From [Chlorobium] sp. 445 (GTDB lineage Bacteria > Bacteroidota > Chlorobiia > Chlorobiales > Thermochlorobacteraceae): a DNA stretch of 64,000 nucleotides. The notes beneath the pieces are model-generated. The model made no database searches. It was given only the letters and a program-made list of their open reading frames with translations, and was not told the origin of the DNA. A program made the position numbers and the translations under genes. Location: the NCBI GenBank assembly GCA_002763895.1, contig NSLH01000004.1, positions 62,001-126,000 on the forward strand, in the 5' to 3' direction. Each line of letters begins with the position of its first letter. Within the stretch, counting starts at the first letter, position 1. This document shows, piece after piece, positions 1 to 64,000 of this stretch.

Positions 1-92
1 AAGATGCCATGCGCCAATTGTCGTCGCGCTACGCTGTCTCGCTCACGCCACCCAATTTCTCACCGCAAACTGCCCAAAACAAAGCCGATTGA
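1..92 (+). CDS. 3' end of an unidentified protein (partial)
   Basis: The frame beginning at base 3 is open from the window edge to a TGA at 90-92, giving about 29 residues that end in ...SPQTAQNKAD. It lies 44 bp upstream of the next plus-strand gene in the same direction, so it could be the end of an operon partner. The fragment is too short to identify. An open frame of this length can also occur by chance, so this is a weak call. Confidence 0.35.
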   Translation, partial: DAMRQLSSRYAVSLTPPNFSPQTAQNKAD

Positions 93-136
93 AAGGATTT
101 TTTTTATCTTCAAGGCTAAACTTCTAGAACAAGCCA

Positions 137-907
137 ATGAGTTTCTCTCAAAAAACCTTTGAGCAGCTGCAGCAGGTAAAGGAGCGCAAGGGGGCAGGCT
201 TTCTCTTGCTCATTGACCCCGACAAGTACTCGCAAAGCGAGGTTGTCTCTCTTGCCAGTCACGCTGAAGAATGTGGTGCTGATGCCATTCTCATTGGTGG
301 CAGTGTGATGGTTACTTATAGGTTGGATGACTACATCCGTCGTATCAAAGCTGCTGTATCGCTCCCGATTATCATTTTTCCGGGCAGCGTGATGCAAATC
401 TCACGCGAAGCCGATGCGATACTGTATCTCTCACTCGTGAGCGGACGCAATCCCGAATATCTCATCGGCAATCATGTCATTGCAGCGCCTGCACTGTATC
501 ATCTTGGCTTAGAGCCTATTTCAACGGCGTATATGTTCATTGAATCAGGCACAGCGACTGCCGCCAATTTTATTGCGCAAACGCTGCCGATTCCACGCCA
601 CAAGCCTGAAATTGCAGTGGCGCATGCGCTTGCGGCTCAATATATCGGTATGAAAGTCGCTTACTTGGAAGCTGGAAGTGGCGCTGCACAGTCCGTCCCT
701 GAAGAGATGATTCAAGCCGTGTCGCAAACCGTCTCAATACCTGTTATTGTGGGCGGCGGCATACGCTCTCCGCTCGAGGCACGCGACAAGGTAGAAGCTG
801 GGGCAAGTTTTGTCGTTGTCGGCAATGCCTTTGAGCAGCGGCGCGATAAGCTCTACCTACGTGACATGATTGACGCCGTGCACATCAAAGCTCCAAAAGT
901 CGTTTGA
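137..907 (+). CDS. geranylgeranylglyceryl phosphate synthase family protein (PcrB/GGGPS)
   Basis: A 256-residue TIM-barrel prenyltransferase that joins a polyprenyl diphosphate to sn-glycerol-1-phosphate, the first step of archaeal-type ether lipids; members also occur in Bacteroidetes and Chlorobi. Visible signatures are the N-terminal LLIDPDK segment (about residues 23-29), GADAILIGGS (about 48-57), and the C-terminal phosphate-binding VGGGIRSP and VVVGNAFE segments. Length matches the family. The ATG at 137 precedes the first conserved strand. The gene converges on the small membrane-protein gene, with a 12-bp gap. The in vivo prenyl donor and the fate of the product cannot be read from sequence. 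Confidence 0.92.
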   Translation: MSFSQKTFEQLQQVKERKGAGFLLLIDPDKYSQSEVVSLASHAEECGADAILIGGSVMVTYRLDDYIRRIKAAVSLPIIIFPGSVMQISREADAILYLSLVSGRNPEYLIGNHVIAAPALYHLGLEPISTAYMFIESGTATAANFIAQTLPIPRHKPEIAVAHALAAQYIGMKVAYLEAGSGAAQSVPEEMIQAVSQTVSIPVIVGGGIRSPLEARDKVEAGASFVVVGNAFEQRRDKLYLRDMIDAVHIKAPKVV

Positions 908-919
908 GTTGCGCCACCA

Positions 920-1120
920 CTACCCTGGCGACCAGCGTGCCGCATCAAGAATTGACCAGAGATGAATGATCCAGCCCAGCCAAATTACCCACAGTGCCGC
1001 TGCAAGCACGAAATGTATGAGCGCCATCAGCAAGCGACCTTGAATCAACTGCCCAAGTCCCGGAATAAAAAAACTACACAGTGCCGCAATCACATTGCCT
1101 GCTGAACCCTGCCCCGGCAT
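920..1120 (-). CDS. small hydrophobic membrane protein with PGLGQL motif
   Basis: A 66-residue protein with two hydrophobic segments. The first contains FIPGLGQLIQGR, a motif seen in many small bacterial membrane proteins of unknown function that resemble TM2-type proteins; the second is Trp-rich. Its ATG lies 3 bp after the glyS stop codon on the same strand, so the two are probably cotranscribed and may be translationally coupled. The motif and the tight spacing support a real gene. The function is unknown. Confidence 0.75.
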   Translation of the reverse strand: MPGQGSAGNVIAALCSFFIPGLGQLIQGRLLMALIHFVLAAALWVIWLGWIIHLWSILDAARWSPG

Positions 1121-1123
1121 TGG

Positions 1124-2593
1124 TTACATGAGAAGTTTTTGAGTAAGGTATGTTTTAGCCTGACTGATATTGATGCGCTCTTGCGCAGTCGTATCACGCT
1201 CGCGTACAGTGATAGTGTCATCTTTGAGTGTCTCATGATCAATCGTGAAGCAGTATGGTGTGCCGATTTCATCTTGACGTCGGTAGCGACGACCGATAGA
1301 GCCTGCATCATCATACTGTACTTTGACATGCCGTTGCAAGTCTTTGAATAGCTTTTCGGCAACTTCGGGCAAGCCATCTTTTTTTAACAACGGCAGTACT
1401 GCAGCTTTGACTGGTGCAAGTGTCGGATGCAGACGCAGCACCACACGCTCTTCATCCTCGACAATATCTTCGCTATAGGCATCGCAGAGCACTGCCAGAA
1501 AGACACGGTCGCACCCTGCCGATGTTTCTACGACGAAAGGAATGTAACGCGTTTTGCCATCGGGCTCGACATACTCCATGTTTTTGCCGGAATACTCTTG
1601 ATGACGGCGCAAATCATAATCGGTGCGCGAGTGTATACCCTCAATTTCTTCTGTACCAAAAGGAAACTTGTATTTGATGTCGTAAGCAGCGTCGGCATAG
1701 TGCGCAAGCTTATCGTGCTTATACCACGATAGATTTTCTGGCTTCAAGCCTAAGCGTTCTGCATACCATTTCATGCGCCGCTCTTGCCACATCTCAAACG
1801 CCTCGAGTTGCACACCCGGCTTGACAAAATACTGCATCTCCATTTGCTCAAACTCAATCATTCGAAACGTGAAGTTGCCCTTGACGATTTCATTGCGAAA
1901 AGCCTTACCGATTTGAGCAATACCAAATGGGATTTTGAGTCTGGACGACTCGCGCACGGTGTGAAAGTTGACAAAAATGCCTTGCGCAGTCTCTGGGCGA
2001 AGATAGATAATAGAGGTATCGTCAGCCACTGCGCCAAGTTCCGTTTTGAACATCAGATTAAACTGTCGTACTTCCGTCCAATTAAACGCACCAGAATCAG
2101 GGGACTTTATCTGCTCTTTGATGATAAGCTCGTAGAGCGCTTTGGTCATATTCTCAGCGTTCTGTGCTGCGATAAATTCAGCTTGCACGCGTTCTGCTTC
2201 ACTATGCTTTCCTTTCTTTTCAAGTGAGGCAATATAGGCTTCAATCAAGTGGTCGGCACGATAGCGTCTCTTGCTTGTCTTGTCATCAATCATTGGATCA
2301 CTGAAGTTGGCAACATGTCCAGACGCTTCCCAAGTGCGCGGGTGCATCATGATTGCCGCATCAATGCCGACAATGTTGTCATGCTCTTTGGTCATAGCGT
2401 CCCACCATGCATCTTTGATGTGGCGCTTGAGTTCCACACCCAGCGGACCGTAGTCGTAGCAGGCGCCTAAGCCGCCATAGATTTCTGAGGATTGAAAGAC
2501 AAAGCCACGCCGTTTGCAAAGTGAGACGATTTTTTCCATCACTTTCTCAGGCGTCTCCGTTTTTGTTTTTACCGCTGATTTGGATTCTGACAT
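1124..2593 (-). CDS. glyS: glycyl-tRNA synthetase (class II, homodimeric type)
   Basis: Charges tRNA-Gly in the cytoplasm. The N-terminal catalytic start VSLCKRRGFVFQSSEIYGG and the GACYDYGPLGVELK segment are characteristic of the dimeric (archaeal/eukaryal-like) bacterial GlyRS. Class II motif 2 (IGKAFRNEI) and motif 3 regions are present, followed by an anticodon-binding domain near the C terminus. I place the start at the ATG at 2593 (MSESKSAV), giving 489 residues; an upstream in-frame extension looks like noncoding leader. The gene is divergent from the cyclase gene and runs into the small membrane-protein gene downstream. Confidence 0.95.
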   Translation of the reverse strand: MSESKSAVKTKTETPEKVMEKIVSLCKRRGFVFQSSEIYGGLGACYDYGPLGVELKRHIKDAWWDAMTKEHDNIVGIDAAIMMHPRTWEASGHVANFSDPMIDDKTSKRRYRADHLIEAYIASLEKKGKHSEAERVQAEFIAAQNAENMTKALYELIIKEQIKSPDSGAFNWTEVRQFNLMFKTELGAVADDTSIIYLRPETAQGIFVNFHTVRESSRLKIPFGIAQIGKAFRNEIVKGNFTFRMIEFEQMEMQYFVKPGVQLEAFEMWQERRMKWYAERLGLKPENLSWYKHDKLAHYADAAYDIKYKFPFGTEEIEGIHSRTDYDLRRHQEYSGKNMEYVEPDGKTRYIPFVVETSAGCDRVFLAVLCDAYSEDIVEDEERVVLRLHPTLAPVKAAVLPLLKKDGLPEVAEKLFKDLQRHVKVQYDDAGSIGRRYRRQDEIGTPYCFTIDHETLKDDTITVRERDTTAQERINISQAKTYLTQKLLM

Positions 2594-2747
2594 AGCCAAG
2601 TTGAGCTTAAATCTAGAAAACGAATATACAAAAACCGCTTTGCTTCTTGGACACCACTCCACGCTGCGTTGCTCATCCTTTCTTTACCCCCTTAAAAGCT
2701 ATTTGCGTAAAACTTCCTTCATTGTAAATTCCAACGAACTCAGTGGA

Positions 2748-5090
2748 ATGTCTATGGCAGAAAGAGATTACAATAGCATATCCAAGTTTCTTCGGAAGAA
2801 TGTTTTTGGTAAAATTTGGTTTGTTGGGCTGTTTATCGCACCGCTCATTGTGCTCTTTTCTTTTCTTATCTCGCGCCTTGATATTCTGAACAATCTTGAA
2901 CTTAAATTATTAGATGCAAAGTTTAATAGCCGCCCCATAGACGCGACATTCAAACAACACTCCCAAGTTGTGCTGATAACAATTACAGACCAAGCTCAGC
3001 AAGCAGTGCAATCCTTTCCTTGGTCTCGCGATTACCACGCACGCATCATCCGCAATTTGCATCGTGCTGGCGCAAAAGTGATTGCCTTCGACTTGATGTT
3101 CGATGAGGTAGATAAAAGAGGTGGCGATGAAGCATTTCGTGCCGCTGCAGCTGAAGCGCAAAATGTGGTGGTCGCTGGGCGTGAGCCAACTTCCATGACG
3201 GAAAACAAACAAGTCGAATACACGTCGCTCAAGAAAGTAGACTATGTTACCATTTTTGATGGCTCGCCGGGCACAGTTGTCGGCAATGTCTATGTGCGTC
3301 AAGACAACGACGGGGTCTTGCGCCGCTATCACCCTGCCAGTGCCAATGTCTTGGGCAATCAATTCCCCTCTTTTGCTTATGCTATCCTAAAAGTCTATCT
3401 GAACACAAGTGACTCTGTGCACAGCACCAGGAATGAATTCATTTTTGCCGGCAAATCTATTCCGAGTTTCGACGGTGAATCCGTCTTGCTCAATCCTTAC
3501 GGTCCAAGCCATGCCTTCCCTGAAATTTCTGCTGAGAATATCTTAGATGACCGAGAGTTCATGACCAAGTTTGAGTATGAACAGTTTAAGCAAGTGATGA
3601 AAGAAACAGGGCTCGACTCACTCTCCCTTATACACAATGAAGACTTGCGCGACCTCTGGGCACTTGATCTTTTTGATGATCCACTTAGCGGCATCCAAGA
3701 GCAAGTGAAAGGCAAAATCTGCATCATCGGACCGATGTTCCCTGAAGCCAAAGACGATTTTCCTACGTCCATGTGGACAGACGGTCGCCCCGACCAAAAC
3801 AAGATGTATGGAGTAGAAATACACGCTACTGCGGTACAGAACTTTCTCGATGGCAAGTTTATTCGCCTTGCTAATCCATTTGCAGTGATTGGGTTCTTAA
3901 CTGTTGTAAGTTATGCGCTCTTTGTTATCGCTGTCTTCATCAAGCGCATTCGTCTTTTTAATCAAACTGTGCTGTTAGGCATTACGATTACGGTTACGCT
4001 CTTTGCAATTTTCAGCTTAAGCATGCTTTTTGTCTATGTGTTGGACGTTGATCCGATTGCGTACTTCTTCTCTCAATCTCTTTCAACGCAAGTTATTTTT
4101 ATTGCTGGCGCACTGCTTGTTGCTGTGCTTGTTACACTCGGCTTCAGACGCGCAGGCTCTATGCAAGAGTTCAGCGCAGAAGTCATTTCTCTTTTGCTTG
4201 CTGTTGGCGCATTCGTCGCAGCCTACCAATACTCTATGAATCGTTTCATAGAAGACAGCGTGCTGGTTTATGTCATTCCATTTGCCAGTACGATTTCGCT
4301 CTCGTACATCGCAAGTATTTTCTACCAATACTTCACGGAATCGCGCCAGAAGAAATTGATTAAAGGCTTCTTTAACGCCTATGTACCGCCTGTGCTGGTC
4401 GACCAGATGATTGCCAATCCTGACTCGTTCAAACTTGGTGGCGAGCGACGTGAACTTACCATGTTTTTCAGCGACATTAAAGGCTTTACCAACATCTCCG
4501 AAAGCTATAAAGATAACCCTGAGCAACTTGTCGAGCTGCTCAATGAGTATCTTGGCACGATGACAGATATTATCTTCAAGTATGGCGGCACACTCGATAA
4601 GTACATTGGCGATGCGGTTGTCGCATTCTGGAATGCCCCCATTCCCGTTGAAGATCATGCCAAGCAAGCCTGCTGGGCAGCCCTTGAAATGCAAGAGACC
4701 TTGAAGAAACTGCGTGAAAAGTGGGCAGCCGAAGGTAAGCCAGCGATTTATTCACGCATGGGTATCAATACCGGTACCGTTATTGTGGGCAACATGGGCT
4801 CACAATCCCGCTTTGCATACACTGCAATGGGTGATGCTATGAACCTTGCAGCGCGTCTTGAAGCTGCTAATAAAGCCTTCGGCACCTCAATTATGATTTC
4901 GCAGTTCACATACGAGCGCGTAAAAGACTATTGTCTCTGCCGCGAACTTGCCACCATTACGGTGCAAGGCAAAGCCGAGCCCATCAAAGTGTATGAATTG
5001 GTTGGACGCAAAGAGCCGGGTAAAGTCTATGAAGAACTTCCACCTGCTGAAACCGCTTCAAAAGGCGTGTTGGCAATTGCAAAAGAATAG
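2748..5090 (+). CDS. CHASE2-domain class III adenylate/guanylate cyclase
   Basis: A predicted membrane sensor that makes a cyclic nucleotide. After a first transmembrane helix (about residues 18-40) comes an extracytoplasmic CHASE2 domain of roughly 300 residues, then three more transmembrane helices and a C-terminal class III cyclase domain. The metal-binding aspartates are visible in FFSDIKGFT and IGDAVVAFWNAP. The lysine in DKYIGD and the AMGDAMNLAARLE segment favour ATP as substrate. I chose the ATG at 2748 (MSMAERDY); ATG 2754 is equally possible. The upstream in-frame stretch overlaps glyS and is probably not translated. The ligand is unknown. Confidence 0.9.
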   Translation: MSMAERDYNSISKFLRKNVFGKIWFVGLFIAPLIVLFSFLISRLDILNNLELKLLDAKFNSRPIDATFKQHSQVVLITITDQAQQAVQSFPWSRDYHARIIRNLHRAGAKVIAFDLMFDEVDKRGGDEAFRAAAAEAQNVVVAGREPTSMTENKQVEYTSLKKVDYVTIFDGSPGTVVGNVYVRQDNDGVLRRYHPASANVLGNQFPSFAYAILKVYLNTSDSVHSTRNEFIFAGKSIPSFDGESVLLNPYGPSHAFPEISAENILDDREFMTKFEYEQFKQVMKETGLDSLSLIHNEDLRDLWALDLFDDPLSGIQEQVKGKICIIGPMFPEAKDDFPTSMWTDGRPDQNKMYGVEIHATAVQNFLDGKFIRLANPFAVIGFLTVVSYALFVIAVFIKRIRLFNQTVLLGITITVTLFAIFSLSMLFVYVLDVDPIAYFFSQSLSTQVIFIAGALLVAVLVTLGFRRAGSMQEFSAEVISLLLAVGAFVAAYQYSMNRFIEDSVLVYVIPFASTISLSYIASIFYQYFTESRQKKLIKGFFNAYVPPVLVDQMIANPDSFKLGGERRELTMFFSDIKGFTNISESYKDNPEQLVELLNEYLGTMTDIIFKYGGTLDKYIGDAVVAFWNAPIPVEDHAKQACWAALEMQETLKKLREKWAAEGKPAIYSRMGINTGTVIVGNMGSQSRFAYTAMGDAMNLAARLEAANKAFGTSIMISQFTYERVKDYCLCRELATITVQGKAEPIKVYELVGRKEPGKVYEELPPAETASKGVLAIAKE

Positions 5091-5216
5091 TGGCTCTCTG
5101 CTCCCTTTTCACGCTTAGCATTCCTGTTCTTGCTTTCGATCGTATTTGTTTGTCTAAAACTGATGGTACTTGCACTGTTTGCGCACATTTTTTTTTTACC
5201 TGAAGCTCGAATACCT

Positions 5217-5824
5217 ATGGCACACCGACAACCCGATTACTCTTTGACGCCTGACATTTTGCTTTATGGCTACTCTACAGGCATTTTTCCAATGGCAGAT
5301 TCTATCACCGGTGAAGTGCAATGGTATTTGCCAAAACAACGGGCAATCATTCCCATTGAAACTTTCAAGCCGCCACGCTCCCTGCGTCAGATTATCAAAA
5401 AAGGAATCTTTGAAGTGCGCATCAACACCGCCTTCGAACGCGTCATGCGCGAGTGTGCCACAGAACGCGGTGATGGCCTCGGCACATGGATTTCTGAAGA
5501 AATGATTGAGGCTTATACCGAACTACATTACTTGGGCTATGCACACAGTGTCGAGACCTTCAAAGATGGCGTCCTTGTCGGTGGACTCTATGGTGTCGCA
5601 CTTGGCGCTGCTTTTTTGGTGAGTCTATGTTCTATCGAGTCTCTAATGCCTCGAAGGTTGCTTTTGTTACGCTCATGGAGCGCCTACGCGAGCGCGGTTT
5701 CACGCTGCTTGATTCACAATTTATGAACGACAACGTCAGACGCTACGGCGCAATTGAAATCCCGCATCAAACCTATCTGGAACGCCTGCGAGAAGCCTTG
5801 CTTATTCCAGCCTCTTTCGTGTAG
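5217..5824 (+). CDS. aat: leucyl/phenylalanyl-tRNA-protein transferase, frameshifted
   Basis: Adds Leu or Phe to N-terminal Lys/Arg of proteins, marking them for ClpAP (N-end rule). The N-terminal part (LLYGYSTGIFPMAD, WYLPKQRAIIP) and the GGLYGVALGAAF segment are family hallmarks. The reading frame breaks in a run of six T at 5612-5617. Adding one T restores FFGESMFYR and continues into SNASKVAFVTLMERL and LLDSQFMNDNVRRYGAIEIP, exactly the expected C-terminal half, to a stop at 5822-5824. The reconstructed length is 202 residues. The start is ATG 5217 (MAHRQPDY). The break matches homopolymer errors seen elsewhere in this window, so I favour an intact gene. Confidence 0.85.
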
Positions 5825-5875
5825 GCTTGCTTTTCACACCATTCATTCGTTACTGTTCTTTCAGCAAGTGACAAC

Positions 5876-5902
5876 AAAAAAGGCGAGCATCGTGCGCTCG
5901 CC
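5876..5902 (-). terminator. intrinsic terminator of the T9SS cargo gene
   Basis: Inverted repeat GGCGAGC (5882-5888) / GCTCGCC (5896-5902) with a 7-nt loop. Read on the minus strand it is followed by six T. It lies about 36 bp past the stop of the minus-strand secreted protein gene. Confidence 0.8.
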
Positions 5903-5937
5903 CTGTCTTTCTAACTAATTAACTTAGTCTCTACGGA

Positions 5938-8790
5938 TTACTTCACCAGCATCATCTTCTTCGTTTGCACGAAATTGCCTGCCTGCAAACGGTACAGATA
6001 CAGACCCGACGCCAACCCGCTTGCATTAAACCATGCTTGATAGCGTCCCGCCTCCTGTCTCTGATTGACCAGCGTCATCACTTCCTTGCCGAGCACATCA
6101 TAGACTTTGAGCGAGACATCGCTTGCCACAGGCAGTTGATAACTGATGACCGTTGTTGGGTTGAATGGATTGGGATAGTTTTGCTCCAACGCAAAGGTCT
6201 TCGGCAAGCCCGCATCGACTTCAATCACATTGGAATACTCAAACTGTCCGTCAAAGTCAATTTGCTTTAAGCGATATTGCACTTTGCCTGATGCGCTTCG
6301 ATCTAAGAACGAATACGATTGCGCTTCGCTCGTTGTGCCGTTGCCACGCACAAAGCCCAAGATTTGCCACGCCTCGCTACTCACTTCTCGATTCACGCTT
6401 CTTCTTTGCACTTCAAAGCCTGCGTTGTTTTGCTCTGATGCCGTTGTCCAGCGCAATTGCATACCGCGCACAACATTTTGCGCCTCGAACAAGGTAAGCT
6501 CAACGGGCAAGGCGGTTTGTATGCCAGTTAGTGGTGCGCTCTGCAGGTAGTTGATATTTGCACCTGATCCGTTGTAAGCATAAACTTCATAGATGTAGGT
6601 CTGATTGAACACCACTGTATTATCGCCGAATGTTACACCGCTGCCCAGTGCAATGACGGTTGAGGTGCCAAAGGTTTGACCGACGGTGTAGGTCGTACCA
6701 TCAACGGGTGGCGTTGAGGTCGGCGAAGTGCGGCGCAAGACGATGTAGCCAGTTGGCACAGGCGATGCTGCAGTGAATTGTCCTGTAATCAAGGTGGGCT
6801 GCACTGTTGGGAAGATCAACCCTGTGGGCTGTGCAGACGGCGATTGGAAGAATTGATTGGTCAGTGAAAAGTTAGTGCCAGATGCACCGTTCGCTGTAGC
6901 AGCTACGGTATAACTGCCCAGCGTGTTATTCGCCGTGGGCGTTACGATAGCATCACCGTTGGTATTAAGCGTAATACGAACCGGGTTTCCTGATGGGAAG
7001 GTGCAACTTGCGCCAGCAGTAGGCGCTGTAAATGTAACGACACCACCAGCTACAGGCTCTCCTGCCGAGGAATTTGCGCCGCACACCAGCGGAGCTGGGA
7101 ATGGCGTGTTGAGTGCGCATTGCTGTCTGTTTCCGCTTTTCATAGTAAGTGCAAAGCCTTGTGATTCAAATGCGCCGATATCTGTTGCGCCAACACGGGC
7201 ATTGCCACGTTGGTCTCTTGCTGGGATGCCTGCGCGAGTTGTGCCAGCATTGATAGCCGGGCTTGCGGGCAACAGGGCGAAGGTTTGCGTAGGACCGGGC
7301 TGATTGCCCCAACTGCCGAGTGTGGAAAGAAGCGGCTCGCGTGGCGCAGCAGTTGTACCGATAAGATTACCGTTCACGGCGTCGGTGATGCCAGTTAGCC
7401 CTGTGCCGATACGCACAAGGTTATTTGTGCTACCATTTGTGATAATAACGCCTGAAATGTCGGGGGCTGTTGGTGCAGTGTTGTTTGCGACAATCGTGTT
7501 GCGCATCAGTCCGATTGTCTCACTGGGAATACCGTAAATACCGCCGCCGGTACCGGTTGCGTTATTGCCTACAATAGTACAATTGGTCAGCGTGAGTGCA
7601 GGGTCGTCGCCATCATCAAAAATCGCTCCACCACGACCGGGTATGACTGCAGTCATGCTTCTTCCCTGTGCAAGATTATTTGCAAACGTGCAATTGATGA
7701 AAGCGGAAGAACTGGTTTCCATCAAAAAGACTGCGCCACCGTCGAATGCTGTATTGCCCTCAAATGTGCTGTTCGTTACGAGCAAGGTGCCCGTGTCCAG
7801 CACACGAATTGCGCCGCCATTGCCAGAAGCGTAGTTATTACGAAATGTGCAACGATCGATTTTGGCGTTGCATGTGGTGAGTTCAATGCCGCCACCGATG
7901 TTGCCACCCGAAAGGGTTAAGCCTGACATGACGAAAAATCCGCTGAACAAATCCAGCGTCGGGACATTGGCCGTCGTCATACTCACTTCAATTGATTGGT
8001 ATGGTTCGCAGACGACAAGATTGCGCGGCGTGATTTTGCTGCCCGAAAGTAAGATCGTACCAGTCAGTGTGCGATTAAAGGTTACTGAGCCGCTATCGGG
8101 GACGCTAGTCGTCAGCGCCTCTCTGAAGCTAAATGCGCCCGTTGCGTTTAAGTTACGCACAGCCTCACCGCTGGAGTTATCATAGACATGCAGGTTTCGA
8201 ATCGAGCCGATAAAGTAGCTGGATGTTGCTGCGATGTAGGCTGTGCGAAACTGGCGTGTTGTGCGCGAGGGCAGTGATGTTACTGGCATCACGGCTGCAC
8301 GGGTACCGTTCAGATATAAGTGTGCCAGTGTGCCGTCAGATGAGAGGGTGACATTGTTGAACTCATTGAGTGGCACCGTCAGCGTGCTTAAGGTGAAATT
8401 ACTCCCACCATCTAAAAGGGAAATTGTGCCGTTGGATTCCACGAATGCCCCGAGGTCATTGTTGGATTCGACGATAATCGGTCGGCGCGTGCCAGGGCTC
8501 GGATAAGCTGTAATCTTAAACCATACGCTGACAAGAATGTGCGTGCCGCTTGTCATTGTGATGGCATCAGTTTGCAAGTTAGGCGTCGCACCGCTAATTG
8601 CATAGGCGCGCTCTGACGGCACATAAGTCGCCGTGCCACCCGTGAAGGTCATTGGACCTACGCTGCCTTGCGTGGCGATATAGCTGCCGTTAAGCGGGTA
8701 GTTTGCCAGCACACTGAACGCACGCGCTTGTTCCGAAATTGCAACAGAGAAGGCAATGCCGCAGAGCAAGAAAGTCACGAACCGTTTCAT
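5938..8790 (-). CDS. secreted beta-helix protein with type IX secretion C-terminal sorting domain
   Basis: A 950-residue predicted exported protein. The first 25 residues form a signal peptide (MKRFVTFLLCG...). An N-terminal LamG/concanavalin-like region (about 30-210) is followed by a right-handed beta-helix (about 230-450) with repeats such as GGAIRVLDTGTLLVTNSTFEGN, typical of polymorphic-outer-membrane-like and choice-of-anchor-Q proteins (SPAINAG... near 500). Then come Ig-like segments. The C-terminal ~80 residues begin with QNYPNPFNPTTVISYQLP and end YLYRLQAGNFVQTKKMMLVK, the classic Por/T9SS sorting domain, cleaved at the outer membrane. The protein is probably surface-attached or released. 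The substrate or adhesion target is unknown. A terminator follows the gene. Confidence 0.93.
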   Translation of the reverse strand: MKRFVTFLLCGIAFSVAISEQARAFSVLANYPLNGSYIATQGSVGPMTFTGGTATYVPSERAYAISGATPNLQTDAITMTSGTHILVSVWFKITAYPSPGTRRPIIVESNNDLGAFVESNGTISLLDGGSNFTLSTLTVPLNEFNNVTLSSDGTLAHLYLNGTRAAVMPVTSLPSRTTRQFRTAYIAATSSYFIGSIRNLHVYDNSSGEAVRNLNATGAFSFREALTTSVPDSGSVTFNRTLTGTILLSGSKITPRNLVVCEPYQSIEVSMTTANVPTLDLFSGFFVMSGLTLSGGNIGGGIELTTCNAKIDRCTFRNNYASGNGGAIRVLDTGTLLVTNSTFEGNTAFDGGAVFLMETSSSAFINCTFANNLAQGRSMTAVIPGRGGAIFDDGDDPALTLTNCTIVGNNATGTGGGIYGIPSETIGLMRNTIVANNTAPTAPDISGVIITNGSTNNLVRIGTGLTGITDAVNGNLIGTTAAPREPLLSTLGSWGNQPGPTQTFALLPASPAINAGTTRAGIPARDQRGNARVGATDIGAFESQGFALTMKSGNRQQCALNTPFPAPLVCGANSSAGEPVAGGVVTFTAPTAGASCTFPSGNPVRITLNTNGDAIVTPTANNTLGSYTVAATANGASGTNFSLTNQFFQSPSAQPTGLIFPTVQPTLITGQFTAASPVPTGYIVLRRTSPTSTPPVDGTTYTVGQTFGTSTVIALGSGVTFGDNTVVFNQTYIYEVYAYNGSGANINYLQSAPLTGIQTALPVELTLFEAQNVVRGMQLRWTTASEQNNAGFEVQRRSVNREVSSEAWQILGFVRGNGTTSEAQSYSFLDRSASGKVQYRLKQIDFDGQFEYSNVIEVDAGLPKTFALEQNYPNPFNPTTVISYQLPVASDVSLKVYDVLGKEVMTLVNQRQEAGRYQAWFNASGLASGLYLYRLQAGNFVQTKKMMLVK

Positions 8791-9143
8791 AGGCGCTCGT
8801 GTTTTGAATTGAAAAAATTTGACCCTTCACTTACCGAAACGTGCTCACGCGTGGTCTCCAAAAAGTCTCCGTTGCATGGCGTGTCAATTTGGATGATATG
8901 CCTCTTAGGTGTTATCAGACCGTGTATGCCAGCACCTCGTTATGATTGCATTTGCAGAGCGCTGACAGGACTTTTTACTGATAGAATCAGTAATGCTGTG
9001 TTGTCATGCAAGAGATTGTTTTGCCGCTCACTTTGTTATGCAAACGATTGAAGTTAAGCAGACGACTGTGGGAAACAAGGTACATTTTCAAAAAATGTGG
9101 CTGATAGAAAAACTGCAGCAACAGGCAGCGTGTAGCTCAAACA
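8791..9143. other. intergenic region without recognised gene
   Basis: A 353-bp gap upstream of the secreted-protein gene and downstream of the small membrane-protein gene. I see only short overlapping frames with no family signature. A perfect AT-rich hairpin (ACATTTT / AAAATGT, 9082-9098) lies 3' of the minus-strand gene ending at 9144 but lacks a T-tract. The promoter of the secreted protein should lie near 8800-8900. Confidence 0.5.
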
Positions 9144-9494
9144 TTATCGCCCCACTTGGAAGAGGGCGCTTAAAAGGAAAGAGACGGCGCTAATCAAAAG
9201 AGACCCCAGCACTGCTGTGAAAAATCCTTTCACTTCAAATCCAGGCAGAACCGCTGAGGCAAGCAGCAGCATCAGTGCATTGATGACAAGTAAAAAGAGC
9301 CCGAGCGTTACGACAATCAGTGGAAGCGAGAGCAACATCAAAATCGGACGAATGAAGGTATTGACCAGCCCCAAAACCAGCGCCGCAAGCAACGCAGACC
9401 CAACGTTCTTGACCGTAATGTCTGGCACAAAGGTCGCAGTAGCATAAACTGCCACAGCGTTAATGAGCCAAGTAATCAGAATTTTTGTCAGCAT
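9144..9494 (-). CDS. phage holin family (superfamily IV) membrane protein, YvlD-like
   Basis: A 116-residue protein with four hydrophobic segments, the pattern of the small 'phage holin 4' membrane family (for example YvlD in Bacillus). The conserved LGLVNTFIRPILMLLSLPL stretch between helices 2 and 3 and the NALMLLLAS segment are characteristic. These proteins are chromosomal and not tied to prophage; no phage genes are nearby. The function is unknown, possibly in envelope stress. The start is ATG 9494. Confidence 0.85.
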   Translation of the reverse strand: MLTKILITWLINAVAVYATATFVPDITVKNVGSALLAALVLGLVNTFIRPILMLLSLPLIVVTLGLFLLVINALMLLLASAVLPGFEVKGFFTAVLGSLLISAVSFLLSALFQVGR

Positions 9495-9562
9495 AGAGGC
9501 ATGTCAGCAGTCTGTTTATCGTGGCATGTTTTCGTGCTGCATGTGTTACCTTCAGCGCGTGG

Positions 9563-10441
9563 TTACTCCATAGCCAGAAAGGGATATTCCGTTGCCAGTT
9601 CTTCGCCTGTTATGGCATCAATGTAAATGCGTGCAATTGGTTTTTGTATTTGATGTCGATTTCGACTTCGTAGGCAAGGTGCACTTTAGCGCGTTTTAGC
9701 TGCATCTCTGTTAGCCCATCTTTGAGCGTGCGCGTGTTAATCTCTTTATCTTCATAGACACATAAGAGCGCCGGCTTGATGACATCAATGCGGTCGATTT
9801 CATAGCGCACGAATTTGTCGTCAATCGTGAAAGTGAGTTTTTTGCCTATCAACATTTTTATAAATTTTCTCGACGGGGACTTTAGCTTTTTGTGGTAATC
9901 CTGTCAGAATGCGTGTTGCCGTGCAGACCAGCACAGCAATTTCGCCTTGTCGATTGATTACGAATTCTAATTGTCCGCGCGTCTCTCCGCCTGCACGCAT
10001 TTTGCCGTAGGTGGCGCGCTCAAAGCGTACGACAATTGCCCCTTCAGCTTCGCGCAGCGAGACCAAAGCGATATCGCGTGATGTGGCATTGAGCAGTGCT
10101 GCGCTTTCATCAATGAACGTGCGCAAGGCGGTTAGAATCGCTGCCATTGTATCCGCACTGGCTGTACCTGAAAGATACCTCGAGAGCGGCAGTTTGATTG
10201 GGTGCACTGCATAGGCAAGCAAGCCAACGGTGCAACTGACAGTATCTATTGTCTCATGCAGATAATTGAACTGATATTTTTTCTTGAACGCCTCGTAATT
10301 CTTTGCAAACGTGCGGAACGCGTTTTTGTCGTAGGACAGCGTTAGTGGGTAGGACGATTGTTGCGCCAGTAGCGGCGCACTTATCAGCATCGCACACAGC
10401 GATAGTGCACAGACCGCAGTGCGTATTGAGAGACTTTTCAT
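9563..10441 (-). CDS. predicted exported protein with PepSY-like C-terminal end, two frameshifts
   Basis: Not recognised as a named family. The start MKSLSIRTAVCALSLCAMLISAPLLAQQ is a clear signal peptide (ATG 10441; an in-frame ATG 15 bp upstream is possible). The frame breaks twice: in a 5-A run (T5 at 9855-9859 on the plus strand, apparently one base too long) and again in T5 at 9641-9645 (one base too short). Correcting both gives about 292 residues, ending ...PIARIYIDAITGEELATEYPFLAME with the stop at 9563. The segment ARIYIDAITGEEL resembles the end of PepSY-type domains. Either the gene is decaying or, more likely given the pattern elsewhere, both are run-length errors. It follows purQ closely. 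Confidence 0.6.
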
Positions 10442-10459
10442 CAGGGTAATTTGCATCTT

Positions 10460-11170
10460 TCACATGGCTTGAAGTACCGCGCGCTGCACGAGTGATTCAA
10501 ACAGTCGTCGCCCATCTGTTGAACCCAGCAAACTTTCAGCAGCGCGCTCCGGATGCGGCATCATACCTAACACATTTCTTTCTTTATTTACAATGCCAGC
10601 GATGTTGTGCGCTGACCCATTTGGATTGGCGTCATCTGTAATCTCACCGTGAGCGTTACAGTATTTGAAAATAATCTGTCCGTTATCCTCCATTTCATGA
10701 AGCACTTCAGGCGAAGCAAAGTAATTTCCATCGCCGTGTGCAATTGGCATTCTCAAGACTTCGCCTTGGTGATAGTTAGCTGTAAATATCGTATCGTTCT
10801 GCATCACTTTGAGTGTTACAGTTTTGCAAATAAAGCGTCGATGGACGTTGCGCAAGAGCACACCTGGTAAGAGTCCTGCTTCGCAAAGAATCTGAAAGCC
10901 ATTGCAAATGCCGAGGACAGGTTTGCCTAATTTAGCGTGGCGCATTACTTCTGTCATAATTGGTGAGAAGCGTGCAATAGCACCAGTGCGCAGGTAATCG
11001 CCGAAGGAAAAGCCACCGGGCAAGATGAGAATATCGCTTTCTTCCAGGTCGGTGCTTTTGTGCCAGAGCAGTTTTGCCTCCGCATTTGGGAGAGATTGGC
11101 AGACATGCAGCGCATCGTGGTCGCAGTTAGACCCTGGGAAAACGACGATTCCAAATCGCAATTTTGTCAT
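10460..11170 (-). CDS. purQ: phosphoribosylformylglycinamidine synthase, glutaminase subunit
   Basis: Supplies ammonia from glutamine for step 4 of purine biosynthesis, working with PurL and PurS. The class I glutamine amidotransferase fold is evident: [12 protein letters not shown] at the N terminus, the nucleophile Cys89 in [14 protein letters not shown], and the His/Glu pair in [11 protein letters not shown] start at ATG 11170 ([10 protein letters not shown]), which gives 236 residues and leaves only 4 bp after the purS stop. This implies the conserved purS-purQ operon. The purL gene is not in this window. Confidence 0.95.
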
Positions 11171-11174
11171 AGCA

Positions 11175-11444
11175 CTATTGTGTAGAGGCTTGCGTGAGTT
11201 CTTCGACTTCGACCTCAAAATCTTCCATGACAGGATTTGCTAACAATTTTTTGCACGCAGATTCTGCAAGAGTCAAGGCTGCTTCACGTGTCTGCGCCTC
11301 TATTTCAAGTTCAATATACTTGCCGATGCGCACTGATTTGACTGCGCTGTATGCAAGACTCTTTAGCGCATGCAGAACGGCTTTGCCTTGCACATCCAGA
11401 ATAGACTTACGCAGTGTTACAATCACTTTAGCTTTGAAGAGCAT
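11175..11444 (-). CDS. purS: phosphoribosylformylglycinamidine synthase subunit PurS
   Basis: An 89-residue small subunit that bridges PurL and PurQ in the multi-subunit FGAM synthase. The family pattern is clear: [20 protein letters not shown] at the N terminus, then [13 protein letters not shown], and [17 protein letters not shown] at the end. It is immediately upstream of purQ on the same strand. Confidence 0.93.
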
Positions 11445-11459
11445 CGCTTGTAAATTTGA

Positions 11460-11912
11460 TTACTTTCTTATGCACATTGCTTCTGCCTGATGAAAGCGAT
11501 CATGCAACGCTGTTAATGCCGCTTTGATGTCGTTGTCGGCTGCATTCTTTGCAATCATCTCCGCAAGTGCTTGAGATTCTTTTACGAGCGAATCCATCAC
11601 CGCCTTGAACTCAGGTTTAGTGACATAATTTTCAGGTATTGGCGAGTCAGCCCAGTCTTTGGCGCGTGCAGCAAGCTCACCTGCGCGTGCCCGAATCGGC
11701 TTGAAGTCCCCATCTTCTAACGGATGGTAGGTTTCTGCCATCACATTGTGAAACGCATCCAAGGCTTCCCAGGTCTTCAACGTCTTCGAAGACACTTGGG
11801 CATCGGATTTTGCTACTTCTGGCTTTTGTTCAGTGGTTTTGGAATCAGATTTCGGCTGCGTGCAGGCAGCTAGCCCAATCACTGAAAAAAGAAGGATAAG
11901 ATGTTGCCACAT
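11460..11912 (-). CDS. putative lipoprotein
   Basis: A 150-residue protein. A short hydrophobic N terminus ends in the lipobox LAAC with Cys17, followed by a Ser/Lys/Glu-rich tether (about 18-45). The mature domain is predicted helical, with the segment HNVMAETYHPLEDGDFKPIR and a final RFHQAEAMC. This pattern is common in uncharacterised Bacteroidetes/Chlorobi lipoproteins. There is no haem-binding CxxCH. It lies 15 bp upstream of purS on the same strand, but a purine role is not implied. The function is unknown. Confidence 0.75.
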   Translation of the reverse strand: MWQHLILLFSVIGLAACTQPKSDSKTTEQKPEVAKSDAQVSSKTLKTWEALDAFHNVMAETYHPLEDGDFKPIRARAGELAARAKDWADSPIPENYVTKPEFKAVMDSLVKESQALAEMIAKNAADNDIKAALTALHDRFHQAEAMCIRK

Positions 11913-11931
11913 AGCACATTGCGATGATTTG

Positions 11932-12708
11932 TTACGAAGGTTGTTTTTTGGAAAGTTCGGTGTTTGTCAGTGTATTTGACTCTGAGAGTTTTTCATTAGG
12001 CATTTCTTCGAAAAAGAAATCGTAGAGTGAGCGCACAATGCCTACCACGATGTAGCACAGCATTACGATAAGTAGACCTTTGGCTTGAAACATCAGTATC
12101 ATCACGCTTGCAAGAATCACCAGCGAGAATTTGACTGGGCGCTCTCGAAATTCTTCTTGTGTAGGTTTTGGCAATTTTTCGTAACGCACCTTGCTAATCA
12201 TCAAGAGCGAAAGTGTCAGCGTCAGCGCAATCAGCGCGCCGAGTTTTTGTTCACTCGTCAAGACGTTTTCGCTTACCAGCCACACTGCAAACGCTGCAAT
12301 GGTCATGGCTTGAGATGGTGTCGGCAGACCCGAAAAGTAATCTTTGTAGCCTGTAAGTTGCACATTGAAGCGCGCAAGACGCAGTCCACTGCCCACCATG
12401 AGCATCGCACTGATGAGCAAGCCTACAATGCCCAGCGTATCCAATCCTGATTTGTAAGCTAAAAAGGCAGGCGCTGCACCAAATGAGACCAAGTCGGAGA
12501 GCGAATCCAATTCTACACCGAAATCAGAAGCAGAGTTTGTGAGGCGTGCAATAAAGCCATCGATCGTATCGAAGAGCGCTGCGAAGATGATAAACCAGCC
12601 CGAGGCGACAATGTTACCATCACTTGCCGTAACGATTGATGCATAGCCACACACCATATTCATCACGGTGAATGTCGAAGGGACAGCCGAGCGAGAGACG
12701 CGTGGCAT
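11932..12708 (-). CDS. pssA: CDP-diacylglycerol-serine O-phosphatidyltransferase
   Basis: A membrane CDP-alcohol phosphatidyltransferase that makes phosphatidylserine, the precursor of phosphatidylethanolamine. The catalytic CDP-alcohol motif D-x2-D-G-x2-A-R-x-T...G-x3-D-x3-D is visible as FDTIDGFIARLTNSASDFGVELDSLSD (about residues 47-73), followed by six to seven hydrophobic helices. I use ATG 12708 (MPRVSRSAVPS). A GTG at 12774 would add an Arg-rich stretch (REFERRRKPRS) also seen in some relatives, so the exact start is uncertain. The C-terminal tail is polar. Confidence 0.9.
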   Translation of the reverse strand: MPRVSRSAVPSTFTVMNMVCGYASIVTASDGNIVASGWFIIFAALFDTIDGFIARLTNSASDFGVELDSLSDLVSFGAAPAFLAYKSGLDTLGIVGLLISAMLMVGSGLRLARFNVQLTGYKDYFSGLPTPSQAMTIAAFAVWLVSENVLTSEQKLGALIALTLTLSLLMISKVRYEKLPKPTQEEFRERPVKFSLVILASVMILMFQAKGLLIVMLCYIVVGIVRSLYDFFFEEMPNEKLSESNTLTNTELSKKQPS

Positions 12709-12844
12709 TTCCACGCGCCGTATCTTGAAGCGCCGCTGCGAGCGCGGCTTACGGCGTCTCTCAAACTCGCGCACATTAGTAGGTGGCAACTCTTTCAAAT
12801 CAAGCGCTGGTCTAAATTTTGTTTTGCAAAGATAGAGATTTTCC

Positions 12845-13354
12845 TTACAAAATGGATTGGCTTGTGAGCATCGGCGCACATTCTTCTGCCAATGCTTCTT
12901 CAATGGCTTGTTTGAGCTGCGCAGAGTCAGGCGCCACACGGCTCTCAAAACGCGCGCGAATCGTGCCGTCTTTACCAAGCAGAAACTTCTCAAAATTCCA
13001 CTTTACTTTGCCCGGCGGATTTGCGTGGGTCGTCAACCACTTGTAAAACAGATGCGCACCCTCACCATTGACATCAATTTTATCCATCATATCAAACTTG
13101 ACGCCATAGTTTGTCGTGCAAAAGCGCAAAATTTCTTCATTGCTGCCCGGCTCTTGCGCACCAAATTGATTGCACGGGAATCCAACGACACTTAACCCCT
13201 TTGGCGAATAGGCTTCATGCAGCGCTTCCAAGCCGCGGTACTGTGGCGTGTACCCGCACCTGGATGCGACATTAACAACCAGCATCACACGACCCTTGTA
13301 GTCCGAGAGTTTCTTCGTCTCTCCTGTGATGGTTTTGAAGACAAAGTCCGTCAT
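12845..13354 (-). CDS. glutathione peroxidase family protein (Cys type)
   Basis: A 169-residue thiol peroxidase of the GPx fold, probably thioredoxin-dependent as in other Cys-GPx enzymes. The catalytic tetrad is visible: Cys33 in NVASRCGYTPQY, Gln63 in FPCNQFGAQEPG, and Trp119-Asn120 in VKWNFEKF. The peroxidatic position is Cys, not selenocysteine. There is no signal peptide, so it acts in the cytoplasm. It reduces hydrogen peroxide or lipid peroxides and fits an oxygen-exposed phototroph. Confidence 0.93.
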   Translation of the reverse strand: MTDFVFKTITGETKKLSDYKGRVMLVVNVASRCGYTPQYRGLEALHEAYSPKGLSVVGFPCNQFGAQEPGSNEEILRFCTTNYGVKFDMMDKIDVNGEGAHLFYKWLTTHANPPGKVKWNFEKFLLGKDGTIRARFESRVAPDSAQLKQAIEEALAEECAPMLTSQSIL

Positions 13355-13454
13355 CGTAATAATGATTTGTTGTTTTTTTCGTTGTAAAAAACTCAGCAGT
13401 GTGTGAATCTACACGCAGAGATACATGTGGCTCACACATTAAGTTCAGCACCTT

Positions 13455-16400
13455 TTAATCTTTTAGTTCAGCAGTGAAGTCTGCAACAGGTAAGTAAATG
13501 TGAAAGGTTGTGCCTTTACCTACCTCACTGTCTACTTCAATCAGTCCTTGATGCTTTTTAATGATTCCATAGACAATCGATAACCCCAGTCCTATGCCTT
13601 TGCCCACTTCTTTTGTGGTGAAAAACGGCTCGAACACTTTGGCTTGGAATTCTTTTGGAATCCCGACACCATTGTCAGAGACTTTGAGGTGTAGATAATT
13701 TTTGTTCTTGTCCAGTGCAGAGCGCGCACGCACGGATTCATCTTGCAGAAGCAAGGTGGCAAACGTGATGCAGGCGCTGTCGTTCTCAATGAGATATTTT
13801 GGAAAAGCGTCGCACGCATTTAAGGTAAGGTTGATGATGACCTGTTGCAGCTGGGTGAGGTCGCCATAAATCTCTGGTAAGTCTGGCGTAAGTTCTTTAT
13901 GAATCTTGATGCGCTTGTCAATCGTGTGCTCAAGAATCTCTAACGCATTCAGGATCGCTTGATTCAGTGCGATGCGTTTTGGCGTGAATTTGCCTTGTCG
14001 GGCAAACGCCAACAGTTGCTGTGTTAGTGCGGCGGCGCGGTTGGCGGCGGCTTCTGCACGCTCCAATGGTTTTTGCACCACTGTGCTTTGTGCCACATGC
14101 TTCTTAATGACTTCAAGATTGCCAAGTATTGCACCAAGCAGATTGTTAAAATCATGCGCAATACCACCCGTGAGTGTGCCAATAGCTTCCATTTTTTGTG
14201 CTTGAATCAGTTGATCTTGCAGCCTTTCACGCTCCAGTTCAGCACGATGCTTTTCTGTGCGGTCAATTGCAACCCCTAACACGCCGATTATCTTTTGCGC
14301 ATCATCATACAGCGGGGAGAGATGATAGTCGAAGAACACGTCATCAAACTGCGCACTATGATTAAACTTTTCACCGGACATGGCGCGACCAATATCTTGC
14401 AAAAAGATCGTGTTCTGCGAAAAGAGTTGATAGACCGACTTGCCAACCAGTGAAACTGAATCGTAGCCCAATAGCTCTAATCCTTTGCCAAGTGCTAGTG
14501 AGAAAATGCCTGATGTATTAAGCGCAAAGAGCACAATCGGTGCATTCTCAATAATCTCACGCAATTGCACCTGCGATTTTTTTAGTTCAAGTTCAGCTTG
14601 GCGTACTTCTGTTACATCTTCTAGCACGCAGAGCAAGCCATTTGGTTTTTGCTCATCACTATAGAGTTTGCCCAAATACAGCGAAACAATACGCTCTTTG
14701 CCACTGTGATGACTCAAATAAATCACGTCGCCTTGCCAATGTCCTTCTTGCTCTAATGCGGCTTTAGCAGCTTGATGAATTTGCTTAGTTGGATACTTGT
14801 ATCGCATAATCACTTCGCTGCGTATGCCCAGCATCTCCTGCAATGATTTGCCATGAAACACTTCTGCGGCACGGTTGCAATACTTTACTCGCCCTGTAGC
14901 ATCGACTGCAATTACAGCTTCTTTCATTTCGTAGAGCACACGGGCTTGGAAGCGTAGCTGCTCTTCTACTGCCTTACGCTCAGAAATGTCTCCCAACACC
15001 ACACAAATGCCAATGATATCTTCGTTGGCATTGCGCACTGGTGTGATGCGCACTTCGTAGCAGTGCGTCTCTGCACCATGCGTAACTGTTGTCTCAAAGT
15101 GCACGTGCTCACCTTGCAGGGCAGCGTCAAGATACTTTTGCGACAGCGGCAAATGCTGATTTTCTTTCGCCAAACTCAAAACTGATTCACCGATACGCAA
15201 TGGCTGACCATACAGTCGCTGGCTATCTTGAATAGCTTTCAGATTGAAAGCACGCACATGATAATTGTGATCGAGCAGCAGCAGAGCATACGGTACGCTG
15301 TTGAAGATGGCTTTGAGTTCTGCTTCAGATTGACGCAGCGCCTCCTCAAAGCGTTTCTTTTCTGTGATGTCTCTGACCGTGCCAGTTGCCGCTCGCTTGC
15401 CCAGATAGGTTGTTACAGCAAGTGTTGCAATAACTAAAATGCGCTCGCCATTTTTGCAGATTAGTTCTATCTCAAATTCACTGGCTGTCAATTGTCCTTG
15501 CTGAAATGCCGCTGAGATTTCCTCAATCTTTGCATGATATTCAGGGGCAATGACTTCAAGGCAAGACTGTCCAATCACCTCCTCTTTCGTATAGCCCAAC
15601 ATGTTAAGAAATGCACGATTGACGAAGACAAACTTCATATCTTGCACCAAATACACACCATCTTTGCTGCTGCTGACCAGTGCGCGATACTGTTCTTCTG
15701 ACTGCGCCAAGGCAAGTTCACTCATCTTGCGCTCTGTGATATCGCGCGTCACACCGACAACTAACCAGCAGTTTTGTTCTGCCTTAAAACTCGGCGAAAG
15801 TGTCGCTGCAAGCCAGCGCAACTCACCATCTTTGCGCCAAAAGCGATATTCTACTGAAGCCACTCTGCCTTCAAAAATGTTCTTGAAACTCTTTTGCCAT
15901 ATTGCTTCTCTATCTTCTTCATGAACATGATTCAACCAGAGGAATTTATCGCGCTGCATCTCTTCGACTGTGAAACCAAAAACTTTTTCACATGAAGGCG
16001 AGAAAAAGTCATACTCAAATTCCTGATTTGCATACACACAAAAGCGATAGACACCATCGTTGATAGTGCCCAAAATCATCGAGAGTTTCGCATTGGATTC
16101 TTCCAAGGCTTTAGCTGTACGTAGCGCCTCCGTGATGTCTTCAACTTCAGCAACGAAATACGCAGGACTGCCATCTGCATTTTTAGCCAAGCCAACTTGC
16201 ACGCGCACATTAACAGGCTCACCGTTTTTATGCAGATAGCGCTTGAGCAACGTATAGCGTTCTATTTCGCCACTCAGAAGTTTATTGTCTTGCTCAACAG
16301 AAATGGCTAAGTCATCAGGATGGGTGATGTCCTGAAAGGTCATCTCGAGCAATTCTTCTGCTGAATAGCCCAGCATAGCGCAGAAAGCTGGATTGACATC

Positions 16401-18304
16401 ACTAAATCGTCCATTGAGCCAGCAGGTGAAGATACCAATAGTTGCCGTGTCAATCGTGCGGCGCAGGCGTTCTTTGCTCCAACGCAACTGCTCTTGCATT
16501 TCTGTACGCTCAATTGCAAGGCTTGCGACTTTTGCTGCTGTTTCCATGAACTCAACTTCCAAGCTATCTGGGCGGTGTGGCTCGTTGGAATACAGTGTCA
16601 AGACACCAAGTACCTTGCGAGCGTTGTCAAAAATGGGCTGCGACCAACACGCAGCAAATCCAAAGTTTTGTACCAGGTGTGGATAGCTTCCCAAAGCGGA
16701 TCGGTTTGCAAATTCTCTGAAGTCACACGTGTTTTGAGATGCGCCGCGGTCCCAAACGTGCAGCGCTGCATTCCAATGTCCATGCCATCTATTTCCTTAG
16801 CGAAGTCATCTGGCAGACTGGGTGCTGCCACAAGCCGCAGTGATTCTCTCTCCACAAGATGCACACTGCATTGCAGGTCGGGCAAATATTGCTCAATGCT
16901 CAAACACAGTTCGCTCATCACTTCATTTAGTGGCGCTGAACTTGCTATCAGCTCAAGCACACGGGATTGCATTTTGCGCATCTGACTCTGATGACGCCGC
17001 TCGGTAATCTCACGCACAGTGAGAATGATGGCACGCACCATAGGATTGTGCAGCTCATTACGCTCGCGTATAGAGATCACACGCGGTGTTGAGCCTGAAT
17101 GCAAAAGACGCAGTTCAAGCGAGTTTGTAAAAGTCTGCGCAGGATGCTCAATGCTTTCATCGAGCCTATCGCGTAGTGCTGGACGATCATCGGGATGCAC
17201 AAGTTCAAGGAAGTTTTTGCTGCTTAGTTCCGAGAGCGCACACTCGAAAATTTTTTCAGCCGCAGGGCTAGCATAGCGAATTGTGCCTTGCGTGTCAATG
17301 AGCAAAATTGCGTCGGAGAGTTGCTCCACGATTGCTCGAAAATCCACAATTTCTGTTTGCGCAACCTCTGACAGTTTTTCAGGTGGTGTTACTTCCGCTT
17401 CAGATTCGACATCATGCGCCTCAAGTATAGGCTGCACTGGCGCAGCATCACTTTCTTTGTCTTCTGCTGAAACCGTTGGAATCGTCTCCTCATCCAAAAA
17501 CGGACTTTGCACGGCGGTCTCTGTTTGCACTGCTGCATCTTCAATTGATGGTGCAGGGCTGTCTGTGTCAGCAAGCTCACTTTCCAAGAAGGGACTTTCA
17601 GGCGGCGCTGCAACAAGGGAACTATCTGTTGTGTCAGGCTCGTCCACGAAAGCGGGTGCACTCTGATTCTCAGTCGGCGTTGAAGTCGCCGGTGAATTTC
17701 CGGAGACGGGTGATATTGGCGCTTCAGGTTGCAGTGCAGTTGGTGCAGGTGATAGCGGTTCAGGCTGCGGTGCAGTCAGCGTCGATGAGGGAAATTCAGC
17801 AGGCGTTGTTGCTGGCGTCGATGACAGCAGTTCACCAGATGTTACAGTCGGTATAGATGTCAAAGGTGCAGCTGGTGCTGGTGATGGCGCTTCAGGTTGC
17901 GGTGCAGCTGGTGCTGGTACAGTTTGACGCAGCGTAGAGACTCTCTGCAATGCTTCTTGAATTGCACTCGGCAAATGTTGACGATGCTCTTTGAAGACAT
18001 AATCTGCAGCGCCTTTTTCAAGCATTTTTAAGGCAACGGCGGTCTCACGCACTGCAGACAGCACGATAAAGGGCACACTGGGACGCTGACGACGCAAGAG
18101 TTTAAGTGCTTTGTCTGCTGTGCCATCAGAGAGTTGATATTCAGAGACAACGACATCGAAGCCATTATCTTCTAACTCTTCTTCAAATTCTTTTAGCGAT
18201 ACGATACGCTCGACACTGCAGTCAGGGAAAGCCGTTTTAAGGGTTAAGAGTGTTAGAGCGGCATCAGAGAGACTTGGCTCGAGGTGAAGTATGCGTATCG
18301 GCAT
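13455..18304 (-). CDS. giant multi-PAS hybrid sensor histidine kinase with pseudo-receiver, frameshifted
   Basis: About 1,616 residues after repair. Order: N-terminal receiver-like domain (1-125), a Pro/Ala/Ser-rich linker of about 170 residues, one PAS, a GAF domain, six further PAS domains, then HisKA and HATPase. The phosphoacceptor His lies in GIAHDFNNLLG; the N, G1 and G2 boxes are NLTLNACDAF, DNGVGIP and GLGLSIVYG. The receiver has Glu55 (VVVSEYQLSDG) where the phosphorylated Asp should be, while Ser83 and Lys105 are kept. The frame breaks inside the GAF domain at CCC 16690-16692; one extra G on the coding strand restores DPLWGSYPHLVQNFGFAACWSQPIF, a perfect family match. The start is ATG 18304. 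It is soluble, with no transmembrane helix seen. The signal is unknown. Confidence 0.88.
17700..17935 (-). repeat. imperfect Pro/Ala-rich tandem repeats in the kinase linker
   Basis: Within the kinase gene, a degenerate unit translated as APQPEAPSPAPAAP / APQPEPLSPAPTALQPEAP recurs, mirrored at DNA level by repeated GGTTCAGG(C/T)TGCGGTGCAG-like blocks on the plus strand. It encodes a flexible linker between the pseudo-receiver and the first PAS domain. Confidence 0.6.
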
Positions 18305-18489
18305 TGCACGTTTAGACAATCTTAAGTATAGTAATAAAATGCAATCTAAACATTCACAATTTGTATCTCAAAATAGGAAAGCCCGTGGCTTTCTTGTCTG
18401 ATTTCCTTCTTCATGCTTTTTCTTTTTGGCGGCTCAATTCTTGCTGATTTGACTGTAAATTTGCATCAACTTTGAAGCAACGCCATGCT

Positions 18490-20448
18490 ATGTCAGAGAT
18501 GCACACCGTTCAGTTGCAAGATCATTTAGAAAATATTGAGAGCGATATATCGCCGACGCTGCGCGAAAAGTTGCAAAATTTGCCGACTTCAAGTGGCGTG
18601 TATCAATTCAAAGATAAAACGGGTCAAGTGATTTATGTCGGCAAAGCAAAAAACTTGCGTGCGCGTGTGCAATCCTACTTTCGCAGTTGCTCAGAGCACA
18701 ATCGTAAGACTGCACTGCTCGTGAGCAAAATTGCAGACCTTGAACTCATTCTCACCTCCTCTGAAGTCGAAGCACTCATTCTTGAAAACAATCTGATTAA
18801 GCAGCTCAAGCCGCGCTACAACATCAACTTGCGCGACGACAAAACCTATCCCTACATTGTCATTACAAATGAGCCATTTCCGCGCATTTTTCCAACCCGC
18901 ACCGTTGTACGCGATGGCTCAAAGTATTTCGGTCCTTATACCGATGGCAAACAGATGCGAGCACTGCTTGATGCGATTAGCGAGATTTTTCAAGTGCGCA
19001 GTTGCTCACTCAAACTCACTGAAGAGAACATTCGCGCCAAAAAGTTCAAGGTGTGTTTAGACTATCACATCAAGAAGTGTCAAGGTCCATGCGAAGGCTT
19101 GCAGTCCGAAGCCGATTATGATGCAATGATTAGCGAAGTGCGCAAACTGCTTTCAGGCAAAACACGCGATGCTATTCGCTCGCTTGAAGCACGTATGAAA
19201 GCCTGCGCCAGTGCCCTACAATTCGAACAAGCTGCTGGACTCAAACGCCAGCTCGAAGCGCTCAAACGCTACACAGAAAAACAGCGTGTGATGACCATCG
19301 ATGACATCGACCGTGACATCTTTGCGATTGCTGCACAAGATGATGATGCTTGTGGCACCGTCTTCAAAGTGCGTGATGGCAAACTCATTGGCTCCATGCA
19401 TTACTACTTTTCCAACATTGAGGGCGTACCTATGCCTGAGTTGCTCACACGCCTGCTCGAGAAATACTACCTTGAGACCACCGACACCATACCCGATGAG
19501 ATTTTCACAGCTGAAGCCCCTGCACATCTTGATGCTCTTCAAGCCTTGCTAAAGACACGCTTAGCTGAGCAAGGGGAGAGCAAGACCGTTGAGTTCATTG
19601 TGCCACAAATTGGCGACAAAGCAAAACTTGTCTCCATGTGCGAAACCAATGCGCGTCATCTTTTGAGTGAATACTTATTGCAAAAGCAAAAACGCGGTGA
19701 AGCCTTAGCCATTCCTCGCAGCGTTTATGCCTTAGAGCGCGACTTGCGTTTGCCAAAATTGCCACGCCGCATCGAGTGCTTCGATAACTCGCACTTTCAA
19801 GGCGCAGAGAGCGTTTCAGCAATGGTGTGTTTTGTCGATGGCAAACCCAAGAAGTCGGACTACCGCAAATTCAAAATCAAGAGCGTGGAAGGCATTGATG
19901 ATTTTGCCGCTATGGCAGAAGTCATTGAGCGTCGCTATTCGGGCTCGCTTGCAACAGAATTGCCGCTGCCTGATCTGATCATTGTTGATGGCGGTAAAGG
20001 ACAACTCTCCGCTGCCTATGAGGTCTTAACACGCTTAGGTCTTCAGATTCCGATTATTGGGCTTGCCAAGCGCTTAGAAGAAGTTTTTTTTCCGAATGAG
20101 TCGCTGCCACACAATTTGCCCAAGACGTCTTCTTCACTCAAACTCTTGCAACAAGCACGAGATGAAGCTCATCGCTTTGCAATTACATTTCATCGGCACT
20201 TGCGAGATAAGCGCACACTCTCAACAGAGCTTACTGAAATTGATGGGATTGGCAAAGCCAAAGCTGAAAAACTCCTGAAGACCTTTGGCTCACTTGCGCA
20301 GATTGAATTAGCAAGCGTAGAGCAACTGGCGGAAGTCGTGGGCAAAAAAGCCGCTGAGACAGTGCGCCGATACTTCGACCAAAAACGCAATCAAGCGCAG
20401 TCTGCCGATACCGATGCGCCATCGCTTTCTGATGAAGTGAGCCACTAA
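18490..20448 (+). CDS. uvrC: excinuclease ABC subunit C
   Basis: Makes both incisions in nucleotide excision repair with UvrAB. Domains in order: GIY-YIG nuclease ([24 protein letters not shown], about residues 32-110), UVR motif (about 200-240), a UvrC RNase H-like endonuclease domain ([22 protein letters not shown]), and C-terminal helix-hairpin-helix ([18 protein letters not shown]). Length about 652 residues matches the family. I start at ATG 18490; ATG 18499 is also possible. Its 3' end overlaps the convergent asnS gene by 4 bp. Confidence 0.96.
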
Positions 20449-21817
20449 GGCGTGTTGCGATAAATCATTCGTGGATATGGCGAAGTCTCGCGAATATGCT
20501 CCAGTCCGCAAATCCATTTGACCGTGCGCTCCAAGCCTAAGCCAAAGCCTGAATGCGGCACACTGCCATAGCGGCGCAAGTCTAAATACCACTCAAACGG
20601 TGCCATAGGCAAATGATGCTCCCTGAGGCGTTCCACAAGTGCGTCATAATTGTCTTCGCGCTGCGAGCCGCCAATGATTTCGCCTGCGCCTTCAGGTGCA
20701 AGCATATCCATTGCTAAGGCAAGCTGTGGATTTTCTGGATCGCGCTTCATGTAGAAGGCTTTAACTGCCGCAGGATAACGGTGAATGATGCAGGGCTTAT
20801 CGAATTGCTCCATGAGCGCTTCTTCTTGCGGCGCACCAAAATCTTCACCCCAAGGAAAATCTATTTGAATCTCACTGCCGTCTTCTTGTTTCTTGATGAG
20901 CTTGATATTGTGCTCGTTGAGCCACTTGACGGCATCCGTGTAGGACATTCGGTAAAAAGGACGCGTAATGCGCTCTAATTTTTGAATATCGCGCTCCAAA
21001 ATTTTGAGTTCTTCCTTTCGCCGTTCCACCGTGCGCTGCACCACATACTCAACGAGTTCTTCTGCCAAATTCATGTTCATTTCAAGGTCGTAGTAAGCCA
21101 TTTCAGGCTCAACCATCCAGAACTCTGTCAGATGCCTGCGCGTCTTGGATTTCTCGGCACGAAAGGTCGGTCCGAAAGTGTAGACTTTGCCAAACGCCAA
21201 GGCTGCTGCTTCAGCATAGAGTTGCCCAGATTGTGTCAGGTACGCTTTGCCCAAATCGAAGTAATCCATTTCAAAAAGTGTGGTCGTACCTTCCACAGCG
21301 TTAGGCGTGATGATTGGCGCATCGACCAGAATAAATTCTCGAGTATTGAAAAATCACGAATGGCACTGATGACTTCATGACGGATTCTCATAATTGCCCA
21401 TTGACGCTTGGAGCGCAGCCAAAGATGACGGTGGTCAGAGAGAAATTCAATTCCATGCTCTTTGGGAGTAATTGGATAGCCTTTTGAGAGCTGCACGATT
21501 TCTATGTCTCTGACTTGCAGCTCATACACATCAGCAAGTTTGGGGTGCTTGCTCACCTCGCCTGTGACGATGACAGAACTTTCCTGCGTAAGTTTTTCGA
21601 AGGCTTGCCAGACACTTTCGCTGACTTGGTTTTTGACCACAATGCCCTGCACAATGCCCGAGCCATCGCGAATTTCTGGGAACATCAATTTGCCCGAGGA
21701 GCGAATGTTGTAGAGCCAGCCCTTGATGGTGACCAGTTCGCCCACATGCTCTTTAAGGTGCGCCACAGCAACATGTGCTGCCGGGGCACTTGTTTTAGAC
21801 GGTGTGTCGATGTGCAT
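20445..21817 (-). CDS. asnS: asparaginyl-tRNA synthetase, frameshifted
   Basis: A class IIb synthetase: an N-terminal OB-fold anticodon-binding domain ([26 protein letters not shown], residues about 28-53) followed by the catalytic core ([47 protein letters not shown], and the final [20 protein letters not shown] motif 3). The frame breaks at A5 21349-21353; a sixth A restores [29 protein letters not shown] without any other change, giving 457 residues. The start is ATG 21817 (MHIDTPSK). As an essential gene with a perfect match on both sides of a homopolymer, it is most likely intact in the organism. Confidence 0.93.
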
Positions 21818-21863
21818 AATTCTATGTGATAGAAGTGAATACAATGAACTTGGAAGATAGCGA

Positions 21864-23444
21864 TTAGTCAGCGTTTTGTTCAACGCTCAGCACGAGTTTT
21901 CGGCTAAAGACTGCTTCAAACATATCGCTCATTTGTGTGGCTGCCCAAATTTCAATTTCTGGGTCGGAGATGGCTGTAAGCCTAAGTTCTATTTTCTTTG
22001 GATGAATAATTGCCTTGACGCTTTTGACATTTTGGCGATGTCCTCTATCGAGCGCATTAGCTAAGCGCAGCAGGCTTGCCAGCACACGCACCACGTGCTT
22101 ATTGCGAGGCGAGAGCGATTGAAATGCGACATGCTCAACTTTTGGCGGCGACTTGCGGTGATAGCGCGCCACGTTTGCCATAATTTGAATTTCTTCAGGC
22201 GAGAAGCCTTTGAGCCCTGCATTTTGAATGATGTATTGGCTATGCTTGTGATGCGCTGATGGTGAGATGAAGTAACCAATGTTGTGCAAATACGCTGCGT
22301 ATTGCAAAAGTTCGCGTTCGACTTTACCAAGTTCATGCAGCGACTCGAGCTGGTCGAAGAGTTGAAGCGATAAATGTGCAATATGGCGCGAGCGACTCTC
22401 ATCCCACTGACAGCGGCGTGCCAGTTCTAAGACACTGCGTAGGCGCGGACCTTCAATCTCTTTTGTAAGAGAGATTGGCGCAAGATGACGTGAAAGATAA
22501 TCCAGTACGATGCCTTCGCGCAGGGCATATTCAGAGATTGTAATCTCCTTGAGGTCAAAAAGGCGCATCATGACATCAAAGAGGACCATGCCGGGCACGA
22601 TGAGTTCAGCGCGCTGCGGGTCTAAGCCAGAGATTTGGCGCCGCGCTTCACTAGGTATTGCAAGCAGTTTCTCGTAGAGTTTGAGAAACCCACGACGTGA
22701 GAAACTGCTGCCATTGAGCGCCTCGAACTCTTGACCGCGCTCGGCAAGTAAAATCATAGCCGCAATGTTTTCCGCTGTACCGCTCGAGGCAATCGCAAAG
22801 TCAAAGCCAATTGCTTTTGCGGCTTTTGCAACAGGACGAATTTCTTCGACCAGATGTCCTTCGAGCGCACTTAGCTCACGGTCGCTAATCGGGTCTGTCG
22901 TTACGAAGCGTTCTAAAAGCCGAGCAACGCCTAACTTCTTACTTTCGACAAAGTAAAGATTTTGCGCATCCCCAATCATAAATTCCACTGAACCACCGCC
23001 GACATCAATCATCAATGCCTTTCGCTTGCCGATGTTGATGGCACGACGAATCGCCAGATAAATCAGTCGCCCTTCTTCTTCACCAGAAATGATGCGCGTG
23101 CGAATCCCTACGCGCGACGCAATCATCTCCATGAACTCCTCACCATTTTTAGCTTCGCGTATTGCGCTGGTAGCAAACGCCACAATATGCTGCACATCGA
23201 CCCCACGCTGTTCAGCAAGTTTGCGGAAACGCATCAGTGTATCTAAGCCTTGTGCCATCGCTGCTGCCGAGAGTTGCTTGGTCATCATGCTGCCTGCACC
23301 AATGCGAATCATTTCCTTGGCGCGGTCAATCATCGTAAAGCTCATATCGGGCAAAAGCTCCACGATAATCATATGAAAAGAGTTCGTGCCTAAGTCAATT
23401 GCGGCAAGACGCAACGGCGAGGCGGAACGCGAGGATGAAGTCAT
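21864..23444 (-). CDS. Ppx/GppA phosphatase family protein with HD-like C-terminal domain
   Basis: An exopolyphosphatase/guanosine pentaphosphatase. The ASKHA-fold phosphate loops are visible: [18 protein letters not shown] near the N terminus, [11 protein letters not shown], and [14 protein letters not shown] (about residues 146-159). The C-terminal ~200 residues carry an HD-type helical domain ([25 protein letters not shown]). Length 526 residues matches the long Ppx form. I start at ATG 23444; the upstream in-frame start is TTG. Sequence alone does not separate Ppx from GppA activity. Confidence 0.9.
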
Positions 23445-23530
23445 TTCTAGCAACTCTTGTTGATATCTGGCAAGCCTGCATTACAAAGGTATTTGTTTTT
23501 CAGAGGTGTGTCAAGCATAAGCTTATCCTG

Positions 23531-23559
23531 AAAAAATTTTGGCTGAGGACGGCTTAGCC
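23531..23559 (-). terminator. intrinsic terminator after purH
   Basis: Arms GGCTGAG (23541-23547) and CTTAGCC (23553-23559), with one G-T wobble and a 5-nt loop. On the minus strand it is followed by AAAA and then six T. It sits 4 bp past the purH stop codon. Confidence 0.65.
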
Positions 23560-23563
23560 TCAC

Positions 23564-25156
23564 TTAATGCTTGAAATGGCGCGTGCCTGTAAAGACCATT
23601 GCCAAATTGCGTTCATCGGCAGCTTTGATGACTTCTTCATCGCGCACCGATCCTCCAGGTTGAATCACGGCACTTGCACCCGACTCTGCAGCAGCAATCA
23701 GTCCATCGGCGAAGGGGAAGAATGCATCGCTGGCGACCGCTGCTCCTCTTAGATCGAAGCCAGCTTCTTCGGCTTTCCAGCGCGCAATACGCGAAGCATC
23801 CACGCGCGACATCTGTCCTGCGCCAATTCCTAAGGTTTGCAAATTTTTTGCATAGACAATTGCATTAGATTTGACATGCTTGCAGACAATCCACGCAAAG
23901 AGCATATCGTTGAGTTCCTGCGCTGTAGGCTGACGCTGTGTTACCACACGCAGTTCATCTTTCAGCACAGTTTTGATATCGCGCTCTTGCAGCAGCACCC
24001 CCATCGCTGTGCCGCGCATCTCCCAGCCGGCGCGTCTGACACTCTTTTTCTGACGAATCAGCCGCCGATCTTTTTTCTTCATCAAAAACTCCAGCACACC
24101 CTCATCGAAATCAGGGGCAATGATAATCTCCGTAAAAATCTCATTCATCACTTCCGCCGTTTTCATATCCAATGGACGATTGACCGCAATAATGCCGCCA
24201 AATGGCGCTTGCGTATCCGTGGCAAAGGCTTTGCGATAGGCTTCCTCTAAACTCAGCGCTTGCGCAACACCGCACGGATTAGTATGCTTGATAATCGCCA
24301 CAGTTGGTGGGTCGTTCTCAAATTCATTGATTAGTGCTGCCGCCGCTGAAATATCTAAGATATTGTTGTAGGAAAGGTCCTTGCCATGCAGTTTCTCAAA
24401 AAACTCGCTGAAACTGACTTCACCTTCTTTAGAGCGAAGTTTGTAAAAGCCTGCTTGCTGATGCGGATTTTCACCGTAGCGCATGTCGATTTCCTTTGTC
24501 AGGGTCAGTGCGTAACTGGCTTCAGGCACAGAGCTTGCGGCGTGACTTTTACCATCTGTTAGGTTTTCCAAGTATGAAGAAATTGCTGCATCGTAGCGCG
24601 CTGTAAGTGCAAAGACTTTTTTGGCAAGTTCAAAGCGCGTTTGCTCACTGACTGCCCCTTTACGCTTTTTCATTTCCTCAATGATACAGCCATAATCACC
24701 GATGTCAGTGACCACCGTTACAGCTTTGTAGTTTTTTGCAGCACTGCGTAGCATCGCTGGTCCGCCGATATCAATGTTTTCAATTGCATCTTTGAGTTTG
24801 ACTTTCGGGTTTGCTACCGTTTGCTCAAACGGATAGAGATTTACAACCACTAAATCGATGTACTTAATTTTGTTGCGTTTAATTTGCTTTTCGTGTTCCG
24901 CATTGCCGCGAATTGCCAGCAATCCACCATGAATCATCGGATGCAACGTTTTGACTCTCCCGTCCAAAATTTCCGGGAAGCCGGTCAGCGTAGAAATAGA
25001 TTTAGCTTTGATGCCTGCATCTAAGAGCGTTTGCAGTGTGCCGCCCGTTGAGAAAATTTCTACTTTGAACGTCATCAGGGCTTTTGCAAACTCTACAATG
25101 CCTGTCTTATCGGAGACGGAAATGAGAGCACGCTGAATTTTTGGATTTTTTGGCAT
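23564..25156 (-). CDS. purH: bifunctional AICAR transformylase/IMP cyclohydrolase
   Basis: Catalyses the last two steps of IMP synthesis. The N-terminal MGS-like cyclohydrolase domain ([44 protein letters not shown]) spans about residues 1-150. The AICARFT domain follows ([53 protein letters not shown]). The 530-residue length is typical. The start is ATG 25156. It is divergent from purN, which makes 10-formyl-THF-dependent FGAR upstream in the same pathway. Confidence 0.97.
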
Positions 25157-25256
25157 AGATTGGTCGGCTTAAAAAATTTGAGAGCACATTACTTGAGAGT
25201 AAGTTTCTGCATACCGCAGTAGATTTGCCTTTGAACTTGTGCTCAAATTTACAGCA

Positions 25257-25856
25257 ATGAAAAACATCAAAAAACTTGCTGTGTTTTGTTCAGGTCATGG
25301 CTCAAACTTCCAAGCCTTGCATCGCCACATTCAAGAGCGACACTTGCCCTGTCAGATTGTGCTCTGCGTCTCGAACAATTCACAATGCGGCGCCATGCAG
25401 TTTGCCCGTGAACAAGGCATTGCTACACTGCACCTATCTTCAAAGACTCATCCTGACGAAACTGCTTTTACGGACGCCATGCTCAGTGCCCTACATGCAC
25501 ATGCCATCGATTTGATTTTGTTAGCAGGGTATATGAAAAAAGTGCCCCCCGCCGTTGTAGCAGCTTATCCCAAGCGGATTCTTAACATTCACCCCGCACT
25601 TTTGCCGAAGTTCGGTGGTGAAGGCATGTATGGCATGCATGTGCATCAAGCCGTTATTGCTGCTGGCGAAAAAGAAAGCGGCGCTACCGTGCATTTCGTT
25701 GACACTGACTATGATACAGGCGAGATTATTTTGCAACGCGCTGTGCCGGTCTTGCCTAACGATACACCTGAAACACTTGCCGAGCGCGTGCGCATACTTG
25801 AGCATGAGCTTTATGCCGAGGCTTTAGAAAAAGTGCTTGCTTGCTTGCCTAGCTAA
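25257..25856 (+). CDS. purN: phosphoribosylglycinamide formyltransferase
   Basis: Transfers formyl from 10-formyl-THF to GAR in purine biosynthesis. Signatures: LAVFCSGHGSNFQAL at the N terminus, VSNNSQCGAMQFARE, and the active-site region RILNIHPALLPKFGGEGMYG with HVHQAVIAAGEKESGATVHFVD. Usual length, about 199 residues. I start at ATG 25257 (MKNIKKLAV). It is divergent from purH across about 100 bp, which suggests a shared control region. Confidence 0.95.
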   Translation: MKNIKKLAVFCSGHGSNFQALHRHIQERHLPCQIVLCVSNNSQCGAMQFAREQGIATLHLSSKTHPDETAFTDAMLSALHAHAIDLILLAGYMKKVPPAVVAAYPKRILNIHPALLPKFGGEGMYGMHVHQAVIAAGEKESGATVHFVDTDYDTGEIILQRAVPVLPNDTPETLAERVRILEHELYAEALEKVLACLPS

Positions 25857-25905
25857 TTTGTCTCTTTCTTTTGATTGCATGCCGCATACACTCCTCATGC
25901 CGCAT

Positions 25906-26937
25906 CTACGGTTCTACAGCCAGTGCACAGACAAGCATGCCTGCTACAAGAAAATTTTGTGCAATACCGTTGTACCACACATCGCGTGTGCGCGGCGATT
26001 CTATAAAGCGCAGTTGCAACCACACTTGCGGTAGGATAAACACCAAGATAAGTACGCCATTGACCCACTTTCCAAGTGCAAACATGTAGGCGGCGGCACA
26101 GATTTGACCAATATCAATAAGTAATGCCGCAATGATCGCCGCTTTTCGTTCTCCATACACCACAGGCAGTGTACGAATTCCAACGCGCTTATCGCCCTCA
26201 ATAGATTTAAAGTCGTTGACCGTCATGGTGCCTGTGCTCGCAAAAGCATAGCAGAGTGCGATGATAATCGACTCTGGTGTCAAGCTACCACGATAAACCA
26301 CTTCGCCGGAAAGCCAAGGATAGACCAGATACGAGAACGCCACGATGATATTGCCCCACCACAGTCGCTTTTTGAGCTTGATAGGATTAGCACTGTAGAG
26401 ATGGGCATTAATGATACCTAAAATCACGTGCGCCAGCACGAACGGGTGCAACAGTGCTGCAACAACCACCGTGATGAGTGTCCAGACGCTGATGAGAATT
26501 GTGGCATCACGCAGGGAAATATCACCAGCTGGAATAGGACGGGAGGGCTCGTTGATGGCATCAAGATCGCGATCAAAGTAGTCATTGAGCATTTGGCAGA
26601 CACCTGTGGCTAAGGGTCCAGTGAGCAAAATGCCAAGCCAGAACTTTGCATCCAGTAGGTTTGACCAGCCGAAGACGCCGCTGGCAACTGCGCCGCACAC
26701 AAAACTCCACATCACGGGAATCCATGTAATCGGCTTCAGAAATTTGAGCAACAGCTCAAACTTGGTCAGTTTGACTTGCTTTGCACGATTTTGAACCGAC
26801 TCACGGATGCCAGAAGTGCGTGCCAGACGTTCGTCAAGCGTAAAGTCAGCCTCTTGCATTTGCAGTCGCCGTTTCTGCGTCAGGTCTTTTTTGTCAGCTT
26901 GGCGCTGCGGCTCAATATGTTCGGGTGTCTCTGGCAT
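25906..26937 (-). CDS. (bacterio)chlorophyll synthase, UbiA prenyltransferase family
   Basis: A polytopic enzyme that esterifies (bacterio)chlorophyllide with a polyprenyl diphosphate. It has about eight transmembrane helices. The prenyl-diphosphate motif is NDYFDRDLDAINEPSRPIP (residues 118-136), and the second Asp-rich motif is DFKSIEGDKRVGIRTLPV, both typical of BchG/ChlG rather than of quinone or haem prenyltransferases. An unusual polar N-terminal extension of about 55 residues precedes the first helix. Green sulfur bacteria have three paralogues (BchG, BchK, ChlG). The well-kept first motif argues against BchK, but I cannot choose between BchG and ChlG. Its ATG overlaps the stop of the upstream peroxiredoxin gene (TAATG). 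Confidence 0.92.
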   Translation of the reverse strand: MPETPEHIEPQRQADKKDLTQKRRLQMQEADFTLDERLARTSGIRESVQNRAKQVKLTKFELLLKFLKPITWIPVMWSFVCGAVASGVFGWSNLLDAKFWLGILLTGPLATGVCQMLNDYFDRDLDAINEPSRPIPAGDISLRDATILISVWTLITVVVAALLHPFVLAHVILGIINAHLYSANPIKLKKRLWWGNIIVAFSYLVYPWLSGEVVYRGSLTPESIIIALCYAFASTGTMTVNDFKSIEGDKRVGIRTLPVVYGERKAAIIAALLIDIGQICAAAYMFALGKWVNGVLILVFILPQVWLQLRFIESPRTRDVWYNGIAQNFLVAGMLVCALAVEP

Positions 26938-27419
26938 TATTGCGATGACAGTTGTGAAATCATGGCGAGCATCTCTTGATTATCAGGATGTCGGAAAAAT
27001 GGGCTGGGTATTTCTGTGCCACTCACAAATTGAAATCGAATCACACCTTGCTTATCGAGCAGAAATTGTCCAGGCATTGGTGCACCTAATGCTGCGCCCA
27101 GTCCATATTGCTTGAAGACCGTCCACTCGGCATCGCTCAGCACGGGGAACTTGAAGTCTTGTTCTTGCACAATGATTTTTGTCATCTCGACGCGCGTGGT
27201 ATTGACGAGCACAATTTCTGCGCCTAGTTCTTGAAAGAGCGGATAGTCGTTGCGTAAAGCAAGCAAGTGCGGATAGCACACAGGACAAAAAATCTTGTCT
27301 GTGAAAATGCGCGTGAAAACTAGCAGCACGGGCTTGCCTCTGAATTCGGAGAGCCGGCGCAACTTGCCTTCGCTGTCAGGCAGTTCAAAATCAGGAGCCA
27401 CATCACCAATTTGAAACAT
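26937..27419 (-). CDS. peroxiredoxin/redoxin (AhpC-TSA family)
   Basis: A 160-residue thioredoxin-fold protein. It begins FQIGDVAPDFELPDSEGKLRRLSEFRGK, a standard AhpC/TSA start, and has a redox CPVC pair at Cys45/Cys48. It probably reduces peroxides or acts as a thiol-disulfide carrier. I start at ATG 27419; upstream in-frame residues look non-conserved. The TAA stop shares one base with the ATG of the chlorophyll synthase gene (TAATG), so the two are translationally coupled. Confidence 0.88.
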   Translation of the reverse strand: MFQIGDVAPDFELPDSEGKLRRLSEFRGKPVLLVFTRIFTDKIFCPVCYPHLLALRNDYPLFQELGAEIVLVNTTRVEMTKIIVQEQDFKFPVLSDAEWTVFKQYGLGAALGAPMPGQFLLDKQGVIRFQFVSGTEIPSPFFRHPDNQEMLAMISQLSSQ

Positions 27420-27653
27420 CAATACGCTCGCTTTCGGCGCAAAATTGGCGATGAATTTTCGTGAATGGGCATAACGGAGTCGAAGAGACTGGGCATGGTG
27501 CACAACAAGGTTTAGTTTAACTTATTACTTTTGCTCGCATCTTGCAGCGCTTGCACTTGTCGCTCTTGCTCGAATCTGCTTCTGATGTAGAACCGACAAG
27601 CCACGCATGCTGTTAGTGATTGCGGCATTTCCATTAAGTTACATCGCAAAGTC

Positions 27654-27830
27654 ATGAAAACCGAAAATGTTCGATACACCAAATCTAATTTGCCTGAAAA
27701 ACTTTGCGCGCACTGTCAGAAGCCTATGCTCTGGCGCAAGGCATGGGCGAAGAATTGGGAGAATGTGAAGTATTGCTCTGAACGATGTAGCAAAGAAGCC
27801 AAGCGCAACCGTAGAAGACTTACACCTTAA
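27654..27830 (+). CDS. DUF2256 zinc-finger-like mini-protein
   Basis: A 58-residue protein, ATG 27654 to TAA 27828-27830. It carries the DUF2256 pattern: LPEKLCAHCQKPMLWRKAWA, then NWENVKYCSERCSKEA, with two CxxC/CxxxC-type pairs that probably bind zinc, and an Arg-rich end. Family members are usually 40-60 residues and, from memory, are often found near photolyase/cryptochrome genes. None is visible here. The function is unknown. Confidence 0.85.
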   Translation: MKTENVRYTKSNLPEKLCAHCQKPMLWRKAWAKNWENVKYCSERCSKEAKRNRRRLTP

Positions 27831-27860
27831 CTTTTGCATAGCGACATAACCACACTATCC

Positions 27861-28196
27861 ATGGAACATCCTTTTGCAAAGCAGCCCACAGCAATGGAAC
27901 TTGAGAATCTCATCTATGAAGTTGCTGTCAACCGCACTCTTATTTTGATTTTGCTCAGTGAGTTAGAAAAGCATCTTCCGGGCATCACAGAATCTGTTCA
28001 AGATGTACTTCATGCAGAGCCGCGCCGTGTCTATGGCTTGGTCTCGCAGTTTGTTGAAGTGCCATCGCCGTACTACGAACCGATGCTCAATGCGCGACAG
28101 GATTACGACCATGCCAGCAAAGCTGCTGAAGCCCTCAAAGCCTTGCTTAATTCTCCACGCCGTTGGCGTAAAGATGATGATACTCAGCACGAATAA
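27861..28196 (+). CDS. hypothetical protein
   Basis: A 111-residue acidic, mostly helical soluble protein starting MEHPFAKQPTAMELENLIYEVAVNRTLILILLSELEKHLPG. There is no signal peptide, metal motif or recognised domain. It lies 30 bp after the DUF2256 gene on the same strand, so the two may form an operon. It converges on a peroxiredoxin gene. No homologue is recognised; the call rests on frame length and codon usage similar to neighbours. Confidence 0.6.
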   Translation: MEHPFAKQPTAMELENLIYEVAVNRTLILILLSELEKHLPGITESVQDVLHAEPRRVYGLVSQFVEVPSPYYEPMLNARQDYDHASKAAEALKALLNSPRRWRKDDDTQHE

Positions 28197-28229
28197 TTCT
28201 CTCGCCCTTCTTTGCTTGCCTCTCTACCC

Positions 28230-28685
28230 TTAGAGTGCAGATTTCACTGCGGCAATAAGTTCCTCATTGGTGCGACTGTCTTTGAGTTCATTTTCAATGT
28301 GCATCCACTTAATCTTGCCGTCTTTGCCGACAAGGAAATATGCGCGTTTGCTACAGTTGAGCGGCTCATAGAGAATGTCGTACTTCTTCGTTGCATCACG
28401 ATGGATGTCAGAGAGTAGGTGATGCGAGAGTTGATACTTTTCGCGAAACGCTGCATGAGCAAATTTGGAATCTACACTAATTGGCAAGACCTTAACGCCC
28501 AGTGCTTCAAACTGTGCATAGTCTTGTGAGTAGCCACAGTTTTGCGCAGTGCAAACAGGTGTGAAATCCAGTGGGTAGAACGACAGCAGCACAGGCTGTT
28601 TATCTCTGAAATCTGAGAGTTTCACTTTTGTGCCGTCTGTACTATCGAGTTCGAAGTCAGGGGCTTCATCTCCAACTTTGAGCAT
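28230..28685 (-). CDS. peroxiredoxin (AhpC/TSA, 2-Cys/AhpE-like)
   Basis: A 151-residue peroxidase. It begins [26 protein letters not shown]. Peroxidatic Cys45 lies in [12 protein letters not shown], Cys50 is a possible resolving residue, and the later [17 protein letters not shown] and [14 protein letters not shown] segments are standard. The ATG at 28685 is preceded by a GGAG at suitable spacing, so I prefer it over an upstream in-frame ATG that would add 34 poorly conserved residues. It is the second peroxiredoxin within 2 kb. Confidence 0.92.
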
Positions 28686-28803
28686 GGCTTTTTTCTCCTG
28701 TTGAGATTGAGTTAGGTTTTGAGTTATTGGTTCTGCCGCTGTCTTATACTTAGCGGCTAGTTCAGCAAAATTTATTGTGTGCGCCATTTGAATTTGCCCC
28801 AGC

Positions 28804-29133
28804 TTAACCTGTCAGTCTTCTCAGCATCAAGCGCTTGATAAACAGCCGTGCTACAGGCTTACCGTTTTTGAAATGACTTTCCACAAGTTCTGCAACATCA
28901 TCTGGCGTGACAGCGCCGTACCAAGTTGTATCACTATGCACAAGCATGGTGCAGCCGTTTTCACATGCGCCTAAACATGTGGTGGTTTCTATCTCGAGCT
29001 GCTCACTCAGACCTTGCTTTTCTACTTCGGCTTTGAGGCACTCGAGCACTTTTTCAGAGCCACGCCTTGCGCAACTGGGCTTTGAGCTGCCTTCTGCGCG
29101 CAAATTGGTACAAACATAGACCAAATGTTTCAT
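28804..29133 (-). CDS. thioredoxin-like [2Fe-2S] ferredoxin
   Basis: A 109-residue ferredoxin of the Shethna/NuoE-like thioredoxin fold. The cluster ligands fit Cys8 and Cys21 at the N terminus ([11 protein letters not shown]...SCARRG) and Cys53 and Cys57 in [11 protein letters not shown]. It is about 120 bp upstream of the peroxiredoxin gene on the same strand and may provide electrons in a redox pathway. The partner is unknown. The start is ATG 29133. Confidence 0.9.
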
Positions 29134-29184
29134 CGCTGCTGTTGGCTAATTTTAAGATAAACACAAGGCTAACATCCTCGCGTT

Positions 29185-29664
29185 TTAAGTTGTTTCAGGC
29201 GGTGGGAAGAGTGCTCTTGCTTTATAGAGCAACAGTAAAATCAGTGGCGTAAGCACCATAGCAACCACAGAGCGAATGCTTATCCACGAATCATAAATCA
29301 CCATACTGGTTACGAAACTATTGAGCAATAAGCCAACAGTTACAAAGAATCCAGCTCGCCATCCTAAGTAATTAAGCCGAATCGTACCAAAGGCACAAAG
29401 CACTTCAAAGATGCCGAAGCCAAGTGTAACAAACGCTGATGAGGTTACGCGCTCTTTATTGTAGCCAAAAACTTGCGTGAGTGTTTCGCTATCGCCAAAG
29501 AGTGTTGCAAGACTTTCATAAGCGTTGCTGAATCCGAACAGCATCATAAGCAACGCTGCAAGGAATGTAAATGCACGCAGTCGCTGAAACTTCTGATAGA
29601 GAGCTTTGTCTTCTTCAGAAAGTTCTTTGCGTGCTTCAATGTTCTTATCATCGGACTCCGACAT
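29185..29664 (-). CDS. hypothetical four-helix membrane protein
   Basis: A 159-residue protein. A charged N terminus (MSESDDKNIEARKELSEEDKALYQKFQRL) is followed by four predicted transmembrane helices. The start is ATG 29664, preceded by AGAGGT as ribosome-binding site. It lies about 50 bp upstream of the ferredoxin gene on the same strand. No family is recognised. Confidence 0.7.
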   Translation of the reverse strand: MSESDDKNIEARKELSEEDKALYQKFQRLRAFTFLAALLMMLFGFSNAYESLATLFGDSETLTQVFGYNKERVTSSAFVTLGFGIFEVLCAFGTIRLNYLGWRAGFFVTVGLLLNSFVTSMVIYDSWISIRSVVAMVLTPLILLLLYKARALFPPPETT

Positions 29665-29716
29665 ACTACCTCTGGCTTGCAAGATAGCGGTGTAACTCGT
29701 TTTTTGATTCCCGCCC

Positions 29717-30334
29717 CTATTCTTGCTTTAGTTTGGTAATCTTGGTTGATTTCGTCTTGGCTTTTGCGGCACCATTAGATTTGCCATTCGCCGTCGTTTT
29801 TTTCTTTTCAGCAAGTTGTTCCTTTTTGCGATCAATGGCTTGCAAAATTGCACGCTCGGCTACAAAGAAGTCATGCCAGCCAAAGCTTTCGACTTGCTTG
29901 CCTTCAAGTTGCTTATAGACACTGAAGAAGTGCTCAATTTCACTTGGCAAGTGCGGCGGCACATCTGCCAGCCTGCGGATATTGTTGTAAATCGGATCGT
30001 TGATGGGCACGGAGAGCACTTTGTCATCCATGCCTTTATCGTCACGCATCTTGAGCAATCCTACAGGGCGCACTTCTATCAAGCAGCCTGTAAAAATTTC
30101 GCCGTGCGTCAGCACTAACACATCTACAGGATCGCCATCCTCAGCGAGCGTATTTGGAATAAATCCATAAGCAGCAGGATAGTGCACTGACGAATACAGC
30201 ACACGATCGAGCTTGAAGACGCCAAGTTCAGGATCAAACTCATACTTGTTGCGCTGTCCTTTTGGCACCTCAATGATGGCGTTCACTTCTTTCGGCGGGT
30301 GCTTGCCCACAGGCAAACTTTTGTAGTCAATCAT
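29717..30334 (-). CDS. ppa: inorganic pyrophosphatase (family I)
   Basis: Hydrolyses cytoplasmic PPi, pulling biosynthetic reactions such as tRNA charging. The family I signature DGDPVDVLV, the start IIEVPKGQRNKYEFD, and YPAAYGFIPNTLAEDGDPVD are all present. About 30 extra residues at the C terminus are Lys/Ala-rich (KTTANGKSNGAAKAKTKSTK), an unusual basic tail with no known role. The ATG at 30334 lies inside the end of the upstream small basic protein gene (8-bp overlap). Confidence 0.95.
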   Translation of the reverse strand: MIDYKSLPVGKHPPKEVNAIIEVPKGQRNKYEFDPELGVFKLDRVLYSSVHYPAAYGFIPNTLAEDGDPVDVLVLTHGEIFTGCLIEVRPVGLLKMRDDKGMDDKVLSVPINDPIYNNIRRLADVPPHLPSEIEHFFSVYKQLEGKQVESFGWHDFFVAERAILQAIDRKKEQLAEKKKTTANGKSNGAAKAKTKSTKITKLKQE

Positions 30335-30458
30335 TAGCTTGCGATTTTTTCGATGGTTGGGTTTTCTTGGCTTGCAACATTTGCGCTTTACGCTTGGCTT
30401 TCATTCGCGCAATTGCTTTACGATGCTTCTTAGCAACTTGTCTACCGCGCTTGTTCAT
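30327..30458 (-). CDS. very small basic protein
   Basis: A 43-residue protein starting MNKRGRQVAKKHRKAIARMKAKRKA, with 16 Lys/Arg (37%). Similar 35-50 residue basic proteins starting with this pattern are, from memory, annotated as hypothetical in Chlorobi and Bacteroidetes. The composition suggests RNA or ribosome binding. It overlaps the ppa start by 8 bp, consistent with coupling. The longer upstream frame to 30686 lacks conservation features, so I use ATG 30458. Confidence 0.6.
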   Translation of the reverse strand: MNKRGRQVAKKHRKAIARMKAKRKAQMLQAKKTQPSKKSQAND

Positions 30459-30704
30459 CTGCTTTATTTTGCTTCGTCTTATAGAGTTAAAGAGATGCGT
30501 AAAAAGTATGCAAGTATAATGTTTTTGTAGCGCTGCTTCAAGTCGAAACTGTTGATTTATGCTCTTGCTTCTCAAGGCAGCAGTAGCTTTTTTTGCTGCG
30601 AAATTTTTATGCGTTTTTTTAACTTCTCTTGCAAGACTCGTGCCCAAGCGAGCCAGCTTTGAGAAAGCAAGCCAATTAACTGACAAAACTGCAAAGGAGT
30701 ATTT

Positions 30705-32773
30705 ATGCCAACCGCTAAGACAACCCAGCGAAAATCTTCTTCAAAGAAAGCCATATCGTCGAATGGCACTGCGCATACCAATGGCGCTGCACAAAATCAC
30801 ACACCGACAACTTCGCCTGAAATCAATTCTGTGCTCAACGAGCGGCGCGTCTTCAAACCCAGTAAAGCATTCTCTCAAGCCGCACACGTCAAGTCTATGG
30901 CAGAGTATGAACAGCTCTGTAAAGAAGCCGAAAAAGATCCTGAAAAGTACTGGGCGAACTTAGCCTCGCAATTTTATTGGTTCAAAAAGTGGCGCAAAGT
31001 GTTTGAGTGGAAGTTGCCCTATGCCAAATGGTTTATCGGTGGCACCACCAACATCTGCTACAACGCAATTGACCGACATCTCACCACATGGCGTAAAAAC
31101 AAAGCTGCAATTATCTGGGAAGGTGAACTCGGTGAGCAGCGCGTGCTGACCTATATCCAACTGCATCGTGAGGTCTGCAAACTTGCAAATGCGCTCAAAA
31201 AGCGCGGTATTAAGAAAGGCGATCGTGTGGCAATCTATATGGGCATGTGTCCTGAATTAGCGATTGCTATGCTGGCTTGCGCGCGCATCGGCGCTGTGCA
31301 TAGTGTCATCTTCGGTGGTTTCTCTGCGCAAGCTGTAGCTGACCGTATCAACGATGCCCATGCTAAATGGTGATTTGTTCCGATGGCGTACACCGACGCG
31401 GCAACATTCTCAATCTGAAAGCCGTAGTCGATGAAGCACTGGTTAATACACCCTCCGTTGAAAATGTCATTGTCTATCAACACCTCAAACATGATGGCGC
31501 CATCTCCATCAATATGGTCGATGGGCGCGATCACTGGTGGCACGATTTAATGAGCCTTGCAAATGACGACTGTCCCGCCGAACCTGTTGATGCTGAACAT
31601 CCTCTCTTTATTCTTTACACCAGCGGCTCAACGGGCAAACCCAAAGGCATTTTGCATACCACAGGTGGCTACATGGTTCATGTTGCTACCTCACACAAAA
31701 TGGTCTTCGATATCAAAGACGAGGACATCTACTGGTGCACTGCCGACGCTGGCTGGATTACTGGACACAGCTATTTTGTCTATGGACCGCTGTGCAACGG
31801 AACGACCTCACTGATGTACGAAGGCGCGCTCAACTATCCTGACTGGGGACGCATCTGGGATATGATTGAGCGGCATAAGGTTACTATTCTTTACACAGCG
31901 CCAACGGCAATTCGCTCTTTCATTCGCGCTGGTGATGAATGGGTCAATAAACACAATCTCTCTTCGCTGCGTCTCTTGGGCACTGTCGGTGAGCCAATTA
32001 ATCCTGAAGCATGGATGTGGTACTACACCGTTGTCGGCAAAAAGAAATGTCCTATCGTAGATACATGGTGGCAAACTGAAACGGGCGGCATCATGATTTC
32101 GCCGCTCCCAGGTGCTACTCCGCTCAAACCGGGCACTGCCACGCGTCCTTTGCCTGGCATCTCTGTCGATGTTGTCAAAAAAGATGGCACACCGTGTAAA
32201 GCTAATGAAGGCGGTTTCCTTGTCATTAAGCGCCCATGGCCCTCGATGCTTCGCACCATTTTCGGCGACGATGCACGCTACGAAAAAGTCTACTGGTCAG
32301 AGATTAAAGGGGTCTATTTTACGGGCGATGGCGCACGCAAAGACAAAGATGGCTATATCTGGATTATGGGTAGAGTCGACGATGTGGTCAATGTCAGCGG
32401 ACACCGTCTCGGCACCAGTGAAGTAGAAAGCGCACTTGTCTCGCATCAAGCTGTCGCAGAAGCTGCTGTGGTCAGTCGCCCTGATGAGATTAAAGGCAAT
32501 GCGCTGGTGGCGTTTGTTACCTTGCGCGCTGGGTATGAAGGCAATGCTGCACTGCGCGAAGAGCTACGCAATCATGTTGCACGTGAAATTGGCCCTATTG
32601 CAAAGCCCGATGAAATTCGTTGGGCAGAAGCCTTGCCTAAAACACGCAGCGGTAAAATTATGCGCCGCTTGCTACGCGAACTGGCAACCAATGGGGTAAT
32701 TTCAGGCGATACTACCACGCTCGAAGACTTTAGCACCCTCGAGAAACTGCGTCAGCAAGAAGAAGAAGAATAA
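30705..32773 (+). CDS. acs: acetyl-CoA synthetase (AMP-forming), frameshifted
   Basis: Activates acetate to acetyl-CoA through acetyl-AMP, central to acetate photoassimilation in this lineage. An N-terminal Ala/Thr-rich extension is followed by the ACAS region ([22 protein letters not shown]), the AMP-binding motif [19 protein letters not shown], and the C-terminal acetylation-site motif [11 protein letters not shown]. The frame breaks at AAA 31365-31367; a fourth A restores [22 protein letters not shown]. The reconstructed protein is 689 residues. The start is ATG 30705 with an AAAGGAGT ribosome-binding site. A terminator follows. Confidence 0.93.
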
Positions 32774-32808
32774 GCCGCTTTGGCATGACGGCGATATTCT
32801 TGAAAGGC

Positions 32809-32841
32809 ATAGGCGGAGTGATTTCCGCCTATCGTTTTTTT
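32809..32841 (+). terminator. intrinsic terminator after acs
   Basis: A perfect 9-bp stem ATAGGCGGA (32809-32817) / TCCGCCTAT (32824-32832) with a 6-nt loop, followed by seven T at 32835-32841. It lies 36 bp after the acs stop. Confidence 0.9.
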
Positions 32842-32939
32842 AAGAGAGTAGCGCTCTCGATGCTTGAGATGTGGAAGTTTTTGCGCTGCGGCTTAACTTT
32901 GTTAAAGTTTTCCACTGTTCAATGCTAAACTTCTTGTAG

Positions 32940-34619
<1,680 letters not shown>

Positions 34620-34636
34620 CTTCATTTATTTGTGGA

Positions 34637-35509
34637 ATGCTCAAAAAACGAGTATGGGAAATTCTCGATGTTGCGCCTGAAAGTGATCGGGTGAGCCAAA
34701 TCGAGAGCACAATCATGTTCTCTTTGATTTTGCTCAATGCCACGGCCCTGATTCTCTCAACGGTCGAATCCCTTAACGAAAGCTATAGTGTGTGCTTTAC
34801 CTTGCTTGAAGATGTTTCCGTCGTGCTCTTTACGCTCGAATACCTTGGACGCCTGTGGTCGTGCACCGTTTTGCCCGAGTACCGCTCACCATTTTTAGGT
34901 CGACTTCGGTTCGTCTTTACGCTGGAATCCTTGATTGACTTACTGGCTATCTTACCTTTTTACCTCTCATTTGCAGATTTAGACTTGCGCATACTTTGGC
35001 TACTTAGGCTCTTACGCATTTTCCGACTGCTCAAACTTGCACGCTACTCTACTGCGGTTTCACTTCTTGGTGCTACGATTTACGCACGACGCGCCGAATT
35101 GATTGCAACTGGACTGCTCATGTTTCTTATCTTAATGATTGGCTCCACGCTGATGTTCTTTGCTGAGCGTGAAGCTCAACCCGACAAATTTCCTGACATT
35201 CCCACAGCTATGTGGTGGGCAGTGATTACGCTAACCACAATTGGTTATGGGGATGTTTTTCCTATTACCACGCTGGGCAAAGTGATTGGTGGCTTTATTG
35301 CTATCTTCGGCATCGGCTTTGTTGCACTGCCGACAGGCATCATTAGCGTTGGATTTGTTGAAGAGTTGCGTGCTTTCAAAGAAAGTCAGAAACAAAAATC
35401 CGCTGAAAAAGCCACAGACACACAAGACCCTGTTTCAGTCAAGTATGTTTGCCCACACTGTGGTAAAGAGATTGAAGTTTCGCTGCTCTCCAAGCCGAAG
35501 ACAGAATAA
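34637..35509 (+). CDS. voltage-gated potassium channel (Kv type)
   Basis: A six-transmembrane inner-membrane channel of 290 residues. The S4 voltage sensor carries regularly spaced positive charges (Arg118, Arg124, Arg127, Arg130, Lys133, Arg136). The selectivity filter is TTIGYGD (residues 200-206). After S6 comes a short cytoplasmic tail with a single CPHC pair (Cys272/Cys275) in YVCPHCGKEIEVSLL, half of a zinc ribbon. It is 17 bp downstream of pyrG; no functional link is implied. It would conduct K+ and help set membrane potential. Confidence 0.93.
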   Translation: MLKKRVWEILDVAPESDRVSQIESTIMFSLILLNATALILSTVESLNESYSVCFTLLEDVSVVLFTLEYLGRLWSCTVLPEYRSPFLGRLRFVFTLESLIDLLAILPFYLSFADLDLRILWLLRLLRIFRLLKLARYSTAVSLLGATIYARRAELIATGLLMFLILMIGSTLMFFAEREAQPDKFPDIPTAMWWAVITLTTIGYGDVFPITTLGKVIGGFIAIFGIGFVALPTGIISVGFVEELRAFKESQKQKSAEKATDTQDPVSVKYVCPHCGKEIEVSLLSKPKTE

Positions 35510-35522
35510 ACACTCTTACGCC

Positions 35523-36365
35523 TTAGCGCAGCAAGTCCTCCAGACTTGTCGCCTTATCTGTTTTTTCATCCCGGTATTTGATGATAATCGGCGTATAGAT
35601 TGAAAGTCCATGGTCTTCAGCAAACGCATTTTTGATCGGACGCGAGCCGGCTACGACCACAGCACCTTTCGGAATAATCAGCGGCGTCTCTGCAGTTTTA
35701 CGCAAAATGCGACCATACACCACGTCGTAGACCGGTGTAGAACCATTAAGAATTACGCCTGTACCGATGACGGCTTTTTCTTCGACAATGGTGCCTTCGT
35801 ACACACCACAATTTCCACCAATCATGACGCCGTCTTCAATGATGACCGGCATTGCGCCGATGGGTTCGAGCACGCCACCGAGTTGCGATGCTGCAGAGAG
35901 ATGCACATTCTTTCCTACTTGAGCACAACTGCCAACAAGCGCATGTGAATCAATCATTGTGCCAGCATCAACATAGGCGCCCACATTGATGTAGGCTGGC
36001 GGCATGACCACAACGCTTGGCGCAAGATAGGCACCGTCGCGCACAGTCGTGCCGCCTGGTACAATGCGTATTTTTTCGCTTCCGCTAAACTGGCGAGTCG
36101 GATAAGTATCTTTATCGACAAAACTGAACGGTGGTGAGGACGGCATCACCTTCATCTCGCCCAAACGAAACCCTAACAAAATGCCCTGCTTGACCCAATG
36201 GTTAACTTTCCAGACCCCATCAAGTTTTTCAGCAGCGCGAATCTGACCGAGATTGAGCTTATACTTGAACTCAGCAAAGACTTCCCGCGCTTTGGCATGT
36301 GCTTGCAACGCTTCTGTTGAGAGCGTGGCAAGTTGCTCAATATGCGCCTGCAATTGAATGTCCAT
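35523..36365 (-). CDS. dapD: 2,3,4,5-tetrahydropyridine-2,6-dicarboxylate N-succinyltransferase
   Basis: A succinyl-CoA-dependent step of lysine/diaminopimelate biosynthesis. It is a left-handed beta-helix acyltransferase with hexapeptide repeats ([29 protein letters not shown], then [19 protein letters not shown], then [16 protein letters not shown]). The 280-residue length matches. The start is ATG 36365. It lies 11 bp downstream of the RNase gene on the same strand, so probably in the same transcript, and converges on the channel gene. Confidence 0.96.
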
Positions 36366-36376
36366 TTTGAAGGAAT

Positions 36377-38059
36377 TTAGAGCGAGCTGTATTCTTGTGT
36401 GATATCTTGTGTTGTTCCACGAATGAAAAATCGGAAGTCATCACTTCGCAGTGTATCGTCCACTTTGATACGCACAAGTAGCAAATGCTGTAAAAACCAT
36501 TTCCATTCAGGCTGCATGTCTTGACTACGCAGCGGCTCTAAGATAGTAGGACTGATAAGCAAATCTAATTTGGTGAATGGGCGCTTTGTATGCCACGCAT
36601 ATTTGCGTAACCATCGCTCAATCTGATGGATGGTCGTCTGCCGCGCTTGAATGACGCCTGTGCCGCCGCATGCTGGGCATTCATCGCCCATGCGTTGCAT
36701 CAAACTTGGGCGAATGCGCTCACGTGTAATTTGCATAATGCCAAAGTCAGACATCGGCAGCACATTTGATTTTGCACGGTCGCGTTTGAGTTCAGCTTTC
36801 ATGGTCTCGTAGACTTTGCGCGCGTTGCGTTCATCGAGCAAATCAATGAAATCAATGACGATGATGCCACCAATGTCGCGCATACGCAATTGCCGAGCGA
36901 TTTCTTTTGCGGCTTCAAGATTGGTGCGCAGCGAGTTTTCCTCTTGCTCTTTTTTTGCAGCGTAGCGCCCGCTATTGACATCAATGACCACCATGGCTTC
37001 AGTCTGCTCAATGATCAGGTAGCCACCGGACTTTAGCCAAACCTTGCGCGAGAAAATTGACTCGACATCTTTGGCAATGCCATAACTTTCGAAGAGTGGT
37101 AACCTCCCCTTGTAGAGTGTTATTTTTTTTTCCATTTCAGGCGCTGCCCAGCGCACATAATTCAGCGCTTCACGGTGAATGACTGGCGAATTCGTTGCGA
37201 CTTCCGTTACATCTTCTGTAAGAAAATCACGTAGCGCGCTCGCCGTGATTGTATCATCTTTGAAAATCAGTTTCGGCGGTTTTGCCGTTTTGACGCTCTC
37301 TTCAATTTGCTTCCACTTGTTGAGCAAAATTTCCATATCGGTGCGTAGCAGTGCTTCTTCTTGCTCCTCTGCCACTGTACGTACAATTGCGCCAAAATCT
37401 TTTGGAAGCATTGAGCGCACAATCGTCTTTAAGCGTCGTCGCTCTCGGCGGTTGATAATGCGCTTTGAGACCGCAATGTGCCCTTCACCAAATGGGAGCA
37501 AGACAATAAAGCGTCCAGCAATGGTAATGTCGGAAGTCAAACGCGAACCTTTTGTGCCAATAGGCTCTTTGATGACTTGAACCAAAATGCTATCGTTAGG
37601 CTTGAGTTTGCTTGCAATCATCTGCGTGTAGGATTGCCTGCGTTCTGGCTGAGCTATCGCTGTCTCCTGTTTGTTTGCAGTTTGAGCGATGTTACCATTG
37701 TCTCGTGGTCCTTGTTTGATTGCAGCAGGCGGCACCGCCACATTGCCATTGGGCTCATTTTCTGCGCTCTCATCCTCTTCTTCATCCTCTTCTTCAAAGT
37801 CTTCGTCAAGCATCGCGCGGTAATCTTCACCTGTTGTCCCAACGTCGGAAAAGTGCAAGAATCCATCTTGTTCCTGACCAATATCAATGAACGCAGCTTG
37901 CAAGCCTTCGACCACTTTTTGTACACGCCCAAGGTAGATATCGCCGACCGACCGTGAGCTGTCTGGGCGCTCAATGAGGAGTTCTGCTAATCTACCATCT
38001 TCCACAATTGCCACCTGAATCTCGTCGCCTTGTTGATTCATCAAAATTTGCCGTTTCAT
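36377..38059 (-). CDS. ribonuclease E/G family protein
   Basis: An endoribonuclease for rRNA maturation and mRNA decay. An N-terminal S1 domain ([24 protein letters not shown]) is interrupted by a ~65-residue acidic, Gln/Asn-rich insertion ([18 protein letters not shown]...). The catalytic core has the metal-binding aspartates in [10 protein letters not shown] and [10 protein letters not shown], and the Zn-link CPACGGTG near residue 470. There is no long C-terminal scaffold, so it is RNase G-like in size (560 residues). The start is ATG 38059. Confidence 0.93.
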
Positions 38060-38212
38060 TCTTTATCACTTTAGAAGTTCTTCAAGAGTTTTTTGCATAG
38101 AGCATTATCTTTCAATTTAGCGAGAGTTTATTGCACTCGCAACATGGTCTTTGCTGCCCAAGGTCGTGTATTTCTTTTGGTTCTTAATGCACTTTGACAT
38201 GTATGCAAACAG

Positions 38213-38242
38213 AAAAAGCCTTGCTTTTGTCAAGCAAGGCTT
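38213..38242 (-). terminator. intrinsic terminator after pscB
   Basis: A perfect 11-bp stem AAGCCTTGCTT (38216-38226) / AAGCAAGGCTT (38232-38242) with a 5-nt loop. On the minus strand it runs into a T-rich stretch. It is 30 bp past the pscB stop codon and ends the pscAB unit. Confidence 0.9.
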
Positions 38243-38272
38243 AGCTTTGCACACTTTGTGGTGTCAATGCGC

Positions 38273-38596
38273 TTAGCGGGCAAAGAACGGCTTATCGTAC
38301 AGTTCCAGACGCTTTTCAGGTGTGAAGCGGAAATCCAGAATGTCGCCTTCGGGACGCACTTCAATGAGCGCGCCAGAGGGGCACGCATCTGCATCGAAGC
38401 ACAGTTGGCATGAAATGCACGCCTTCTGGTCAATGTAGTAGCGGAATCCTCCTTCTTGCACATCTCCGTAAAGTTTAACGCCAATTGCATTGACTTTGGG
38501 CGGGCATTGGTCCAAGCAGAACCCGCAGGCAATGCAGAGGTTCTCAATGATGTCGTATTTGTTCTTTACCCGCTTTTTGACTTTTGCTTCTGCCAT
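38273..38596 (-). CDS. pscB: photosystem P840 reaction centre iron-sulfur protein, short form
   Basis: A peripheral subunit carrying the FA/FB [4Fe-4S] clusters that pass electrons from FX to soluble ferredoxin. Cluster 1 ligands: Cys21, 24, 27, 31 (CIACGFCLDQCP). Cluster 2: Cys60, 63, 66, 72 (CISCQLCFDADACPSGAL), with the two-residue expansion before the last Cys. The ATG at 38596 has a GGAGG ribosome-binding site 7 bp upstream, so I reject a longer in-frame start at 38758, which would reach into the pscA 3' end and read through the hairpin. The result is 107 residues. The Chlorobaculum protein is, from memory, about 231 residues because of a Lys/Ala/Pro-rich N-terminal arm that is missing here. 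Confidence 0.93.
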   Translation of the reverse strand: MAEAKVKKRVKNKYDIIENLCIACGFCLDQCPPKVNAIGVKLYGDVQEGGFRYYIDQKACISCQLCFDADACPSGALIEVRPEGDILDFRFTPEKRLELYDKPFFAR

Positions 38597-38690
38597 CGGA
38601 AGACCTCCGTTCGAGAGTTTGAAAGTTTTAGAAGTTTGATTTACTGAATAATAAAACTCTTTTTTTCGTTCCGCAAACTCTTCGAGAGAT

Positions 38691-38724
38691 AAAAAAGGGG
38701 ACTTGGACGCGCCGTCCAGTCCCC
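38691..38724 (-). terminator. terminator-like hairpin between pscA and pscB
   Basis: GC-rich arms GGGGACTTGGAC (38697-38708) and GTCCAGTCCCC (38714-38724) pair over 11 bp with one bulged T and a 5-nt loop. Read on the minus strand, the hairpin is followed directly by six T (38691-38696). It lies 27 bp after the pscA stop and about 95 bp before the pscB start, so it probably acts as a partial terminator or processing/stability element. Confidence 0.85.
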
Positions 38725-38750
38725 CAAAAGTCTCGTGCTGCGAGAAAGAA

Positions 38751-41042
38751 CTACGCAATCAGTTTCAGCAGGAAGTCCACCATCTGTGCGAGCATATCGC
38801 TGCCAGCACGGGCGGCATCGCTCACTGGCGGTGGCGCTGGTTGATTTGTAGCATAGAATCCATTAGCTACATAGAGCCAGACCAGCATAAATGTACCGCT
38901 GAAATAGAGAATCGTGCCTGCAAACTTCGAGTCAGACAGGTTCAGCACTGGGAAGCGGAACTTGACGTCGCGTCCGAGGAAGGTCTTACCCAGCCAGCGA
39001 ATCGTGCGGGTCTGGATATCTGCGCCTTCCAAGCGCGAACCTCTGTCTTTGAACCACACAGCAAAGCTAATGAACCAGACCAGGTGTCCGAGCAGCAACA
39101 CCACTGTCAGGTGCGAACTTGCCCAGATTGCTTGGGTTTCTGTCCACATGTAGTAGAAGATACCACCGGTATAGTGATGCGAAAGTTTCGCAATACTATC
39201 CCAAGCGTTGCAGTCTGCTACTGCCATACCGTAGTTCATTGAAGCCAGCCATCCGCCATCAATGTACCATTCAATGACAGAGAGCGGTTTCACCGACCAA
39301 AGAATTGCAAACCACATCTGGTCTTGAATCGAGACACCGCATGTGCCGCCATAGACCGGACCGATGCACGGGAACGAGAAGGAGTTCTTCTTCAGACCCA
39401 AGTCATCCCACAGTGCAGAGGTATGCGAGAAGAATGCAATTCTCGAGGTTGCGACGGATGCAAAGAGCCACCCTGCGACAATGGCATGCCATGCGCACCA
39501 GTCATTGATGCTGGGGTCGGTGAACATCCATGCAAACATCGGCGTCGGTTTCAACCAGTAGAAACTCATCGTGATGTTTGCCCCCATCATATTGAGTTCG
39601 CACAGCGAGTTCCAGCAAATCACGGCATAGACGGAAATCATCGTCGTAAAGCACATCACCATGATGGTGCCGACAAATTTCACTTGGAATTCCTTGTCGC
39701 GTCCGAGCGCAATCCACTTAGACTTCAGTTGATTGTACAGACCCGACATTTGAATCTTCAAGAGATATTGTCCACCATGGAACACGCCTGAGAACACATA
39801 GAGGAAACCGCAGATGATGTGGTTGAATGCCACGAGGTTAATCACCACCTGCGCCATACCGAACACACGACCGTCTTTGGGCAGAATCGCATAGGGTGGA
39901 TATTCAGGATATTCGATCTTGGTCAAATCGGTGTTGCCATTCGCATCAAAGCCGACACGGTTGAAAGGTTCACCGTAGATGTAGTAGACCAAATCATTGA
40001 GTTGGGTATAGAAGAACTGCGGTCTATCGGTAAAGGCTGCGAAGGCAAACCAACCCAATGCGATATTGACGTAACCCATTGAGGTCAGGTGCACAGAGAA
40101 AATCGCTTTCAGATCATCGTTCAGATGCTCTGCAGCGCGTGGAGGATTTGCACGCCAGTAGAAGCCCAATGCTAGCCAGACGGCACCCCAGATGAAAGCC
40201 ATAAAGGCTTCGGAGTTAATCTTCTGGAAGTCAGGCTCCGGCGTAATCCCCAGAGCGAACCACATTACAAAGCCCCAAGCCAGGAAGAGGAAGCCTTGAT
40301 AGATGGTGTGAGGTCCAAGCGCTTCAGAGTAATTCTTTGCACTCGGTCCGCCAATGCCACCTGGAATGATACTTCCGAACATGCGGAAATCGCGGAAGTT
40401 ACCTGGCACGCTGGCTTGTTTGTAGTTCCAGAAAAAGAGGAAGGCAAGTGGGTTCGAGAGGTTGCTTGTCCAGTGCCGCCAACCGCCGAAGATCAGGAAG
40501 GCGCCCACTACAAAGTGAATGCCTGCCCACCAGAGCAGTTTGCGTGCCGCTTCCATTTGAGCAGCGGGATCAGCACTGTAGGTGTCAATACCCAGTGACA
40601 CCATACGCGGCTTAATCGTCAGATAGAACCAGTTGTCGTAGAACCCTGCTGCGCCATTTGGGAAAATTTGGATACCCGAGATGTAGTAGATACCCATCAC
40701 GATACCCAAGCACCCTAACAGCGCGAGGTGTCCACCAAACACCTGTTCATCAGTGAGTTTATCCGCGTCAAAGGCTTGAAACCATTTGGTTGTTCTGGTT
40801 TCAGTGCGCTTTAAGAGGAAGCGCTTCATTTCGCTTACGTCTGCTTCCATCACAACAGGCTTGCCAGACGCAGCGGCCGGCTTTGCTTCACCTGCTTTAG
40901 GTGCGGCTTTTGCCGCTGCGGCAGGTGCCGCTGCCGGTTTCTTAGCCGCAGCTTGAAGTTTCCCTGCTTGCGAAGGCGCAGGCTTCTTTTCGCTGCCGCC
41001 GCCACCTGGCGTTCCGCCAGTCGGTTTCTCTTGATCAGCCAT
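38751..41042 (-). CDS. pscA: photosystem P840 reaction centre large subunit
   Basis: The core of the homodimeric type I reaction centre: binds the P840 pair, antenna bacteriochlorophylls and the inter-subunit FX [4Fe-4S] cluster. Eleven transmembrane helices are expected. The FX loop FPCIGPVYGGTC provides Cys559 and Cys568 from each monomer. Segments such as WFYLTIKPRMVSLGIDTYS, FNHIICG and SRLEGADIQTRTIRWLGK are PscA hallmarks. The N terminus has a ~65-residue Ala/Pro/Lys/Gly-rich extension (KKPAAAPAAAAKAAPK). Total 763 residues; the Chlorobaculum protein is, as I recall, about 731. ATG 41042 follows AAAGGAG. pscB is downstream past a terminator-like hairpin; the B12-regulator gene is upstream on the same strand. 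Confidence 0.98.
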   Translation of the reverse strand: MADQEKPTGGTPGGGGSEKKPAPSQAGKLQAAAKKPAAAPAAAAKAAPKAGEAKPAAASGKPVVMEADVSEMKRFLLKRTETRTTKWFQAFDADKLTDEQVFGGHLALLGCLGIVMGIYYISGIQIFPNGAAGFYDNWFYLTIKPRMVSLGIDTYSADPAAQMEAARKLLWWAGIHFVVGAFLIFGGWRHWTSNLSNPLAFLFFWNYKQASVPGNFRDFRMFGSIIPGGIGGPSAKNYSEALGPHTIYQGFLFLAWGFVMWFALGITPEPDFQKINSEAFMAFIWGAVWLALGFYWRANPPRAAEHLNDDLKAIFSVHLTSMGYVNIALGWFAFAAFTDRPQFFYTQLNDLVYYIYGEPFNRVGFDANGNTDLTKIEYPEYPPYAILPKDGRVFGMAQVVINLVAFNHIICGFLYVFSGVFHGGQYLLKIQMSGLYNQLKSKWIALGRDKEFQVKFVGTIMVMCFTTMISVYAVICWNSLCELNMMGANITMSFYWLKPTPMFAWMFTDPSINDWCAWHAIVAGWLFASVATSRIAFFSHTSALWDDLGLKKNSFSFPCIGPVYGGTCGVSIQDQMWFAILWSVKPLSVIEWYIDGGWLASMNYGMAVADCNAWDSIAKLSHHYTGGIFYYMWTETQAIWASSHLTVVLLLGHLVWFISFAVWFKDRGSRLEGADIQTRTIRWLGKTFLGRDVKFRFPVLNLSDSKFAGTILYFSGTFMLVWLYVANGFYATNQPAPPPVSDAARAGSDMLAQMVDFLLKLIA

Positions 41043-41386
41043 AGTCTTCTCCTTTAAGTTTGAAACAAGGTGATGATCATTTTACCTCTGTTCGCCTTAC
41101 CTAATCGTTCATTTTAAGCGGCGAACAAACGCGTGAAGTTTGACCAGCAGCCTATTTGCGTCAGAATAGACTGCCTTTGGTACTGCTTCAAACTTTTCAA
41201 AGAACAGAACAGAACTCTCTGTTGCAACTTTACTACTATGGTACGACTTTTTACTGCGCCTCCTTACGCTAGGAGCGTCTCTGCGTCGAGGCCAAACCCA
41301 GAGAGCGATACTGCATTTGACTTGAAAGAACAGGTGATAAGTTCATTTTTGAATCAGTAAAGAAAGAACACTTAAACTCTCTGCTT
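41043..41386 (-). promoter_or_regulatory. pscA upstream region
   Basis: A 344-bp gap between the regulator stop and pscA. It has a good ribosome-binding site (AAAGGAG, about 41050). On the minus strand there are two TAAAAT -10-like elements (about 41080 and 41113). A 7-bp inverted repeat GTTCGCC (41090-41096) / GGCGAAC (41120-41126) flanks one of them. Also present: AGAAC three times in direct repeat (41201-41215) and a small palindrome ACGCT-AGG-AGCGT (41266-41278). None is proven. A separate pscA promoter is likely because the gap is long. Confidence 0.4.
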
Positions 41387-42448
41387 TTAATTCTTGAGCA
41401 TACGCTCGTTACGTGTTTTATAGATGACTTCGAAATTTTCGCGCAAATACTGCTCAAGTTCTGTTAGGGTTCTTGCACGAAAATCCGCCTTAAACATCTG
41501 AGATTTACGCTCACCAATAAATTGCCCACCTAAGATGAACCGCACGCCACGCTTTTTCAGGAATCGTTTGAAGAGCTCGAAGCGTCGATATGTTGTTGCA
41601 CTTACTTTTGCGACGGTTACCGACATACAGACAATCGTAGGCTTAACTTCTTCCACAACATGCTCCAAATCTTTGAAGGGTACCGCCGCGCCGACATAAC
41701 TGACATCCATCCCTAAACTCTGACAGACAAGCGAGACCCCTAACAGTCCAACTTCGTGATACTCAGATTCAGGACAAGTACAAACCACAGCCACTGGTTT
41801 TGGAGTAGGCAATGCCATGGGCAACACATCATCAGTCTTTCGCGTGCCATGTTGTGCCGTGCCATTCATCGTCAAGTTTACATTGATGCCTGCTGCTTCT
41901 CGTGTTGAAAACCGCTCGGCATCTAACAGTCCTTTTTCATAGTGTGCTTTCACGGCGAGCACCGACTCAATCATGATATTCGTGATAATGTGCTCTTCGC
42001 CCACACCCAGTTTTTTTGCCGCCCATAAATCCCCGATGCGATGCATGGCTGGCGCAATCATCTTGTCAAAGAGCGTTGCAAACGAGATGCCTTGTTCAAC
42101 TGCTTTGCTGAGCAAGGCTTCGACCTCCTTTTTGCGGAAGGCTAAGAGCAACTCCGTGAGCTTGTTTGCTAAACTTTCAACATCGCCGCGCACCAACAAA
42201 ATCTCACTGCTAATATCAATGCTTTCAGCATAGTTCTTTTCGAGATTCAGTCGCTCTAATTGCGCTGGTGGAATTTCAATGTTGTTCTTGCTGATAAATT
42301 CCAGAACATCCTCGAGCTTGAACTTACGATGCCCACCGAGTGTCTTGTGATGCTTAATCAAGCCCATATTGGACCAGCGCTTGACAGTTGTTTCGCCAAC
42401 TGCGCACAATTCTGAAAGCTCTTTGGTCGAGAAAAACTGCGTCACCAT
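41387..42448 (-). CDS. MerR-type regulator with cobalamin-binding photoreceptor-like domain (CarH-class)
   Basis: A 353-residue transcription regulator. The N-terminal MerR helix-turn-helix (residues about 5-75: TTVKRWSNMGLIKHHKTLGGHRKF) is followed by a four-helix B12-cap domain (about 90-175) and a Rossmann B12-binding domain (about 218-345). The cap has Trp142, nine residues, then Glu152-His153 (W-x9-E-H). The Rossmann domain has E229-x-His231-x-x-Gly234, where His231 would be the lower axial cobalt ligand. In CarH these features bind adenosylcobalamin and permit light-triggered release from DNA. A linker of about 35 residues (182-217) is longer than usual. ATG 42448 has an AGGAG ribosome-binding site. 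Directly upstream of pscA on the same strand. Target genes are inferred, not shown. Confidence 0.9.
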   Translation of the reverse strand: MVTQFFSTKELSELCAVGETTVKRWSNMGLIKHHKTLGGHRKFKLEDVLEFISKNNIEIPPAQLERLNLEKNYAESIDISSEILLVRGDVESLANKLTELLLAFRKKEVEALLSKAVEQGISFATLFDKMIAPAMHRIGDLWAAKKLGVGEEHIITNIMIESVLAVKAHYEKGLLDAERFSTREAAGINVNLTMNGTAQHGTRKTDDVLPMALPTPKPVAVVCTCPESEYHEVGLLGVSLVCQSLGMDVSYVGAAVPFKDLEHVVEEVKPTIVCMSVTVAKVSATTYRRFELFKRFLKKRGVRFILGGQFIGERKSQMFKADFRARTLTELEQYLRENFEVIYKTRNERMLKN

Positions 42449-42723
42449 ACTTCGGCGCTCCTCGTTTTATTGCTGTTACTTTCGCACGGCTTGAAGCCAA
42501 TGAACCATTTTTTTGCATAACTAACATACAAAAACTGCTCGCGCTATGCAACTCATTGCCTTCGTATTCCATAGAAGAATGTTCCGTTTTTCGCAACTGC
42601 TAAGATTCCATTTTCTTGTGTCTTAGATTAGAAAACGGCTTTTTCGTCTCCCTCAGTAAGTCAATGCCCTGCAGTGGCGTCTGGACATCGTCTCTGGCTT
42701 CTTTTGCGCAAGAGCCTCGAAAT

Positions 42724-42755
42724 AAAAAAGCCCATCGTCATACGATGGACTTTTT
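42724..42755. terminator. bidirectional-looking terminator downstream of the HU gene
   Basis: A perfect 7-bp stem CCATCGT (42732-42738) / ACGATGG (42742-42748) with a 3-nt loop, A-rich on one side and T5 on the other (42751-42755). It ends the minus-strand HU gene, 26 bp past its stop. The remaining 275 bp up to the regulator (42449-42723) carry no gene; the regulator's promoter should lie there. Confidence 0.8.
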
Positions 42756-42780
42756 GCTCTGCTACGATATTGAGAGACGC

Positions 42781-43056
42781 TTACTTATTGACCGCATTTT
42801 TCAATGCTGTACCCGGACGAAACCGAGCAATTTTCTTGGCTTTAATTTTGATGGTTGCGCCAGTCTTTGGATTGCGCCCTACACGAGCAGCTCGCTTTCC
42901 TACAGAGAATGTTCCAAACCCGATCAGCGTAACGGTCTGACCTTTCTTTAATGAGTTCGTTACGGCTTCAATAAATGCGTTGACTGCCTTCTCTGATGCT
43001 GCTTTTGAAATGCCTGCATCTTTGGCAATCTTGTCTACGATGTCGGCTTTAGACAT
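42781..43056 (-). CDS. HU-family DNA-binding protein
   Basis: A 91-residue nucleoid protein. The family signature [21 protein letters not shown] and the beta-arm Pro (RNPKTG) are present. N-terminal helices begin [24 protein letters not shown]. The ATG at 43056 follows AAAGGAGACG. It is divergent from efp and followed by a clear terminator. HU versus IHF-type cannot be fully decided, but the length and sequence favour HU. Confidence 0.95.
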
Positions 43057-43309
43057 ATTGCGTCTCCTTTGGAGTTTTAATTGTTGAAGTCTACTCGGCT
43101 GATGCCAAGATGCAACAAATTTACGAAAAGAATCACGCTTTTCAAGTGTTTGCCACCTGAAACCCCTAATAAAATCAAGTCTCCTCGGGTGATGCTTTTT
43201 GCTCAAGCACTTTTGAAAATCGCATGTAGCCTGTTATATTATGTTTCTCTAATCAACTTAACCGCAAAGGTTGTTACAAACGCAAACTAACATCTACGCA
43301 TTCAACGCT

Positions 43310-43876
43310 ATGGCAACCACGAGTGATTTGGCAAAAGGCGTGATTCTTCGCTTCAATGGCGAACTGCATGTTCTCGAGGAAGTGCAGCATCGCACACCGG
43401 GTAACCTGCGTGCATTTTATCAAGCCAAGATGCGCAACCTTCGCAATGGCAAAATCGTTGAGAACCGCTTCCGCTCAGGCGAGGAAGTTGAGATTGTTCA
43501 AACCGAACGCAAAACCTTTCAATATCTCTACCGTGATGGCGATGATTTCGTGCTGATGGACAACGAGACTTACGACCAAATTAACATTCCTTCCTCTGCT
43601 TTTGGCGAGCCGGCCAAGTTTCTCAAAGAAAGTATGCCAGTTGAAGTCGTCTTTTCTTCCACAAATGAAATCGTGCAGGCTGAAGTCCCAACTTTCGTTG
43701 AACTTACCGTCACAGATACTAGTTCAGTTACGAAAGACGACCGTGCGACTGCTGGTACCAAGCCTGCAACACTTGAAACGGGCGCTGTCATTCAAGTCCC
43801 AATGTTTGTGCTCACTGGTGATGTTGTGCGCGTGGACACTCGTACAGGCACCTATGTGGACAGGGTCAAAAAGTAG
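43310..43876 (+). CDS. efp: elongation factor P
   Basis: Relieves ribosome stalling at polyproline. Three-domain, 188-residue protein: KOW-like domain I ([20 protein letters not shown]), then OB domains with [21 protein letters not shown] and the C-terminal signature [37 protein letters not shown]. The domain I tip reads RTPGNLRAF, with Asn32 at the position of the modified Lys/Arg in other EF-Ps. I recall the same tip in Chlorobium. The start is ATG 43310. It is followed closely by accB and accC. Confidence 0.95.
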
Positions 43877-43922
43877 TAGCCAAGCATCTTGGCTTTATAC
43901 AACAAAAACCGGAGTCTCGTCT

Positions 43923-44423
43923 ATGAACCTTGATGATATTCAAAAGCTTTTGAAGATGCTCGATGACTCAGGCTTAGATGAAATGACGATTGAAGAGGGC
44001 GACTTCAAGCTTACCTTGAAGCGCAAGAGCGATAGCGCACCAAGCGCAAGTGCGCCATCGCCGATCTTCATGCCTCAATTTATACCGCCGTTCTCACCTT
44101 CTGCACTCCCTTCACCTGCGCCTCCTACACAAGAGCCCAGCACGCCTGCGCCTGCACCGCCAGCAGACAGCGCTGCCACACAGAAAAAATATAAAGAGAT
44201 TCGCTCACCTATGGTCGGTACATTCTATCGCGCACCTTCTCCAGAAGCCAATCCTTACGTGCAAGTCGGCGATCACATCACCAAAGGCAAAGTACTTTGC
44301 ATCATTGAAGCCATGAAACTGATGAACGAAATCGAAAGCGACATTGATGGCAAAATCGTTAAAATCATGGTCGAAAATGCCCAACCTGTCGAGTATGACC
44401 AGGTGTTGTTCCTCGTCGAGTAG
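43923..44423 (+). CDS. accB: acetyl-CoA carboxylase biotin carboxyl carrier protein
   Basis: Carries the biotin that shuttles CO2 in the first step of fatty acid synthesis. An N-terminal helical region ([21 protein letters not shown]) is followed by a Pro/Ala-rich linker (about residues 40-85) and the biotinyl domain ([19 protein letters not shown]). The biotinylated Lys lies in EAMKLMNEI. The ATG at 43923 has GGAG upstream. 166 residues. Part of the efp-accB-accC cluster. Confidence 0.95.
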
Positions 44424-44493
44424 TCCTCTATCTCGGGTAGTGCAATTTTTTTAATATTGCCTGCAACTGTTTCTCAAATCTGACTAACGAACC

Positions 44494-45849
44494 TTGTTCA
44501 AGAAGATTCTCATTGCTAATCGTGGCGAAATCGCCATGCGCATTATTCGCACTTGCCGTGAAATGGGCATTCATACCGTTGCTATCTACTCCACTGCGGA
44601 TTCTGAATCTCTGCATGTCAAGTACGCGGATGAAGCGGTATGCATCGGGGCACCCCCCAGCAAGGAAAGTTACCTCAATATCCCACGCATCATAGCTGCT
44701 GCAGAAATCACCAATGCCGATGCGATTCATCCCGGATATGGGTTTCTTTCTGAGCGTGCGGAGTTTTCTGAAATTTGCGCCCTCTCGGGGATAAAGTTCA
44801 TTGGTCCTTCACCCGAGATGATTCGCAAAATGGGCGATAAAAATACAGCAAAAGACACCATGAAAGCGGCGAATGTTCCGACCATTCCGGGCAGTGATGG
44901 CTTGGTCGAGAAAGTCGAACACGCTCGCGAGATTGCACGTGCGATGGGCTATCCTATCATCATCAAAGCCACAGCAGGCGGTGGTGGTAAAGGCATGCGT
45001 GTCGTGCAGCGCGAAGATGATCTTGAAAAACTCTTCACAACAGCGCGTACGGAAGCTGAAAAAGCCTTTGGCAACCCCGGTGTCTATATCGAGAAATTTC
45101 TTGAAGAACCGCGTCATATTGAAATTCAAGTCTTAGGTGACCAATACGGCAATGTGGTTCACTTTGGGGAGCGTGATTGTACGGTTCAGCGCCGTCATCA
45201 GAAACTCATTGAAGAATGTCCCTCCCCTATTATTAGCGATGCGATGCGAGCTCAAATGGGAGAAGCGGGTGTAAAGGCTGCTAAAGCTATCAACTACGAA
45301 GGTGCAGGGACAGTTGAATTTCTCGTCGATAAGCATCGTAATTTCTACTTTATGGAGATGAATACACGCATTCAAGTCGAGCATCCCATTACCGAAGAGA
45401 TTTATGACATTGACCTAATCAAACAGCAAATTCTTGTAGCAGCAGGCAAAAAAATTTCTACCAAAAAGTTTACCTCGCGTGGTCATGCGATTGAATGTCG
45501 CATCAATGCTGAAGATCCTGAAAATGACTTTCGTCCTTCTGCTGGCGAGCTAAAAGTCTTTCATGTGCCTGGTGGACACGGTGTACGCGTTGAGACACAT
45601 GCCTACGCTGGCTACCGCATTCCGCCTTACTACGACTCCATGATTGCCAAACTCATCGTCTACGCACATACGCGTGAAGAAGCGATTGAGCGCATGCTCC
45701 GTGCGCTCGATGAATTCATTGTTGAAGGCATTAAGACCACGATTCCCCTGCACAAAAAAATTTTGCAGTCAGAACTTTTCCGCAGTGGTAAGTTTGACAC
45801 AAGTTTCATTGAGAAAACACAGATTTTGAAGACACTCTCTGCAAAATAA
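44494..45849 (+). CDS. accC: acetyl-CoA carboxylase biotin carboxylase subunit
   Basis: An ATP-grasp enzyme that carboxylates biotin on AccB. Domains: N-terminal preATP fold ([24 protein letters not shown]), ATP-grasp with the Gly-rich loop [14 protein letters not shown], the catalytic [17 protein letters not shown], and a C-terminal cap ([13 protein letters not shown]). 451 residues. The family N terminus aligns exactly with a TTG codon at 44494, so TTG is the probable start; no ATG is suitably placed. This may keep expression low. Confidence 0.95.
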
Positions 45850-46014
45850 CGACTGTCCCTCTGTGCGTGGGTTCTCATGCTGATATGCCGCACTCTGAGT
45901 GTTGCATATCTCACAATCGTGGCGTATCTATCGTATTATCTTTCTGTGTTAGTTGTGACTACGCTGCTGCTTAGCGCAAGATATATCTAATCAACGCCAC
46001 ATGCATAACAATAC

Positions 46015-47121
46015 ATGAACACCATTCCCCCTCTTATTGCACTACTTAGCCTCTCCGCCCTGCTTTCTCTTTTCTTAACCCCTTATGTTGGCATTCTGTG
46101 GCATCTTCTGTGCCTTTCAGACTTGTCGCCTGTGCGTCGTCATCTTTATCCAGAGAGAATTCCTCGCATTGGCGGCGTGGCTATCGTCATTGCATTTGCA
46201 CTCTCGCTACTTGCGACAGGATTACTCTTACCAGAGTTAGGTGAGTTTATTTTTACACATTTTTGGACGGTGCTCATCGGTAGCATGATTATCTCGATTA
46301 CAGGGCTTGTCGATGACCTCTACAGTCTTGATTTTAAGCGTAAGTTTTTCATGCAAGCGGTGGCTGCTGCTATTGTTGTCTATGGCGGCTCCTATCGTAT
46401 CACTTTTCTTCACCTTCCTTTCATGAGTCAGCCTATTGTGCTTCATGAATGGCTCTCTGTAGGGCTTTCACTTATCTGGATTATCGGTATTTGCAATGCC
46501 ATCAACCTCGTCGATGGCTTAGACGGCTTGGCGGGCGGAGTTTCGATTATCGCTTTATTTGTAATGTTATTTTCTTCGCTGATTAACGCTAATAACTCCA
46601 CCGCACTTATCTATGCTGCGCTACTCGGCGCTATTTTTGGATTCCTGCGTTATAATTTTTATCCAGCATCCATCTTTATGGGCGACACTGGTGCGCTGTT
46701 CATCGGATTCATGTTTGCCTGTCTTTCTCTCTCGCCTGAGCAAGCTACGCTTCCTGTCTTTACACCTGTTCCCATCTTGGCGATGATCTTCCCGATTTTG
46801 GATACGCTACTTGCTCCTATGCGCCGTCTGCTGACAGGCAAACATCCATTCAAGGCTGATAAACTGCACCTGCATCACCGCCTGATGGCTACATTCAATC
46901 TCTCTCAGCGTGAGACCACCCTGCTTATTTATCTCTTTTCCCTGATATTTGGCATCGCTGCACTCGCCCTTCACTTCTCGCAGAGCGCAGCACTTTGGCT
47001 TACAATTATCGTTACTCTTATGCTTTGTGTTGTTTGCTTCCTCATTCTCTTCTATGGCAAGAGATGGTCTACCGAGTTAGAGAATCGAGATGAGCAGTAT
47101 ACCTCGCACTCGCGGTATTAA
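46015..47121 (+). CDS. MraY/WecA-type undecaprenyl-phosphate sugar-1-phosphate transferase
   Basis: A polytopic enzyme that loads the first sugar phosphate (often GlcNAc-1-P) on undecaprenyl phosphate to start O-antigen or exopolysaccharide units. About eleven hydrophobic helices. Catalytic motifs: GLVDDLYSLD (Asp pair), NAINLVDGLDGLAGG, FMGDTGA, and the His-rich loop KLHLHHRLM, typical of WecA/TagO rather than MraY. 368 residues. The start is ATG 46015. It converges on rpoC and shares a bidirectional terminator. Confidence 0.9.
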   Translation: MNTIPPLIALLSLSALLSLFLTPYVGILWHLLCLSDLSPVRRHLYPERIPRIGGVAIVIAFALSLLATGLLLPELGEFIFTHFWTVLIGSMIISITGLVDDLYSLDFKRKFFMQAVAAAIVVYGGSYRITFLHLPFMSQPIVLHEWLSVGLSLIWIIGICNAINLVDGLDGLAGGVSIIALFVMLFSSLINANNSTALIYAALLGAIFGFLRYNFYPASIFMGDTGALFIGFMFACLSLSPEQATLPVFTPVPILAMIFPILDTLLAPMRRLLTGKHPFKADKLHLHHRLMATFNLSQRETTLLIYLFSLIFGIAALALHFSQSAALWLTIIVTLMLCVVCFLILFYGKRWSTELENRDEQYTSHSRY

Positions 47122-47144
47122 TCCCCTCAGTTATGCCCCAAAGT

Positions 47145-47171
47145 AAAAAGGCGACTTTGTGTCGCCTTTTT
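47145..47171. terminator. bidirectional terminator between the WecA-type gene and rpoC
   Basis: AAAAAGGCGAC-TTTGT-GTCGCCTTTTT: a 6-bp GC-rich stem (GGCGAC 47150-47155 / GTCGCC 47161-47166), extended by A5/T5, symmetric on both strands. It lies between convergent genes. Confidence 0.9.
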
Positions 47172-47190
47172 ACTTTCTTTGCATCTTTTT

Positions 47191-50100
47191 TTAGTCGCCA
47201 ATTTCAGTCTCTTCGTGCTCTTCGTCTTGACCATTTGTTGCCGAACTGATTTCCATGTAGCGCTGCTCGGTTGATAGCCGCATCGTTCGATACTTCTTCA
47301 AGCCCGTGCCTGCGGGAATCAGTTTGCCGACGATAACATTTTCTTTCAATCCTAAGAGATAGTCTTCCTTGCCTTCGACCGCTGCGTCAGTTAACACTTT
47401 AGTTGTCTCTTGGAATGAGGCAGCAGAAATGAAGCTCTCCGTTTGCAGTGCAGCATTGGTAATACCCAGCAACACAGGTTGCGATGTGGCAAGTTGTGCT
47501 GGCTCAAACTTAATTTGCTCCTTGCCGTTTTTCTTTAAGTCACGGTTGAGCTTGAGAATCTCATCTTTGGGATAAAGCTCACCTTCTTTGATGCTACGCG
47601 GCGCATCGCCTTTGTCTGTAACGCGCACTTTAGTTGCCATCTCATCATTGACTTCCTTGAAGTAGAATCGGTCGACCACATCACCGGGCAAGAGCGAGGT
47701 ATCTCCTGGTTCTTCTACGCGTACTTTCTGCAACATTTGACGCACGATGACCTCAATATGTTTGTCATTGATTTCCACGCCCGCATTGATCTGATAGACT
47801 TTCTGGATTTCATTGACAAGATATTGCTGTACCGCATTGGGTCCCTGAATGGCTAAGATGCGTTCAGGTGCAATTGCGCCATCAGTCAGGGCGTCCCCTG
47901 CGCGGACTTCATCTCCATCATTGACAAGAATATGCTTGCCAATTGGAATGAGATACTCGCGCTGTTCACCGTACTCGGTTACTACGAACACTTGCTTGTT
48001 ATTGCGCTTTTGCGTGCCAAACTTGATGACACCATCGATTTCGGATACGATAGCTGGATCGGCTGGATTTCTTGCCTCGAAGAGCTCAGTTACACGCGGT
48101 AAGCCTGCGGTGATATCGCCGCCAATGCGGGCAAGGTCTCTTGGCACTTTAGCCAGCACATCACCTGGCTTCACCGTTTCGTTTTCATAGACAATCAAAC
48201 TGGCTTTGATTGGGATAGAGTAGGTTGCCAGCACCTTACCTTCCTCACTTACAATTTGAATACGCGGTTCGCGCACATCGGTCGCTTTGAGCTTAGAACG
48301 CCAGTTGACAATGACGCGCTGCACGTAGCCTGTTTGCGGATCAATTTCTTCCTTGTAGGTCGTCCCCTTTTCAATGTCAATGAATTTTGCTGTGCCTTTA
48401 TACTCCGAGATAATTGGGGTACTGTTTGGCTCAATGGTATAGAGCAGCATCTCTTTTTTGACCTTCATCCCATCCGTGCAGTGCAGCTTTGCGCCGTAAG
48501 GCACCGTGTATTTTTTGAGTGATTTACCCGTTATTTCATCAACAATGTTGATGATGCCATTTTTGCGTACTACGACGAATACTTTCTCTTCTTCGCCTAA
48601 TTCATTGAACTGTGTGGCTTCTACAAAGCGCAAGTTCTCGAACTCAACGCGTCCATCATACATAGCTTTGATGTCGGTTTCAGAGACACCGCCTTGTGCC
48701 GCACCACCTTGGTGGAAGGTACGCAAAGTTAGCTGCGTACCTGGCTCACCGATTGATTGCGATGCAATGACGCCGACGGCTTCACCGACTTCAACCAGGC
48801 GATTTTTGGCAAGGTTTGTACCGTAGCACTTTGCGCAAATGCCACGTCGCGTTTCGCAAGTGAGCACAGAGCGGATCTCAACTTCATTTACACCCATTCG
48901 ATCGCGAATCATATCAGCAATGTCATCTGTAATGAGTTCGCCGGCTTTAAGAATCACACTGTCGTCATTGACATCAATGATATCGCGCGCTGCCACTCGC
49001 CCACGAATACGGTCGTGGAACTTCATCTTATTGCCCGATTCTTCTTCCATCTGGCGCGTAATCACAATGCCGCGTGTCGTGCCGCAGTCTTCTTCAGTGA
49101 CAATCACATCTTGAGCCACATCGTGCAAGCGTCGTGTCAGGTAGCCTGCATCGGCTGTCTTTAGCGATGTATCCGACAGTCCCTTTCTTGCACCGTGCGT
49201 TGAGATAAAGTATTCCAGTACAGACAAGCCTTCTTTGAGGTTGGAGATAATCGGGTTTTCAATAATTTCTCCGGGCTGACCTGACATTGATTTTTGTGGT
49301 CGTGCAATCAAGCCTCGCATTCCTGTAAGCTGACGCACTTGCTCACGCGAACCGCGCGCTCCAGAATCCAGCATCATAAAGAGCGGATTGAACCCATCAC
49401 GGTCTTTGCGCAGCGTTTGATACGACTCCTCAGCCACGAGATTCGTTACCTTCTGCCACACATCGACAATTTTGTTATACTTCTCGTTTTCTGTCAGTGT
49501 ACCTGCATTGTATTCTTTAATCACTTTGAGGTTATCCTTTTGCGCACCTTTGATGAGCTCTTCCTTCTTACTTGGCACAATGGCATCGGAGAGTGCAATA
49601 GATAACCCACCTTTCGTGGCATACGTGAATCCTGCCTCCTTAATAGCATCAAGAAACTCTACCGCTTTCACATTGCCCGCCTTGTTAATCACTTGCGCAA
49701 TTAAATCTTTTACGGCTTTCTTATCGAGCACCTTGTTGATATACCCTACTTCTGACGGCACAATTTGGTTAAACAGTACTCGACCTACTGTCGTTACGAT
49801 AACTTTCTTATCTTTAAGTTGCTGCTCAAGCCACTTTTTCTGTTCATCTGTCTTTACAATCTCCAGTGCACGCGAAAGATCGATTTTTTCGTCGCGCGTG
49901 CCTTCATAACGCAAGATGATACGCGCATGCAGATCGACCTTGCCTTCATTGTAAGCTACGATGACTTCACCCGGGTCGCTGAAAATTTTGCCCTCGCCGC
50001 GCTTTCCTTTGGCTTCTTTGGTAAGGTAGTAGATACCCAAGACCATATCTTGTGAGGGGACCGTTACCGGCTTTCCAGACTGTGGCAAGATCAGGTTGTG

Positions 50101-51669
50101 CGAGGAAAGCATCAGCACCATAGCTTCCATCTGTGCTTCTTGCGAGAGTGGCACATGCACAGCCATTTGGTCGCCGTCGAAGTCTGCATTGAAAGCGGTG
50201 CAGACCAGTGGGTGAATTTGAATGGCTTTACCTTCAATGAGCACAGGCTGGAAGGCTTGAATGCCTAAGCGGTGCAGCGTAGGGGCTCGGTTGAGCAGCA
50301 CAGGATGCCCATCAATGACCTTCTCTAAGACATCCCAAATCGCACGATCTTTGCGGTCAATCATCTTCTTTGCAGATTTGACCGACTTTGCTAAACCACG
50401 CTCTACGAGGCGACGAATCACGAAGGGCTGGAAGAGCTCGATAGCCATGTCTTTTGGCAAACCACACTCGTGCAGTTTGAGCTCAGGTCCTACTACAATC
50501 ACAGAGCGACCGGAATAGTCGACACGCTTACCAAGCAAGTTTTGACGGAACCGCCCTTGCTTGCCTTTGAGCGAATCTGAGAGCGACTTTAGCGCGCGAT
50601 TGCCTTCGCCTGCCTTAACCGCATTCGCTTTACGCGAGTTATCGAACAGTGCATCAACGGCTTCTTGCAACATTCGCTTTTCATTTCTCAGAATCACTTC
50701 AGGGGCACGAATGTCAATGAGCTTCTTTAGGCGATTGTTGCGAATGATGACACGTCGATAAAGATCGTTTAAATCCGATGTTGCAAATCGCCCACCCTCG
50801 AGCGGCACAAGCGGACGGAGTTCAGGCGGAATGACGGGGATTACATCCATCACCATATACTCTGGCTTATTGCCCTCATACACATAGGGCTCTGGCGGCT
50901 CTAGTGAAAATTCATCCCTCTTTTGTTTTTCTTTTGAAACTGGCTGATAGCTATTGCGAAACGCTTCAATCACTTTGAGTCGCTTTAAGGCATCGGCACG
51001 CTTTTGCTCCGACTTCGTCTCTTTCAAGATTTCACGCAACTTCTTGGCTTCTTCATTGAGATCAAGTTTCTTCAACAGCGCCTTGATTGCTTCACCGCCC
51101 ATTTTTGCCACGAACTTCTTTGGGTCTTTGTCATCGAGATCTTGATTATCTTCATACTCACTGATAATTGTGTAGTACTGCTCTTCGGTGAGGCGATCCA
51201 TAAACTTCAAGCCTTGCTTTTCGCCCGGTTCTCCAGGATTGATCACCACATAGACTTCGTAGTAAATAATTCGCTCTAATTCTTTTGTCGAAAGATCGAG
51301 CAGTGCGCCGAGCTTGCTTGGCACAGAGCGGAAAAACCAAGTATGCACCACAGGCACAGCCAGCGAGATATGTCCCATTCTCTCTCGTCGGACCGACTTG
51401 GTCGTCACTTCCACACCGCAACGATCGCAGATGATGCCTTTGTAACGCACGCGCTTATACTTACCGCAGTAACATTCCCAGTCTTTTGTAGGCCCGAAGA
51501 TTTTCTCGCACATCAAGCCGTCGCGCTCAGGCTTGTAGGAGCGATAGTTGATCGTCTCAGGCTTCAAGACTTCTCCACGCGAACGCGCCAAAATGCTCTC
51601 TGGTGAGGCGATGCTGATTTTGATTTTTGAGAAGTCTCGCTTAATCGTAGTTGTGCCTAACAATGCCAT
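47191..51669 (-). CDS. rpoC: RNA polymerase beta' subunit
   Basis: The catalytic large subunit of RNA polymerase. Zinc-binding start ([25 protein letters not shown]), the catalytic Mg2+ motif [12 protein letters not shown], a second zinc site ([14 protein letters not shown]), and the trigger-loop region ([25 protein letters not shown]) are all present. 1,492 residues in one uninterrupted frame. The start is ATG 51669. It lies 251 bp downstream of rpoB in the same direction. Confidence 0.98.
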
Positions 51670-51920
51670 AGCGTTAGCTCCTTTTCTTCTTAGAAGGTTG
51701 AAATAAGCTTTGATGACCTACTTTTTTGTTCCCCAGCTGCCTTTGCTGACCTGTCATTGTAAGCAGGGCACTGCTGCTGACCTTTGCAAACGCATTAGCT
51801 TATCTTTGCCTTTGCTTCTACACTTTTGCTTATTTGGAAATGGATTTTTCTGTCGCCGCACTTCACATTTAGAATATCCTTTCAACAGTTTAGCCTCATG
51901 CTCGGCATGCAGTCTCGCTA

Positions 51921-55823
<3,903 letters not shown>

Positions 55824-56090
55824 GGTCGCCTCGCTTTTGAAGAGTTAACTTGTTGTGAAACCGTATTCAATGCAGATTTGAGAAGGGATAATCACCCAGC
55901 GCTTGAAGGCTACAAAACCTGCTACAGTCTTGTTGCCACTCAACCGCCTCGTAATTCCTTGCCTACGCGTCAAGTCTAGAAGTCTTCTTAAGAGATTTAT
56001 GGAACGGTTACCTTACTGGCAATCAACAATATAATAACAAAATCAAGTTCCCCGCAAGTTGTCGTAACAATTTTTTTGAAAATAGAAAAG
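55824..56090. other. rplL-rpoB intergenic region
   Basis: Together with the adjacent hairpin this gap is about 340 bp. It holds no recognisable gene. A terminator-like hairpin marks the rplL end, so rpoB may depend on read-through or a promoter here; no clear promoter is asserted. Confidence 0.4.
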
Positions 56091-56125
56091 AGAAAAGCCC
56101 CATCTTGTTTGAGCAAGATGGAGCT
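56091..56125 (-). terminator. terminator/attenuator-like hairpin after rplL
   Basis: Stem CCATCTTG (56100-56107) / CAAGATGG (56114-56121), extended by AGC/GCT after one mismatch, 6-nt loop. On the minus strand it is followed by TTTT and a T-rich stretch. An attenuator between rplJL and rpoBC is a known arrangement that keeps L12 above RNA polymerase. Confidence 0.75.
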
Positions 56126-56161
56126 TAGCGGTTTTGCATTACTTACGCTTGCAAGAGCAAC

Positions 56162-56560
56162 TTATTTCAGCTCTACTTCTGCGCCCGCATCACGCAGTTC
56201 TTTTGCGAGTTTCTCAGCATCTGCCTTTGGCATGGCTTCCTTGACAGTTTTCGGCGCGCCATCGACCAGATCCTTGGCTTCCTTGAGCCCTAAGCCTGTA
56301 GCAGCACGCACCACTTTAATGACATTGATTTTGTTTGCGCCACTGCTCTTGAGAATAACATCAAATTCTGTTTTCTCTTCAACGGGCGCGGCAGGTGCCG
56401 CTGCACCTGCGCCTGCACCCGCTGCAGGCGCTGCACCTGCAACCATCACAGGCGCTGCTGCCGTTACACCGAACTTTGCTTCTAATGCCTTGACTAACTC
56501 GGCAGCTTCGGTGAGCGTAAGTTTTCCAATTTCTTCAACGAGCGTGTCGACTGATGCCAT
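56162..56560 (-). CDS. rplL: 50S ribosomal protein L7/L12
   Basis: The stalk protein that recruits translational GTPases. The N-terminal dimerisation helix ([28 protein letters not shown]), an Ala/Gly/Pro hinge, and the C-terminal domain ([43 protein letters not shown]) are complete. 132 residues. The start is ATG 56560. It follows rplJ. Confidence 0.97.
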
Positions 56561-56652
56561 TGTTCTTTGTCCTTTTCAGTTTGTATCGGCGAACGTAGAA
56601 GCCATTCGCCGAGAGTTAAGTTGAGTGCGTAATTTTAAGAGTGCGTAATTTC

Positions 56653-57186
56653 CTAAGTCTGCGCGCTAGCAGCTTTTTGTTTGGCGATTTGGTCAAGCAC
56701 ATTCACCAGATTCCGCATTACTGCATTGATGGTCATCGGTACCCCAGCAATCGTTTGATTAATAATCCCCAGCGCCTTGCCAATGTTTTCTACCTTGTTG
56801 GTCATCGTGGCAATTGTTGCCAACTGCGTGTGGTCAAAGACCTGCCCCTCAACGGATGCGCCTTTGAACTTGAGTTTGTCATTTCCTTCCGAAAATTTCT
56901 TCAAGATTTTTGCTGGCGCAATCGGATCATCGTAGCCAAAGGCAATCGCCGTGGTGTTCTTGAGCGCTGGAAAGAGTTTATCGGAAAGTTGTGCGCGCTC
57001 AATAGCTTTTTTGATTAGGGTATTCTTGACAACTTTATATTCAATACCCGATTTACGCAGCTCGTTGCGCAGCTCTTGCGTCTGTGCTACGGTCATCCCT
57101 TGGAATTCAGTGAGGTAAAACGCTGTCGCACGCTTCATTTTTTCAGCGACTTTCTCAACCACTTGTTCTTTTTCAGGTCGTTTCAT
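56653..57186 (-). CDS. rplJ: 50S ribosomal protein L10
   Basis: The base of the L12 stalk; in many bacteria it also represses its own operon. The N terminus (KEQVVEKVAEKMKRATAFYLTEFQGMTVAQTQELRNELRKSG) is diagnostic. 177 residues. The start is ATG 57186, 24 bp after rplA. Confidence 0.95.
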   Translation of the reverse strand: MKRPEKEQVVEKVAEKMKRATAFYLTEFQGMTVAQTQELRNELRKSGIEYKVVKNTLIKKAIERAQLSDKLFPALKNTTAIAFGYDDPIAPAKILKKFSEGNDKLKFKGASVEGQVFDHTQLATIATMTNKVENIGKALGIINQTIAGVPMTINAVMRNLVNVLDQIAKQKAASAQT

Positions 57187-57210
57187 CTTCCTTGCTATGG
57201 TTTAGAGTTT

Positions 57211-57897
57211 TTAGACAGCCACATCGCGCTTAATTTTCACGCTGGGCGACATCGTACTTGAAAGGTAAATGCTTTTGACATACTGACCTTTTGCTGCCGC
57301 GGGCTTTGCACGCATAATTGCACTAATGAAGGCTTGCACATTCTCAGCCAGCTTTTTCTCATCAAACGAAACCTTGCCAATCCCTGCATGCACAACCCCA
57401 GCTTTGTCAACACGAAACTCAATTTTTCCTGCTTTGACTTCTTTAACAGCTTTGGCAACATCCATCGTTACAGTACCCGATTTCGGATTAGGCATTAAGC
57501 CACGCGGGCCCAGCACTTTACCTAACTTACCTACTTCACCCATGACATCTGGTGTAGCGATAATAACATCCACATCCGTCCAGCCACCTTGAATTTTCTC
57601 GACATATTCGGCAAGTCCTACATAGTCCGCACCTGCTTCTTTGGCTTCCTGTTGCTTATTTTCTTTGCACATCACTAACACCCGGACGGTTTTGCCTGTG
57701 CCATGTGGCAATGCCACAGTGCCCCGCACGACTTGATCAGCTTGTCTTGGATCGACACCTAAACGCATTGCAATGTCGACGGATGCATCGAACTTTGTCG
57801 TGCTGATTTCCTTAATTTTAGCGACAGCTTCTAAGACCTCGTATTCTTTTTTCTGGTCAATCTTAGCTAACGCTTGCTTGTATTTTTTTCCTGCCAT
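57211..57897 (-). CDS. rplA: 50S ribosomal protein L1
   Basis: Binds 23S rRNA at the mobile L1 stalk. Family segments [49 protein letters not shown] and [16 protein letters not shown] are present. 228 residues. The start is ATG 57897. In the order rplK-rplA-rplJ-rplL. Confidence 0.97.
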
Positions 57898-57955
57898 CGT
57901 AAATCAAGTGGTTTTGGCGACACTGTTGCAGTGTCTCCCACAGTTGAAGAAAACT

Positions 57956-58381
57956 TTATCCCTCGACCGTAATGCCCATATTTTTTGCTGTGCCTTCAAT
58001 CATTCTTTCGGCAGCTTCAATGGACGTGGTGTTTAGGTCAGGCAATTTCAGTTCAGCAATTTTGCGAATCTGCGCGCGCGTTACCTTTCCCACTTTTGTG
58101 CGGTTGGGCTCAGCTGAGCCCTTCTCAATTTTTGCTTCTTTGAGCAAGAGCACTGGTGCCGGTGGTGTTTTGGTAACAAAGCTAAACGACTTGTCGGAAT
58201 AGACCGTGATGACAACAGGAATAATCAATCCCTGTTGCGCTGCCGTTTTTGCGTTGAACTGTTTGCAAAACTCCATAATGTTGACGCCCTTTTGACCCAG
58301 CGCGGGACCCACCGGCGGCGCAGGATTAGCTTGACCTGCTGGAATTTGAAGTTTGACGTAGCCCGTAATCTTTTTTGCCAT
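57956..58381 (-). CDS. rplK: 50S ribosomal protein L11
   Basis: Forms the GTPase-associated centre with 23S rRNA. The signature [35 protein letters not shown] and the C-terminal RNA-binding domain ([33 protein letters not shown]) are complete. 141 residues. The start is ATG 58381. Confidence 0.97.
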
Positions 58382-58397
58382 GTCGCTTTAGAATTAC

Positions 58398-58997
58398 TTA
58401 ATTTCCCGTTATCAATTTTACCTGCGAGAAGTCCACTTCGGTTGGGGTACTGCGGCCAAAGAAGTTAATGAGCACTTTCACCTTCATTTTCTCGGCATTG
58501 ATTTCTTGCACTGCCCCCGTTAGCGAATTAAATGGTCCATCAATGATTTTGACCGTACTGCCAATCTCGAACGGCGCTTTCATTGACACTCGCCGTTCTT
58601 GTTCTTCTTGTGGCTCAAGTAGTCGCTTTACCTCATCAGGGCGAAGCGGCGTCGGCACATCGTTGATACCCAAAAAGCCTATCACGGAAGGGGTATCCAG
58701 AATAAGGTTCTTCGTCTGCTTGTCTAAAATCGCTTCAACTAACACATAGCCCGGAAACGCATTCTTCGTGCGACTTTTTTTCTTTCCGTCTTTGACTTCC
58801 ACAAATTTCTCGTACGGGATATAGACTTGCGACAATCTATCTTGCAAGCCTTGCTTTGCCACTTCCTTATCAATATGCTCTTTTACTTTGCGCTCGTGTC
58901 CCGAATATGTTCTTACCGTGTACCAGCGGCGTTCTCCAGAGAGGGAGAGTGGCGTCGTTGTACTCTGGGCTTGTTTTTCTTCAGTTTGTTCACTCAT
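58398..58997 (-). CDS. nusG: transcription termination/antitermination protein NusG
   Basis: A universal elongation factor that binds RNA polymerase and Rho or S10. NGN domain start RRWYTVRTYSGHERKVKEHI, the GYVLVEA strand, and a C-terminal KOW domain (FEIGSTVKIIDGPFNSLTGAVQEIN). 199 residues with a ~20-residue polar N-terminal tail. The start is ATG 58997. Located secE-nusG-rplK as is usual. Confidence 0.96.
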   Translation of the reverse strand: MSEQTEEKQAQSTTTPLSLSGERRWYTVRTYSGHERKVKEHIDKEVAKQGLQDRLSQVYIPYEKFVEVKDGKKKSRTKNAFPGYVLVEAILDKQTKNLILDTPSVIGFLGINDVPTPLRPDEVKRLLEPQEEQERRVSMKAPFEIGSTVKIIDGPFNSLTGAVQEINAEKMKVKVLINFFGRSTPTEVDFSQVKLITGN

Positions 58998-59037
58998 TGC
59001 CTATATGCTTTTAACCTTCCTTCTTCCTTCGTTTATG

Positions 59038-59250
59038 TTACAGCAGCGAAACCAATTTCTTAATCAAAAAACTGAGCGTTTCATCGACGATAAAGGTACC
59101 AATCACCAAAATCCCACAGACAGTCAGCACGACCAGCGTAGATTCCTTGACCTCCTCTTGAGTAGGCCAAGTTACTTTTTTCATTTCGCTAACCACATCG
59201 TTGTAGTAGCCTGAAATACGCGCGCCAAGCGATACTTTATTTTCCGCCAT
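59038..59250 (-). CDS. secE: preprotein translocase subunit SecE
   Basis: A clamp subunit of SecYEG. The 70-residue single-span form: amphipathic SEMKKVTWPTQEEVKEST followed by one transmembrane helix (VVLTVCGILVIGTFIVD). The start is ATG 59250. Between tRNA-Trp and nusG, the conserved position. Confidence 0.95.
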   Translation of the reverse strand: MAENKVSLGARISGYYNDVVSEMKKVTWPTQEEVKESTLVVLTVCGILVIGTFIVDETLSFLIKKLVSLL

Positions 59251-59315
59251 GCTAAAATGTTAGAAGCATTAGGATTTAAGATTTAACTCTGTCATTCAAT
59301 TTTTGGTATATGCCG

Positions 59316-59388
59316 CACGGGCGGTAGGAATCGAACCCACAACCTGCGGTTTTGGAGACCGCTGCTCTACCAATTGAGCTACACCCGT
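59316..59388 (-). tRNA. tRNA-Trp (CCA)
   Basis: A full cloverleaf on the minus strand. Acceptor ACGGGTG pairs with CGCCCGT, the D arm contains AGCTCAATTGGTAGAGC, anticodon CCA lies in loop TCTCCAAAA, and the T arm has GGTTCGATTCC. The 3' CCA is not encoded. Directly upstream of secE, the usual place. Confidence 0.96.
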
Positions 59389-59521
59389 AAGTCAGTCCTT
59401 GCTGAAAGTTATCATCAACTCTCGCACCGACACATGCAAACCTTGTGGGCACTTACGCCGTTATTTGAACGCGCTTTGAGCGCAATGACTTTGCTGCACT
59501 GCCCACCTGTCGTTTAGCTTG

Positions 59522-59594
<73 letters not shown>

Positions 59595-59614
59595 ATGTCC
59601 CTTTGATTTCTGTG

Positions 59615-59697
59615 TGGGTAGGGAAGGATTCGAACCTCCGAAGACATAAGTCAACTGATTTACAGTCAGTCGCGTTTGACCACTTCGCTACCTACCC
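59615..59697 (-). tRNA. tRNA-Tyr (GTA)
   Basis: A minus-strand class II tRNA with a long variable arm (about 83 nt). Acceptor GGGTAGG / CCTACCC, anticodon GTA in loop CTGTAAA, T arm GGTTCGAATCC. CCA is not encoded. Confidence 0.96.
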
Positions 59698-59828
59698 TTT
59701 TTTGAAGATTCGCTTTTAGAACTTGGCGCGCATCAACATGCGAAGTGTTGTTAGACACTAACCTGCTAGACCATCACTTCAACACCTAAGCGGTCACTTC
59801 CACCAGAAATCAGAACTTAGCGTCTTTG

Positions 59829-59901
59829 AGCTGGTGGAGGGACTTGAACCCCCGGCCAGCTGATTACAAATCAGCTGCTCTACCAACTGAGCTACACCAG
59901 C
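59829..59901 (-). tRNA. tRNA-Thr (TGT)
   Basis: Minus-strand cloverleaf. Acceptor GCTGGTG / CACCAGC, D arm AGCTCAGTTGGTAGAGC, anticodon TGT in loop TTTGTAA, T arm GGTTCAAGTCC. CCA is not encoded. First gene of the tRNA-secE-nusG-rpl block in transcription order. Confidence 0.95.
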
Positions 59902-59956
59902 ACGCTTCACAAAAGGGCTGCAAATTTAGCGTATTGCTCAGAAATTTACAAAAGAT

Positions 59957-62074
59957 TTAGTAGAAAAGCGAGCGATTGTCTTGAATCTGCGCTTGTCTCT
60001 TCAAGGCTTGTGTCCACTCTTGCACAATGCGCCCACGCTTATCCTCTGCAATTTGCTTGCGCAGCGCTTCCTTTTCTTTCTCAAAATCTTCGTCTTTGCC
60101 TTTCGTCTTCTCTGTGAGTACCGCCAGTATCACGCCTCTATTCGTATCAATCGGCTTGGAGAGCACACCGACTTCTAATGCAGAAAGTGCAGAGGCAAGA
60201 TTAGCGTCGTAACCAATACCTTGAATGGTAGGATTTGAGAGTGTTACAGTCCCTGTCTCGCTAATACGAAGGAGTGAATCTAACGCAACAGCGCGCTCTA
60301 AACTGCCTTCGCATTTGGTCCAAATCTCCTCTGCCAACTTGCGCAGGTCTTGCATTTTCTTTTCACGAATGATTCTTGTTTTCAATTCTTGCTTCAAGCC
60401 GTCGTCGAATTTGCGATAACCATCGTCGTTGATGGATGTCAGTTTCATCACGGCAAAGCCATCTTTGGCTTCAATGACAGGACTAATTTCACCAAGCTTA
60501 GCGCGAAAGCCCCAGCGAGCCATGGCGTTGTTGTACCCAATGATGGGCACATAGCCGTTGCGTGAGAAAACGCCAGTTTCGCGTACTGTGTAGAACGAAC
60601 GCTGTGCAGCAGAGTCAAAGCCGACTTCGCGTGCTTCAAACTCAAATTCACTTGCCACGCGGCGCTGCTTTTCGAGTGTTGCAGCACTCGGTACAATCTT
60701 CTTTGTCAGTTCTATGCCTTTGAACTCACGGCTTTCTCGTCCTGTAACTTTGATGATGTGAATTCCAAACTGCGTTTGTACAGGTCCAATCAGCTCTCCA
60801 ACTTTAGCTTTGAAGCAGGCTTCTTCAAATGGCTTGACCATTCTGCCTCTGCCAAACCAGTTCAGGTCGCCACCACTTGCTGCAGAGCCCGGGTCTTGAG
60901 ACTTTTCGCGTGCGAGTTTCTCAAAACTTTCACCCTTCTTGATTTTTGCCATCAATTCCTTTGCTTCGGCAATGGTCTTTGCTGTATCTGCTTTGGTGCT
61001 GCCTGAGGGCTTTAAGAGAATGTGCGAGGCGCGCACTTGCAGCTCTGCATCAGTTTTCAGCGACGTGATCTTGATAAGCTTAAACTCATTGAATGCAAAA
61101 TCTTGCACTGGACCGAGCACGGTTCCAACCTTTGTGTCTGGCTTGAAAACCAGTGTATCGATTTCAACAGGTAACTGACCGCGCCGCAGTGTCTTCTCGG
61201 TGAGCGGTGAATCGCTATGCAAGCGCACAAAATCGGTGTCGTTCTTTGTCTCTGCAAATTCTTTTTTGAGCGCTTCTAACTCTTTCTTGATGAGCTCTTT
61301 ATCAGCTTCAGTGGGGTCGGTTGGGAAAAAGACATACAAGGCTTCACGTGTGGGTTCTTGACGATATTCTTCTTTATGTTCATTGAAATACGACTTGATT
61401 TCCGCATCAGAGACATAATAGGCACTATCAGACTTGGCGCGCGACATATCGAAGAGCACAAACTTACCGCTCACTTTGGTATGCTGCATGTCAAACTTTT
61501 GACGCGCTTCACTATCGGTGCTGCGTAAAGACTCTGTCAGCAGCGTCTGCATTTTCTCTTGCAATTTCTGCTGCTTGATGTATTGCTCAAGTTGAATCCA
61601 GGCTTGTTTGTTGCGCGGATCTGCAATCGCACTGTTGAGTCGCTCTCGGTCAATTTGCCCAGTCTCAGGGTTACGGAATTGCTGCGCAATCACCAGTGGC
61701 GGATTGTCCGAGAAAATTTCATCGGTGATTTCTTTATCGCTCACTTTCAAGCCTAATTTTTCATACTCTTCATCGAGCAAAATTTTCATCACTTGCGATT
61801 CCCAGACTTGCTCCTGAATACGCGATTCTGTCTGATCATCAATTTCTTGTCCTTTAAGTTGCTGACGGTATTGCTCGAGGTAATTGCGGTAGAGCGTCTC
61901 ATATTCTCTGAAAGAAATAGGTTTGCCGTTGACCACACCAACGTCGCTGCCACGTCTTGAGCTCATCCCCGTAAAATTCATTCCCCACTCAAAGACAATC
62001 GTAAGAAGAAATGCGCCAACGAGCACATAGAGCACGATGTGCATCTTGTCGCGCATTTTATTCATAAGTGCCAT
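59957..62074 (-). CDS. PpiD/SurA-like membrane-anchored peptidyl-prolyl isomerase
   Basis: A 705-residue periplasmic foldase held by one N-terminal transmembrane helix ([21 protein letters not shown]). A SurA-N/PpiD-like helical chaperone domain follows, then a parvulin rotamase domain (about 345-455: [10 protein letters not shown]...[21 protein letters not shown]...[10 protein letters not shown]), then a long C-terminal chaperone region with a further degenerate rotamase-like part. It assists folding of secreted and outer-membrane proteins. The start is ATG 62074. Confidence 0.9.
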
Positions 62075-62201
62075 ATTGCATCCTAAGATTTGAAGTTTCG
62101 TTTGTGTATTTTTGTGAAAGCGTTTTACTAGCTTTTTGAAACTGAAAGCGGCAAATATAAACTGCGCCTTTCAAACTCCAAACGTAGCTAAACTCACCTT
62201 A

Positions 62202-63323
62202 ATGAGCGACACTTTTCTTTGGGCGACATTCGCTGTGATGATCGCGTATGTCGTTCAGCAATTTGTTATTTCACTTGGATTGTTCAATTTGCCGAAAACA
62301 ACAGTGTGGCACACCCTGCCACGTGTAACAGTTGTCGTTGCCGCACGCAACGAAGAGCGCAACATCGGGCGCACACTCGACTCGCTGGTTCAGCTCGATT
62401 ACCCAAAGGATAAACTTGAAATCATCATCAGTGATGGCGCCTCGACTGATGACACATGCGAGATTGTCGAGCGATATAGCCAGATGTATCCTTTCGTTAA
62501 ACTCATCCATGCAGACCAGAATCAACCGATTTGCGGCAAAGCTAACGCAATTCATCAAGCCGTGCAGCGCGCCAGTGGTGAGTTCATTATGATGACCGAT
62601 GCGGACTGTACGGTCCAACCGACTTGGATACGCGAGACCATCAAATACTTCACCGATGATGTCGGGCTTGTTTGTGGCATTACTGTTCCGAAACCCATCA
62701 ACGCGTTTGCCACCATGCAACTGCTCGACTGGTGCTATATTCTCGGTATCAGTTCAGGACGAGCTTCACTTGGATTTCCCATCGGCGGTATCGGTAATAA
62801 TTTTAATTTTCGCAAACGCACCTATGATGAAATCGGTGGCTACGCACGTATCAAGTTCAGTGTAACCGAAGATTTCGCTCTCTTTCAAGCCATTTTGAAA
62901 TCGCGCTGGAAAATTGTCTTCCCACTTCTCTACGCCACGCATAATCAAACTGAGCCGATGCTGACACTTGCTGAACTCTATGAGCAAAAGCGCCGCTGGT
63001 CGCTCGGTGGTTTGGATGCCAGTTTCGTGCAGACCCTCCTTGCTGCATTTATGTTCATTGCACATCTCTTGCCAATTATGGCACTCTTTGTGATGCCTCT
63101 CACGATAGCATTTGCTGCACTGAGCGTAAAATTGTTTGCTGATACCCTAATCCTTTTACCTGTTCTTATTCGTTTGCGGCAGTTGCACACATTCTGGGCA
63201 TTTCCACTTTTTGAGCTTTACTACTTCCTCTTTGTGTTTGCAGTGCCTGTGGTCTTGGCTTTCAGCCGAGAAGTGAAGTGGAAAGGCATCAGTTACAATT
63301 TACCTGAGTTGCGCCGTTCATAG
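62202..63323 (+). CDS. family 2 glycosyltransferase, membrane-bound
   Basis: A processive-type GT2 enzyme. An N-terminal transmembrane helix is followed by the GT-A domain (PRVTVVVAARNEERNIGRTLDSL), the acidic ISDGASTDDT motif, DADCT (DxD), a catalytic Glu-Asp in VTEDFALFQ, and the acceptor motif QKRRW. Two to three C-terminal transmembrane helices anchor it. 373 residues from ATG 62202. The architecture resembles polysaccharide or glycolipid synthases; the sugar substrate is unknown. Divergent from the foldase gene. Confidence 0.9.
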   Translation: MSDTFLWATFAVMIAYVVQQFVISLGLFNLPKTTVWHTLPRVTVVVAARNEERNIGRTLDSLVQLDYPKDKLEIIISDGASTDDTCEIVERYSQMYPFVKLIHADQNQPICGKANAIHQAVQRASGEFIMMTDADCTVQPTWIRETIKYFTDDVGLVCGITVPKPINAFATMQLLDWCYILGISSGRASLGFPIGGIGNNFNFRKRTYDEIGGYARIKFSVTEDFALFQAILKSRWKIVFPLLYATHNQTEPMLTLAELYEQKRRWSLGGLDASFVQTLLAAFMFIAHLLPIMALFVMPLTIAFAALSVKLFADTLILLPVLIRLRQLHTFWAFPLFELYYFLFVFAVPVVLAFSREVKWKGISYNLPELRRS

Positions 63324-63418
63324 CCTCTTGGCTTTGAAATTTTACTGAAATGATTTAAGGCACATTTGAATTTTGCTCTCAACGCTTTTGCTCAACGCAA
63401 AAACTAAACAGAACCGAT

Positions 63419-64000
63419 ATGAAGCGAAATTTTTTCTTTATCTTTTTTTTCTCTTTTGCACTAAGTGTCTCACAGGTAGCATTTTCTATGTCGCATGATG
63501 ATATCGCAAAAGCCAAAGATATGATTGCTTCAGGCGACTCTGCTTACCGTGCCTTCAACTACGACCTTGCCATAAAGTATTACGAGGAAGCCAAGAATAT
63601 CTCATGCAGCCCTGAAGTTTTGCTCAAAATGTCCGATGCTTATTTTTTGGTGGGTATCAGAAGCCTAGATCGCAACAGGAAGCGATGTATCTGAAAGCAC
63701 GCGCCATTTTGCTTGATGCCTTGCAACTAGATTCCACGAGCGCTGAGTGGGGTTCGGAAATTTACGCGCGACTCGGACAGGTAACTGGGCAGATTGCACT
63801 CTTTCGTGGCGGTGAAGAGAAAATCAAGTTAGGCTTAGAGATAAAAAATTTCGCTGATAAATCTCTTGCACTTAATCCCAACAATGCCATGGCAAATGCT
63901 ATTCTCGGGATTTGGCACTACGAACTAGCAAACTTGGATTTTGTTTCGCGTACCTTTGTCAAACTTTTCTTTGGCGGTCTACCTGAGGGCAGTTTCGAGT
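63419..64000 (+). CDS. TPR-repeat exported protein, partial and frameshifted
   Basis: Starts with a signal peptide (MKRNFFFIFFFSFALSVSQVAFS), then TPR-like helices (SGDSAYRAFNYDLAIKYYEEAK). The frame breaks at T6 63643-63648; one extra T continues into YFFGGYQKPRSQQEAMYLKARAILLDALQLD and further TPRs (KSLALNPNNAMANAILGIWHYELA) to the end of the window without a stop. The gene runs off the edge. The function is unknown; such proteins act in envelope protein-protein contacts. Confidence 0.8.

Follow-up and report, generated by a model that had tools for sequence, protein, structure and literature searches.

A gene for a B12-binding regulator, labelled REG here, and pscA, the gene for the type I reaction-centre core protein, form a real and conserved pairing in Chlorobia outside the Chlorobiaceae, one that has apparently not been described previously. 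We propose, with somewhat more confidence than doubt, that REG is an AdoCbl-binding, probably light-responsive transcription regulator akin to CarH and CtMerR, that it is devoted to pscA and that it acts as an activator in its dark state. Direct control of pscA by REG is well supported, though by the gene context only, and we infer AdoCbl binding, photolysis, an oligomer switch, DNA sites and the sign of regulation.

The pair was found in a stretch of 64,000 nucleotides of contig NSLH01000004.1, which we call the window, from a genome (G000) in the class Chlorobia that resembles Candidatus Thermochlorobacter; a second genome of the same genus, G096, includes contig PHFL01000030.1 (Ca. T. aerophilum). 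REG is a protein of 353 aa encoded on the minus strand at 41387..42448, and it is followed, on the same strand and after 344 bp, by pscA (38751..41042, minus strand; 763 aa, PF00223, orthologues in 92 of 98 Chlorobia genomes), which confirms the placement given by the first-pass annotation. The gene for the 2x[4Fe-4S] reaction-centre subunit, pscB, lies at 38273..38596 on the minus strand and encodes 107 aa from a conserved ATG; a 161-aa call from an upstream TTG start was rejected, as the ATG giving MAEAKVKK is conserved in relatives. All three domains claimed for REG were recovered by domain search, namely an excisionase/MerR-type helix-turn-helix (HTH_17, residues 6-55), a B12 cap (B12-binding_2, residues 94-163, E 1.8e-14) and a B12 Rossmann domain (B12-binding, residues 221-314, E 5.3e-8). 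The residues W142, E152, H153, E229 and H231 stand exactly where they had been placed and are invariant in the 12 aligned orthologues, and the E229-x-H231-x-x-G234 motif held up in its Glu and His only, position 234 being G, A or P. The gene 5′ of REG in the window encodes HU (42781-43056), and the hairpin and following run of T between the two suggest that REG is probably insulated from it. Elsewhere in the window lie a cluster of four tRNA genes (59316-59901, minus strand) and a gene for an ion-channel-like membrane protein (34637-35509, plus strand; PF00520, PF07885), the latter flanked by genes that read from their sequence as CTP synthase-like and dapD-like. On another contig of the same genome (G000:C19:31312-31616; L097, L099) an in-frame TGA splits a B12-binding domain across two frames, so that either the gene is broken or the assembly is at fault.

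Orthologues were sought in 98 Chlorobia genomes, 86 of them in family f2, which we take to be the Chlorobiaceae, and 12 outside it, representing 7 genera in 3 families. REG is present in each of these 12, directly 5′ of pscA and on the same strand, with a gap of 142-356 bp, and it is missing from all 86 Chlorobiaceae genomes; in those Chlorobiaceae that were examined, its place before pscA is occupied by a divergent dapF-like gene. The regulator-pscA order is thus not general to Chlorobi, as it holds throughout the sampled genomes outside the Chlorobiaceae and in none of the 86 searched within that family. Conservation of the neighbourhood in relatives, named beforehand as a test of the idea, was borne out in 12 of 12. 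Outside the genus almost no other neighbour in the window holds its place. The genes 5′ of REG, all but the desaturase named from sequence reading, vary between HU, mnmE-like, carotenoid desaturase-like, transaldolase-like and others, and it is this shuffling of all other neighbours that serves as the control and makes the REG-pscA pair meaningful. Even pscB is separable, as in two genomes of genus g4 (G093 and G095) it lies apart from pscA while the REG-pscA pair is intact; at the g4 loci L073 and L075 pscB is not found 3′ of pscA. We propose a group of B12-dependent MerR regulators of the type I reaction centre, for which this gene order was seen in 12 of 12 genomes. Genome G096 (13% contamination) holds two copies of pscA (contigs C37, C38 and C39), the second of which, on C39, resembles that of genus g4. 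A CrtD/CrtH-like carotenoid desaturase/isomerase gene lies directly 5′ of REG in G090 and G088 and one gene away in G092 (L072:8870-10438, L079:7151-8644 and L074:5225-6796), and that of the window genome lies elsewhere, on G000:C5.

The 12 pscA-linked proteins form a single clade with a support of 100/100 and a long stem in the maximum-likelihood tree, separate from the ordinary CarH-like regulators of Bacteroidota; the tree gives no firm position to CtMerR, which sits on a long branch, or to TtCarH. Among 395 Bacteroidota genomes the nearest other matches to REG are CarH-like proteins that are at most 39% identical; a scan of genome contigs gave only two close relatives, and searches of plasmids and viral contigs gave no match. 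In the PDB the best match by sequence (E 5.1e-30) and by fold (Foldseek E 5.8e-13, target TM 0.82, using an AlphaFold model of moderate confidence with a mean pLDDT of 68 and 3 sequences) is the same entry, 8JBS, which is CtMerR and, per the PDB description, comes from Chloracidobacterium thermophilum.

The first-pass annotation had called REG a CarH-class photoreceptor-like regulator, and this claim survives in part. In its favour are the domain architecture, the adenosyl and cobalt contacts and CtMerR as the best PDB match, and against it stand the equivalog score, the Gly of GxxH and the residue corresponding to CarH His132. The SignatureFinder signature of light-responsive AdoCbl domains, as given by Yu et al. 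(PMC11796333), consists of GxxW, EH, GxxH and GxxxP. Three of these four motifs are found in all 12 orthologues, GxxW, EH (E152-H153) and GxxxP (as GAAVP and variants), and the E-x-H cobalt-ligand motif is also kept in 12 of 12; in place of GxxH, 11 orthologues have SxxH and one has IxxH, with His231 invariant. In the crystal structure of CtMerR (8JBS) this Gly touches the corrin through its main-chain carbonyl (PMC11796333), so loss of the motif need not abolish binding in REG and its tolerance is plausible. An equivalent of CarH His132 is absent from the 12 orthologues, which have A, C, S or E after the Trp; CtMerR, SasPcob and AbDPcob likewise do without it (PMC11796333). Against the NCBIfam equivalog NF052513 (TransRegCarH), with its curated cut-off of 400 bits, REG scores 54.5 bits and two orthologues 56.8 and 43.4, all far below the cut-off, and REG is therefore not CarH in the strict sense. 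That REG is a photoreceptor is a likely reading.

Comparison with the known B12 photoreceptors places REG beside CtMerR (WP_157850694, PDB 8JBS/8JBT), with which it shares the order of HTH, B12 cap and Rossmann domain, the W/EH/ExH residues, the want of a His132 equivalent and a host that is a type I reaction-centre phototroph. The two are just 23-24% identical over the Foldseek alignment, GxxH is intact in CtMerR and not in REG, and REG has a long linker (165-217) that CtMerR does not. C. thermophilum is a phototroph of mats, and its type I reaction centre is a homodimer. CtMerR binds AdoCbl, bleaches at 530 nm and goes from tetramer to monomer, while crystals lit without oxygen show a broken Co-C bond and no monomerisation (PMC11796333); its structure and photochemistry are thus known, and the text consulted names neither its targets nor its gene neighbourhood. 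CarH/LitR of Thermus thermophilus and Myxococcus xanthus make the contacts W131/E141/H142/H177, all of which have equivalents in REG, and both kinds of protein carry a MerR DNA-binding domain, yet this domain is also counted among the differences, together with the control of carotenoid genes by CarH/LitR, their bis-His light state involving His132 and the score of REG below the CarH equivalog cut-off. The photocobilins SasPcob and AbDPcob share a CarH-like B12 domain with REG, which in their case is a light-responsive AdoCbl domain; unlike REG they have a bilin-binding domain, no HTH and an enzyme or signalling output. AerR has an architecture different from that of REG. In Rhodobacter capsulatus this cobalamin-binding photoreceptor affects puf, puc and puh (PMC6199135), and its effect on reaction-centre genes (puf, puh) resembles the candidate role of REG. 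It works through its partner CrtJ and on a type II photosystem, whereas REG is linked to type I. Given AerR, control of a reaction centre by B12 is not wholly new, and the first-pass annotation was too strong in holding that it would be new.

A putative -7-like promoter element, TATGTTAG, lies at 42521..42528 (minus strand), 80 nt upstream of the REG start, and an element of the TAAGTT/TAACTT type, a consensus defined post hoc from sequences already seen, occurs 65-120 nt 5′ of REG in relatives. No such element is conserved in the REG-pscA gap, so REG and pscA may be co-transcribed and autoregulated. The gap itself contains two copies of TGTTCTTT in the window, at 41363..41370 and 41325..41332 (both minus strand), which are candidate operators or regulatory repeats. 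This motif occurs 14 times in 8 of the 12 REG-pscA gaps, against 0.3 expected, and not at all in 19 Chlorobiaceae; the gap-enriched motifs are absent from Chloroherpeton and its relatives, and in genera g1 and g2 one TGTTCTTT copy per leader forms the anti-Shine-Dalgarno strand of the RNA described below. Two further motifs, AAATGAAC and AGTTTGAA, were rejected as operator half-sites because both lie within helices or a loop of this leader RNA.

The predicted leader covers 41040..41205 (minus strand), 166 nt that end with the pscA start, and adopts a three-way junction fold in genera g1 and g2 (fold z = -3.8 in the window). In an alignment of 4 genomes 89% of cells are paired, slid controls reach no more than 56%, and both partners have changed in 9 pairs. 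Helix 1, in which UUCUUU (41199..41204, minus strand) is predicted by the MFE fold to bind the Shine-Dalgarno region of pscA (AAAGGAGA, 41048-41055), is 100% paired in the 4 genomes. A covariance model of the leader gives one match per genome, at pscA only, and no Rfam family matches there. The loop of P3 contains AAAUGAAC, and the leader has equivalents in L070, L071 and L072. Most of the remaining genomes of family f1 have folds of similar plan, with z from -2.2 to -3.5, the exception being G094 (z -0.7), so that strong folds are seen in 8 of the 9 f1 genomes. The model built on 4 genomes does not raise the g3 and g4 leaders above background, and the leader in these genera is thus suggestive only, its homology to that of g1 and g2 unproven. 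We relied on the 4-genome alignment and its covariation, since an alignment of 8 leaders was unusable for folding, its helices having been misaligned by MAFFT, and a raw count of compensatory changes across leaders is inflated because any two hairpins compared from the base look compensatory. The fold is absent from families f3 and f4, Chloroherpeton and its relatives, though REG is present there.

Our preferred model runs as follows. In the dark, the cap (W142, E152-H153) and the Rossmann domain, with His231 on the cobalt, would enclose intact AdoCbl, and AdoCbl-bound REG would form a tetramer that binds DNA at the REG promoter, in the gap before pscA or at both places. Light would break the Co-C bond, loosening the tetramer and releasing the DNA; oxygen may be a second input beside light, as suggested by the failure of CtMerR to monomerise in its anaerobic light state. 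The DNA-bound dark form would probably support pscA expression, unlike CarH, in which the dark state is the repressing one, and the usual role of MerR proteins is that of an activator. The cofactor is likely available, as 12 of 12 REG genomes carry a gene for a CobA/BtuR adenosyltransferase and 11 have cobalamin riboswitches; G087 and G088 alone have a PduO-type adenosyltransferase that exceeds its family cut-off, and it does so in none of the Thermochlorobacter family. The sign of regulation is suggested by a diel metatranscriptome of a hot-spring mat, Thermochlorobacter included, in which anoxygenic reaction-centre expression was higher at night, a statement made for anoxygenic phototrophs in general in which pscA is not named (PMC11788075). 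The reported night-time peak conflicts with the CarH rule of dark repression if this is carried over to REG, making simple dark repression unlikely and favouring a dark-state activator. Night also brings anoxia, and another factor may set the rhythm.

The same binding residues would serve equally well if REG were to read the supply of AdoCbl and not light, tying synthesis of the reaction centre to B12 availability, with light merely an unavoidable disturbance. Both BchE-type bacteriochlorophyll synthesis and MetH need B12. The riboswitches of 11 of the 12 genomes indicate that B12 supply is monitored, and the Thermochlorobacter family, with its CobA-type enzyme and no PduO-type one over the cut-off, also fits such a sensor. 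We consider it unlikely, however, as there is no obvious reason why a B12-status sensor should be fixed to pscA alone, and the Trp, Glu and His that contact the adenosyl group are invariant, a set whose tested bearers respond to light (PMC11796333).

Were REG instead to follow the logic of CarH, its AdoCbl tetramer would repress REG and pscA in the dark and light would derepress them, as is the case for TtCarH, and CtMerR undergoes the same light-driven oligomer change (PMC11796333). The shared strand and the lack of a conserved promoter before pscA would also permit autorepression of a single operon, but the higher night-time expression reported for reaction centres of anoxygenic mat phototrophs (PMC11788075) leaves this arrangement improbable. 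Finally, pscA could be set mainly by its leader RNA, through Shine-Dalgarno sequestration, and by oxygen regulators, with REG controlling something else such as carotenoid genes. The covarying helices of 4 genomes and the strong folds of family f1 speak for such a role of the RNA, and the CrtD/CrtH-like neighbour of REG in G090 and G088 for such a target. This we hold to be very unlikely, because Chloroherpeton and its relatives have REG and no leader, and because a carotenoid gene adjoins REG in some genomes only, while adjacency to pscA is universal in the group.

No paper in the literature searched names a regulator that governs transcription of the type I reaction centre of green bacteria, and the REG-pscA pair makes control of these reaction centres testable, directly so in cultured Chloroherpeton thalassium, which G087 presumably represents. 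The link to pscA also suggests a target for CtMerR. The Chlorobi reaction centre is reported to be sister to that of C. thermophilum (PMC9342728). At its most speculative, in a form that we regard as doubtful, the pair would be a portable module of sensor and reaction centre, in which an AdoCbl gate for light (and oxygen) acts in the opposite sense to CarH and turns on type I reaction-centre genes in darkness. This module would be found in Chlorobi and, through CtMerR, in Chloracidobacterium, and sensor and reaction centre may have passed jointly from one phylum to another. If the proposed role of REG is true, no earlier AdoCbl photoreceptor would have been linked to a type I reaction centre.
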